Of a DNA stretch of 64,000 nucleotides, positions 1-64,000 are shown piece by piece. The translations under genes were made by a program, and so were the position numbers. The notes beneath the pieces were generated by a model, which saw only the letters and a program-made list of their open reading frames with translations, was not told the DNA's origin and did no database searches. Within the stretch, counting starts at the first letter, position 1; each line of letters begins with the position of its first letter. The stretch comes from Epinephelus fuscoguttatus (taxonomy: Eukaryota; Chordata; Actinopteri; Perciformes; Serranidae): positions 21,465,437 to 21,529,436 of the forward strand of contig NC_064763.1 in the NCBI RefSeq assembly GCF_011397635.1, written 5' to 3'.

Positions 1-119
1 CCTGAACAATAAACACTACAGGAATCCTAACCAGGAGAAGTTTCAGCTGGTTGCAATCTTCAATCTTCCCCACTAGATGCCACTAAATCCCCCTAAATCT
101 TACATACTGGACCTTTAAC
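1..119 (+). mobile_element. Right end of a short inverted-repeat element (family A)
   Basis: These bases match the right end of the complete copy at 44365-45213. Shared features are the block around ATTCTAACCAGGAGAAG, the CCACTAGATGCCAC motif, and a terminal TGGACCTTTAA that is the inverse of the left end of the other copies. The left part lies outside the window. It has no coding capacity and is probably a non-autonomous DNA transposon. The superfamily was not determined. Confidence 0.7.
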
Positions 120-1114
120 ACCTTTAACACCTTTAACAAATAACACTGGCTGTTACTACTGTGCTGTGATCACTATCTATACCAGGCAGACCTGGTCACT
201 AGCTGCATCACACTGATGTAGCGCCTAATAAGGCCCCTTGGAAATTGCAAATTAATTAAAAGGTTCCACACTAACTGAATTTTGCAATTTGTTCTGGCAG
301 TGTCAGGCTAGTTTAAGCCTATAAACTTAATAGATCCACTTTCAAATTAATGTAGGAAAGGCAGAACTGTAATCAATAATTTCATTTAGATGTGAATTCA
401 AAGGTCCAGGTAAAATATCTGTTGTGAAAAAAGGCCTATGTTGATTTCTGGCGTTCAATCCACTGCACCAATTACTAGCTCTTTTGTTTGTAGACACATT
501 GCACCTGCCCGTCTCGGCTTTCTTTCAGTTATTTTCAACCATTTTCTATTCCCAGAATGCCTTTTAACAACACCCAAAAAATGAGCATGAATTTGTTGCC
601 TTTGGTCACTTCAGGCTGTTTATACATGTTCGTAAGTAGACAGCAGGAACAGTAATGGTCGACTGAGAGCTTCTGTAGTGAGAATAAGAGTCACTGAGGT
701 CAACCGAAGCTGCTGTGTTTTCTGTTTTGTTTCATTTTGCAAAAACAAGAAGAGTCTGCAGTCATGCTAACAGCTCTGTGAGGCTGTGCTGCAGCATTTT
801 GTCTTTTTTACAAACTGGGACGAACGTAATCATCGGTAAGCAGGAGCTGAATCACAATACTGGATGCTCTCAGGTTTCTGCCTTCAGATGCAGCAGAGCA
901 CGGCGCAGCCGGTGTAGCAGGGTCAATGTTCACTCGATGCCTGCAGGCTTATGAAGAGCTTGGCCCACCGTTAGATAATTACCCACAGGAATACCAAAAA
1001 TCTTCCACCACACAATAAAAGAGGCTTACAAATGCACAGTACATTGCCAGTGACTGTTTTAGAGAATGCTTTTTAAGGTGGATTCTTCCTTTATTAATGA
1101 ACCTTCACGCTCAC
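120..1114. other. Intron 4 of tm7sf2, no gene seen
   Basis: This lies downstream of the last tm7sf2 exon seen, on the minus strand. I looked for the next conserved exon (the block beginning NPIYDFF in the family) and did not find it, so that exon should lie beyond the left edge. No other convincing coding or repeat signal was found. Confidence 0.5.
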
Positions 1115-3549
1115 CTGTGTTGCCCCCCAAAGCGAGAGCATGAGAAGGAACCCAAAACGAGCGGATGTAGAGGTAGACGGAGAACAGGAATGACACTGCT
1201 ATTGCACACACTGCCAGAGGCACCAGCAGCTCAAACAGATACCCCAGAGGAGCCCCGAGCCCCAGCAACAACATCAGTAACACACCACTGATGCACAGGC
1301 CATGAAAACCTGAGGGAGAAAAACAAACAAAGCTAAATGTTGTAGCCAGGGGAAAGAGATAAGCAGACTGACGCTAAAAAAAACAAACAGTGAAAGTTGG
1401 AAGAGATGGAAGTTCAGATTGTGTAACTCAAGTTAACTTTAGCTCAAGGTCAGATCAGCCAAAGAGCGTGGAGGTTAGACTAAAAGATACATAAAGAAAC
1501 ATGACTTTTAGATCCTCCTTAAAATAAAATACCACAATGGGTGCATTGTGCTACACTGCAGCATTTCAATGAGGAAAAAAAGCATTTGTGTAAAACTCAA
1601 ACATAACTGTGAAATATTACAGCTATCATAACACAATTATCCTCCGTTACTCAGCGTACACACAAAGCTAGTCGTTGGTCAACAACACTGTAGAAATCAC
1701 ACTTATAATATGACTAAAAGATTAAAAAACTGTGCCTTTAACACATGCAAATTAAATCCTAAAACATATAATGTGTTGCAACACTCATGTTTTAATGATC
1801 AGTAATATAGATACCGTTTATGGGATACTTGAGACGTGTTCCATCCCTCAGCACTAATCCTTCAGACACCTGCAAAGAAATACATTCACTTTAAATCTGA
1901 ACACATGAAACATATATTGAGTCATAGGCTCAGTTAAAGCATATACGATTTTTTCTATGGGATAAAACTTGATCCTATAACTAGCCGTGGATATTTGGGT
2001 CAAATTCACCTTATGAAAACTGTGCAATTCGTGTATATACAGCATCACGCACATAATATAACATCATGCTAAGGCTGGATAATATGGCTGACATTATCAC
2101 TGGCATTAGTAAAAATATTCTTCACACAAATAACACTATGAATTGCGTACCACTTTTAACAGAGCACAGAACTAGAATTACCGCTACGTGGTTGTTTACC
2201 CGCAGACCCGTCAAGTTGTAGTTACAGTTTACATCAAACATTGATGCTTCACACACATCCTCCACCCAGCAGCACAGAGGATCTATACAATCATCAAAAT
2301 GTCTGCCCTTCTCTTCCTCAGATATGACGCAGAGTAATCGCCAGAAAAGTGCTTTCACAGAACATTATGATGTCCACCTTTGACCTTTTGGATATATAAG
2401 GTCATCACTTCATTGTTTTATCCTGTTACACATTTATAGGCAAATTTGTCATGTATAAATGTATGAGTGTATGAGGTCTGGAGTTTTGGCCCAAAAAATG
2501 TTCTGTGAAGCCACAGTGACATTGACCTTTGACCTAAGTCCACCAAGTTCTAATCAGTTCATCGTTGTGGCCAACTGGATGTTTTATGCCACTTTGAAGA
2601 AATTTCCTCAAGTTGTTGTGATGTTGTGTTCACGAGAATGAGACAGACGGACAACCCGAAAACATAATGTATCTTTTATAGTTTCTATGCCTCCAGCCGC
2701 AGCTATTGCCAGTACGGAGGCAAAGAAACTATAAATGAACATATGGAAACAAAATTGCAAAGTAACGTAACAGTGTATGGTGTATGGTGAAGTGTATCAT
2801 CACTTCATCGTTATATCTTATTAGACATGTATGTAAAATATTGTCATAATTAGTGTAAGAACTCTTGAGTTATGGCCAAAGACATGTTTTGTGAGGTCAC
2901 AGTGACCTTGATTTTTGACCTCCAAATTCTAATCAGTTCATTCTTGAGGGTTGACATCTTCTTTTAACCTTTGAATTAGGCTGATGAACGTAGCCTACCT
3001 TTCCTAATGGCATCACATAGAGGAGGGCATGCAGAGCGATCCAGCCCAGCAGAAGCACGAGAGCCAGAGGATCCCACAGCTGGTCAGTGGAGGGGAGCTG
3101 AGGGGGCCACTGGAGCACACTGGCCTCAGGGGATCGACTCACGCTGATCAGGAACAGCACCATCAACGGGAGAAAGATAGGGATGCATATGGCACCTGAG
3201 AGATGATTACAGACAAAAGTGAGATGACAACCTGGGTGACATGACTGAGCAGCAGTCAGAAGCAATGAAGATAAAGTGAAGCAGCACCACAGGGGAAACT
3301 TAATAACAGAGCACAGTGAGACTATCTAATGCACGGCCAGAATTATATAGCAGATGTGTGATAACAGTGAATAATTAAGCACGTTGAATAACTATGTAGT
3401 AGCAAAACAATTGGTTTAGCTGTTGGTGTGGGTGCAACAAACGACATGATTTTACTTCAAGACAACCAGAGAGCAAAACGGATGGGATGCTCAATTTAAC
3501 AAACAGCAGGAGATGAAGTACCACCAATGTGCTCTCTCTCACACACACA

Positions 3550-3600
<51 letters not shown>

Positions 3601-4674
3601 GCTGTGGTGTATTTGTTCTCTCATTTCCTGTCAAGTCTACAATGTAAAATCTTACTTAGGCGGTTGTAGTGATTCTTAATTAGAGCTACAGTTTGTGACG
3701 TTTGACAAGTTATTTTGTGGCAAATACATTAAAACTTTACATTTCATCAACGCTGTGATTAATGTGTGGTTTGGACACAAAAATTACTTCAGTCAGGAAC
3801 ACTTAAGATGAAGAAAACATTATTTCCATTTGCAGTATTTTGTTTGGCGGTTTGGCTCTGTTCTGGGGCCCCTCTGCCCTTCCTCGGGCCTACACAGAAA
3901 GCCTTTTCCACACACCTTTGTGAAAAGCCTAAGGCTGAGAGAGCACACCTGGCTGCCCTTCCATGTGCAAACAAGGAAAGCCTGACGCAGAGAGAGCAAA
4001 CCTCTCTGCCCTTCCATGCACCTACATGGACAGCCTAAGGCAGGGAGAGCAGCAGCAAAGACCCCCCGGGAACAGAACAGAGCAGCATCAATGACAGACA
4101 TGAAATTAATAAGTCAGACAAAGCATGAAAAGGAAGAGCTGGGGTGGAGGCGGGTTGCAAAGCGGCTTGCAGAGGAAGCAGCAACAGTAGGCAGGCCAGA
4201 GCAGTTTAAATAGGGCGCCCTGAATGACATTCACCAATTGGTTGCATAGAAAGGAATCATGTGATCTATCAGCTGACTCCCTTCCATCAATCAGCTGCTC
4301 CATCAGTTGATTGGGCTGTTTGAAATCAGCTGACGTAGCTGGGATGTGAGCTGAGCTTTACATCGTGAACTAACGCTCTGTGCACTCCTGTCATGTGACA
4401 CATGACAGGAGTGCATGAACAGAATCAAAGAAAATATTTTGTTTCTTTTCTGCTCAGCTGCAGCATGTGTGATAGGAAACACTGCTATATACCAATAATG
4501 TGAGTTAACTGTTATATAAAGGTAAAAACATCTGAAATACAATGAAGGTGGATGTGTCATGGTGGTGCCCTGGTTAGGTAGTCAGGCCTGCTGTGACTCA
4601 CCCAGGGTTCCTCCAAACTCCCTCTCTGTGTCATGTGGAGATCTGTGTTTGAGCAGTTGACTGTTTGGCCTCAT
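1115..4674 (-). CDS. tm7sf2: Delta(14)-sterol reductase TM7SF2, 5' part (coding exons 1-4)
   Basis: TM7SF2 is an ER multi-membrane-span enzyme that reduces the C14-C15 double bond of sterol intermediates with NADPH in cholesterol synthesis. Coding exons are 4674-4602, 3195-2999, 1869-1815 and 1309-1115. Phases are 1, 0, 1 and 1, and all join in frame to give 173 codons. The translation starts MRPNSQ, has EFGGTLG before the first membrane span, WDPLALVLLLGW in the second, RDGTRLKYPING in the loop, then two more hydrophobic spans and ALALGGNTG. Each block matches human TM7SF2 in order. The catalytic C-terminal half is off the left edge. The start ATG at 4674 lies 10 nt into an exon that begins at 4684 after a good acceptor (TTTTTCACAG). 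The relative LBR has an extra N-terminal Tudor domain, which is absent here. Neighbouring vps51 supports the name. Confidence 0.9.
2395..2965. repeat. Two diverged copies of an interspersed fish repeat
   Basis: Copies at about 2395-2735 and 2800-2965 share the order CATCACTTCAT, then GTCACAGTGACCTTG-like, then TTGACC, then TTCTAATCAGTTCAT. The first copy continues to GACGGACAACCCGAAAACATAATG and a GCCTCC..GCC end. This is a common non-coding interspersed repeat in fish genomes (from memory). It lies in intron 2 of tm7sf2. Confidence 0.6.
3538..3600. repeat. (CA)n microsatellite
   Basis: An almost pure AC dinucleotide tract of about 60 bp, interrupted once near 3551. It lies in intron 1 of tm7sf2. 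Confidence 0.95.
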
Positions 4675-5269
4675 TATTGCTCTCCTGTGAAAAATAATAG
4701 GAATGTAGACATATTTCTGTCGTAAAAAAGACATCTGAGGAACAAATAATTAGACTGGAATGCAGATTAGTGCAGAGCTCTCTGATAATTTTGAACTTTT
4801 ACCTGTAAGAAAAACTAAAAATCCTTTACATACCAAAAATATAATCAATGTACACATGCATTATGGTGCTTTGTTACAGATTAAAAGCCCCTTATATATA
4901 TTTAATTCTAAGTTTCTCAATTTAGCATGAACATCACAACCTATTCCTTCCAACAAAAGAAACAAACCCAAAAAAAATCAATATAAAGACACATTTCACA
5001 AAAACAATCAGCCAAAAAAATATCTATTTTCAGACTCTCTTGTCACTAAGGTATCTCAACCATTGTACCTGGACGTTACAATTATCTTACAATGGAGCCA
5101 GTTCAGAGATTATAGTGAGTCAACAGTTGATAAAGGTAAATGAAAGGATGCCAAATCTTTAAAAAGGCATCATATCTGTTTTTCAGGACATAGGTTATCT
5201 TATCTAGAGGCATACACATATAGATATACAGATTGATTGATAATAGAGATAGGGGAATCTGACTTCCAG

Positions 5270-5880
5270 GTTAAAGCAATATACTTCCTGGAAACAGCAA
5301 GAGCAATATCAATACATTTCCTCAAGCTTTGATTTCAAATTTGTAACATTTCCCCGGAGAAAAAAGTCCTGGATCTAATGAAATTGGTGTGTCCATTATT
5401 TTAGTGAGTGTGTCACACAAATCATACCAAAATGTGTAACTTTCGTGCAGTGCCATGTGCAGTGCAGCATAGCGCCCTCTGCAATGCAATTTTGAGGGGT
5501 TAGGTACATCTCCAAATCTGGCATTTACAGTGGCGATCAAACTGTTCTGACATAAGCCAGACCATAAATGATCATCTAAAGTAACACCTAGGTCAGACTC
5601 ACATTTCTCTCTTAATCTGTGTACATCATGTTTTGGGCATTCAATCATTATAACATAAATCCTGCAAATAAATTGCCTTGAACCTTTGTTACTGTGAAAC
5701 AGTTCCTCCACCTTTGTCAGGTCAGGTAGGGTCATTTGATCCCCCAGACTTTTTTTTAATGAAGGCTCTAAGTTGGAAATAACAGAAGAGTGTTTGTTGT
5801 TGTTTAGCTGTTCAAAGGACATGAAAATATTATTACTGTAACATTACTTGAGGTATCTTATTCCTCTGTCATGCCAAAGC
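5270..5880 (-). mobile_element. L1-like LINE fragment, end of ORF2
   Basis: The 166-codon minus-strand frame (5822-5322) contains KCESDLGVTLDDHLW and, after an internal gap, FWYDLCDTLTKIMDTPISLDP. This order matches the region after the reverse transcriptase in L1-like LINEs of fish. The zinc-knuckle part usually found between these blocks is deleted, and no start or catalytic domain remains. It is an inert relic inside intron 1 of tm7sf2. Confidence 0.75.
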
Positions 5881-6184
5881 TTAAAAGTTTTATTATCAGA
5901 GATCACTGGTGTGAGTTTGTTTTTCCACAAAGGGTTTCCACAGGTGTTTTTAATCATTGTGCCCAGTTAGACCTCCTCCATGTGGAGCTGTGCAAAGCTA
6001 TGGTGGAAATGAAGTTACCAAACTGTACTATCCAGAAAGTTTTATCAGGACAGTGAGACAGATGTCACTCAACCAGCTTTATTAAAATACTGCCTACCTT
6101 GTGACACATTGATAATTAGTGCAAAGAAAACAACATTAAAGTTCAAGTACTATTCTAAGAGTTACAAGAGTAAAGAAGGGCATG

Positions 6185-6420
6185 CCCTAACACAGAGGTG
6201 TCAAGCTCATTTTAGTTCATGGGCCACATACAGCCCAGTTTGATTCCCAATGGGCAGCACCAGTAAAACCACTGCATAAAACCTGTAAATAACAACACCT
6301 CCAAATGTTTTCCTTTCTTTCAGTGTGAAGAAGTACTTAAACTACACTCCTGATTCTGTCACTTTCAGGCGCTTTTACTTTTGATACTTTAAGTACATTT
6401 ACTGGTAATACTTTGACAGT
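6185..6420. repeat. Interspersed repeat relics
   Basis: The stretch GTGTCAAGCTCATTTTAG..GGGCCACATACAGCCCA resembles the end of a common fish DNA-transposon relic. It is followed by a second piece rich in TACTTTTGATACTTTAAGTAC. No coding capacity was seen. The family was not assigned. Confidence 0.45.
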
Positions 6421-7194
6421 TGAAAAGAGGACTTAACATGTATTTTGGAGTATCATTACACGATAAAAAAAATAAAATAAAAGTAGCGTCTTCCACCACT
6501 AGTCTGTGGAGGCAGTTATTCCCTCATAGGCTTATCAAACAGCGCTCATATTTGAGCAGGAGGACACTTCACAGGAGCCATAATCACATGGAAATTTTGA
6601 ACACAGTTGATCACAACTGGACGACTTATCTCAGTAAGATTTTTCTAAGTCAAAAATTTTTTTTTTAAAGTGACTAGCTTTGCTAAAAATGTGAATCATA
6701 TATAAATGTATAAATGTGTACATCTCACTCATGACTTGCCTGGTGTTTTCAGAACTTTTAAAAGTTTTCCTCAGACATTCACTCATATTGTACAAGACAC
6801 TCTAAGGACCGTTATCTTCCATATTGTCTGACTTCTCTTAATCAATATTCATTGTAATACAGAGGACCATCTCTTTGGAACAACCTTCTTCCATCTCTAC
6901 AATCATCATCAAAAGGACTCTAATTTGCAAAGACTCTTAACACGTCCCTGATTCAGTATGAAATCAGCATTTTTATCTTTTTCTTTTTAGGTATGATTGT
7001 TGTTATTTAACATGGGAGGTATCTTCATGAGCCATTTTTGGCTTCTAGCCTCTCCTGCACAATGTTTTAACTTCTAATTTCTTTTTTCTGTATTTTCTAT
7101 ACATGTATGTGCACATATACTAAACTAAACCAACGATGCAGGAAAATAAATCAGGGTGAAAGAGGAACAATGTGATTTTTCAGTGTCAACAAAA

Positions 7195-7275
7195 AATATA
7201 TTTAAATATTCTACTATTACATATATTGATATTAAATTATTATTTAATATATATATATAATTATTAATTATTTGC
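7195..7275. repeat. AT-rich low-complexity tract
   Basis: Almost pure A/T with short (TA)n runs, in intron 1 of tm7sf2. Confidence 0.85.
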
Positions 7276-7529
7276 ATGCTGTCACATAATTTAAATCAGC
7301 TGTTATTTTGTATAGCCTGTTAGTGCTGTCATAGACCACCGAGACAAAGTTCAGGTGTTCCTCTAGCTGCATTTCTATTATGAACCATGAGACAAAAGGC
7401 CGTTTAGTTGTCGTCCCTTCACCTGCTGATACTAAAATGACCGGAAACAGCGGCTTTACAGAAAAACACAGTGTACGAAAAGGAGTATTGTGCTGTTTGT
7501 CTTGTAACTCAGTAAATTCAGTGTCTTAC

Positions 7530-7770
7530 CGGTGTTAAGCACGGAGCTGTAGACGGGACTGTGGTGATATTCTAATGCATCCATCCAGCAGCAGCCTGCA
7601 GGCGGAGACGCCCCCGAGACACGTTCGGGAGCACGAAGCTGCCTCTTAGCCAATCAGAGGCCTCCGCGGTCATCAGAAGAGGGTGGGGAAAAGAAGGTTG
7701 AGCCAATCAGAGGAGCGCATCAGGTGGCGACAGACGGTGCATGCTACAGTCCGGAAGTGACTGGTAAACG
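7530..7770 (-). promoter_or_regulatory. tm7sf2 first exon and promoter region
   Basis: A CpG-containing island precedes tm7sf2 on the minus strand. It has a consensus 5' splice donor at 7530/7529, two CCAAT boxes in the same GCCAATCAGAGG context (7650-7654 and 7703-7707), and an ETS-type CCGGAAGT site at 7751-7758. No TATA box was seen. The start site is probably between about 7650 and 7750. A sterol response element was not clearly visible. Confidence 0.55.
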
Positions 7771-8299
7771 TTGTGAAACACCTGAATTACACTGATGAAC
7801 TGTTATATTGTGGAGTTAAACTAATTATAATCAATTATAATACGTAATAAATTGTTATTTATTTATTTTTTACATATAATTTAGACTTCTGAAGTGGTCC
7901 TATGATCACAATACAAGGAAATACTGCATAGATATACATACTGAAATAATGCTGTTGAGGACATTATGTTGAATAACTGTACAGCCCTTGATAAAAAATT
8001 TCAACGCTGATTAGTTACACCACCATTTACCATCCCAGTCAGCCACAGTAACCTGACCCAGCATCGGCCCAAACTCAAGCTGAGCAAGCTGGAAGAAATA
8101 ATAATAGATTCTTATTCAAAGGCGCCTTTCCTGACACTTAAGGTCACCTTGCGGGCAAAGATAGAGAAGATAACAGCAGATTAAAAAAGTCAAAGACATA
8201 AAGAATAAAGTAACATAAAATAAATAACTGAATAATAAAATAATGATAACATAACAGCAAATAAATATTCATCAAAACAGGTTTACAGTCAATAACATT

Positions 8300-8745
8300 C
8301 TGTGTAAATAGTGAGTCAGACTGATTTGAAAGTGGACAGAGAGTTGATGCTACAAATGTCCGGTGGGAGGGAGTTCCAGAGGCAGGGGGCAGAGCGGCTG
8401 AAGGCTCTAGTCCCCCAGGTGGTCAGGTAGGCTGCTGGGACAGCGAGGTGGATGGAAGAGGAAGACCTGAGGGTGTGAGTGGGGATGTGCAAGAATTGGG
8501 AAAGGTACAGAGGAGCTTGGTTGTGAATGGAATTAAAAGTAAGGAGGAGAAGATCTTGAAGTCAATGCATTGTTTAACTGGGAGCCAGTAAAGCTGCTGA
8601 GGAACAGGAGCGATGTGATTGGTGGAGGGGATTCTGGTGATGATGCCAGCGGCAGAGCTCCGGACCAGCTGAAGTTTGTGGATGGACTTCAGAGGAGGAC
8701 CAAAAAGGAGCGACTTACAGTAATCAATACAGGATGTAAAAAAGA
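8300..8745 (-). mobile_element. L2/CR1-type LINE fragment, C-terminal end of reverse transcriptase ORF
   Basis: Minus-strand frames contain IDYCKSLLFG, KLQLVRSSAAGIIT, LYWLPVKQCIDFKI and, after a frameshift, LPPASGTPSHR-like sequence. This is the order found at the end of CR1/L2-type reverse transcriptase ORFs (..NAAARLL..HWLPV..RIDFKI..LWNSLP). It is broken and cannot code for an enzyme. Confidence 0.75.
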
Positions 8746-8799
8746 CAGGCTGCCTTCAATTGCCCATCTCGACTGAAACTTGGGATAAATTATGTCCCA

Positions 8800-9560
8800 G
8801 AATCAGGACAAATAAGCTGACCCGATTCTGGCTGCCAACCCTGCCATTATTGAATTATCAAAACATGACCTGGCCTAGCATTGGCCCAAACTCTGCATGC
8901 AAGAAGAAATAAGTAAGGCCACGTCCAGCTGCCCGACACAGCTGAGACAAGGGTTGAATGACGCCCCATAGTCGGGCCAAATAATCTGGGCCGACTCTGT
9001 ATGTCGGAAGATACAAGTCTGGCCCTTCCCGATTACTCCACTTGGCTGAGACTTCGGATGCATGACGTTCCAGAATCGGGACAAATAAGCTGGTCCGATT
9101 CTGGCTGCCGACACTGCCATTACTGGGCTGTTATCAGACCATGACCTGGCCCAAAATCTGCATGCCGGAAGAAATAAGAAAAGTCAGGTCGTGCCCGATT
9201 ACTCAACTCGGCTGAGACACAGGATGAATGACGCCACAGAATCGGGCCAAATAAGCTGGCCCGATTCCAGCTGTCGACCCTGCCATTACTGGACTGTTAT
9301 CAAAGCATCACCTGGCCCACCATCCGCTCAAACTCTGCATGCTGGAAGAAGTCAGGTCACGCACGATTACATGAATGATGCCCCAGAATCGGGCCAACAC
9401 TGTCATCACTGGGCCATTATAAAAAAAATAATTAAAAAAATAAGTCTCACAGATGATAATAGATAAAAATAAATAAGAAGGCCTTGCCCAGCATTGGCCC
9501 TAACTTGGCACGCCATTAGAAATAAACTGGCCCGATTTAAGCTGCAGACACCATCATCAC
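8800..9560. repeat. Degenerate tandem repeat, unit about 165-172 bp
   Basis: The phrase AATAAGCTGGCCCGATTCTGG or close variants recurs at about 8812, 8984, 9086 and 9251. Between them are the recurring phrases CTGCATGCCGGAAGAAATAAG, GCCCGATTACTC and GACGCCCCAGAATCGGGCC. Spacings of about 172, 102 and 165 bp suggest a unit of about 165-172 bp with one shortened copy. No coding capacity was seen. Confidence 0.75.
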
Positions 9561-9660
9561 AGGGATTAAAGGTTGTTTGAACATTTCACAATTCCTACAT
9601 TAAACACTGTTGGTGTGTCGGCGGGAGAAGAACACACACTAAATCTTACATTCATACACT

Positions 9661-9666
9661 TTTATT
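9661..9666 (-). terminator. Polyadenylation signal, vps51
   Basis: AATAAA on the minus strand (TTTATT on plus), about 670 nt after the vps51 stop codon. It is the clearest hexamer before the repeat-rich spacer and gives a 3' UTR of about 0.7 kb. Confidence 0.55.
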
Positions 9667-10332
9667 GGAGACATACACATTGAAATCATCCCTAAACGTA
9701 CTGTTTATCTGTGGAAGACATGCACAGAGAAATCAACCAACTTCAAGGCAAGAGTTAAAGTAAATCTGCTGCAGTTATTTTAGTGTTAGAAGTAATCCGG
9801 TGACATTCAAATTGCAGATTATTCAAAAGCCCCCTAAAATGATTTATGAATACATGAGATTTTCACAGGACACAACTTTTCTCTTCAGTCATTCAGTTTG
9901 TATTCACATTAAACACATTCCCTTCAAGGGGTACGAGCCAAAAAGTTTCTCTTGTATCACGGATTATTCTTTTTTTTTCTCCTATATTTGCACATAGAGG
10001 AGGTGAGAGGGGTTTCTCTTCTTATATTCTATGGTTTTTAAATGTCTGTTGTAATATGCAACCCAAGCACTAGAGACTGAGGTGGTATGTAATGTTAATC
10101 TTTCCCAAACTGACTTTCTTTAGTGTTGGAAGATTTACTGACATTCTTACAGCAATAAAAGTGCGATCTATATGTTCATTTTTACAGTATAATATGTATC
10201 TGGATCAATTCATTTAACATTTAACAGTAATAATGTAACAAAGTGTTCGAACTTTGATGCATGATTCCAGTGTTTTTTGTAACTTGTGATACGGTGTTTG
10301 GAGAAGACTGGCTGTGTGCTGCACTTTGAGCT

Positions 10333-13300
10333 TTAACCCCGCTCACAGATGACTTCGATCACACTCTGCTCCATTGGAGCAGGATCCAGGCAGCGGTGGG
10401 CGGAGCTCCCCACTATCTCATCCAGCAGGAAGTGCACGAGGTTCTCATCAGAGACGAAGCGCCACAGGTACATCTGCAGGTAGTGGCAGTCCACCTGGAT
10501 CTGCTGCAGCCCGTAGCGGCCGAAGGTGCGCAGGCGGACACACTCCAGGAATGTCTTTAGACTGATTTTGATAATTCCTGTCATCACGGAGACCTGGGAC
10601 AGTGGAGGGGAGTGTGAGCGTGTGTGTGTGATGTCTTCACTGAATATTACACTACAGTACAGGGATGGGAACTGATAAGATTATATTAATGCCATCATTA
10701 ATTCTGCTTTTTAGTCAATTTTTTTTTATCGAATTCCTTATTTATTCCTGATCAGTTCTGTGTGTAAAAAACAGCAAGGCCTACACAGGCACATACGGCC
10801 AATTTACAGTCACCAATTAACCCTCATGTCTTTGGACTGTGGGAGGAAGCCGGAGCACCCGGAGAGAACCCATGCTGACATGGGGAGAACATGCAAACTT
10901 CACACAAGAGGGCACCCCCACCCTGAATTCGATCACCCCCACCCTGGGTCCGAACCACGAACCCTCTAACCACTGCACCACCGTGCCGAATACTTGTACA
11001 GCATGCACTTTCATTTATGTTTTCTTAGTTGGAGAAAACTCTGCTGAGCCTGCCTACAAGGTGCTAATGTTATTATAACAGGATATTTACCCTCGTACAT
11101 GCTGCTCGGTTGGAAACAGTGGATTCCGTGTGTCAAGTGTCAAATACATGGCATTCCTGGAATATATTCCCATCTTGTGTATAAAGAGGATTCAGGATAT
11201 TGCTGGTGTCTCCAACCTTTAAATTACTTTACAGACTTTACAAGCAGCACTGCTGTCGTCTTTCTTTGTGAAATGAAGTCACGCTTTGTAGGGCAATCAT
11301 AGCAAAACAATGACTGTCCAAAAAAATGAGTAAAGCTGAAAATTTGAAACTATTATCATGTTTCAAAGTACCTGTATGGACCCTACAAACCAACTGGTAC
11401 CACAGAATCCTAGGTTCTATATCGTAGGCAGATTTTGCCACCTTAGACGGTACCAAACTCTGGCCCGGTCCATGGACTATACGGAGTGAGGCAGACCTTC
11501 ACTCACCTTGTTGAACTCCACTGAGCTGAAGATGTCGATCCTCTCAGAGAACAGCTTGTGTATGTTGCTCAGTAGATTAGTATCCATGGGAGCACTGCAG
11601 GCAGACGAAAAACAAATCACTTAACAAAAATACACAATTAGAACAATGACCTTATTCTACTGATTAAAGACAACTCAGTCACAATTGACCCCCCTGCAGT
11701 GAAGGTGACGATGGTAATACAAATTAGCTGCCTGCGTATGTTCGTATGCCTGTCACACACAGTATCTCACCAAACCACTGATATACAGACAGAATAATGC
11801 AGAGGAATAAAAGAACAGTATGTAATGTCTACTGCTAGTTAACATTAGGTGGGGGATTCATGGGGAAATTCACTGTTTTCACTCTTGCTTGTCATTAACA
11901 CACAGGTCCAAAAGACACACACATGCACAAACAGGACCTATACATGCACAAAGTGGAGAGATGTCAGAGTGAGGGGGCTGCCCTTGGTGAGGCGCCCCAA
12001 GCGGTTGGGGGGTTCGGTGCCTTGCTCAAGGGCACCTCGGCAGTGCCCAGGAGGTGAATTGGCACCTCTCCAGCCACCAGTCCACGCTCCATATTTGGTC
12101 TGGACAGGGACTTGAACAGGCAACCCTCCAGTTCCCAACCCAAGTCCCCATGGACTGAGCCACTGCTGCCCCACTCTACCGTTAGTGAGTATAACTTTGT
12201 GACACTATTTGATTCTTTCTTCACTCTTTAACGTATCACCAGGGGTCTTATTTATAAAGCAGTGCGTAGGATCTATACTACAAGTGTAACAGACAAAAGC
12301 AAACAATGGTGTGTGCAAAATAATATACGACAATTTCTACAATGAGGCTGTGTCGCCACTTTCCCACCTCCAAAATGTTTCTAAGCATGGATTAAAGTTT
12401 CTCCCATCAAGTCTGTTTATATAGATCACAACTTTTCCGCAGGAAGTGGCGTACGCCTCTTTTAGGCACCGTTTTGTGCGTACACAGTGTTTATAAATGA
12501 GACCCCTGGTGTGCCCTGTGTTTCCTGAGAAGTTAGAACAAGACAGTGACGGGGTTATGACACCATTGACAGGCAACCAAATGAATACAATTACAACATT
12601 TTCGGGGTTTGAACATTATTGGAAACTTTTTGGATGATGTAAGAACACAACTCAACAAAATATATAACATGGGTCTATTTTTTTTTTCCTTTGAATGTGG
12701 AAATGTTACATATTATACCCTTAAAGGTGGATGTGAGTAACTGGTGACAGTTTCAAGAGTAAATAGTGACGGATCTTGGCTCGCCCACAGCTTATCTTTA
12801 CATATTTCCATCCTAAATTATGCATCTTAAATATCAGAGAAATGTCAAAGACACACTTCATGAAATCCAAGACATCGCTCTACCCCTGACTGAGTCTTTA
12901 AATATGTTACAATGCCATCATTAAACCAAGCAAAGCTAAAACTGCTGAAGGACTGCACTTTATACCATCACATCACCAGTTTATTTCCAGCTCATTTACC
13001 TTGGAGTGTAGCTGGCAGCATAGCGCGCTTGCTGCCTCGAGCTGCTGTAGACAGAGAAAGTTCTTTTGCTGGAGTCGCTGCTGTGTGCTTTCCTCACGCC
13101 TTCTTCATACAACAGACCAACCTATGGTAGAGCACAGATGGTTCACAACACAGCCTACTCAAGCATGGTGACGACAGCGTAATGAGTGGACTTATGGACG
13201 TAACACAGATGAAGATATCGTTTTCTGTGACCTGCACGTCAATCGAGGTGGTGTCCTCCACTACTCTCTTCATCACAGCCCGGACATTTCGGGGCTCGAT

Positions 13301-16300
13301 AGTGTTGACCCAGTCTCGTGTTTCGACGCTTTTTCTTAACATTTGGGAGATGATCAGGCCCTGAACCTGCAGAAAATAAGGTTGTTTGTGGAATTATTTT
13401 TGAGCACAGATGTCGCTCTTTTTCCTCAGTAAGAAAAGCAACTCAGTGAATGTTTCAACCTACCTTTACGTAGTGGTTCAGCAGTTTCTGTGCTGCCTCT
13501 CTGGCTTCCGCACATAAAGTTGTAACAGGTGTTACAGGACTGTGATGCTGAGAAAGAACAAAAAGAAGAAGATCTGTATTTAGATGGCAGCGAAACAGAT
13601 TATCGTTTGGGGTTTTTTAAAAATGCACTGAAAAATAGTACAGATTAGTCCCACTTCTCAGGACTGATGCACTAAAATGCAACTTTGAAGCATCTATCTG
13701 AAGTTAATTACTGTATTTTACAGTGAAATGTGGACTTTTGTGTATGTCTCTGCATTTATAAGGGGACAAGCCATTTACCTGCGCAAGGAACTGTTCATCT
13801 GTGAGAGTGAGTATGTAGGAGATAGTGGAGGTTTCATAGTCCAAGCAGAGGCGCGAGAGCAGCAACAGAAGGGCCGGGGGAGTCGAACCTCCCTTGTCTC
13901 CCGCGCTCTCACAAAACTGTCGAGAGGACTGGCACACAAACTTTATAAAGCTCACCACCAGGCTCTCACGTACACCCTGGCTGCAGAATTCACCCTACGA
14001 GGAGGAGACAGGCAGAAACAGCTGTCACTCTCACTATGGGGTAAAGTGGAAAATGATTTCCTGGGGCAAGCTGTTAGCTGGCAAATAGACAGAAAAGCGA
14101 TTCACCTTGAAGTACGGCTTGTTGGAGAATGTAATGTCCTTAGCTGTGAAGAGATGCACTGATGCCAACACTGACTTTATCTGATTGAGAATGGAAGCTG
14201 ACAGGGAGGAGAGCAGCTCTGGCAAGCTGATCGGAGCGTCTCTGCCAGAGGCCGCCCCGCCTAGAAGAGCTCCGCCTCCAGCCACAGAAGCACCGGCCAC
14301 AGAGAGGCGAGGTGTCGCCAGGGCTTGCCTCACGTCCGTCAAGCTGTCCATGTAGAAGCTCTGCAGGGCAGAGAGGTACTGCTTCACTCGCTCTGTTGCG
14401 GCCCGGATCACAATTTCACTCCCCTGGTTTGGCACGGCGGAGCCTGGCAGCAGTTTGGCCACAGCCTGGAGTCTCCGGTAGAAGCGGTCGAGTGCACGGA
14501 CCAGGAGGGAGTTATCTCCGACCCCTTTCTCCTCTTGTATCCTCCGCTCCACCAGCGAGAAATACCTAGCAGCAAGGTCATCCACAAAGGCGTGCAACTT
14601 ACCATTAGCCATCTGAGGAATATTTTTGGAGGCTAGCTCTCCTGTCTGAGCGTGGTTGATAAATAGTTCCTGATAAGATGTTATTACTAAACATAAGCTG
14701 CTGACAAATTCATTGCAGCCTCTGTCGATGAATTCCAGGATGTCGGTGTTTGAGGTGGGAGAAGGCATAGTGCTCGTGTTGGGGGAGTTATCAGTCGGAG
14801 ATTCAGCGGCTGCAGTGGATGACAGCACGCGTGCAGAAGCATCTTTCACGGCCGAGGCAGAGGGGTATGGTCTTATCTCTGCTTCCAGACCCTGGAGGTC
14901 CGACTCCAGCCGAGACCGCGCATGGCTTAGGAATTTATCACAGAGCTCCTCGGCTGGCTCATCCAACTGTAGCAGCAGCTCCACACACTCTGATAAATCT
15001 TTAGCGCTTGACCCGCCATCCCTTTAGGACAACAACAGAACAGGAAGAAACAGAAGATCAACGGGGAATGTAACGAATAGACACAAATAAGAAATATCTG
15101 TAAAGATTTTAAAATTAAAACAGGCAGGTACAACATTCATTAGTGACAAAACATCTGCGTTACAGCAAATTAATTGACTTTTTAGTCGAGCAGCATGAAT
15201 ATCTGCAATATACAATAGAGCAAATTTGCAGTATTAGTTTGAGTTAGTGATGGGCAGACCAATTCTTATCACAGAATCAGTCCCTACAGGATGTCACGAT
15301 TCGTTATCAACGTGTTGTTTTAACACTCGACTGCACTGCCCCATGTTACAACACGTTAGGGATTCATGAGCACTCTGATGTTTGGCAGGCCGACCTGACA
15401 CATACGAGACACTAAGAGGAGTTGTTCATAAAGATTTGTTTGTTTATTTTTGCCCATCAATAGTTAGAGTAAAATCAGGGTAGAATATTTGCAACAATCT
15501 GTATTTAATCCAAATTTGTTTCTATGGTTCATACTCTCTCGGTGCTCTTGTCGCTCACGTCTCTTGCTAGAGGTAGAGTGACTCTTAAGTGTTTCATTTC
15601 CTCACAGCGGCGTCTCTAATCTGAATTTAGGTTGAGAGTTTCCTACCTGAACTTCTGCCGCAGCTCCTGTGCCAGCTTATCCATGATGGCGTGACAATCA
15701 TCCTGAATTCCTTTGAAGGAGGGCAGGTGGCTGTACTGCTGCAGCACGCAGCGGGCACGGCGGTGGGATCTCACTGCCTGAGCGTAGGCCTGCAGCTCCA
15801 GACACTTATTTAATCTAGCAGGCAGCTCGAACAGAAACTGCAGCTTCCTCAACAGAGTGTGAACCCCTGGGGTGGAACATGGCAAGACCAAAATATGAAT
15901 ATAACCATCATGAAGCCCCCACCCCCGACAACTGACTCAACAAAACAAACCTCCAATTCAGGTCTCACCTGAGAGCTTTGTGATCTGTGCATGCTGGTCT
16001 TGAAGAGTCCCGCTGATACGAGCACTGAACTCAGTGATTGCTGCCATGTTAGCAGACAGGCAATCCATTTCATCCTCCATCTTTTTAAAGTCGTTCTTCA
16101 TCTTTCTTATGGTGTCTGGAAAAACATGGAGAGACGGGTCAACTTACTGTCCACATGTGCACAATCAAATCTGACAACATTTTAACAGTTAATTCACACA
16201 GACCGAGACGTTCCCTCACCTGTCGCAGATATAAACTTGTTGTAGTTTTCATACACCAGCGTCTGCATATCGCTGTCCAGAGAGCGGATCTGCTTGACCA

Positions 16301-18545
16301 TGCAGGTCTCCTGGTCCATCAGCTCGGCAAGAGAGCACTCCCTTCTGAGCTGCATTGAGATGAAAAACACACAGCGGTCACAACCACACTCAAAACCAGT
16401 GCATATGAAATACAAAGTCAAACAAAAAATTATTGTTTCATGGGCAGATTATGAGACAGGCCAGGAGGGACCCCTGACAATGGACCCCCAGGGCACAGAT
16501 ATGCAAAAGGCCCCATCACCCCTCCTACACAGCAGCAACATACACAGACTTTGTGGTGGTTTTGCTTCTTTTTGTTGTTGTTTTGTGTGTCTTTGTACTT
16601 GGTACGCATCTTGTTGTTGTTATGCGTCTCTGTAGTGATGTTGTGTGTGGTAATTTTGTGTTTCTTTGTGTCTCTTCATGGTTGTTTGCACTTTTTTGTT
16701 GTCAGTTTGTGTCTCTTTGCAGTTCCTTTGCATCTTTATGTGGTCTTTTTGAACCTCTTCCTGGTCGGTAGGTGTTCATTTGAGTGACATTTTGCAGGTG
16801 TAGGCCAGGAGAAGCCGTTCAGTAATCCATTGATTCATTGAGTATATCTTTGTTATTCATAAAGCAGCTTTCTTAATAACTTATTTATGTGTGACTACCA
16901 TTCCTCCACAAGAAAAGAGTGCAATATAGGCATAGCATTACAGTTTTGTATGTTTACTGGTGAACTGTTGTGTAAAAAGTGGGTATAATGTCCAGCCTAG
17001 GGTTGCAACAGTATGAGATTTAAATGGTGCGATAACCATCTCAGAAAATATCATGGTTTCACTATATCGAAGTATTACAGAATTCATATTATCATCAGTC
17101 AAATGACCCTTAAAAGGAATGAAAACAGAAGGGTTATTGTTGGTTGAACAAACTTTTTATGACTGTAACTGAAACTTGAAATCGTTTTCTTAATGTAAGT
17201 ATATGCAACAAGTCTTCCCTTTTGAAATAACTAAATTAAAGGTTAGATTCAACGTCGACTTGCCTTGTTTTTCAATATCTAGACAAGCAAATGTCCCCAG
17301 TGTAACAACCATCAACTTTTACATCACGGAATATCTTGAAACCAGAATATCACTGCAACCCTGGTCCAGTCCACTTCATTCTGTGCCATTTCCATGAGAT
17401 ATAATGTCAGTTAAAAGAGCACTGAGTCATTTGTGCATTGGTAAAGAGAGATGAATTATACCCCCACTTAGTTTGTGGTTCTTTAGCCTTTATCCTAAGA
17501 CCTCATATCTAATCACAACCATCCACATTTTTACACACCAAAGGAAACTTGTGTAATCGCTCTAAAAGGAACTCTTGGCGATGGTCAGATGCATCAGAGT
17601 CATTCCATTAGTCCTGGGCTCCTATGTCCTATGCCATGAAATGTCAAAACGTTTTTTTAATTCGATGTATAGGCTGCACATTTTTACCATTGTAGAATGC
17701 AATAATCACTTTCGGCGTACAGCAATGACAAAAGAAAATCTGTATGTTAAAAATAATCTCATTATATAATCTAACATTGTCAGGGATTATCTTTGAAGTT
17801 TAAATTGCAAAAGAATGAAGTGATATCATCATTTCAAATGCAGTTTGAATGGTAAAAATCAGTTTAACCTCTGTGGAGGCAGAGACACCTGCCTTGCCCA
17901 CAAATTTAAGGGTGTAGGTTTCAGAGTGTAACATCAATGGGCTGTAAACTGCAGGTGAGTGATTACAACATATTGACACAGGGAAACATACATTACTGTG
18001 AACATAAAACCCTTTAAAAGGTATCCTTAATGTGTCATATTATAAGGATACTGAGCTGGGGAACACTGGGAAGCATAGCTGCAGATGCATCACAGACACT
18101 CACGTTTCCCTTCATTCAAATATTGTAATATTTCCCTACCACACTGCAGAAAATGGCACCCTGGGTATTGATGTTTCTGTGCAGTAAATGATACTGGGTT
18201 TGATACACATGACAGCAGCATACTAGGCCTATACATTAGCAGCTCCTGTTAACACTAATGTCTCATTGTTATTAGCATACAGTGCAGAAGCCTTAATGTG
18301 ATCTGTGTCACAATGGACAGACATGACAGATGAAGAAAGCAGTGGTCTCTCACCTTGTTGAGGAAATGCTCCGGGTCAAAATGCGGCCCGTTGATGTCGC
18401 AGGGATCCAAGGACTCCGCCTGCTCCGCGGCCTTTCCTTCTTCATTTATCCCGTAGTAGAGCTTCAACATGCCGTGCACCCTGCGCCTCCTGCCGGGGCC
18501 GGGCTCCCCGGGCACCGCCACCAAGCCGTCCGCCTCACCGTCCAT
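10333..18545 (-). CDS. vps51: Vps51 (fat-free), subunit of the GARP/EARP tethering complexes
   Basis: Vps51 joins Vps52 and Vps53 with Vps54 (GARP) or Vps50 (EARP) to tether endosome-derived vesicles at the trans-Golgi network and recycling endosomes. In zebrafish the gene is known as fat-free. Eleven exons: 18545-18354, 16349-16220, 16115-15969, 15866-15647, 15021-14106, 13994-13779, 13547-13464, 13366-13232, 13121-13000, 11594-11507, 10593-10333. They join in one frame to 836 aa (human 782). Signature blocks in order are [27 protein letters not shown] (Vps51 N-terminal helical region, about residues 55-150), [69 protein letters not shown] and [21 protein letters not shown] start at ATG 18545; the frame is open 12 nt further but has no ATG there. 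A Ser/Thr/Ala-rich insert near residues 280-305 accounts for part of the extra length. Confidence 0.95.
10760..10995. repeat. Common fish interspersed repeat (CTTTGGACTGTGGGAGGAAG type)
   Basis: Contains GGCCAATTTACAGTCACCAA, CTTTGGACTGTGGGAGGAAG, GAGAACCCATGCTGACATGG, GGAGAACATGCAAACTTCAC and ACCACTGCACCACCGTGCCG. This order marks a very abundant SINE-like repeat of teleosts. It is in intron 10 of vps51. Confidence 0.8.
11985..12180. repeat. Common fish interspersed repeat (CTTGCTCAAGGGCACCT type)
   Basis: Contains GGTGCCTTGCTCAAGGGCACC, CCCAGGAGGTGAATTGGCAC, CCAGTCCACGCTCCATA and GGACTGAGCCACTGC, the usual order of an abundant teleost repeat. A short piece of similar sequence (GTTGCTCAAGGGCACCTACA) occurs near 45610. 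Confidence 0.75.
12238..12510. mobile_element. MITE with ACCAGGGGTCTYATTTATAAA terminal repeats
   Basis: A 273-bp element. The left end ACCAGGGGTCTTATTTATAAA and the inverse of the right end ACCAGGGGTCTCATTTATAAA differ at one base over 21. It has no coding capacity and lies in intron 9 of vps51. The type resembles hAT-derived MITEs, but no target duplication was established. Confidence 0.75.
16550..16800. repeat. T/G-rich degenerate minisatellite
   Basis: Repeated variants of TTTTGTGTCTCTTTG and TGTTGTTATGCGTCTCTGTAG on the plus strand, in intron 1 of vps51. Open frames here come from the low-complexity composition. Confidence 0.65.
16997..17364. mobile_element. hAT-like MITE with CTAGGGTTGCAAC ends
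   Basis: The left end is CTAGGGTTGCAACAGTATGAG and the inverse of the right end is CCAGGGTTGCAGTGATATTC. The ends match over about 12 bases. Internal phrases GCGATAACCATCTCAGAAAATATCATGG and TTTCACTATATCG are typical of a common teleost hAT-derived element. It is 368 bp and non-coding. Confidence 0.65.
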
Positions 18546-18799
18546 ACTGTGCGACACCGGCCAGCTGAGAAATGTACAAACAAAATGACGGTAAACAAAG
18601 ATGACGGGCGTCCAGCTGGCAGGAGAAGACAGACAACCACTGCCGGAAAACGCTCACTGCTTGCTCTAAAGTGACTGATATTCGTGTAGCGTATCTCTCT
18701 GCTCTTAACAAGAGAGATTTTAAATTAAGAATTCAAAAAAATGAACTGGAAAATGTCATATTTCTTCTAATACAAACGTACACAGGGAGCTAGCTTGAA

Positions 18800-18910
18800 A
18801 ATGTCACTGCTTCCGGGTTCGTAGCCTATCCGGTGTTACGTCGTCAAAGAGTACGTGAAGGCAAGAGAGTTATCTGAAAGTACTTCCGGTCTGACAACCC
18901 GGAAGTGCAC
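18800..18910 (-). promoter_or_regulatory. Candidate vps51 promoter with clustered ETS sites
   Basis: About 260-360 bp upstream of the vps51 ATG lie ACTTCCGG (18882-18889) and CCGGAAGT (18899-18906), an inverted pair 9 bp apart. A third CTTCCGG sits at about 18810. ETS/GABP pairs of this kind are common in housekeeping promoters without TATA boxes. The transcription start is not known from sequence. Confidence 0.45.
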
Positions 18911-19289
18911 TACTACGAACGTAACACAAGATATTACGCTTAATTGGTACCTAACGAGGAAATTTCGTTGTTACAGCAGCAGTAGTACAGATAAATAAAG
19001 AAAATAGAATTAAAAAAAGATAAGAGATAACATAAAGTAAAATAAGCAATGAATTGAAAATGAATATTATATTATTATATTAAAAAACATTATGATTGCA
19101 TGGGATATGAGATTAAAAACATAAGCCGAAAGGTAATATGGTATTGTACCATAGTATGGAATAAAATATTTGATTGTACTCTATTCTATGTTATATTGCT
19201 GCTTATTGTATTGTTTTATGTCATGTCATGTCATGTCACGTATTATATTACTACTTTTCACATATGTGCCTCCCATATTTTAAATTTTG

Positions 19290-19760
19290 CTGCAGGGGTA
19301 CAGGGCTTACAAGAATATAACACTGCTCACACTATACAGAATAGAGCCATATGATTGTTTCTGGGCATTTCCAGATTTGCTGAAATAGAAATGGGCTGGG
19401 TACCAGGAGTAGTGCAACAAAAATGTGACATGATCCAATTGTGGAACAATAGAGTACATAAAGAGCTCTGCTTAATCTTTGAGAAGGAGGACATGGTGTA
19501 GATTTACAGGAATAACTTACACCACATTTTTGACTCATAAAAAAAAAAAAAGAAGCTGTTATTGTAATCTGAAGAGAAAAGGTTCGAAAACATTCTTTCG
19601 TTGCACAGCTGAGAGCTGGTATTCTTCCTCTGGCCATTGAGATTGTGCTATTAAACAACATTCAGAAAGAAAACAGAATGTGTGAGTTATGTGGTTTGGG
19701 TGAAATGGAAAGGGAATCCCATTTTCTTTTATACTGTACAAATTTTGATGACTTAGAAGA
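19290..19760 (+). mobile_element. LINE fragment, end of reverse transcriptase ORF with zinc knuckle
   Basis: Plus-strand frames contain IQNRAI, EMGWVPGVVQQKCDMIQLWN and, after an A-run frameshift at 19540-19552, AQLRAGILPLAIEI, ENRMCELCGLGEMERESHFLLYC. The C-x2-C..H..C pattern is the zinc-knuckle end of a fish non-LTR retrotransposon ORF. It has frameshifts and lacks the upstream domains. Confidence 0.7.
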
Positions 19761-20009
19761 GTGAGTGTTCCATGAAATGGCTCGTCTAAACCCTGACATC
19801 TTCTGTTGCTCAGAGGACAAGTAGCTATAATTTTGTTGTTCTGTTTAATTTTGTTGCAAAAGCCTGGATGAGAAGGTAAGAAAGTTTGTTTAAATCATTA
19901 CTTTAGATTTTTTTCAGGGCTATACAGTAAATACCTTTGTGAGCGACTATGTGCAGTGGTTTTGTTGCTTTGCTCCTTTTTCTGTCCTTTTAATGTTGTC
20001 TGAAAATAA

Positions 20010-20740
20010 ACACAAATAGCTAATCAGCCAATCACATGGCAGCAACTCAATGCATTTAGGCATGTAGACATGGTCAAGACGACCTGCTGAAGTTCAAACT
20101 GAGCATCAGAATGGGAAAGAAAGGTGATTTAAGTGACTTTGAACGTGGCATGGTTGTTGGTGCCAGACAGGCTGGTCTTCTCATGCACGACCATCTCTAG
20201 GGTTTACAGAGGATGGTCTGAAAAAGGAAATATCCAGTGAGCAGCAGTTCTCTGACTGAAAATGCCTTGTTGATGCCAGAGGTCAGAGGAGAATGGCCAG
20301 ACTGGTTCAAGATGACAGAAAGGCAACAGCAACTCAAATAACCACTCATTACAACCAAGGTATACAGAAGACCATCTCTGAACCAACAACACGTCCAACC
20401 TTGAAGCAGATGGGCTACAGCAGCAGGAGACCACAGCAGGTGCCACTCCTGTCAGCTAACAACAGGAAACTGAGGCTACAGTTCACACAGGCTCACCAAA
20501 ACTGGACAATAGAAGATTGGAAAAACGTTGCCTGGTCTGATGAGTCTGGATTTCTGCTGCCACATTCAGATGGTAGGGTCAGAATTTGGCATAAACAACA
20601 TGAAGCATGGATCCATCCTGCCTTGTATCAACAGTTCAGGCTTGTTGAATCTATGCCACCAAGAATTAAGGCACTTCTGAAGGCAAAGGGGTCCAGTGCG
20701 GTACTAGCAAGGTGTACCTAATAAAGTGGCTGGTGAGTTC
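20010..20740 (+). mobile_element. Decayed Tc1/mariner transposon with internal deletion
   Basis: Frame pieces MGKKGDLSDFERGMVVGARQ (from about 20111) and a 142-codon stretch from 20293 with NWTIEDWKNVAWSDESGF identify a Tc1 transposase. WSDES carries the first catalytic Asp. After HEAWIHPA the frame jumps to an end piece, so the segment with the second Asp and the Glu is deleted. The right end reads GTACCTAATAAAGTGGC, the usual end of this family. No matching left terminal repeat was seen. It is not functional. Confidence 0.8.
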
Positions 20741-20846
20741 ATACAAAATATATCAACACATCCAGCAGAAAAACACTAAAGAAGGAAAACACTACTAAAC
20801 ACACTTAAACAAACATCTTCAGAGTAATGGGCCCACTTTGCATCTG

Positions 20847-20852
20847 TTTATT
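20847..20852 (-). terminator. Candidate distal polyadenylation signal, frmd8
   Basis: AATAAA on the minus strand just before the Tc1 relic. If used it gives frmd8 a 3' UTR of about 3.3 kb. Nearer hexamers also occur (about 22820 and 23143), so several transcript ends are possible. Confidence 0.35.
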
Positions 20853-23800
20853 AAAAAAGAAAAGCATATCAGACATATTACAATGAAGGCAGACTGACCA
20901 CTCCATTGAGAGGAACCACAACACACTGTCCAAAAGCAGCCCAGTGTACTTATCCAGTATATCAATGTACTCACATCAGCTAGGAAAGATGAAATGCATG
21001 GTCTAGTTGAAAATGTGGGAAATATATTACAAAACACAGTTTTGTTTAAACCATAGCAATAACAAAAACTGTCCGTTCCTGGTTTCCAAGCACCAAATCA
21101 GTACAAACAAAAAGGCACTTGATGCTTCTGCAAAGGGATTGCTTGAGAAGATAATGACCTATTTCTTCATTTCACACTTGTGTACGAACACTGACAAGTA
21201 TATGAAAATGAAATAAAAATATTCTCTCATAAAAGCTAACAAACAATACAAAAAGAGATTTATAAACAGTGTGTTAGTATTAATAGTGCAGTATCACATG
21301 GTGTGTAGTCTGATGTGGAATGCCTATTCTACAATGTGACATGCATAGTGTACGTTAGCAACAATATACTGGACTGCTGCGGGTTAGGTTACAGACGGTA
21401 GCTGATGCGTATTGAGTGAAAGCGTAGAAAAAGTACAAACATTCTGCAGTTTGCATGCTCAGGAAGAATACATGATGCCACCACATCTCAATTCAGGACA
21501 TACGTGTAAGTGGAAGGCAGTGTTACAAATGGCCTTTAGTGAGGTTTGTTAAATGTTACAGACAAAGACAGAGCATGTCTGTATCAGCATTAGTTCAGAG
21601 AGACACCTGGAGGACTCTGTCACGTGGTGGAAGTCTGTCTCTGGAGCATTAAGGTAGCATACTGTGTTGCAGCACAGTAAGATAGGCTTGCTTTGGTGTA
21701 CGGACTGAGATTTCAAGAGCAGAGTCAAACGGTCTTGGTCAGCTGGTCTGTGCCAGATGCACATCTGGAGCTTGGTGATATTTAATTTTCAGCTAAACTA
21801 GAGCAGTTATGTTCCTTAATGGTTTGAGACAACAGTCCTATTTTTAAACTTTAAAAAAAAAAAAAAAAAAATTAAAAACGCTGAAAACAGGTGTTGATAA
21901 CACTGATATACAAAGATAGTGCTCCCTGTCCGCAGTGTAATAATGTCAACCAAGACTGAGTCAAAAGTTAAGTTGCGGTTTGAATTTGTGAGTCAGTGAG
22001 TAGTGCTGATAAACAGGAAGGTTTCTTATTTCTTTGTCTCTCTCATGTCAAGAGTTGCGCAAACAGTTTTACTTTGCTAATCAGGTCTGACCAGACAGCT
22101 TAGAGTCAAGTCAAGACCTGTGCACGGATGTTGTTTGTGCTAATGAAGCAGTTTAACTTTGAATGTGACGTGCTGACCTTTTAGTGGCAGGAATAAGGGT
22201 GTAGTATGAGTTGTTTTCGTGACTAACATAGACAATCATGATTTGAAACTGGTAGTGAGGGACAGCTCTGCAGCCAGCAGCAGTGAAACAGGCTGCGCAT
22301 CCACTGAAAGTGCTTGTTTTGTCACTGAAAGGCTCAGATTATTAAGTGTCTGACAACATTATGGGAAAGAGCCCTACAGAGACGATAGAGTAAGATCCTT
22401 TTTGTTTAGTGGGTTAGGTTAGTTTCTTCTCTCTTCCCTCATCAAATGAGGGAGTAGGGGGGAGAATTCAGTCTGCACAAATGTCTCTCCTTGGCTCTGC
22501 CTTCCCTACGCTCTGTCCTACTTTTCTATCCATCTATCACTCCCACTCATAGTCTCAAGTATGTGTATCAGGGATTAGAACATCTAGAAACAGCCCCCAA
22601 ATCACAACTGCCAAACCCCATTTATGTAAACAGTCATTTTAGAATCGTAAAACAGACTTAATTTACAATCGACAGAAACAAAATAAAACTCAAAGAAACT
22701 GTCTCTGCTTGTGTTTTCACTGTTTCAACGATCACAAACTCTGGTTTGGTTGAAATAAACTCTTAATTCACTGACTTAGATGTGAAAATATGCTGGCGCT
22801 ATCCACGCTAAAATTACTGTTTATTCAAATGGAGTCTGGTGATGCCAGCGATTTTAGGGTCGTTCGTCATTTCTGATGAAACGAAAAAGAATCCTACATT
22901 ATAACAGAAAGATCTATCTCTGTAGGGATCCTTTCCATAATGTTGACAGACACCTAATAACAATCTGAGCCTGTCACTGACAAAAACAAGCTTTAAATTG
23001 ACAGTGTACAAATGCCCCAAGTGGTGACACTGCAGCCCGTTTTGTGGGCGCTGCCTGCAGCACTCACGTTCAACACCGAATACGTTTAAACAAGAAAATG
23101 GGAAAATAGGATCCAGGTTGAAAAATACCAAAGTCAACCTTTATTTGCTCGACAGGAGCTTTAAGTGGATTCATTTTTACGTCATTTTACTGTTTGGTTT
23201 GGGTGTTCTGTGATTTGAATTTGATTTTATTAGTCTGAATCAATTCATGCTCTCCAGTAAGGATGAATATGTACTTTTAGCCTCTACAGCTCGATGCTGT
23301 AAAATGTTATCCTGTTATCGTCCATGATTAGACTACATTCAGGCTAATCAGCTGCAAATATCAGCATGTATTAATGCGGTCAAACTTTAAGTAAGGATGT
23401 ACTTACAAGAACCTTGCACAACACAGAAAAGGTGCTCCCATACGGACTCCTTTGATCAATAACGCTAACCGCTAAGTGTTTCTACCAGTACGTTTCTAAA
23501 GTGTCTTCACCCTTTCATGAGAACAAGGCACTGGCAGTTTGAAGAAGCAGAGAAGTGGGAACACGCCCCCGAATCGTCCCCTGAAAGTGCTTGTCATGCT
23601 GACTGTAAAGAGTTTGTGGCAACTCTTACAAAATGTTAGGTGGGATATTCTCGGTGTTCAACCCCCAGTCAGAGTAAAAAGAGGTAATGCAGTGGTTATA
23701 CTCTAGTGAGGTTTAACATGTTTGACTATGAAGAGTAAACGCAGCTCCAGAGCACTGCAGAAAGATATACCGTACAGTCATCAGCTGGAGTCGATGTCTG

Positions 23801-24140
23801 AGGAGTTCTCTAAGGCTTGTCTCATGAAGGAGGCCCATCGTATGGTGCTCGCATAATGCTATATTCTCTACATGTAAGGCCATCTAATGTACAGCCGCTT
23901 CAGTTTAACCTTGGAAGCATAGCGGTTAATAGATCATTTTGTTTTTCACATTACTGTACTCTCTTAATATACATAACTTCAACAGATAAATATTGTCATT
24001 CACACTTAGATCCCTCGCTTGGTCCTTTGCATGTTAATATATTATCAGTTAAATGTCTCAAGCTTTTATCAAGTCTTTAAATCTCAGTGTAAAATGTTCA
24101 GGTTTGGTCTTTGAGAGAGAGGCGTGGCTGATCAGTGAGC
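20853..24140 (-). other. Probable long 3' UTR / downstream region of frmd8
   Basis: No coding gene was recognised. Apart from a poly(A) run at about 21849-21870, no obvious repeat was seen, which contrasts with the repeat-rich sequence on either side. This fits a transcribed untranslated region but does not prove it. Confidence 0.4.
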
Positions 24141-27100
24141 TTAACCCTGCTCCAGGCTCTCCGTCGCTTGCACAGCAGAGTACGTGGTTGCAGACGCCTG
24201 TCGGGTGAAGAAGGACGCGGCTCTCTTCGGCTTCAAGCGTTTGATTTCTTTTCCTGAAAAGCGATGGGAGAAATATTGGAGAAGCTGTTACTACAGGTGA
24301 GGGAGATCGTTAAGTAGGCCTGGATGACTGAACGTAACCACGAGACTCACCATTGTCCACGTAGCTGATGGTGTTAAGTGAATGGACCCGGCTGCACACT
24401 ACACTGCCTTGCCTCTGCAGCATCCCGCGTCGTCCTCCACGTCCGTTCTTGTTGCTGCCGTCTTGCCCAGCAGGCTGCTGAGACTGACCCACCTCACCGT
24501 CCGTATCGGCCGCAGCTCCTCCCTCGGACGCAGACTTCAGCTCCACGCAGAACTCAATGAAGCCGCTCATGAGCTCCGCCTGTTTGACACAAGAAAATAA
24601 CACAAATGAGAAATTTTGAGCCTTAAAGAGATATCTCGGATTGGCACATCGCCAGAAACATGGCAGAGTTAACACCAGGGATCAGTATCACTATGCGCTA
24701 TGCTGTGGTTTACAAGACTCACTACTCTAGGGCCAAGCTGAAGAAATTATTTCCTGGTACCAACGACACGACAGGTGGTCTCTCTCCCCAGCAGACTACA
24801 CACACACACACACACATTTTTCTGTTGCCCAAAGCTCTACTCCTTTTGGTCGTATTTTTTTTTACACCCTCTCTGGGGTTCTTAGAATTCCCTTAAACCC
24901 ATGCCCCCTAACTAGACATTATCTATGTTCTCTTCAGAGCCACCACACTCCTTTGACAAAAACGGTAATTTTACCTCGCAGAACATAGGAGCTTCTCCTC
25001 TACGACAGCCTTGATTGGTTATTTTGTTTGTGTTATTGCATGACTTTGGTTGTATTCAAACTAACCCTTTAAAACACCAAAGTCACACAATAACACAAAC
25101 AAACTAACCGATCGAGGCAGCAGCAGACCAGCAGCTCCCGCGTTCTGCAAGGTAGAATTAATGAAGCTTAACATAAGCTCAGTCAGGAAGACTTTCTTTA
25201 TGCTATATCGGATATCCATTGACAATTCTCTCTCCATCCCACTCCCACCACTTCCACCAATCAGCTGACTCTGGGTGTTCCCTCTATGGGTTAGCCAGTC
25301 AAGCTTTGCCACGATCTCCTTCAGCCGTTCATGTTGCTGCTGCCAAACTTTAAATCTGTTTTCCTCTCTGCTCCTGCCAGCTGTCATTTTAGGTGCCCTC
25401 CTCCTTCACCCCATTCACATCAAGTCACCTTATCAAGAGCCCAGGACAAGCTCATCAAAGCCCATTCTCCTTCACATCAACCACCATTACCACCACCAGC
25501 ATCTAGACTCCATAAAAGGGGATCCCTAATCTACTCCGTCTTTACCACCCTCCTGGAATAGATGACATCACGATGGGGTCTGATCACCAAAGACTTTTCA
25601 CTTGTCTCACAATTATGTGCACATGTAAATAAATATTCTTTTCTCTCAGAACGAGTCTCTCCTGTTTCTGTCTGGTGGAGTCTGGTGGCTTTGAAAAGAG
25701 CACACACGACAGCTTTAGTTCCCCATCAGATAAAGGTCTGTCTGTCGGCAAGGTAAAGCAGTGCAAATATTCTAAATATAGCATACACTTTAACTGATAT
25801 TGATTTTTTTAAGGTGGCTAAAATACATTTTGCTGCTGCCCTCATGCACAACAGTACATTGTTTAGCTTCCACGGCAGCACTCCTGCCTACTTCTCCATA
25901 CTGGAGGCATGCCAACCACCATCTATTGTGGTTAATACACTGGCTATAGATAAGTACCTCATACACCACTACTTCAGAAAAATCCAAACTGACCCTTTGA
26001 CTTCGAGCTCTGAACGTATACATAATGAACAGCTGTACTTTACTTCTCGATGGTCCATTACTGAACTGCAGGCACATAAAAGGTCACATTGCCAGCCTTG
26101 GATTAGAGCCTGGTGTGATTATGTATTTCTGCCTCGATCATTATGTAACATCTCTTCACCATCTGTTGGCTGAGACAGTCTTTTTCAAACCGAACAATGA
26201 CTGAACAAAGATGATGCGCATGTAAGTACAGAAAAATATTTGAAATCTATTCGGTTTCGACGCTAATATCGAGTGTTATGCTCCGGTAGGAACAAATGGC
26301 CACAGTAGCTGCACCCGATCCTGGAGCTCGCTCTCACAAACACCAGATGCAGTGCGCTCTCTAGAGATGGCTGCATATTCTCTCTGCTTGTTGAAAACAT
26401 TTGAAGTGAGACACACTTAAAAGGACTACATCTGTCGCAGCAGCAAGGCGTTCTTAAATTGATGTTCAAACTCCAGCGAAGATGCAGAGTTGCCGACCAC
26501 GACAGCTGCGACCCCAAAAAAGCCGATCGACAACACACTTAACAGTTGTGAGGTAATGTGCATACAGGTGTTAAATATAATCTCAGTTTCACAAATACAT
26601 TCTTACCTGTTTAGAGTAGATCTTTAGCAACTTGTTGACAGGAGTGCCGTCTTCATCTCCATCAAACTCCAGCCACAGAATGTGTGAGTCCCCCTGATCC
26701 TCAGGGTAGCTGTGGTCCCAGGAAAGCTCGTTGAAATGCAGGCCGAGCAGTACGTGCTGCAAGGAAATGTGTTCAATCAGAGAACTCGGGTTAGTTATCA
26801 TCAGAAATGAAAACAACTTCAACATTCCTGCAGTGTGCACCTCAGCTTTGTGTCACCACCCCCTGCTGCAGCCACCTGATCTCGTCCACCTTCCAGGCGT
26901 GGCACAGTTCATCTCAAACAAGCCTACTGTTAATGTTTAAAAAGCGCCGTTGATGTGTATGTCACACTAGACAAGGACTCTGTCGTGTCACGCCTGTCAT
27001 GCCTCTGGAACGTCATCATGCTATGGCATTGTGACGGCGTTGTTTGATTCTGTGTAAAAAATGCAAAGCCAGCGTGATAAAGGGTCTTTGTTGCAGCAGT

Positions 27101-28018
27101 TTTGTGGGATCTCTGTGAAAAAATGGCTATTGTGTTGTTGTTTTACAGAGCTGCCAACCAAAGACAACACAGCACTCACCTTTTCTTTGACATCCATCAC
27201 ATAAACTCCCTCCAGGCAGATCCCAACATTGACCGCTTTGCGTTTGGCCCTCTGGAGAATCCCTTGCACTGGTTTATCAATCTCCCCAGAGAAGAAAGCG
27301 CACCTGTTTGTGTAGTTAATGTCAATTATACTTAACACAAAGTGATTTGAGGTAAAACTAACTCCTGTGGAGTATGAGTGGCTCATTACACAAGTTCTTA
27401 CCCGTAATAAGGCAGAGTGTGACACTTGTTGAGGTACTGGTGTAGGAGATGTGTGGGCTCAGCGAAGTTTCCAACAGATGTGCTGATCTTTCTGTACTCC
27501 TCCAAGAGGTTCTGCTCCAGCCCTGCCTGACGGCTCGACTTCCCTCTCAGAGTGGAGAGCAGACCTCCGCTCCCCATGACAACGTGTGCAGGCAGAAAAG
27601 AGGACAGCTTCTTCTCTCTGTGGAGAGCAAATGAAATGCATTAAGTGCATCTTTGTATGTGCAAATTACTGGATGCTGGAACAACCTCTTGCATCAGTGC
27701 AATACTCATATGCTACTGTACTGTGCCATTATACATTTCTCCTTCAATCATCTGGTTTCTTCACTTCTACAGGTGTTGTAAAAAACAATGCTACAAATCA
27801 AGTCCTCAAATTAACACCCACAACCCACCAAATGCAGGCAAATTGTTGTCAGTGGCGTCTAAAATCATCAGGACATCTGCCGGCGGACAGAGAAAAGGCA
27901 CAACAGGAAGAGACGTCAGGGAGCAACGCTACTGGCCACAGAACCTTATTCATTTTGAATGTGGTCAGAGTTCACCAAATTCTAACCAACAACCATCAAC
28001 AAAAACATGCACGCACGC

Positions 28019-28062
<44 letters not shown>

Positions 28063-31000
28063 TACACGGCCACTTGTTACTGTATCAACTTCACTGCCTC
28101 ACACATTAATTTTGAGGCAATAGCTCAGGGTGGAGCGAGTGTGTGTGTAGACTGAACTACAGAGAGACTGTCGGTGAAAAAAAGTTATTTTCATACCCTG
28201 CTATAGATTCTTTCCTCTCCTCAATCATCCCATTTAAATGTCCTCTGTAATATGTTGATATTTGCCCTGATGACGGCCACAAGCTGAAACACACTGGTCT
28301 CACAATTAAGTTTTTTACAGTGTGTGTGCTGCTGGAGTTCTGACCTCTGCCCCTCTATTACTACCAATCACATTATGACCGAAAAAAACAATCTCTCCTG
28401 AAGTGTGACAGTTTCTGTTTTCGGTGTCATACAAGATGTCAACATGATTACTTTGAGATCCTCTCTAAAATGCAATCTGTAACCAGTAATTACAATAGAA
28501 AGCATGATTCCATTCATAGATATCAAGCATTATTTATATGTAGGCGATGACCTCTGTGTCTTTTCTCATTTCCTCATTTCCTTGAGGGAAAAGCAGCTAA
28601 CATTACAGCGGTTTATGGTCAGAGAGAAACAAGAAGTGACTTTTAGGCTTTTGGATGAAGTCCCAATATTTGTTTTGATTTTGAACACCAAATAAAGGGA
28701 GATTTCTTTACAGCATGAAGCTGTAAAAAGAGAAGAAGAGACACAAACTAAGATATTATTACAATTCCATTAGCAAACAAATATTAGACTTCCTCAGAAA
28801 TATCTATTCAGAAGTATGTCACTACTGACTGTAGGCAGCCTGTTGTGTAAGCAGCTAAAATAAGAACAGTAACTACACTCCTTTAGTTTGCTGTATCATA
28901 TGTGCTGTGATATATAGGGCCCCATCAAGTACCTCTAATCTCAGACCTTTAATCACAATCAAGTCTCAAAAGGCTTTAGAAAGAAAAAAGACACATTCCC
29001 ACAACCATCCCACTCCAATCAAAAATGCCATTTTGTGCATTCTTGTACTCGGCACTTAAAAACCAACAAGTGCCACAAAAGCGCTGCTGTGGCACAATAT
29101 GAACAGCATTACAAAAGAAAAAAATCAACCCCCCTCAAACAAAAGAACTGTTGACCTTTTCTCTCACTGCCTGAGGATTCCCATCAAATTGCAACATGCT
29201 GTCTCTGACTGTGCCGAAGTACTTGAAACTGCTCAATTTACCAGCTGCCCTTTAGAATATGTGGGCTGAGGGACATGAGTTTGGTTGGGCTTTTTTAACA
29301 ATGTCGATTTTTCTTAGTGCATTAAGTTCAGCGCGGCGGCCTCTCACCGTCTGATTAACAGCAGGGCCCAGTACACACTTCCTCATTTTCTAAAAAAGGT
29401 GAACTATAACCGAGGCAACCATAAACTTCACAAAATGCCCATTTAAGCAAGTGCTGCAGCCAGAAGGACAGAAAGTCAAGTGGGATCCTGTGATGAACAG
29501 AGTGCTGTGTGTGTCGATGATCTTACCAGAAAATAGGCTCACTGTTAACATCCGTGTAAGTGCTTATGGTTACACCACAATTATACAGTTAAATGAATTC
29601 CTGTTTTTCAAATGCAGATAAGGACTCGTTTTTCGATTTCCAATTTCCAAACGAGAAACGGGAGATGACTCGTTTCCCGTTTTTTGTTTACCTACTTCAA
29701 AAGGAATAACGAATGGCCGCAAAGTACACGGACCCTAGTGGTGGTTCTTAGCATAAAGGCTGGAAGCAGAGGGAAACATCTAAACGGCTCTGACCAAAGA
29801 CAAAAACACACTGAGTGGTATCGATCCACTCATCTAAGTGAATAATCACACTCCCCAAAATGTAAAACTATTCCTTTAAGAGAAACTGAAGGGTCAGTGT
29901 GATCATGTAGAGAATTCAGAAATATAAAATTCATTTAAAACCCACATCTAGAATTTGGTCAGATATTTCTTAACCAACCTTTCTAACTTACCTTATAGTC
30001 GAAGTAAACTGTTGGCCGTCAAGACCAGTTCCCTCATCAAGAACAAGAGACAAGGCTCCGAGAGTCGCCCAGTGCTCGGGATCGCAGGGGTATCGACCTG
30101 TGAGAATGTTGTCCCTGGCCTCCTCATACAGGAGCCTCAGCACGCCCTCATCATCTATCTGCTCAGGAGTGAGACGAAGACAATTATCCATCAGTTATCA
30201 GGAACATTAGTCATTCTGAGGACAACATCTTTGAACAGAAAAGACACAGAACTTCTAGACATTTACCAAAAATCTATATTGAAGCCCACTGAGCATTGTG
30301 TGGGTCAGGTTCACTAAACTGTAAGACTCAAAGTACCCACTGAACAATGTCTTAATAATTCACTCAAATGTCAAATTAATGGATGTTCTGACAGAGAACT
30401 AAGGTTAATAGTACCTGCAGCTCTTTAGATTTAGGGTAAAACACATTGCGACGGTACTGGAGACATGGTTCATCTGAGGAAAAAGCAGAGGACAGTGATG
30501 CGTTAGGATTTTCTGTTCCTCCAATCATCACTGGGTGCGATTCAGCTCCAGCATCCAGGGTGGAGGAGTGAGGGTACAAAGACAAACACTATGGCCCCCG
30601 CTAACCCACTCTGCTCCGCCTCAGAGTCCTATTCTGTGTGTGGAAACCCCATCTACTCTACAAAAAAAACACAACAGCCTTTAAGTGATTATGCAATACT
30701 TGTTGTTTTATTTGTGGTAAGCTGTCCCTGTTGTGTTCTAGGTTTTATGGAAATACACTGTGCAGCAGTGTCATCAGTTCTTCTAAAAGGACAAGTGTGG
30801 GTTGTTGTACTTTGACTGTCAAGTAATGACAAATAACATCAGACACTGAGTCACTGCCTGACACCTCATTTACAACTTATTCAAAATTGTCACTGGAAGT
30901 CCATTGTGGGTAATAAAGTTAACAGAGAACTAAAAATTAGAAAAATTAGAGATGTTCTGATACCATTCTTCCCTCCTGATAACGATTCACAATCCTGATG

Positions 31001-34000
31001 TTGTGCATCAGCAGATAATGGGCACCAATCTGATACCACTGAATAAAAAATAACCACTCAGGTTAAACCCTCTGTAAAACATGAACAAATACATAAAGAG
31101 AATGAATGCCATACAACTTTGATTCATTACCTAGTTTGACATTCTACAGTTATCAGTTCTTCTTTACCGCTATACAACAGTAGCTGCCAAAGGCTCAACA
31201 GCACAATTTGCTGTTTACACTACTGTTTTAGAGCAGCAAAGAATTCCAGGAAACCTGCTGTTTTATCCAGGTGTGAAACTACTTTAAAGTTTAGCGATAT
31301 ATCACGTGGCATCGGATTGGTGCATTAGACTTGTATACTTGCTAGGGATGCGCACGACTAGTCCTCTAAACGATTAAATGTCTACCCCTTCACTAGTCGG
31401 CACCAGAAATATTAAACCAATTAGTGTGTTTTGTTTTATTTCTATACATAAGTGAATCGAATTTTTTCTCCTACCCCCAGTTGTAAATAATTATTTTCAT
31501 TATGAATTAAATATCTGATCATTTTCTTGATTAACAGATCTATAAAATGAGATGACCATCACAATTTCCTTGAGCCCAGGGTAACATTTTCAAATTGCTC
31601 GTGTCATCCAACCATCCGTCCAAAATCCAAAGATTTTTAAATTTCATATGATAAAGGAAAAAAAACAAACAAACAGAAAAAAAACTCTGCATTTGAGAAG
31701 CTGGTCGAGATCATTTCTTTTTGAAGAATAACTCAAACAGTTAATCGTTTGTCAAAATTGTTGCCTAATAATTTTCCTTTAATCAGTTGTTTCAGCTCTA
31801 CTTAGATCAACTAACTTTAAAATTTTAAAAATACAACTGATGGTTTGGTGACAATAATACTGTTACATGGTCTGTGTGACAGGCTTGGACCTGCTTTTAA
31901 AAGATATGACGTAACTGTTCTGGTTTTTCCATTCGGACAGGATTTGGCAACATGCTGTAAACACTGCTACAATGTTCGGATTAGCTGAATAACCCTCATC
32001 CTAGTGAGTGCTTAAAAAAATTGTATGATGTGAAGACTTAAGGGTAAAAATGTCTCAAGAGCCAACAACATCTACTCCTATATTATTTTACTGGGAAATA
32101 TTCACTAAAATACAGCAAGAGTAATCTCTTTTCCACTCTCTTTCTCCAGGGGGCTTCTCTTCATGCTGACTTCCTACATGTTCCAGCTTTTACTTTGCTT
32201 GTTCAGCCACAGGTGTTTATTGCTTATCGCGCCAAGTCTATTTCCTTTTATTTATTCCAAACAAACCTGATAGCACTTTCACCCTGAGTGAGCTGCTAAG
32301 CACCGGCAATTTGGAAGTAAGCTATAAATCAACGGGGAACGGCTGCAGAAAAAGAAACCGGCTGTGCTTGGCATACAAACACACACACAGTTTTTTGAAA
32401 CCAGGTTACTGAAAACAAGACGCTTAAAGCAGGAAACCAGAGACACTGTAACTGCACTGCCATAACTTGCTGATATTTACACTTATGTGGTTTAGTGGAT
32501 ACAGTATGTTATGGCACAGACTTATACAGGACCTGTTATGCTCATTGGGTTTCGATTAGAACATGTTTACACGTTTTAATGTTCCTCATACTGTCTGTGC
32601 TGGAACTCCTCCATTCATCCTCTATCTGAACTGCTCCATTTTAGTGCCTGTCTCTTTAAGCCCTCCTCTTGAAAAAGCCCAGTTGGCACTGATTGGTCAG
32701 TGTTTCTGATCTTCTGCATCGCAACGTCTCTGCATCGTCATCGCAACCGTGCTGTAGCAGCACTTTCCACATTGAAAAACCACCAATAAAAGCTTCTAAA
32801 CCAAAATAGTTCCACCACACATGCAGCAGGAATATGAGCCTAAATGAGGGGGAAATTTACAACATCAGCGACGAAGATGTTTACCTGATGTCATCATGTA
32901 GCTACATGCAGCAGTTTAAGTATGTAAACACCTGAAGTAGCGTGCCTTGAGCAGATGACAATATAAAGAGGTATCTCACGAGCCAACGTCAGCCTGACCC
33001 TCATTATTTGAAAGTGGCCACATCTAATATGAACATCCGACATTGTAACATTAGGCTATATATATGATGAAAAAATAAGGAAAAGCATAATAAATTCCTT
33101 TAAAGAAGATGTAGCCTTTTAGTTGTTTTTTGATAGGAGTTTTTTTAATGAAGGGACAGGCTCTGTAGTCATAAGCCCCTTTTACACAGCCTGTTCAAGG
33201 TGAGAATGTTGCGCCGTTATTCCACCTCGCCTTTTTGTATAAAAAGTACGAACATGAAATGGGAGTGCGTTATTGTTCCACCTCTAAGCCAGCTGCGTTG
33301 GTAGTAACGGAACCAAATTGACGTCTGTGTAAAAGTGTGAATTAGCGGGACAGGTGTGATATTTGACGACATGTTATGAGTGTGATCCACCACTGGGAGT
33401 TTTAAAAGCAGCTAGTAGCAGTTAGTAACTAACTCAATGAAGAATGGCGACTGAAAAAATTTGGGAGACAGTGAGGTCCAGGAGCTCCTTACCTTCCAAG
33501 CAGACGATGAGATCGCCCACCATATAACAGGGTAAATGATTGCTGTTGCCATGTTATGCCATTGTCATTGTTTAGAGATTGTTGCCCAATGTGTATGTTA
33601 TATGTCATGCTAAAGGCTGACACTGTTGTGTTACACATCCTGCCTGTTTTGCTTCCAGAATGCTGACATGCTATGTAAAGCCCTTTTTAAATAGGGATTG
33701 TGCATATTTGCAGGAAAGCCCAATCAGTCTTCTTTCACCATGGCAGTATAAAAACAAAATCGGGGAGTGCAGCGAAATACCGCCTGCCTACTTTTGTTCA
33801 TACAGAATGCACCTTTTTCGGGGCAATGAGGGGCGTGAGCAAGTAACAAAACGTGTAGCTCAGCGCGTGACGTAACTAATGACTTGTGCTTTGCTCCGAG
33901 GGAAGCCGCGGCTAGTCAGTCCTTTAGCTATTCTCGCATAAGTCGGCCCGTCCTTCACCGTTCCCATCATTTGACGGTTAATGGCCTCTTCGTTTGCAAG

Positions 34001-35984
34001 GACAAGGAGGGCACGCAATTCCTTGCCTCCCCAGTCGCTCATCTTTAAAGTCTGTCAGGTTTGCGTTTCCATCTTGCTACTAGCTGCTCGCTAATTCCTG
34101 CTATCAGCTGTTTCCTGTTAGTTCACCGCCAGCTCGGATGAACTCGCCAATCCGGCTCTAAACGCTTGCAGCTTGCCTGCAAAACGGCCCAATATTCGCC
34201 AAAAATTCTGGCAGTGTAAAAGGGGCTTAAGAATCACACACTGGGGCGGCATTATGCCAGCATTGTTTGGTTCTGTATAAAAAAAACAAAGCTGGCATAA
34301 GGAAGGGTCTTCATTGCAGTAGTATTGCAGGATCTCTGTGTAGAGAGCTACAGTCACAGTAAATAGACTTCTTCATTCCAGTTTCATTTCTACTCCGACT
34401 GTGGATTAACTGAACATAGCTTAAAGTAATGATGTTTCCCTTCATTGCTCTGCACTGCTACTGCTGCCACCCTTTCCCTGTTTTGTGTCTTTGTCACACA
34501 CACAATGTGTCACAATGTGTCATGTGCTCTTGTAAGAATTCTGTTAGAAACCAGGTTAAGTGTATACACAGCCAAGACATCATGTTTCTCCAGCAAAAAC
34601 ATGGCTCTATAAACCAAGTCCTCTAATCCTTACCTCACCAGGTTTCTTGCTCAGACAACTACCAAAAAAAATTGCTTGTTGCAAAAGGTTAACCTCTAAA
34701 CACAAGACATAAACTCTCACCTTGTGAAATGTCTTCCTCTGAGGCCTCAGTGAAGCGATACAGCAAGTCCTGCCACTGCCGACACAGTTTGTATGGTTGA
34801 TGCCTTGCCTTTAGCTGCAATTCTGAGGAGAGAGGAGGAGGCAAATGTAACACAGTGAAATGTGTCTATTTCCTGCTCTTTTGCCCTTTGCTTATGTGAT
34901 ACTGGAGTGGTTTACATCAAAGTATGGTACAACCATTTACAGAGTACATTTCAAAGGCAAAGCCACAAAGTAAAGCCTATTAATTTTCTGTTAAGGACCT
35001 GATGCTATTTAAATAGTTGAATAGATAAATTAAATCTACTGTATTGAGCCTGCTTGTACCATTTTATTTCTAATTAAAGAGCTACAGTACTGTATTACTG
35101 CTGTCCAATTGAGGCTTTTTAAGGACTCTAGACACATATCCTGCCTAACATCCTGCCAGAATTATCATATAAGAGAAGCGTTGCAGCATTTATGAGCATA
35201 TAAAGTGTGGGTCAAGGTTCTTACCAAGCAGTGGAGAACAAAGCCAGAAGGCAAAAGCATCCTGTGTAGAATCAGGAATATGGAGAGCCTCACGAACAAT
35301 GCGGCCCAACTCCTGCACAGAGACGCTGCCAAGCCCTTCTACTGATAAGTGTACTGCGCTGTCACCACAGAGGTATATAAGCACATCTTGAGCTGGGAGA
35401 GCAAACACAAATAAAAATACAAAGATGAGTCAGCCAGGAAAAACAACACATATAAACTGACACTTTGAAGTTACAGGTAAAGACTGTAAGATGTAGAGGG
35501 ATTTAGTGGCTTGTAGCTGTGAGCATTGCAGACTGCAACAAGCTGAAACGTCTCCTGGTTAGAATTCCTTCAGTATCTATTGTTCGGAGGGTTCGGGAGA
35601 TCTCCTCCTCTCTAAAACAAAAGGGCCCTGTGATTTAAACTGTTAAAATTGCTCCCTATGCAGATATAAACAGCTCATTCTAAGGTTACAGAAACATTAA
35701 CGATTACAAGTTGGTCATTATACACTAAAAAACAAAACATACTTATTATATCATGTGCTGTTTCTGCCAACATAATCTTCCTAAATCCTACACTGGTCCT
35801 TTAATTTGCTGCAGATAAAAATAATGCATGTAAGAAAACACTGAGGAGTGATTTTATCCTCCATAAGTTACATAAATACTTGCTGCACCATACCACGTGA
35901 AAGAGTTGCAGAAGAAGCAACACTTCCTCTTTGTGAGTGATCATCCGACGAATCTGGAGGAAAACTGCAGTCGTCTCCTTCCAT
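24141..35984 (-). CDS. frmd8: FERM domain-containing protein 8 (FRMD8, iTAP)
   Basis: FRMD8 binds the cytoplasmic tail of iRhoms and protects the iRhom-ADAM17 sheddase complex from lysosomal breakdown, so it supports TNF and EGFR-ligand release. Ten coding exons: 35984-35894, 35392-35225, 34822-34721, 30473-30415, 30158-29992, 27617-27402, 27303-27180, 26756-26607, 24579-24351, 24253-24141. They join in frame to 472 aa (human 464). Order of blocks: [17 protein letters not shown]1 starting [109 protein letters not shown]; tail [20 protein letters not shown]. All match human FRMD8 in order. A variable Gly/Gln/Asn-rich insert lies near residues 370-400. A 5' untranslated exon probably ends at 37210 (donor GAG|GTAGG) and joins 35991. 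The spacious introns hold several mobile elements. Confidence 0.95.
24795..24818. repeat. Short (CA)n tract
   Basis: About ten CA units in intron 8 of frmd8. Confidence 0.85.
25380..26200. other. Unassigned intronic stretch, frmd8
   Basis: Lies in intron 8 of frmd8. A plus-strand frame of 119 codons (25814-26173) and Ser/Pro/His-rich frames at 25275-25560 are present. I recognise no protein family and see no splice-linked exon. AATAAATATT at about 25629 followed by a pyrimidine-rich phrase could be a solo LTR or other repeat, but no terminal repeat pair was found. Confidence 0.3.
27013..27125. repeat. Short interspersed repeat, copy 1 (second copy at 34239)
   Basis: Shares with 34239-34350 the order GCATTGT, GTTTGRTTCTGTRTAAAAAA, CAAAGCYRGC, AAGGGTCTT, TTGCAG and GGGATCTCTGTG. 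The two copies translate on the minus strand to similar strings around the core CN(K/E)DP, but neither has an open gene. Both lie in frmd8 introns. Confidence 0.65.
28012..28060. repeat. (CA)n microsatellite
   Basis: A nearly pure AC tract of about 48 bp in intron 5 of frmd8, preceded by ACGCACGCACACGC. Confidence 0.95.
30960..31805. mobile_element. DNA-transposon relics (hAT-like ends)
   Basis: At 30955-31035 the phrase GATGTTCTGATACCATTCTTCCC resembles one common fish hAT relic. From 31341 CTAGGGATGCGCACGACTAGTC and near 31760-31801 TAATCAGTTGTTTCAGCTCTAC resemble the two ends of another. No transposase frame was seen. Boundaries are approximate. The region is in intron 3 of frmd8. Confidence 0.45.
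33172..34229 (-). mobile_element. Harbinger-like element with a Myb/SANT-like ORF
   Basis: Terminal inverted repeats TAAGCCCCTTTTACAC match at both ends (33172 and 34229), followed by CAGCC on the left and TGCC on the right. On the minus strand an ATG at 34042 opens a 60-codon frame (to 33860), [38 protein letters not shown]. Its tryptophan, ALL and IAK..RGF pattern matches the three-helix Myb/SANT-like DNA-binding domain of PIF/Harbinger elements. No DDE transposase was seen, so the element is probably non-autonomous. It lies in intron 3 of frmd8. Confidence 0.6.
34239..34350. repeat. Short interspersed repeat, copy 2
   Basis: Second copy of the repeat at 27013-27125, immediately right of the Harbinger-like element. 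Confidence 0.65.
35471..35804 (-). mobile_element. Short inverted-repeat element, family A, short copy
   Basis: Read on the minus strand it starts TTAAAGGACCAGTGTAGGATTT and TTGGCAGAAA, and later has GGAATTCTAACCAGGAGACG, CCACTAAATCCCTCTACATC and TTACCTGTAA. These are the same landmarks, in the same order, as the copies at 44365-45213 and 1-119. It is 334 bp and lacks most of the long copy's centre. It lies in intron 1 of frmd8. Confidence 0.7.
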
Positions 35985-37210
35985 TTCTTCTCTGGAAAAC
36001 TGTGACCAAACACAAAATCGAAAACATAACATGTACACACAACATATTTTAGAAACAGTTTCAAAAAATCTGTAAACCTCAACTAAGAAAAGACTCCCAA
36101 GGTGTGTTGATGTGTGAAATGGGTGGGAAAATAATCAACGCAAATATGTATATTCACATGGAAACTACATATGTGTTTACGTTGAGATGTGCGGATGCTA
36201 AAGTATGAGATGCACAAATGTCAGCATGAGCAGCACATCTGCAGCTTCCTTCTATCTAGCCATGTAGGATGCATTACCCATCATGCTTCCTAACCTTAAT
36301 TGTTCGATGTGGCACATAGGACCTGGAAGGAATCTGCATTCATGCCTTAGAAATGTGACGTTTCATCAACCAAGAACTTATGATTTCTCATAATTAAAGC
36401 CATCTATGTAGAGCTGGCTAAGCAAAGGGGTCAAGAAGGTGCTCATACTAACATCTGTCTCATATACCTTAAAATAAAGAGCTAGTAATTGCCTCAGAGA
36501 TGACTGGACAAATATCAGCAACATTAGTGGAGCGATCTTCCTCACTATATGCCACCTCATCCACTCCCTTTAGTCATGATTCAGTAAACAAGTAATCAGG
36601 CTAATATAGCCCTGGTCTCACTATGCACCAGCGCCACCATGTGGTATCAGACTGGAAAAGATCCAGTACAATCAGAACATCCCATCCTAGTGTTGTTGAC
36701 CTCACCCAGTTGATCTAAACTTACTGTTTGGCTCCAACATGTCAGTGATATTCAGCACCGTGTATGTGGTATTGTATTAGCCTGTGAGCATTAGTGTAAC
36801 AGACTAAATACAGAGTAGACGTAAATACAGGAACACAACGGCAAAACCCGAGGCCTGTGTTACAAGAGCTAGCTTGCTACCCATGTCCTATAACATTAGC
36901 TTTACATATGAGCCCAAACAAATCCAAAACAATGGCTCCAATACCCCAGAGAGCTATTCAACGCCACTAAGTTCGTTTAGCTAGCTAAAACACAAGGGAA
37001 GCGACCGTGCTAAGATAGCTACTAGCCTAAAAAGATTGTCACTGAACAATACTGCGATACTTTTAGATATAACAATATCGTTCAGTCATCAGTTGATGAC
37101 GATTTTGCCACTTTAGTTGTTAGTTAGCTCCCTGTTGGTGTTTTGCCCAACAGTGTGACATACTGCTAATAGCAAGTGAAGACACATAATGTCTCTGTTG
37201 TCCACCTACC

Positions 37211-37720
37211 TCTCAGTTTTGGTAAATTTCCCTCCACTTGCTGTTTATGCACTGGATGGTATTTTTTTCTAAATACTGTAGCTGAATACAAAAGCTGATA
37301 AAGCGATTCGCTGTTGTCCAACTAGCTACGGCTAGCCAGTTGTCTAAAACTAGCTTTCCGGGCAGCTGCAACAGTTAGAGGAGTACGTGACTGGTACATG
37401 ATTCGTTTACTCTGAACGGCTCCTTACTGGGCGTGACAGTCACTCTGAAAGATTTAAAACACCTCTTTAACTGAGGTACTTATGAATGAGATTGCTAAAA
37501 ACAAATATCATAAAGCGTTCGTCAGGAGATAATTTCAAATAACGTAACCTACAGATTATGTACGTTTTGGATGCCGTTTATAAGAGTGTGGTTCAAAATG
37601 GCCGGATCCCGAGAGTGAATCGAATATCAGAGAGCGCGCCGTCGTCCCGTCACGTAATGGCAACGTCATCGCGTCTGTATCTACGCAGGCAGATTAATTT
37701 TATTTTGACCCAGCTGACTC
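37211..37720 (-). promoter_or_regulatory. Probable frmd8 first exon and promoter region
   Basis: A donor-like GAG|GTAGG at 37210 marks the end of a likely untranslated first exon. Further upstream are CpG-containing stretches with GTCACGTAATGG and ACGTCATCGCG (CRE/ATF-like) around 37650-37670. No TATA box and no divergent gene were seen. The exact start is unknown. Confidence 0.35.
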
Positions 37721-38189
37721 CCCAGTAGGAAAATATGTTTCCCACTGCATCCCCAAAATAATAACAGAGCCAGACGTGCCATGTTTTAAAGAGATGCTGT
37801 CTCTATTTCACATGTCATGGCACAGGGCTGTTGGAATTGGTTTGTGAGTGAGTGTCTAAATGGTTCTTCATAAAAAACAAATGTCATTCAAAAATATTTA
37901 TAAACATGCCAGTCACTACTATACAAACACAAACTGAGCTTTCTCTGATGAATATTCAAAAACAATTTACACTTACCATAAAACTTTATAGCCTGGGCTA
38001 TTAATGTCTTAAATCACTGACCTCAACAGGCCTATATTTAGGACAAGCGTCTATACAGCAGGCTTTTAATTCAGTTCACACAAAACTGTTGCTCAGCAAA
38101 GATGGGAAATATAATCAAATTGTTTTGTTGAACCAGTATGAATGTTACTTGTATAAAATTAGACTTAAAAAAACATATTTATGTGTTAT

Positions 38190-38800
38190 GTTAATGACAC
38201 TTGTTGCTCCAACACATTCTCACTCCGACCTCGTCACATATTGACGTTTGATCATGGACTTTCTACGTCCACATACAACATGAAAGGTACCCTGGTTGCG
38301 TTGGTTGTTGACATCCTGGGACACCGTGTCAAGTTCAGTCTGTTACATGCATTGTCTTCTTACAAAATACACTTCTGTTTTCACAGGAAATTTAATGTTT
38401 ACTGACAGTCTCTTTCAAAATAAATGCACTACGTCAGCACAACACCACAAATTGACTTTTTTTTCCCTTCAACAACAAACACACATGGTTGGGTTTAGGA
38501 AAAAAGTACAGGGTTTGGCTATAGAATCTTATGGGACACAATCACTGCTCTCCAGGATGAAGATCGGTGTTTGTTGGGTCCATTCACCGCCTTAACTTGC
38601 GTCCTTGTCCCGCTGCATTTCCTCCCTGACGCTGCTGGGTGCTGTTAGACTATATCGCAAATGGCCACATATCATGCTGACGTTAAAGGACACCTTTTTT
38701 CATTTGGTTTCTGACGTCACAAGTCACTGCCAAAGTGCCAGATTTCAACAACTTCAGAATAAGACCGGGCTCGTTTCTCAGCACCTGAGGATAACGGCAC
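38190..38800. repeat. Interspersed repeat, copy 1 (second at 42165)
   Basis: Shares with 42165-42560 the phrases GGTTNRGTTTAGGAAAA, ATGGGACACAA, CTCC..GGATGAAGATC, GTTTGTTGG..CCA and TTGCGTCC-like. Both copies run in the same direction. No coding capacity was seen. Confidence 0.6.
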
Positions 38801-39880
38801 CCAGCATACCGACACAACACCACTTTATCCTGTTTAAACAATATTTATAACTTGACTAATGGTCTTCTCTGGTGCTCATGGTTTCAGTAAAATGAAATCA
38901 ACTAAACTAACAGTGTGTAGCATGTCGACAAAAGTTTAAAACATTTATATCTGTATGTGCGATTTAAACAGCTAACCAATGGTAGCTAACAACCTGGTTT
39001 TATATATCCAAAGAACTTCTAGCAAAATGAACTACTTGGCAACCAGACCGGAGGTCTAAGTGAGACAGGCCTTTATTTGTCAAAATGCATAGCCACGCTG
39101 GGCTAGTAAAAGGGACCAGGCGTTTCATTGGGTCTAGGCTTTTAGTTGAAGTTTTATGATATTTGGCAATGTTCGCACAACAAAACCTTTGCAGATTGGT
39201 CATTGATCCTATCTTCACTTACTTTACAGTAGTATGGGAAAATATGGTCTGTGGTCTCTCCAAAACCCAAGATAGAAGACAAATATTTTTTTGATATTGC
39301 ATTTGATAATGATGTTGGAAAAATGTATTCTTAAAAGTAAATTTAGCAACTGTACTTCAGATGCTGCTAATCATTACGTTTACACAATCAATTTTCTTTA
39401 CATTGCAATGCTGTATTCCAGTGTCTACTGTTGTTTCAGCTCACTGTATTTGGCATGCTGCCCCCCATTGCCCCGATTGTTGTGTATGTACATTCTCATG
39501 TGTTCCCTCCTGCCCTTTATGTGTTTTTACTTGCTGTGTAATTGTCCTCCAGGGACAAAAATAAAGTTGAAGTTTAAATTAAAAGTCAATTTTGTTGGCT
39601 GTAAAGGCTGTATGTTTTCTAATATTTTTGTCTAGTGTGATATACCCTTGGCTCTGTTTTTACTGTTCTATATCTATATCGTCCCCTGTATACTGAATGT
39701 GTGTCATGTTCTTTTGTTTAATTAAATACATACATTTAAGAAAGATTAATATTATAGCTGCTGCCTTGGTTGTTGCTGACACACTGATGCCAGTTATTAA
39801 TTTAATATCAAATTTTCAATAAACAGAATCAACTTCATCTTGGAATAAGCCTATATGCTCCCCAGTATACCTTTACTAAA

Positions 39881-40350
39881 TCCTCCTAAGACCCAAACGT
39901 ATGTTTGATATGCATTTTTAAATTCTCCTAGCTATTTGGGATCAGTAGGACCTGATAAGTATAAAAAACTAAATATTGTCAATGATAACAAAGTCCCAAT
40001 ATCTTCACAGGAGTACTTCCTAGTAACAGTGTCTTTACTAGTTACTGTTGCTAAAATTGGTAAAAGTTATTGCCATATCAAACTATAAACATTATTGATT
40101 ATAAATAAACAAGTTTCAACCGTAAAATGTGATCAGGTTTTGGACCTTGTCCACATTTGTGTCGGGATAGGCTGTAGACTGCCATCTTGTTTTTACACAG
40201 ATGACTGTATTGTGGTCTTACTACCACTAGATGGCACAGAAAAGTGTCCATGAACGAGGACAACAGGTCTGAGTTGAATAGAATAAATTATAAGGTCAAG
40301 TAAACCCAAGATGGGATGTCCTCATATGAGGACACAGGGTCTCAGGAGGA
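39881..40350. mobile_element. MITE-like element with TCCTCCTRAGACCC ends
   Basis: The left end is TCCTCCTAAGACCC and the inverse of the right end is TCCTCCTGAGACCC, one mismatch in 14. It is 470 bp with no coding capacity. A small palindrome, CCTCATATGAGG, lies just inside the right end. The superfamily was not assigned. Confidence 0.55.
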
Positions 40351-42164
40351 TATGACTATAATACGCCTCAGTCCAAGCAATGTTTGAAGCCAGTGGACTA
40401 GGTGTTGTTGTTCCATATTAGCATTCTTGTTTTTCTATTATTCTGGTTATTGACAGGTTTATAACAACTGTAATAATAAGGGACAGCCAGTGATGACGGT
40501 AGATAGTACAACAACAAGACAATGCACAAATAATTAGTTATATATAGGCCAGTGAATCAAGGTGCTATTGACATATACAGATTAGAGAATTTGCAGTTAG
40601 AATACATGGGAAGCCTCTGAGATCTTGACTGGTGATTTCAGACCTAAATATGGTGTACTGCTTGTTTTGAGTCAGAAGCAGTCCGCCTATCCCCTGATAA
40701 TCACTCAAGACACAGAGATGTTTTTAAAAGGACCTTTAATAAAGCTATTCACATGGGTTGAAATAGATTTCAGAGGGTAACCAATATTGTGTTTTTAGAA
40801 AGAAACAAAGAAAGTGTAGGATAATTCCCTTTATATTTACTGAACTGCCTGGAGACATGGGGAAAGAACACAAATTATTCATCTGAATTTGAAAAATTAT
40901 ATCTCAGTATTATATATATATGTTTTCCAGTACTTAATTTCCATAAGCAAACAAAGCCTTGGCTCATAGTTCACTTTGCATCTTACATTCACCTGACGCA
41001 GGTGTCTAACTGCAAGGGCAGCAGGTTGAGTATTAACAAATGGGATTAAAAGCTTTAACAAAGGTGTCAGAACAGAGGACACACTCAATGGCTTTCACTG
41101 CATTACTGACATCGATTATCTTCGTAATCCTTTTGTATTCCTTTCACTGATGGGGACGAGAGAGGCAGGGAGCTATTAGCGACTCAGAGCACCTGTTAGT
41201 GACGGTGACATCTGACAGGTGAAGTATGATAATGTCTAACAAAAATAGAAGCAGTAAGTGACTCCACTCCATAAGGCAATTAGGGACCTCAAACTTTAAT
41301 AAGACTTTTGTTTAGTGATGATCCTTGCCTCTGGGGGGCCCCAGGCAAAGGAGGTCCTGTCCTAACTATCGGTATCCAGCTGTCATACGGTAGCTAGAAG
41401 GGGCCCGAGGGGGGTTTTGGTGCAGTGGCGGTGCACTGTATAGTGCCTTTATGAGGTTTAAGGGAGGTCAAAGCTTTAGGATTGTAAAATGTGCCAAAAT
41501 GAGTGGCCATCAGAGGCTCCTTTCCCCCAAATGTTTTTTCCGTGGGGCCCCAAACATTTGCCAGAAGCCCCTGCTTCTGTTATATTATGTGGTAGTCCTG
41601 TTGCAGAGCAGTGCATTGTGCTTCATTTTACTCTACAGTCAGCTTCATAGCCTTGTTTTATAAGACTGAAAATATTTTTTGTGTTTTACTGCTTTGGATA
41701 CAGACTCTTGAGGATGCAATTAACGATGCACATCACATTCAAAAGCCAAAGAAAGCAGTGAAGTGACTCTGTGTATTTGTGGAGCTGTAAACAAATATAA
41801 CAATAAAGGGCTTATCATCAACACCAAAAAACAAAGCAGAGAAATAATTTTAAAAATCAAATTTAGTTGAAATCATGTGTTTACAATAACTTATGTGGGT
41901 GAGTATGTTTTCTGATGTTATACAGTACATAGGCATAGATTGAGGGGGTGGGGGTTGAGGGGGGTGCAGGGGACATGTTTCCCTCAATATTCAGAACATG
42001 TGCATTTGTCCCCCCAAATAAAAACATGAAAGTAGCAGAGGACTTTGACAAAATTGAAGACAATTATATCACAAATTGATGCAAATGTAGAAAATCCAGT
42101 GTTTGATGCTAAAACTTTTTAGATGGGGGACCCCCAAACTCTGGTACTGTTCGTATGATATCCT

Positions 42165-42560
42165 ACGGAATTATCGGTTTGGTTAAGTTTAGGAAAATGT
42201 TATGATTGGGTGTTGTCATATTACGTACTTAAAGTTACGTAGGTTAGGAAAAGAAATACAGTTGGGCGCCTTAAAAGTTATGTGCTTAACGTATCATGAC
42301 GTCGTACCTTAAAATAACTCAAAGTTCACTTCATTTTACATGGGACACAAACACCAGTCTCCTGGGGGAAAGATCTATGTTTGTTTGATCTATCCACCAC
42401 CCCAACCTGCATCCGTATGCAGATTTTCGTTTTTTATTCCACTTCCTTCTTTACTCCCGTCAGCGCATTTGTCACTAGCCTCCTTCATGATTAGGTGGGT
42501 TATATACGAATTCTGGTGCATTACTTTTCGCAGGTAACCATACGAACAGTGCATGAGAAC
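42165..42560. repeat. Interspersed repeat, copy 2
   Basis: Same family as 38190-38800, with GTTTAGGAAAATG, ATGGGACACAAACACCAGTC, CTCCTGGGGGAAAGATC and CCACCCCAACCTGCATCC. Confidence 0.6.
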
Positions 42561-42819
42561 AACGTAAGCGAAACCTACACCCTTGATACAGTGTGTGTTT
42601 AACAAAGGGGGTATCAGTTCCCCATATGGAATTTGAATGGGAAAGTACAGTAATGTAATAAAAATGTACTTATTCTGTGACGGTCATCGGACAATAAAAA
42701 ATACTATCCCTATATCTGTGAAATTCATATTCTGTTTTCAGATTTAAATAATCAATTATCATTCATTAGTTGCCTTCTCTGTGTAAAAATTATTTACATG
42801 TGTGTACATCATTTATGGT

Positions 42820-45800
42820 TTATTTAGCTGCTGGAGCTGCGCCTTCAGCAGCAGCGCCTTCCTCCACCTGGTTCGTAAGCAGGAGGAACTTCAACACAGG
42901 TCCGATGTACTCCATGACGGTGTCTTTCACTGATTTCTCCAGCAAGTACCCTTCTGTCTCAATCTCTGTGTTTTCATTCCCTGCCACTGCATCCATGGCG
43001 GTCTGCAGGAAGCGCAAGCTCACCAGCACAGAGCCCTGGGATGAAGGAAGGGGGGAGATAATGAGGGGAGCGGGTTAAATGTAGGGCAGATGTAAGTGGT
43101 GATTGATAGAAATTGCATTAATTGTGCACATGAGACTCTGTAAATGAATGAGGAATCATGTGATGTTCACTTTCAATCAGAGTCAAGATGCTCATAAAAG
43201 AAATCTTTAAATTATTCAGCAGAAAAAAATGCATCTAGCCTTGTGTATGCTGCTTACATTTTATACAAAATGGTGAGTTGCTGCAGCAGAATTTTTCCTG
43301 CATGTGTAAAGACATAACACAATGTGAAAGTGTGCTTTTATACAGCCTTGGCAGCTCTACCACTCACTGTTACACCTCCAAATTAAAAATGAATCTCTGC
43401 CTGAAATCACAGTCCCTGTAAACCTCCTCATAATATACCTGTAAGAGGAAGACTGACAGTACTCCAGCCCCAATGGTGTTCATCAGGCCCATGTAGTAGT
43501 TGACCAGGGCCTCTCTGCAGCCTCGGAGGTAGATGTTGAGCTCCTCGGTTTGGTAATCATAGTTATAGTGAGCTGAGTTGTTGGTGAGCTGATACTGGAT
43601 GCATGGCCGTGGAGAGCTGGGGTTGCAGCAACTGAATGGGACTCCATCTACCAAGTAACGGCCATCCACGTTGCTCTTGATGCGGCTAAGAAAACAAGAG
43701 AAAGGTATGATTACATATACGTTCCTGTAATGGGATGGGAAACCCACCGCCCAATTATGTATCATACTGTCCGCAACTTACTCTTTCACTTCCTTAGTGC
43801 TGAAGTCAAGGTAGCGGTTACTGATCCACTGGACCTCAAACCAGTCCCTGAAGTCATTGTTTCCACAACACTGAAACTCCATCTGCAGGCGATCGATGTT
43901 CTGTTTCTGGAAGCAGCGGCCTGGGGTGTCAGTGTCCTTGTAGAAGCGGATGCCGTTCCTCAGGCCGGCCTTCAGAGAAGACTCCAGACTGCCCTTCATT
44001 GCATAGCTCATGATGACAGCCAGCAGCATGAGGACGGTGAAGAAACAAGAGACAGCAAAATAGGGCTTCAACATGCTCTTCCAGCGGGGAAATCGACCGG
44101 CATCCAGAGCATCCTGACAGATCTTTGACGCAAAGTAGTTGATACCCAACGAGGCCAGACCAACGATCATGAGGGTGTTGGGCACAACGTGTATGTCCGA
44201 GTTATCCATTACCTGGAAGCAAGTCACACAATAATGTCATTATTATTTGTTTGCTGGAAGGAAACAAGGGAAACATGCATCAGAACATATCTGGTAAAAA
44301 CCTGGAAAGTATGTCTTAACGTCAATATACAAACACCCACTAATAAGCAAATATATTTCAGTTATTAAAGGTCCAGTGTGTAGGATTTAAAGGGATATAT
44401 TGGCAGAAATAGAAAGTGAACAACAAGTATGTTTTTGATTAGTGTTTAATCACCTGAAAATATACATTGTTGTGTTTTTATTACCTTGGAATGAGCCATT
44501 CACATTATGTTGTTCGTGGTCATGTATAATTAACCTCACCTGTGTACATTTTTTGTGATATTGCCAGAATACACGCTTAAGAAGGGCATCTTGCCCGATA
44601 CATCCATGTGGCAATATTCAAAATTCAAACTGGAGTGTTGTCCCGATCTTGTCTACGGAGATTACCACGTTTCTAAAGTAGCCCAGAAAAGACAAACCAA
44701 ATGCTTGCTCTAGATAGGGACATTCTTATTTTTGCCTTGGCCACCGTAGTTAGCAGCCCCTCAGTGATGAGCACCTCAGAAAAATATTGATTTATTTAAT
44801 TTGAAACTGCTTTATTCAGTGTTTACTGGTTTTAATCACCTGGTCCGTTTGTTCTGGAGAGAAAGAGACCTCTGCGGATTATGTGGCTCCAGGTAAAAAC
44901 TTCCTGAATGTCTGGATCAGAGGCACGCATTCAGTTATTAGAGACAATAGGTGAGGACACATTAGCAGGTGCTAGGCTAGCGGCCCATCTCTGACATGCC
45001 AAATTGCATCGGAGAAACACTGATTTGTAACATGAAACTTTTATTCTGTGTTTTTACCGGTTTAAATCACCTAGCACATTTGTTTTGGAGAGGAAGAGAA
45101 CAATAAACACTGAAGGGATTCTAACCAGGAGAAGTCTCAGTGGGCTGCAATCTGCTATCCTCACCACTAGATGCCACCAAATCACCCCAAATCATTCACA
45201 CTGTTCCTTTAAACAGCTTATTCTCATACTGAAACTACATGATTCTGGTAATGAGTAAATATCCAAACCTGGCTGCAGCTATAGATGTATAGGTGTAAAT
45301 TATAGATGCACTGTGCCCCATTTTATTATATTTAACAAATTCAGTCTGACTTTACAATCTTGAATCAAAAGTTTAAGTTTCTTTGGGTTTGTCCAACTTG
45401 ATCAGATGACATTTGTTGAAGAACCCTCACAGGTTCAAAAGAGTTCAACCCTTATTTATAAAGGGGAGGACTCCTAAAAAGCATGCGTACTAATTTTCAT
45501 CTGCAGCATGACAGTCAGCCACAAATATGAATGATTAAGAGCCTCTCAGTTAATCAGAGTTTAATGAGCGTTGAGCAGCTCACCCCAAGCAGCTGAGGCT
45601 CAGCTGTGTTGCTCAAGGGCACCTACAGTGCACGAACTGTAGCTGCACATGTCATTCAGTTGCTCAGTCCAGATTTTACTTTACTTCAAACTCACACTGT
45701 TCAAAAAGTGCATGAACTGAAACACATGTCCCTTGTGAAATGTGGTATTGCCAAGTAAGGCTGTAGAGTTTCATGCTCTGTATTGTGTGCAAAAGTCTTT

Positions 45801-47054
45801 TAAGTCTTCTAAATTCCACTGGTTTTTGCAGAAAAACTTGACACAAGCCACATGTCTGAAACTTATTGTACGAAGTGACCTCTCAAGTGGTTGATTTTAG
45901 TTAAATGGAGCTATGAAAGGCCACTTTTAAGAAGAAAATAGACTGCATTTTGTTGGATGGAGGACACCCACATTGAGTCTGGTTGGCCTATAGATATAAA
46001 TCATTTTCATCAAATCACATTTTTCTAAGTCTAAGTCTCATCAATTCTGTAATTTATTTATTCACTTATGGTGTGTGTCTTTCATTTCCTTTTTTCCAAA
46101 ATATATACATGTCCATTTACACTTTTCACAGTCATGCAAACAGAATATTGTCATAACCTCAGCTGTCAAAGGATGAAACAACCCAAACAGGTCAAACAAA
46201 ATTCTGTATTTTGGTACATTTAAAAATATTCAAAATCATGTTGATAACACAATAATAGCTGTTTCACCATAGTTGTGCAAACATGATCTTTTTGAGGCTG
46301 CAGCTATTTAAATGTGGGAATAAAATACATCCAAATAAAACTACATAGGTTTGTTTTCAATGCAAAGTTGTGATGATGGCCTTCAGATGAAGGGATTACG
46401 GTGATTAAGACTGACAGAGCCTGGTTTATCAAATGATGAGTCAGGATTCAAAGTGGGTCACAGGTGTATTTACCTGCTGCTGGTCTCCAACAAGGACATT
46501 TTGTATCAGAATCACCTTTTATTCATCTTTTCAAGACCCATTTTTATGTTTTCTCCCAAAATGACGACAGTTTAAAAGTAAGACAGACGGCTGAACTTAA
46601 GTGTGTAATCAGCTGTATCACCTTACAACTTCCAAAAATGCTCTTCCTCAGTCCACTGGACTGAATCATGATTGGCAGTTTATGTTTTACCTGTTTTCTC
46701 TGTCACGAAAGACCACTAGGTGAACTGATTTTCTTCTCAGTATGACCACAGTTAAACTATTCACACCACTATGTAGTTACACTGAGAAACATAATTACAT
46801 GTCACTCACTCTTGCAGTTATATTGTAAAGTATTACACTATTAATTGTAATCTGTTGGTAACTTGCAGGTTAAAAAAAAGAGTCAGAAACAAAGTCTGGA
46901 ATACCTCTGCCCTCCTGCGGAGCTCCGTCTTGAGGATGCAGCCCAGGGTGAAGGTGATAGCCCCGGCCACTGTGGCACACCAGGAGAGGAGCCACAGTCC
47001 CTGGGCTAGCTTCACCCTTTTCTGAAAGGGGAACTTCATCTTCATCACCACCAT
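42820..47054 (-). CDS. rom1: Peripherin/ROM1-family tetraspanin of photoreceptor discs, probably rom1
   Basis: These tetraspanins form the rim scaffold of rod and cone outer-segment discs. Four exons: 47054-46905, 44212-43782, 43685-43439, 43035-42820, joined in frame to 347 aa (human ROM1 351, PRPH2 346). The sequence has four membrane spans and a large second lumenal loop with [20 protein letters not shown] and GCRE (the conserved loop cysteines). It also has TDTPGRC, the single extra cysteine used for disulfide-linked oligomers, and an NNS glycosylation site in [19 protein letters not shown] near the start and the human 11q synteny favour rom1; human PRPH2 has MNW there. Much of the loop and the C-terminal NQVEEGA are as close or closer to PRPH2, so the paralog call is less certain than the family. 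ATG 47054 gives the same N-terminal length as peripherin. Expression is expected in photoreceptors. Confidence 0.85.
44365..45213 (+). mobile_element. Short inverted-repeat element, family A, long copy
   Basis: The left end TTAAAGGTCCAGTGTGTAGG and the inverse of the right end TTTAAAGGAACAGTGTGAAT match imperfectly. Inside, a block with TTATTCAGTGTTTACTGGTTTTAATCACCTGG and GTTCTGGAGAGAAAGAGA (about 44810-44870) recurs at about 45035-45100, an internal duplication about 230 bp apart. It is non-coding and lies in intron 1 of rom1. Confidence 0.7.
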
Positions 47055-47159
47055 GGTTGCAGCGAGGGAATCCCAGTCTCACCGCGGGGAATAGGGGAAG
47101 GAGAGCGATGAGCCAACGAGGGCCGATGCTGTGCTGCTATGTCTGCGAGGGAGAAGGAC

Positions 47160-50100
47160 AGGTCAGAGGCAGGACTCAGATATGAAGAGGACCAAACCGA
47201 AATTCAACCCCAAAGTGGAAAAATAAACCAGTAGCAACAGAGAAAGCATAATTACACACTGATGATAGATTTGAAAAAATGAAAAAAGGTCAAAAGAGGC
47301 TGCAGCAAAATCCTTGAAGAGCAAAGTTTTACAACTTCACAAATGATGCATCTCCAATAAAACAAATGTTAGTGCATCAAAGTTCACCTTATTTGTCTTC
47401 CCAAAAAGTGCTGAAAAAAGTCCAGTTATCTCCACCGACCACTATGCAACGTCCAGTGTGCCACGCAGTGGATTTGGCACACTGGATTTGGCAAACCTGA
47501 ATGCAGGAGCGTCTTAATACTAATGCCTACCTATCCTATTAAAGTGGTCTGTGAATCCAGGCCATTGTCTGCTCAGCATCCACCACTCACACAGAGGGAC
47601 ACGGATGACAAAACAAATTAAGCCTGACAGGGGAGATGGATATTATAAGACATTAACTGTGTAACAGGTATCCTCTGGACACAACTTTGAGTACGCACAT
47701 AAACTGGAATATATGTGACGTTAAAAGAAAATTCAACTTGGGAAAAAATAATATTTAAAGAAATAAAGAATTTTGATTTATATTCAATAATAACACTTCT
47801 TTTCAAACATTTTGATTTCCCATCACTGCTTATTATCATTACGTGTGAATTTTAAACGGAAGCATGAAAAGGAAAAACATTAGTGTATACAGTCAGAGAA
47901 ATAAATTCACACTGATGAAAAGTTCCTCTTGAGGATGAGTATGTGACAGGTGAGTAAATGTTGTTTATCTTATTGCACCTGTGAGGAGCTCAGAGGGATA
48001 AATATGGCTCTCTCTTTGGTGGCCCTGTGCTGATCATCATCAGGTTGGGTTGTCAGCAGGATTTAAGAAAGTTTCAGGCAGAATCAAAACAGCACGAGGA
48101 GGAGGCTCTATTTGCCTCCCTGAAACTGGTGCTACTACCTTGGGTTTTTATACGTACCACAACCAGGTAGAGGATCCTTCATTTCATATTCACCCTGCTT
48201 ATCCAGGTCAGAGTGACAACAGGACAGGTTGGGAGAGTCCGTGTCCTGTATTTGACCCTGGAGCACTGTGAGTGGAAATGGAGGGCCTGGAGAGAGCGGT
48301 TGGAGGGTCTGCTCTCTCTAGAGCAGAGAATGGGTCCTTGCGAGTGATTCAACAGGTGATCTCAGAAATACGCCTGTGTTTAAAGAAGAACACACCTTAC
48401 AATATAAATCTGTCATCTGCTATTCATGTCCTTGAGAAGGCAAACCAATCTCCATCAGATTTTCTGTTATTTTTGTTTTGTAAAATAGTAGCAAACTATA
48501 AAAAAAATCATATGTTCATTTTACATAAATACATAAATAAATTACGTAAATTAAGTATTTTAAAAAAATCCATTTAATGAATAATTACTTATTTTATTTG
48601 GCTTTTTACTTTGGCATTTTATACCAGATACTATAACGTTTACGATAGCTGTTTTGACACAAAATCTGGCACCAGGGCCCTTCATAATCGCGTGCACTAG
48701 GCCCATCCTAACTACTATATGCCACTGGGTGAGACACCTGGCAAGCTGCAGACAACTGCAGACCACTGCTCAAGACCAACAAACAGCAAAATCGTTGTTT
48801 CATAGCAATGTATTGCTGCATCTTCCAGCAGCTTTTTAGCCACTCAATGTGGTGTTTTTTAGCAACCTGTCTCTGTTTTTCCTGCCAGGATAGTGCCATT
48901 AAAAGTGACTATGAACATGAACATCAGTTGATAAACACAAAGTACAGCTGAAGCCAGTGGGAATGCCATTAGTTTTGCAGGTATTTGGTCATAAACTACA
49001 AACCAGTATTTTGACCTGATGACTAGATCACCAAAGTTCTAAGAATTCATCCTGAGAGGCACGTAAATGTATGTTTCAAATGTCATGGCAAATCATCCAA
49101 TATAGTTACTGAGACATTTCAGCCTTAGTCTTAGGGCTGCTGTGAAACTGCGCTTACTTACGGCAACAAAAAGTTTATCTTAGGTGGGCTGGTACAATGG
49201 ACAACCAAGAAAGGACGGCAGAGGAGATACCCGCACACCAATGCAACTGGACTGGACAGCCACAAAAACGTTCACAACCTGAGCCCAATGCAAAAAAAAG
49301 TCAATTTATTTAAGACATCTGTGCTCAAAAAGAAGGGTGCTCAAAGTGCAAAAAATGGTCAAACAGTCCTTAACTTTCATCAGTGCTGACACATTTCAAT
49401 CTCCGCTCCCTGCAGCAGCCCCAAAGAAAGTGGCTAAAGCTCCTGGATAAAAACCTCTGGAAAAGTCAAGCGATCACCAACAGTCATTAGATTCACCCTG
49501 TGAATTCCTGTGCAACATTTCATGGCATTTCATCATCCAGTAGTCATTGAGATATTTCAGTGTGGAACAAACCAACTGACCAATCATCAAACTGTCACAC
49601 TGAAACTGCCATCCATACAGCCAATACAGCTAATGTGGCTAAAAGCATACTCTCAGTGTGGATACATAAACTGTCGCAGGGGCACAGTTTTTGGTTTGAA
49701 TACTGACTGACAAGTACATTAAAAATGGCTATATTTTGTTAGTAATAGTTGCTTGTGATGTTCTTGTTGATTGTACAATTAGGTAAAACACATGCATAAA
49801 AGAGAATCCAACTCTTGTGACCCCCTGAGCAACTGTAAAACTGCTCTGCAGCCTGTATAAAAGCCAGTCCAGAGGCTGTAAAAATCCTGACATCCTACCA
49901 GCTGCAATCTCAATGACCTTCAAGGAGATGAGCTCAGACTGCACAGACTCTGAGAAACACCTGCCACATTTTGGTTGTAGCAAAATATATCCTCCTCTTT
50001 ATAATAATGTCCCTTACCTGTCATGCTATTCCTTAATCTAGATTTAACTTAAACTTTCCAGAACGTTTCCTAGGTAACACTTAAATCTTCATTTAGTCCT

Positions 50101-50869
50101 TTTGAGAGAAAGCTGATCAGAAATAAAACAAATGCAGACTGTCAAATTTGTTTCATTGTTACATTTGGTTTATTAGATGTTACATGGACAGAGTTACATG
50201 GATGACATTTACACAAGCTTGTGAAATGTGTTCAATTGCAAGCTTTTCTTTCTGTCGTTTAATTATTATAACCACAGGAAATAAATATTTTGCACAAAGA
50301 CAGGACATTTTTTTGCACATACACATATTTTAAACTATTCCACAACTGTATTTGTAAGTATACATTACGTCATATAATACATACCTAGTAAGACTATTAG
50401 ATAGTGATTAAGACTTGTAGTACATAGCATGAAGCAATGCATTCAGCAGAGCATAACTGTGGCTACCTACACAAGAAGTACATCTTATATGAATACATAG
50501 TGTTTCATGCAATAAAGCAAACAGAATAAGGAGAGGAAAAACCTATATCTGCATGTATACAACCAAAAATACATATTTCACTATTTAATGACCACATCTA
50601 AGCAGTTAAAAGTGTAAAGTAATGTATGCAATGTGATCATTTAATTAAGTGTAGATTTTTATTAAGAAACAAATGAGGGAGAACAATGTGCCGTCTGAAG
50701 AGTGTTAATTAAAGACAGGGAAAGAAAATTCAAAGGTTGAGTCTCCTCGAGCCACATGTTAATTAGAGGGGCTGAACCACTGAGCCGCTGAGGAAGAGGC
50801 TCATTTAACTTTTCCTAATAAATAAAGATTAAAGTTTCAGATGCAGCGAACAGTGCATCCATGTTTCTG
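47160..50869. other. Intergenic spacer between rom1 and the His-rich gene
   Basis: No host gene was recognised. Phrases at 49045-49150 and 49490-49590 (CACCAAAGTTCTAAGAATTCATCC; CATTTCATGGCA..ATCCAGTAGTCATTGAGATATTTCAG) are two halves or copies of one common fish repeat, separated by about 330 bp of other sequence. The rest is A/T-rich. The part nearest 50870 is presumably 3' UTR of the His-rich gene. Confidence 0.5.
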
Positions 50870-53800
50870 TCACAGCTGTGTTCGCTCCCCTTTCAACAAC
50901 TCATCTGGAATCCCTCCTGTCCAGCTGTGCACCTCAGCCCTGCCCTGACCCTGTCCTTCAGCAGGCTGCGCTCCACACATGAAGTGGTTGAACATCCGCT
51001 CAGCTGACTGCAGGCCAGTCAGGCTGCTATCTGCCTCTGACGTCCTGCTCAGCCTCACAATAGCTGCATCCCTGTCATTGCTCGTTCTCCAGTGATGAAT
51101 GATCTCATTATCTAAATCCCCAGTAGCTTCGCCCCCTTGGTGGTGGAGGTCCATCATGGCCTCTGTACCTCTTAGCTCCTTCTGCATGTGATGGCGAGCC
51201 AGAGGGATTTCCTCCAGGCTGGCTGACCGGATCAGGATGGCAGAGCCATGATTTGGACTTGTGGAGATCCTGAAAGTGTCCTCACCTGCCGTGCCGTCAG
51301 ACAGATTCTCATTGTGCATGGTGAATTGGAGATGAGGTATTTGCAGTGGGCGGGGATAGTGTCCTCTGAGGATCTCCTCACCCCCTGACTCACTGTCTTT
51401 GTCATCTGCTTCCCGGTGTCTCCACACTGGAACTCTGTTTGATCCTGTCAGTATAAATCGTGGGGTCTCGTCTCCCAGCTCGGACCAGTCAGACTCCTCC
51501 TCCTCTGGGACTGACCCCAGAGGTTGCTCCTGCCCACCTGCTTTGGCCTTCTCATAGATATGATTGTCCATGAACTCAGCCGGAGGGGGGGCGATGGGAG
51601 GAACCACCTGATTCATGGCATCATCTGTCTGAAAATGGAGCTCAGTTTTGTGTAGCACTGATGTTACCTACAGTAAGTAGAGGTTAGTAAGGGATCAGTT
51701 TATTTATCAAATGATGCAAAGACAAAGAATAAACAGGTTTGTGTAAAAATAAATATAAACATAGTAATGCTGAATTCTGCATGTGCAATAAACAAGTTTA
51801 CAGGGGCTTATCAATATTACATTTTTATGTTTTTGTCCGTTTATTTTTTGCCAGTGTTTGTCATTGTTGGGGTGCCCTTTTCTGGTTTTCCTCTTCTGCC
51901 TCTGAATGGAATGGAAGGTAAAGATCTTACATTGAATGTTTCCACACTGTTGGCGTATTTTGCATCAGCAAGCTGCTTCGTCAGTGCCGAAATACGTCGG
52001 TTCAACCTCTCACGTTCTCCTTCCATACTCTGAGCCTGTCACAAGAAAGCACAGGGACCATAGTGTCACAGGTAAACTTTCAGTAAGTGGGGGAGTTTTA
52101 ATAACTTTTACTGCTCAGTCAACGTTAATAATTCAGTAGCAGAAGGCTCCGACATGTCACAAAATTTCTAATAATTCAGGCTCAATCACAAGAAACAAAA
52201 AAATGCTCCCAATCTCACCACTGAGTGAAGCCTTTGCTCTAGAAGACTATTAGTCTGCTGTGTGGTGGAGCAGTTGTCGTGTAATCTGAAATGAGGCCCC
52301 AAATGAGAGAGAGAAGTTACTCAACAATAATACAATATACAGTACAGGCCAAAAGTTTGGACACACCTTCTCATTCAATGCGTTTTCTTTATTTTCATGT
52401 AGATTCTCACTGAAGGCATCAAAACTATGAATGAACACATGTGGAGTTATGTACTTAACAAAAAAAGGTGAAATAACTGAAAACATGTTTTATATTCTAG
52501 TTTCTTCAAAATAGCCACCCTTTGCTCTGATTACTGCTTTGCACACTCTTGGCATTCTCTCCATGAGCTTCAAGAGGTAGTCACCTGAAATGGTTTCCAC
52601 TTCACAGGTGTGCCTTATCAGGGTTAATTAGTGGAATTTCTTGCTTTATCAATGGGGTTGGGACCATCGGTTGTGTTGTGCAGAAGTCAGGTTAATACAC
52701 AGCCGACAGCCCTATTGGACAACTGTTAAAATTCATATTATGGCAAGAACCAATCAGCTAACTAAAGAAAAATGAGTGGCCATCATTACTTTAAGAAATG
52801 AAGGTCAGTCAGCCCGGAAAATTGCAAAAACTTTAAATGTGTCCCCAAGTGGAGTCGCAAAAACCATCAAGCGCTACAACGAAACTGGCACACATGAGGA
52901 CCCACCCAGGAAAGGAAGACCAAGAGTCACCTCTGCTTCTGAGGATAAGTTCATCCGAGTCACCAGCCTCAGAAATCGCAAGTTAACAGCAGCTCAGATC
53001 AGAGACCAGATGAATGCCACACAGAGTTCTAGCAGCAGACCCATCTCTAGAACAACTGTTAAGAGGAGACTGCGCGAAACAGGCCTTCATGGTCAAATAG
53101 CTGCTAGGAAACCACTGCTAAGGAGAGGCAACAAGCAGAAGAGATTTGTTTGGGCCAAGAAACACAAGGAATGGACATCAGACCAGTGGAAATCTGTGCT
53201 TTGGTCTGATGAGTCCAGATTTGAGATCTTTGGTTCCAACCAGCGTGTCTTTGTGAGATGCAGAAAAGGTGAACGGATGGATTCCACATGCCTGGTTCCC
53301 ACTGTGAAGCATGGAGGAGGAGGTGTGATGGTGTGGGGATGTTTTGCTGGTGACACTGTTGGGGATTTATTCAAAATTGAAGGCACACTGAACCAGCATG
53401 GCTACCACAGCATCCTGCAGCGACATGCCATCCCATCCGGTTTGCGTTTAGTTGGACGATCATTTATTTTTCAACAGGACAATGACCCCAAACACACCTC
53501 CAGGCTGTGTAAGGGCTATTTGACCAAGAAGGAGAGTGATGGAGTGCTGCAGCAGATGACCTGGCCTCCACAGTCACCGGACCTGAACCCAATCGAGATG
53601 GTTTGGGGTGAGCTGGACCGCAGAGTGAAGGCAAAGGGGGCAACAAGTGCTAAACACCTGTGGGAACTCCTTCAAGACTGTTGGAAAACCATTTCAGGTG
53701 ACTACCTCTTGAAGCTCATGGAGAGAATGCCAAGAGTGTGCAAAGTAGTAATCAGAGCAAAGGGTGGCTATTTTGAAGAAACTAGAATATAAAACATGTT

Positions 53801-56800
53801 TTCAGTTATTTCACCTTTTTTTGTTAAGTACATAACTCCACATGTGTTCATTCATAGTTCTGATGCCTTCAGTGAGAATATACAATGTAAATAGTCATGA
53901 AAATAAAGAAAACGCATTGAATGAGAAGGTGTGTCCAAACTTTTGGCCTGTACTGTATTTTAGTATACATGCACATTGTATGAGGCAGTAATATAGCTAG
54001 GCATTATTTGCAGGTGTCATCTTAGGTCCGAAACACAAGACAGAGTAAAAACAGAGGTGAAATCTCATTTCAAAGCATATTTCTAAGGAAAACAAATCAG
54101 GGCAAATTTAGCCTTGTTCATATTGAATAGCTTGATATACCCAGGTACAACAACAATACATCACAGTTAAATGTATTTTATTCAATTTCTTTCACATCCA
54201 CAAGTAGCCATTATGTTACACATCCCTAGTAATTGTACATTAAAAAAGGACTTCATCAGAGCCCAACTTTATGATTTTGGTTACATGATTGAGAAACAAG
54301 TTGATTCAGCAGCCTAATTAAGTAATAATCTTTAAAATTTGTATTTAAATAAATGTCTGTGAAGTCAAGATCTATTGCCAAATGAGATAACACACTGGTT
54401 ATTAAGCCTATGACCCACTGACGAAAGCCTTTCATTTGCACTATTACGAACTGGATGTCTGTGGCAACAATCTCGGGAGAGATAAGGCAGAGCTAGCGCA
54501 ACAGAGTCACTGTTCATCTGTTTTTTTCCAATCTCTGCTAGCGTTGTGTTGTTTGGAAGTGAGATCCAAAAACACACCTGCATTTACCACTAACACCCAT
54601 AGGTGCCATCAAAGAGAACAAATCAGATATCTTTGGAATTGTAACTTTTTAACATGTGTAACACCAAAACTGTCTATTAAAGAGCACAAGCTAATAGAAC
54701 TCGGTTTTAGGAGGGGAAATGTGGATTCCGTCGTGGCCATGGATCTGTGGACAAGCTCTTTACCCTTGCAGGGCTGTTGCAGGGGTCTTGGGAGTTTGCC
54801 CATCCAGTTAACATGTGTTTTGTGGACTTGGAGAAAACTTACGACCACATCCCTCAGGGAGTCCTGTGGAGGGTACTGAGCCCTCCGATCCTTGTATGAC
54901 CAAAGTGAGAGCTGAGTCCACATGCTTGGCATAAAGTCAAACACATTTTAGGTGGGTGTTGACCTCCACCAGGGTTGTCTCTTGTCTTCTGTTTGTGATA
55001 TTCATGGACAGGATTTCAAGGTGCAGACAGGGGGAAGAAGGGGTCTGGTTTGGTGACCTCAGAATTGCATCTCTGCTTTTTGCAGATGATGTGGTTCTAT
55101 TGGCTTCATCACACTGTGACCTCCAGCATGCACTGGGGGGTTTGCAGCTGAGTGTGAAGCAGTCGGGTTGAGAGCAACTCCAAATCTGAGGCCATGGTTC
55201 TTTGCCAGAAAATGGTGGACTGTCTCCTCTGGGTTGAGAGAGAGTTGTTGTCACAAGCACAGGACTTCATGTATCTTAGGGTCTTGTTCACGTGTGAGGG
55301 TAAAATGAAATGTGGTTTGTGGGGTGTCAGAGGTAACGTGGGCACTGCGCCAGACCGTCGAGGTAAAAAGGGAGCTGAGCCACAAGGCAAAGCTTTCAAT
55401 TTACCAGCCCATCTTCATCCCAACCCTCACCTATAATCATGACCTTTGGGTGGTAACCGAAAGAATGAGATTGCAGATACAAGCAGCTGAAATGAGTTTC
55501 CTCCATAGGGTGGCTGGGCTCAGCTTTAGAGATAAGGTTAAGAGCTCAGACATCCAGAGGAAGTGCAGAGTAGAGCCGCTCTTCCTTCAGATCAAAAGGG
55601 GCCAGTCGAGGTGGTTTGGGCATATGATAAGAACGTGTCATGGGCGCCTCCCGTTAGAGGCGTTTCGGGCATGTCCAACTGGTGGGAGGCCCCAGGGTAG
55701 ACCCAGAACATGCTGGAGGGAACATATCTATTCTAGGTCTGGGAAGGGATTTGCGGATAAAATGGCCAAGTTAATGAAACATAAGAAGGAATTTGATGTA
55801 ATCTTTTTCTGTCTGCTGTTTCATTTTCTGAGTCAAGTAGTTTGCCCACAACTTTTGCACATGGTCTGGAAAAATAACGGATTTGCTCCGAATGACGTAA
55901 ATCTTCAAAGAAAATAAATTGAGAAGACAAAAACAAAGGTCTATCCATGCATTCTTTACCTCCCAAACCTCTCTGTGAGGCTGCTAAGCTCCATACGTGT
56001 CCTCTGAAGCTCTGCCTCCAGAAGCTTTTGACTGCTCATGAATTCCTCTCCTAAACACTCCATCCTCACTGCTGTCTTCAGCAAAGTTTGATGCAGACCT
56101 TCATTCTGCTCCTGTAGTACCCTGTCAGGTGGATACACAAAATAAGAGATATAAAATGGAGTAAGACTTGAGCGTTGTATGAATTCCTTTCATTGATCTC
56201 TTTACTATTATATTACACATTGGTTGTTAAATTGCAAACGTCAGTGTTTTCTGTGATATTCACATACAAAATAATTTGAGCGTGCAATAAACATGGATAA
56301 TGTCATGTTCATGGTTGCCACTTGAACTATGATTATTAAAAATCCAAAAGGAATTATGTCATACTTACATGATCCTACCTAGTTCATGTGGCTTTTCCTA
56401 TGTGAAAGAAAAATGACATTCAGAAATACCATTACAGAAGGCCAAAGAATAAAGTGAAAAAAAGCTGGAAAATGGAAAAGAATAAAGACAATGGAAAAGT
56501 CAATTAAATTACCATTAGTCTGAGCAATCCATTGTCCTGTAATAACTAATCTAGTGTCCACTGTGACATAGACACTGCTGCCCAAATCAATAGACAAGCA
56601 AATGAGTGGAACACTATTACATAACCAGTTAATCAAGCATGTGTAACGTGGGCTGCTATTGACTTGCCAATAATTACTTCATGGCACGCTGTAATAGAGG
56701 ATTTCATAAATGAGTATAGGACTTAACACCAAGAGAAATGTCATACTTTATCTGATGAAGGGCCAATAAAGCTTGTCTGTTCCTCATCCTGGCTGGAGGG

Positions 56801-59800
56801 GCTGCTAGTGTTCCTGGAAGAATTTGCCTTGCTAGAAAGAGACTCCAACTTCTTGGGTAAAGGGGGACTGCCAGCATGGTGGCCGTCGTGGCCAAGATTA
56901 TTGTTTTTGGTGTGGGGCTGGTTGTGATGTGAATCTCCATGTTGATGGCTTGGACTGTGGTGGTCACCATGGTGGTGCTGATGGCTCGGACTGTGGTGGT
57001 CACCATGATGGTGCTGATGGCTTGGACTGTGGTGGTCACCATGATGGTGCTGATGGCCTGGACTGTGGTGGTCACCATGATGGTGCTGATGGCTCGGACT
57101 GTGGTGGTCACCATGGTGGTGCTGATGGCCTGGACTGTGGTGGTCATCATGGTGGTGCTGATGGCCTGGACTATGGTGGTCACCATGGTGGTGCTGATGG
57201 CCTGGACTATGGTGGTCTCCATGATGGTGCTGATGGCCTGGACTGTGGTGGTCATCATGGTGGTGCTGATGGCCTGGACTATGGTGATGCTGATGGCCTG
57301 GACTATGGTGGTCTCCATGTTGATGCTGATGGCCTGGACTGTGGTGGTCATCATGGTGGTGCTGATGGCCTGGACTGTGGTGGTCATCATGGTGGTGCTG
57401 ATGGCCTGAACCATGGTGTTTTTCATGTTGATGTTGATGGCCTGGACTGTGGTGATCTCCATGGTGGTGCTGATGGTCTGTACTGTGGTGGTCTCTATGT
57501 TGATGTTCATGGTCTGAACTATTGTGGTCTCCATGGTGATGCTGATGGTCTGAACTGTGGTGGCCATCCTGGTGGTGCTGATGGCCTGGACTGTGGTGGT
57601 CTCCATGGTGATGGTGATGCGATTCACCATGGTGGTCTCCATGGTGGTGCTGGTGCTGATGGCCTTGACTGTGGTGGTCATCATGGTGGTGCTGATGGCT
57701 TGGACTATGGTGGTCTCCATGGTGATGGTGATGGGATTCACTGTGGTGTTCATCATGATGGTGCTGATGGCCTGAACTGTGATGTTCTCCATGTTGATGG
57801 TGATGCAATTCACTGTGGTGGTCTCCATGGTGATGCTGCTGAGATTCATTGTGTTTGTTTCCATAGTGATGGTGATGGCCTGGACTTTGGTGATGGTGTC
57901 TATGATGATGATGATGATGAGGTTCACTGTGGTGGTCTCTATGATGATGATGATGATGATGATGATGAGGTTCACTGCGGTGGTCACCATGGTGATGATA
58001 AATTGTGTCACTGATTAGGCTCTGGCGTCCATGGTGATGTGGAGTAGTTGGGCGTTCAATGGTTGGGTGGTCGCTATGGCGGCGGTGACCTGAACTGTGA
58101 TGTTCTTCATAGTAATGTGTTGGAGTGTGGTGACCTTTACGAGGAGTTGTGATGTGGTGGTCTTCATGGTGACGATGACGAGAGGGGCTATGATGGCTGC
58201 CATGGTGACGGTGGTCTCCATGATGATGGTCTCCATGGTAATTGTGATAGGATGTGTCTTTGTGGTCTCTGTGGTGATGAGACTTGTTGTGGTGGTCACC
58301 ATGATGATAGAGAGGACTGTGGTGGTGTCCGTGGTGATGGTGATGACTTGTGTTGTGATGGTCTCTGTGATGATGGTTATAACATGGGCTGTTGCAATCA
58401 CCATGGTGATGATGATGACTAGAAGCGTGATCGTCTCCTTGGTGACGATGGTGGTTGTGCTCGTAAGAGGGCGAATGGGAGCGATGCTGAGAGGCTTGAG
58501 ACCATGACTGACTTCTTTTCAAACAACGAACATTGGTGCAGCTTCTGTGACCCGTGCGATGGGGTGAGCCTGTAGAACGGTGACGTTGACGCTGGTGAGA
58601 AGATTTAGAGTGAGAAGGCTGAGAAGAGTCCTTGCTGGTATGAGAGTACTTGCTGGAGCAAACTGATTCTGCAGTGTCGTGCCGACTCCTCGGCTGACTG
58701 TGTTTCTCAGTGCTGCTGTCTCCCTTACTGGATCGAACAGAGGCTTGCCCTGGACTGCAGGGTCTTTGAGCATCTGTAACCCCAAGAGTGGTGAGTCTCA
58801 TGGGGCTGAGCACCTGCCGAGTGATCTCATTAAGGAAGGCAGAGAACTTCATTTTCTCCTTCATTAAATTCTTCTTGGCTTCACTTTTTCTCCTCTCCTG
58901 TTCATTTTCATCTTCATTTTCATGCCAGTCTTTTTCTTTGGGTCCAGTGAGAGCCTCCATTGATTTGCTTTTGCGGACACTTCCATCATTTCCTGAGCCT
59001 CTTGTAGCCCGGTTCTTGGTTCCCTTGGTGGGGCCGCTGTGAGAGGACTTGCCTTTCTCCTGTTTCTGTTTAGCAGAGAGCCTGTTTTGATAACCTCTTT
59101 TATCTATCAAAGGGACCGTGTCGTCTTCCTCCTCAAAGTGCTTATGTTTCCCGGAAATGTCAGTACAGGACTGCGAATGCTGAGCCTTCTTAAGAGGATG
59201 TCTATCTGAACAGTCACTGCTGGAGTTTGAGGACAGGCTAGATGAAGATGTTGAAGAGGAGGAAGAAAATGAAGATGAGGAGGAGGAGGAAGAGGAAGAA
59301 GAGGGGGAGGAGGACGAGGAGGAGGAGAAGGATACTGATGAGGATGAAGTAGAATGAGAAGAAGAGGAGGATGAAGAGGAAGCAGTTGAGGAACTCGAAG
59401 GAGCTTCTGAGAGAGAAACATGGCGATGGTTTTGTTTGCGGTGGTAATGGCGAGAGTGAGGATGATGAGTCTTGTCTTCATCATGCTGATGCTGATGGCC
59501 GGAGGGAAGATCACTGAAAAGGCTGTCGTCCGCTGTGGAATGGGTGCTATTTCAGAAAGAAAATAAAATTATTATAGACACACTGGAAACCAATATAAGA
59601 CTGAGACAAGCTAATGATAATGATAATTATTTTTTGTAATAACGGAGCAAATTTATGAATCAAAACTCTCATAACAAACGAACACAGAAGGACACAGATC
59701 TCTGCCACCTTCATCATTATCATATGAAAATTAAAATAAAAAGAGAAGCACATATTCTATACATGAGGACAGGCAAGAAACAGTAGATAAGAAATCCATA

Positions 59801-61278
59801 ATTACTCATGGCTGTCATTATCATCTGACTGATGTGACTTTTGCCAATGACGATGGCCTTGATTCTGGTGATGGTGCTTCATCTGTGGAATTTTTGAGTT
59901 TGCATTCTTTCCATGCTTGCGGTCTTTCTCTTGATGGTCACACATTTCAGGTTTATGACCTTTGACGCCTTTGGTGTCCTGATGAGTACGTAAAGGTCTG
60001 AAATATTTCTCCATCAACTGGCACGATATCAATCCCTGGGGAAAAGTTGCATAATTCAGTCTGTGGTGACAATTATTTTCCTATCCACTTTACAGAAATA
60101 GACACATGGTAATATTTGAATTTTAATTCATACTATTATTGCAGTAAAGTAGGAAAAGATAATGATTACAAAATGTATGATCGATAGATACTAATACAGT
60201 ACTACTTCATAAAACTATCAACCCAATCACCAGAATGAATGTTGGTATTATGTTTCTGCAAACCATGGATACGTTACGCTTATACGTTATTATGGGGCAG
60301 ATACGTTACAACTTTCCATTTCAACAACATTGTGGTTCACATAAAACCACTTAGTTATGGTTAGGATAAGATTTTGGCTTAAAATACTTTTGGTGGCACT
60401 ATCCCAGCAGGAAACACAGCGATGTCTCCATAAAACACAACCATTTTTTGCTGCACCATCGTAAAAGGAAATGCAGTGCTATCTCTGTTAAGAAATAAAA
60501 GCTTTTGATGGCACTATCCCGACTAGAAATGCATCAATGTCATGATAAAAAACAACCGCTTTTTGGGAACTATTGCAGCAGGAAAAGCAGCAATGACTCG
60601 GTTAAAAGACAAAAAAAATCATGGCACTATCCCCTTTGGAAACACAGCCATTGATCGCTGAAAAACACCCACGTTTGGGTGATAAAATGCTGCTGGAAGA
60701 CTCACTGAAGTCACTGTTAATCTCAAACAGTTGTCTCACCATCACTAAGCGTCACATCATCCCCTCCATTATCCAATGACAAGGTCAGCTCATATGCTAC
60801 GTCACTTTAGAAACATTGATATGATACATATGAAATGTACAAAAGTAACATATCTGTGGTTCGCAGAAACCAACATTGCCTTCTGGTGACTGGGTTGAAA
60901 ACTATACTGGCTTACTACAGAGGTAATATGACTGATCATCAGGTGTATGCACATCATTTCTAAACTGTACGGAAGTATTAATAAAAAATAAATCTATTTT
61001 TGAAACATATGTAGTGCTACATGCAATGTAAAGGCAAATGTAAAAAAGTCAAATGCAGACTTCTCTGTGTAAAATTAATCCTTGTGTTATGAGTTGCATG
61101 CAACGCTATGAAAAGCAAGCTCATTGTAATTGAGAAAGCAGCTACAGAGAAGTTAATTCAGAAATAATCTACCATGCAGCCAGCACCTGTACTTACGTCC
61201 TCAAAGAAGCCACAGAATGACACAGGCAGTGTTGAGTGAAACACTGACTTTCTCCCAATGATCCACCGTCCAGTTGAA
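50870..61278 (-). CDS. Large Ser/His-rich protein with BEGAIN/TJAP1-like coiled coil
   Basis: I cannot name this gene. Exons: 61278-61197 (possibly untranslated), 60035-59806, 59546-56747, 56397-56369, 56121-55960, 52285-52219, 52035-51931, 51667-50870. All phases match. From ATG 60014 the protein is 1389 aa. The frame is also open upstream through both 5' exons, so the true start may lie further up or off the window. Layout: His-rich N terminus; poly-Ser tract (about 121-176); basic region with KSMEAL and FLNEITRQVLSPMRLTTLGV; His-rich 12-residue repeats (about 438-937); coiled coil (about 1014-1124); acidic tail with SDWSELGDETPRFI; C-terminal RTQL, a possible class I PDZ ligand. From LQEQNEGLHQTL to TKQLADAK the coiled coil aligns without gaps to the region of BEGAIN and TJAP1 (from memory), both scaffolds at junctions or synapses. 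No signal peptide or membrane span was seen. A Tc1 element and a LINE piece occupy one intron. Confidence 0.75.
52340..53955 (+). mobile_element. Near-intact Tc1/mariner transposon with very long terminal repeats
   Basis: A 1616-bp element flanked by a TA target duplication (52338-52339 and 53956-53957). It begins CAGTACAGGCCAAAAGTTTG and ends with the exact inverse. The inverted arms run about 257 bp (52340-52596) and 270 bp (53686-53955). They are nearly identical except for a gap of about 14 bases in the left arm near 52400. The right arm includes the last 35 or so codons of the transposase. It is inserted in the intron between host exons 55960 and 52285. Confidence 0.95.
52740..53792 (+). 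pseudogene. Tc1 transposase with one early stop codon
   Basis: ATG at 52740 starts MARTNQLTKEK and hits TGA at 52773-52775 (codon 12). From codon 13 the frame is open to the TAA at 53790-53792, 350 codons in all apart from that stop. Beyond it are a paired helix-turn-helix DNA-binding part (QSARKIAKTLNVSPSGVAKTI; ISRTTVKRRLRETG) and the DD34E core: WSDESRFE, FQQDNDPKHTS and SPDLNPIEMVWGELDRR. From memory of the family the residue at codon 12 is Arg (CGA), so the change looks like CpG decay. The next open triplet, GTG at 52776, is not a credible start. Confidence 0.9.
54700..55745 (+). mobile_element. Broken non-LTR retrotransposon, reverse transcriptase end
   Basis: Plus-strand pieces in several frames, in correct order: VDLEKTYDHIPQGVLWRVL, VIFMDRISRCRQGEEGVWFG, ASLLFADDVVLLASS (the catalytic FADD box), KAKLSIYQPIFIPTLTYNHDLW, RIQAAEMSFLHRVAGLSFRD, RWFGHMIRTCHGRLPLEAFRA, GRPRTCW. 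The order matches RTE-like LINEs with a C-terminal extension. The 5' part is missing and frameshifts and stops are frequent. It sits in the same host intron as the Tc1 element but in a separate insertion. Confidence 0.75.
56369..56397 (-). other. 29-bp coding microexon of the His-rich gene
   Basis: Acceptor TTTCTTTCACATAG precedes 56397, and donor GTAAGTATG follows 56369. The exon codes EKPHELGRI plus two bases of ATG. It takes a phase-0 input from the long exon (donor AAA|GTATGA at 56747/56746) and gives a phase-2 output. That exactly fits the next exon, which starts with a lone G before GTACTACAG. Without it the two neighbours are out of frame with each other. Confidence 0.75.
56945..58440 (-). 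repeat. Coding tandem repeat, 36-bp unit, His-rich
   Basis: In the left part (56945-57420) the unit is almost regular at 36 bp and codes 12 residues of the type HSPGHQHHHGDH. To the right (57420-58440) units become longer, shorter and more diverged (for example GESHHHHHGDHH, SSDHQHHHGDHN). Because the unit length is a multiple of three and lacks stop triplets, other frames are open too, including a 361-codon plus-strand frame (56929-58014) that is an artefact. The regular left end suggests recent expansion. Confidence 0.9.
59225..59400 (-). repeat. Poly-Ser coding tract (GA-rich on the plus strand)
   Basis: A purine-rich plus strand (GAGGAGGAGGA type) codes on the minus strand for about 55 residues that are mostly Ser, ending SLSSNSSSD. 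The frame continues both ways without a stop into DCSDRHPLKKAQHSQ and from HRHVSLSEAP, so it belongs to the long exon. A Pro/Leu-rich frame in the same place is out of frame with both neighbours. Confidence 0.8.
60218..60898. mobile_element. Inverted-repeat element carrying an internal minisatellite
   Basis: The left end TCAACCCAATCACCAGAA and the inverse of the right end TCAACCCAGTCACCAGAA match. The similarity continues inward for about 50 bp (ATGTTGGT..TTTCTGC.AACCA..GATA.GTTAC). Inside, TGGCACTATCCC-like units followed by GGAAA(C/T)(A/G)CAGC and ATAAAA recur about five times between 60385 and 60690, with a period of about 60 bp. It is 681 bp, non-coding, and upstream of host exon 60035. 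Confidence 0.7.
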
Positions 61279-61909
61279 CTGGGAAGCACATGTAAAACCC
61301 GCACACACCCACACATCAATATATATTCCTGTGCCATCCAATGACAGAGCGACCAGTTGTTGTACTGTATTAAACTCTGCTGTATGCTGTTCTGTGTGTG
61401 ATGACTTATGCACATATTTTAAAGATACCAGCATGAATGAATACATATACAGTATAACTTTACATACAACAAACATAAGATCAGTGCACACTGTATGTTT
61501 GTATACAGTGACAACACCAGAATTTTTTCACTGTTGTAGCCAGATGGGGCCACTGAAAATCTTGGGGTGGCACACCAAAACCAAAGCCATAACTACAAAT
61601 CAATCAATTTGTTTATGCTGTTGAAGTGTATAGGCTTGTTGAAAAATATGTAAATACCACAACAGGTGTTGAGTTCCACAACAATCTCGTTTCAATGTGC
61701 TATGTATTTGTATAATCATGTGCTTGGTGATTGATTGTTCTTCAAATAGATTTAAAAAGACAAATATACAGCTTCAATTTAAAGGAGTACATTGATTGTG
61801 AGGTACAAAGCATTTATTGTGAAAAGGCCTTCTCAAGTTTAAGGGAGACTTGTGGGTACCCACAGAACCTTTCTTCATATATCAGATATTCAAAAAAAAA
61901 AATTAACCC

Positions 61910-63430
61910 ATATCTTACCAGGTAAGTCCCGTAGAGATCAACGATCTCTTTTACAAGGGAGACTTGGCCAAGACAGCAGCACACAAAAAGTTACAGCCAA
62001 ATAACTACACGATAAAAAACATAAAAGATGTACAGTAACCAGAAATATTAGAACACCTATGCACAATGACAAGAACCAATCTATCCATTCAACCTTGTAC
62101 TTATGAGAGCTTTACAGTCAGGCAGAGAAACCAAATCATGTAATTCCAACTCTTTTTGAAGGTTATTCCAAGTGAAGGGAGCAAAGCACATAGAAGCCTT
62201 GATATTTTAGACTGTAGTTTTGGTCAGATTTCTGTTTAATCAAAGTACAAATGTACGAAGGGAGTTCACCCAACATGGCTTTATAAATGAACAAAAACCA
62301 GTGACTGAGCCTACTACAGGTCAAAGATGGCCAACCAGCCCTGGAATAAAGCGTACAGTGATGAGTGAGGGCTTTACAATTTTCAACAAGTCTCAGTGCA
62401 CTATGATATGTAGTATCTAACATGTACAAACAATGTGCAGATGCATTCATGTACATCAAATCACCATAATCTAGAAACAGTAAAAATGTAGCGGCAACCA
62501 GTCTTTTTCTAACCTCAAAGGAGAGGCAGGACTTGACGACCTCTAACTTCTTTCCCTGAGCAACATGTGGAGTGTTCACTGGCTACTTTTTAGCATTTGA
62601 GAAATGCATAACCTTAGTTTTATTAACAGTTAAAACCATCTTCAGTTGTGAAAGCTGAATCTGGATAAGATTTAAAGGAGCTATATGTAAGAAATCTAAA
62701 GCAAATAGTCGTAAAATCATCCTAATATGTCACAGAGACTAAGGAATAATGTTCATATAACATACTGATCTCACCGACAACAATAGTACAGCCAGAATAT
62801 TCGCATTTAAAATTTTTTATGGTCCGCAGATCATGTTTACGTTTTGAATTTGTGTTTTGGCCTGTTGCGCCACCCACCGCCGTCTACCAGTCACGCAGTC
62901 AGTAGAGTCTCTGCATCAGTTAAAGTTACGACTGAGCTACAGCAGCATGGCAAGCAGCATTAGCAGTGTCCTGGTACATAGCATTAGCAGTCTCCTCCGC
63001 TGTATCCCGGCAGCAGCGTTAGCAGCAGAAAAGCCGGACTGGCTCGAACGGTCCACTGGAAAACCGAAGATCAAGGACGCGGCGACGCAGCGACGCAGCG
63101 ACGTGGCCCTGCCACGGCAGCTGCCTGTGGGCAAACAGATCAGTCTCCAGCGTGCCGCTGCCCAGCAACCTCGAATCTGTAGGGGAGGGGGGGCGGACAC
63201 GACTCGCGGCAGTATTTTTAATTTCAGTGCAGTAACCGTTTTGGCCACATTCTTACATACAGCGCCTTCAAGACAGCTTGCAATTTGGCCAGACCCTCTG
63301 TGTTAGATAAGTATATCACTGTGTCGTCGGCATAAAAATGAAAATTGGCACCAACCACATTTTGACCAAGACTATTAATATATATTGAAAATAGCAGCGT
63401 ACCTAACACAGAGCCCTGGGGTAAACCTCC
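61910..63430 (-). mobile_element. LINE (L2/CR1-type) relic, interrupted by a MITE
   Basis: On the minus strand, [15 protein letters not shown] and [14 protein letters not shown] (the YADD catalytic box) lie at 63409-63290. The frame continues as [10 protein letters not shown], is broken by the insert at 62674-63268, and resumes at about 62670 with IQLSQLKMVLTVNKTKVMHFSNAK, then KLEVVKSCLSFEVRKRLVAATFLLFLDYGDLMY and ALRLVENCK..LYSRAGWPSL. The left end, TTACCAGGTAAGTCCCGTAG, is the 3' part. Frameshifts and a stop make it inactive. Confidence 0.8.
62674..63268. mobile_element. MITE nested inside the LINE
   Basis: The left end AAGGAGCTATATGTAAGAA and the inverse of the right end AAGGCGCTGTATGTAAGAA differ at two bases in 19. 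The element is about 595 bp. It has an A/T-rich left third and a CpG-rich right half (62860-63235) with repeated GCAGCGACG-type triplets. Open frames within it are compositional. A target duplication was not established. Confidence 0.7.
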
Positions 63431-63596
63431 CTGTATTCACATGTGCTTGTTACTCATACTTCTGTTCTTTTTTAACTTTCTTTTAATGGCTTTTTGAATG
63501 TCTTGAAAGACTTGAAAGTGATAATAAGCCAAATATTTTAATATATTTATTTTAGGATTTTGTTTAATAAACCACTCAAACTGCCAAAAGTGAATG

Positions 63597-63660
63597 TTAT
63601 TGTTGTTGTTGTTGAAGTTGTTGTTTTGTTTTTTTGTTTTGTTTTTTTGCAGTTTGGCTT
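63597..63660. repeat. T/G-rich simple repeat
   Basis: (TTG)n followed by TTTTGTTTTTT runs. Confidence 0.85.
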
Positions 63661-64000
63661 TCCATAATATCTCAACATATCTCAATGATGTTTTTTTTAA
63701 ATTATTATTTGGAGGTGCCCTGAGCACATTATAGATGTTTTAAAGTTGAGGATCTGAGTGCCTGTGCCAGCCAAAAAACACTGTCTTCCAGCATTCATTC
63801 TTCAACTTGTACCAAGGTCCCTTCAGTGCTGCACATCAAAGGTAGCAGATGAAGAAATGTCAGAGGTAAACTCTCCTGTTGAAGTGAGCCAGTGTAACTG
63901 GAGGCATGGTGGTGGGTGGGTGTCAGATGTCACCCACTTTCCTCTTGCACTACTTAAGCTTTAAGTATTCACAAAATTCCCTTTCACTCATCAGAATATG

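Follow-up and report, generated by a model that had tools for sequence, protein, structure and literature searches.

A putative third branch of the TJAP1/BEGAIN scaffold family with a histidine array in Epinephelus fuscoguttatus

The stretch of 64,000 nucleotides analyzed here (the window, C12:21465437-21529436; the one genome covered has 1.047 Gb and 26 contigs) carries on its minus strand a gene that very probably represents a third branch of the TJAP1/BEGAIN scaffolds; this high confidence applies to the identity and the architecture as read from the sequence. The branch is apparently undescribed. With it, a small scaffold family gains a third branch, which has two copies in this genome, the window gene and a gene on C9.

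One frame runs through seven coding exons of the minus strand (60035-50870) and gives 4170 nt, that is, 1389 aa and a stop codon, reproducing the protein that had originally been predicted. All introns have GT/AG ends. Exon 2 (59806..60035) contains the start codon (ATG 60014), encodes the N-terminus MEKYFRPL and ends in phase 2; it is placed by the joined frame and by homology with the C9 copy, and the start codon was assigned because of this homology. The long exon (56747..59546, 2800 nt) encodes a poly-Ser tract, the sequence RKSKSMEAL, a FLNEIT motif and the histidine array, and has related exons in C9 and tjap1. A micro-exon of 29 nt follows (56369..56397, phase 0 to 2, EKPHELGRI(M)), which was placed by the joined frame and a splice search. 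The three coiled-coil exons (55960..56121, phase 2 to 2; 52219..52285, 67 nt, phase 2 to 0; and 51931..52035, phase 0 to 0) were placed by the joined frame and by the phases in the relatives. The last exon (50870..51667), in the joined frame, encodes an acidic tail of 265 aa ending in ERTQL. A candidate non-coding exon 1, already proposed in the original prediction, lies on the same strand at 61197..61278, with the donor GAC|GTAAGT.

The splice sites were ranked with an approximate splice matrix among 524 GTs and 699 AGs. The donor of the candidate exon 1 ranked 13/524. The donor after exon 2 was weak (110/524), that after the long exon was moderate (39/524), and the acceptor at 52285 was weak (125/699). 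These weakly or moderately scoring joins are supported by the homologies seen in the relatives. When the 2800-nt exon was skipped, the frame was broken. Furthermore, the first 1050 nt of this exon, ahead of the His-rich region, have 349 codons without a stop in one sense frame, and none of 5000 mononucleotide shuffles was as open in any of the three frames. At the level of sequence, the window gene is thereby confirmed as real and as one predicted gene.

The intron that follows coil exon 1 contains a Tc1-like DNA transposon (52334-53961). It has inverted arms (91% over 79 nt and 98% over 199 nt) and, on the plus strand, a transposase frame (52776-53792) that matches Pfam HTH_Tnp_Tc3_2 and DDE_3. 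Judged by eye, the open frame is preceded by a stop codon, and the copy looks inactive. Reverse-transcriptase-like LINE fragments were also seen by eye at 54700-55900 and 63224-63436.

Approximate sequences of human TJAP1 and BEGAIN were used for comparison. The approximate TJAP1 matched Pfam Pilt (E 6.8e-76), and its residues 9-22 agreed with the peptide printed in the accessible part of PMC10820826. The C-terminus of the approximate BEGAIN agreed with the mouse peptide printed in the excerpt of PMC5066261. Without gaps, the coil of the window protein aligned over 107 positions with 40 identities to TJAP1 and 38 to BEGAIN. It scored 172 with TJAP1 and 160 with BEGAIN, whereas the best of 20,000 heptad-preserving shuffles for each reached 59 and 63; the gap-free alignment expected from the start was thus borne out. 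Over 115 aa, the coil shared 37% identity with the approximate human TJAP1. A BLASTP comparison of the coil with the approximate BEGAIN alone (E 0.009, a poor gapped alignment) was set aside, the ungapped score and the tree being much stronger. A profile search of the coil against the two families had also been proposed: the homology to TJAP1/BEGAIN stood, while the Pfam search with coil and tail gave nothing over the cut-off. The PDB sequence search with the coil gave Sec71 as the best match (E 0.16), and the prokaryote and viral collections contained no relatives, as expected for a vertebrate gene.

The genome was searched with the approximate human TJAP1. A tjap1 gene was detected on C16, with further pieces on C11 and C14; since the latter two loci match the approximate BEGAIN best, they were taken as two begain genes. 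At least five genes of the family are therefore present: the window gene, the C9 gene, tjap1 on C16, and begain on C11 and C14. With boundaries picked by eye at AG/GT, the coil exons have the phases 2/2, 2/0 and 0/0 in all five. They measure 162, 67 and 108 nt in turn; the exceptions are coil exon 3 of the window gene (105 nt) and coil exon 1 of the C9 gene (129 nt), which shows an 11-residue gap. The C9 gene has a poor donor (gtttgg) behind its first coil exon, which makes its splicing less certain.

Coil identity was 45% between the window and C9 genes, 30-37% between the window gene and the TJAP1/BEGAIN rows, and 26-34% between C9 and those rows. In the IQ-TREE tree, window and C9 grouped together (100/99), as did the three BEGAIN rows (100/100); the two TJAP1 rows were unresolved, and C9 formed a long branch. 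An exon encoding DCNLA.QLL.C follows the coil in tjap1 and in both begain genes, and no match to it was obtained between the coil and the last exon of either the window gene or the C9 gene. Because this exon is absent from both, they were filed as a third branch and not as TJAP1 or BEGAIN. The proposal of a third branch is upheld by the tree and by the coil exon phases shared by the five genes.

The C9 copy came up as a 547-codon frame (E 0.077) when the tjap1 version of the N-terminal block was the query. This search, read up to E 5, gave three places: C16 itself, the long exon of the window gene (E 4.8e-4) and C9. A protein comparison of the whole long exons of the window and C9 genes yielded no significant match. 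By blastp with masking off, the middle part of the window protein matched the C9 frame with E 4.9e-13 over 76 residues. The C9 frame is followed downstream by coil exons, the first of which is 48% identical to that of the window gene (E 8e-8 in the retrieved stretches). Upstream, a C9 exon begins with MEKFFKP, where the window gene has MEKYFRP. Among 583,388 six-frame residues, which comprise the window and the retrieved C9, C11, C14 and C16 stretches, only these two places fit MEK[YF]F[RK]P. The C9 start exon ends in phase 2, 113 nt from the ATG, and the acceptor before GTACACAATG continues the frame (join made by eye). Exon 2 of C9 has a run of 6 His.

The window protein consists, in order, of a His-rich N-terminus, a Ser tract, a basic middle part of 245 residues, a His region, a short linker, the coil and an acidic tail. 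The poly-Ser tract (aa 110-185; 59201..59428, minus strand) has 76 residues and is 70% Ser. The His-rich region (aa 431-970; 56846..58465, minus strand) has 239 His in 540 residues, and the whole protein has 298 His. The coiled coil covers about aa 1011-1124, and the tail (aa 1125-1389) has a balance of K+R minus D+E of -22. By composition, all four parts that had been described from the first reading (the His-rich region, the poly-Ser tract, the coil of about 110 residues and the acidic tail) were recovered.

The hydropathy scan of the whole protein from ATG 60014 gave a highest 19-residue mean of 0.41 and no hydrophobic segment, a verdict to which an N-terminus extended from exon 1 could add. 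Thus, a cytosolic or nuclear scaffold is likeliest; the signal peptide or membrane segment of secreted or luminal His-rich proteins such as HRG and HRC does not appear in the predicted protein. A single bipartite NLS-like stretch is present in the window protein and is not kept in C9.

The tail did not match Pfam PF15453 Pilt. It was not clearly similar to the C9 tail (best E about 0.3), and nothing in the retrieved tjap1, begain and C9 stretches matched it up to E 0.5. When the isolated tail was modelled with AlphaFold2 as a single sequence, the mean pLDDT was 32.7, too low to be informative. The search for an RKDSL-type GK-binding site returned two loose RxxS[LMFY] matches only. The last residues of the protein are GERTQL, and a TQL terminus would fit a class I PDZ ligand.

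The original prediction held that this branch had gained its N-terminal part, and here it has to be corrected. The block KFSxFL[DN]E[IV]T was found in the window gene, in C9, in tjap1 and upstream of begain on C11. In the window gene, VRKSKSMEAL (aa 260-269; 58949..58978, minus strand) has counterparts in C9 (IRKAKSMEVL) and tjap1 (IRKSKSVELL), and is followed by the FL[DN]E[IV]T motif (aa 298-325; 58781..58864, minus strand; MKEKMKFSAFLNEITRQVLSPMRLTTLG). On C16, the TJAP1 N-terminus opens a 492-codon frame, which residues 260-336 of the window protein match (E 6e-8 in 109 kb); this long tjap1 frame carries, besides IRKSKSVELL, FSNFLDEITYQVLSP. Upstream of begain on C11, a 349-codon frame (C11:23070225-23071274) holds KVKFSQFLDEVTSNVLDPNSLQVFG with the FLDEVT motif (E 0.001 with the window block and 1.6e-5 with the tjap1 block). 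Among the 583,388 residues, FLDE[IV]T or FLNEIT was met four times in all, once for each of these four genes; the stretch searched upstream of the C14 begain contained no such motif.

A four-row alignment of the block has 13 invariant columns. With these 4 rows, AlphaFold2 predicted one long helix over aa 277-316 of the window protein, which the motif overlaps (mean pLDDT 66.4, near 90 mid-helix). No match to this helix was obtained in the approximate human TJAP1 or BEGAIN, in Pfam or in the PDB sequences. The Pfam search of the long exon gave nothing at all to E 1, and that of the long tjap1 frame gave no match to E 5. The long exon as a new acquisition of the third branch is not supported, given its relatives in C9 and tjap1 and the core present in the C11 frame. 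As far as tested, the idea of a gain would be right for the His array only and wrong for the exon.

The array itself (56927..57820, minus strand) is composed mostly of 12-residue units with the consensus HHSPGHQHHHGD (36 nt). Tandem Repeats Finder gave 26.6 units of 36 nt, and a loose unit pattern had 26 matches in the protein. The same program reported no tandem repeat over the C9 long exon or over the begain C11 frame, and in tjap1 only other, short Pro/His- and CTC-rich repeats, partly beyond the long donor. Thus, of the genes compared, only the window gene seems to have the 12-residue His array. The gene structure, the branch, the shared N-terminal block and this copy-specific array are apparent in the sequence. 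The effect of the array is read much less surely than identity and architecture. The three alternatives weighed next concern the array only and not the identity of the gene.

It is quite possible, though short of probable, that the array is a near-neutral product of slippage or unequal exchange in a tolerant exon, with no added function. This would explain the tandem 36-nt structure, its absence from the C9 long exon and the other low-complexity tracts close by. It is opposed by a frame that stays open throughout and by the pattern of substitutions. In 22 of the 26 units (those at aa 608, loose; aa 816, short; aa 694, of 14 residues; and aa 932, at the edge, were left out), third positions account for 47 of the 86 departures from the consensus (column shuffle p 0.023). 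The N/S ratio of the coding frame, 0.42, is the lowest of the six frames (0.68 to 4.34 in the others), and His is retained at six columns in 18-22 of the 22 units. These results are modest evidence of a coding constraint on the array, the tandem copies not being independent.

Targeting of the protein to nuclear speckles, as known for runs of six or more His, is a possibility that we regard as somewhat unlikely. The window protein has runs of 9 and 6 His, within the polyHis-speckle range of at least 6, and the run of 6 in exon 2 of C9 would be a further one. According to the accessible part of PMC2644819, GFP is sent to speckles clearly by a tract of 9 His and weakly by one of 6; many genes with His repeats are duplicates from early vertebrates, and their paralogues mostly have no repeat, so that the repeat is commonly found in one of several duplicates. 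However, the known relatives are located at the Golgi, at junctions or at the synapse, other domains can override a His tract (same source, as accessible), and the NLS-like stretch is not conserved in C9.

The binding of Zn or Cu, or the sensing of pH, in the cytosol, as first proposed for the array, appears improbable: the 239 His in 540 residues and the conserved His columns fit this idea, but His density is the sole pointer to metal, and the C9 sister has no array.

Our best guess is instead an altered localization or assembly, because His tracts target speckles and were gained by single duplicates in the cases described in PMC2644819, as far as accessible. The product of the window gene would be a soluble, dimeric coiled-coil scaffold, most likely cytosolic, in which the coil would pair two molecules, as the predicted dimerization of TJAP1 suggests. 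The N-terminal FL[DN]E[IV]T helix, which would have been inherited with the family, probably docks a partner, and the tail, acidic and with TQL at its end, may be a ligand of a PDZ protein. Between the docking helix and the coil, the His-rich stretch is probably disordered; it would have expanded in the window copy when the 36-nt unit was multiplied by tandem duplication. The His region would then most likely alter where, or how densely, the scaffold assembles (localization or condensation). The sister pair, with and without the array, is a natural test of the effect of a His tract on a scaffold.

In the available part of PMC10820826, TJAP1 is described as having an unstructured N-terminus, a coil predicted by AlphaFold2 to form a homodimer, and a disordered tail. 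It binds ARF6 and Dlg-2/PSD93 in yeast two-hybrid assays and sits at the Golgi and at tight junctions, and its precise function is called essentially unknown there; a cis-Golgi role was reported in 2026 (PMC13305319, seen in part). Since the N-terminus is called unstructured and the function essentially unknown, the predicted helix offers a handle for finding partners. The window gene resembles the tjap1 of this genome in its coil exon phases and its 29-nt micro-exon candidate, but differs from TJAP1 in having the His array and in lacking the N-terminal Mint-binding peptide KPYRKAPPEHRELR (by a loose pattern, the peptide being that of the accessible text of PMC10820826), the DCNL exon and a Pilt match in Pfam. 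It resembles BEGAIN in the coil (38/107 identical to the approximate human protein), in the exon phases of both begain genes and in FSQFLDEVTSNVLDP, found in the frame upstream of begain on C11; unlike BEGAIN, it lacks the SRKDSLTKAQLYGTLLN end (peptide from the excerpt of PMC5066261), and the DCNL exon was not found. It differs from both families in ending with GERTQL and lacking the C-terminal RKDSLT.AQ..G.LLN. A further trait of TJAP1 and BEGAIN is that they bind MAGUK proteins (PSD-95, PSD-93). As in FAM76B, DYRK1A and POU4F2 (PMC2644819, as accessible), a His tract is carried by one of several vertebrate paralogues; in contrast to these, the window gene has a long array of 12-residue units and not a short run.

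No described protein with such a layout was met in the open-licence literature, in agreement with the first reading. The names tjap1-like and begain-like and four variants were not in use there, six forms of the FL[DN]E[IV]T motif were looked for in print and none was met, and the two papers that mention both BEGAIN and TJAP1 were, judged by title, not about the family.

The joins of the long exon to the coil (59546-56747 to 56397 to 56121) had been given in the original prediction. With the approximate splice matrix, small exons of 14-119 nt in phase 0 to 2 were sought between the long exon and the coil. One candidate each was obtained in the window gene, where the interval was only 610 nt, in C9 and in tjap1. 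All three are 29 nt long and encode EKPHELGRI, DTLCDADHL and EVLSDSDRI, respectively. At this place, the approximate human TJAP1 reads EPLTDAERM. The identical search on all strands of the C9, C11, C14 and C16 stretches (455 kb) gave 27 candidates, of which 2 were 29 nt long; because the thresholds were identical, these two are those of C9 and C16. The predicted micro-exon, found at the same place in C9 and tjap1, is the main, indirect support for the join and agrees with the predicted one. For begain, the best C11 candidate was 38 nt long (VPDEDMNNIDTI, at C11:23075388, between the 349-codon frame and the coil), and on C14 no convincing candidate was detected. Two separate genes, a His-rich one that stops at the TGA immediately past 56747 and another for the coiled coil, would suit the unspliced frame, which stops one codon past the donor, and the donor rank of 39/524, but are very unlikely given the 29-nt micro-exon predicted at the matching place in C9 and tjap1 and the lack of AATAAA or ATTAAA on the gene strand between 60127 and 54182.

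The long N-terminal frame of tjap1 lies at 8028-9410 of the C16 stretch. By eye, it has two plausible donors, CAG|GTAAAC after DINQ and AAG|GTAAGT after LLSHIK. Short and long TJAP1 forms may thus exist in this genome, and the long form may be missing from annotations. A broader reading would combine an overlooked ancestral layout (a long exon with the docking helix, a micro-exon and a dimeric coil, with short or long TJAP1 made by donor choice) with a His array of the third branch that gates condensation by pH or metal; we consider this whole combination doubtful.

Downstream of the window gene, in the same orientation, lies a photoreceptor-type tetraspanin gene of the PRPH2/ROM1 kind (42865..47054, minus strand), recognized by Pfam Tetraspanin and by tblastn with approximate PRPH2 and ROM1 sequences. 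Both third-branch genes are followed by such a gene, at 3.8 kb in the window and at about 13.9 kb on C9. The C9 tetraspanin exons are 75, 85 and 55% identical to those of the window and 58, 74 and 38% identical to the approximate PRPH2. In the window, tblastn with approximate human protein sequences placed tetraspanin, FRMD8, VPS51 and probably TM7SF2 on the same strand; FRMD8, VPS51 and TM7SF2 had no match in the 59 kb of C9 searched.

On the human map, FRMD8, VPS51 and TM7SF2 are at 11q13 and ROM1 at 11q12, TJAP1 is near PRPH2 at 6p21, and BEGAIN is at 14q32. No tetraspanin match was obtained around tjap1 (about 50 kb) or the two begain genes (about 69 kb each), and the linkage expected from the human map is therefore unseen there. 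The literature search returned no printed account of a human 6p21/11q13/14q32 paralogon. The map pattern would fit an origin as a third ohnologue in the early vertebrate duplications, the two copies here deriving from the teleost duplication, and we infer that the third branch probably arose in those early genome duplications. Beside the C9 locus, frames at C9:20458240-20462823 look, by eye, like a CCDC88/HOOK-type N-terminal domain.
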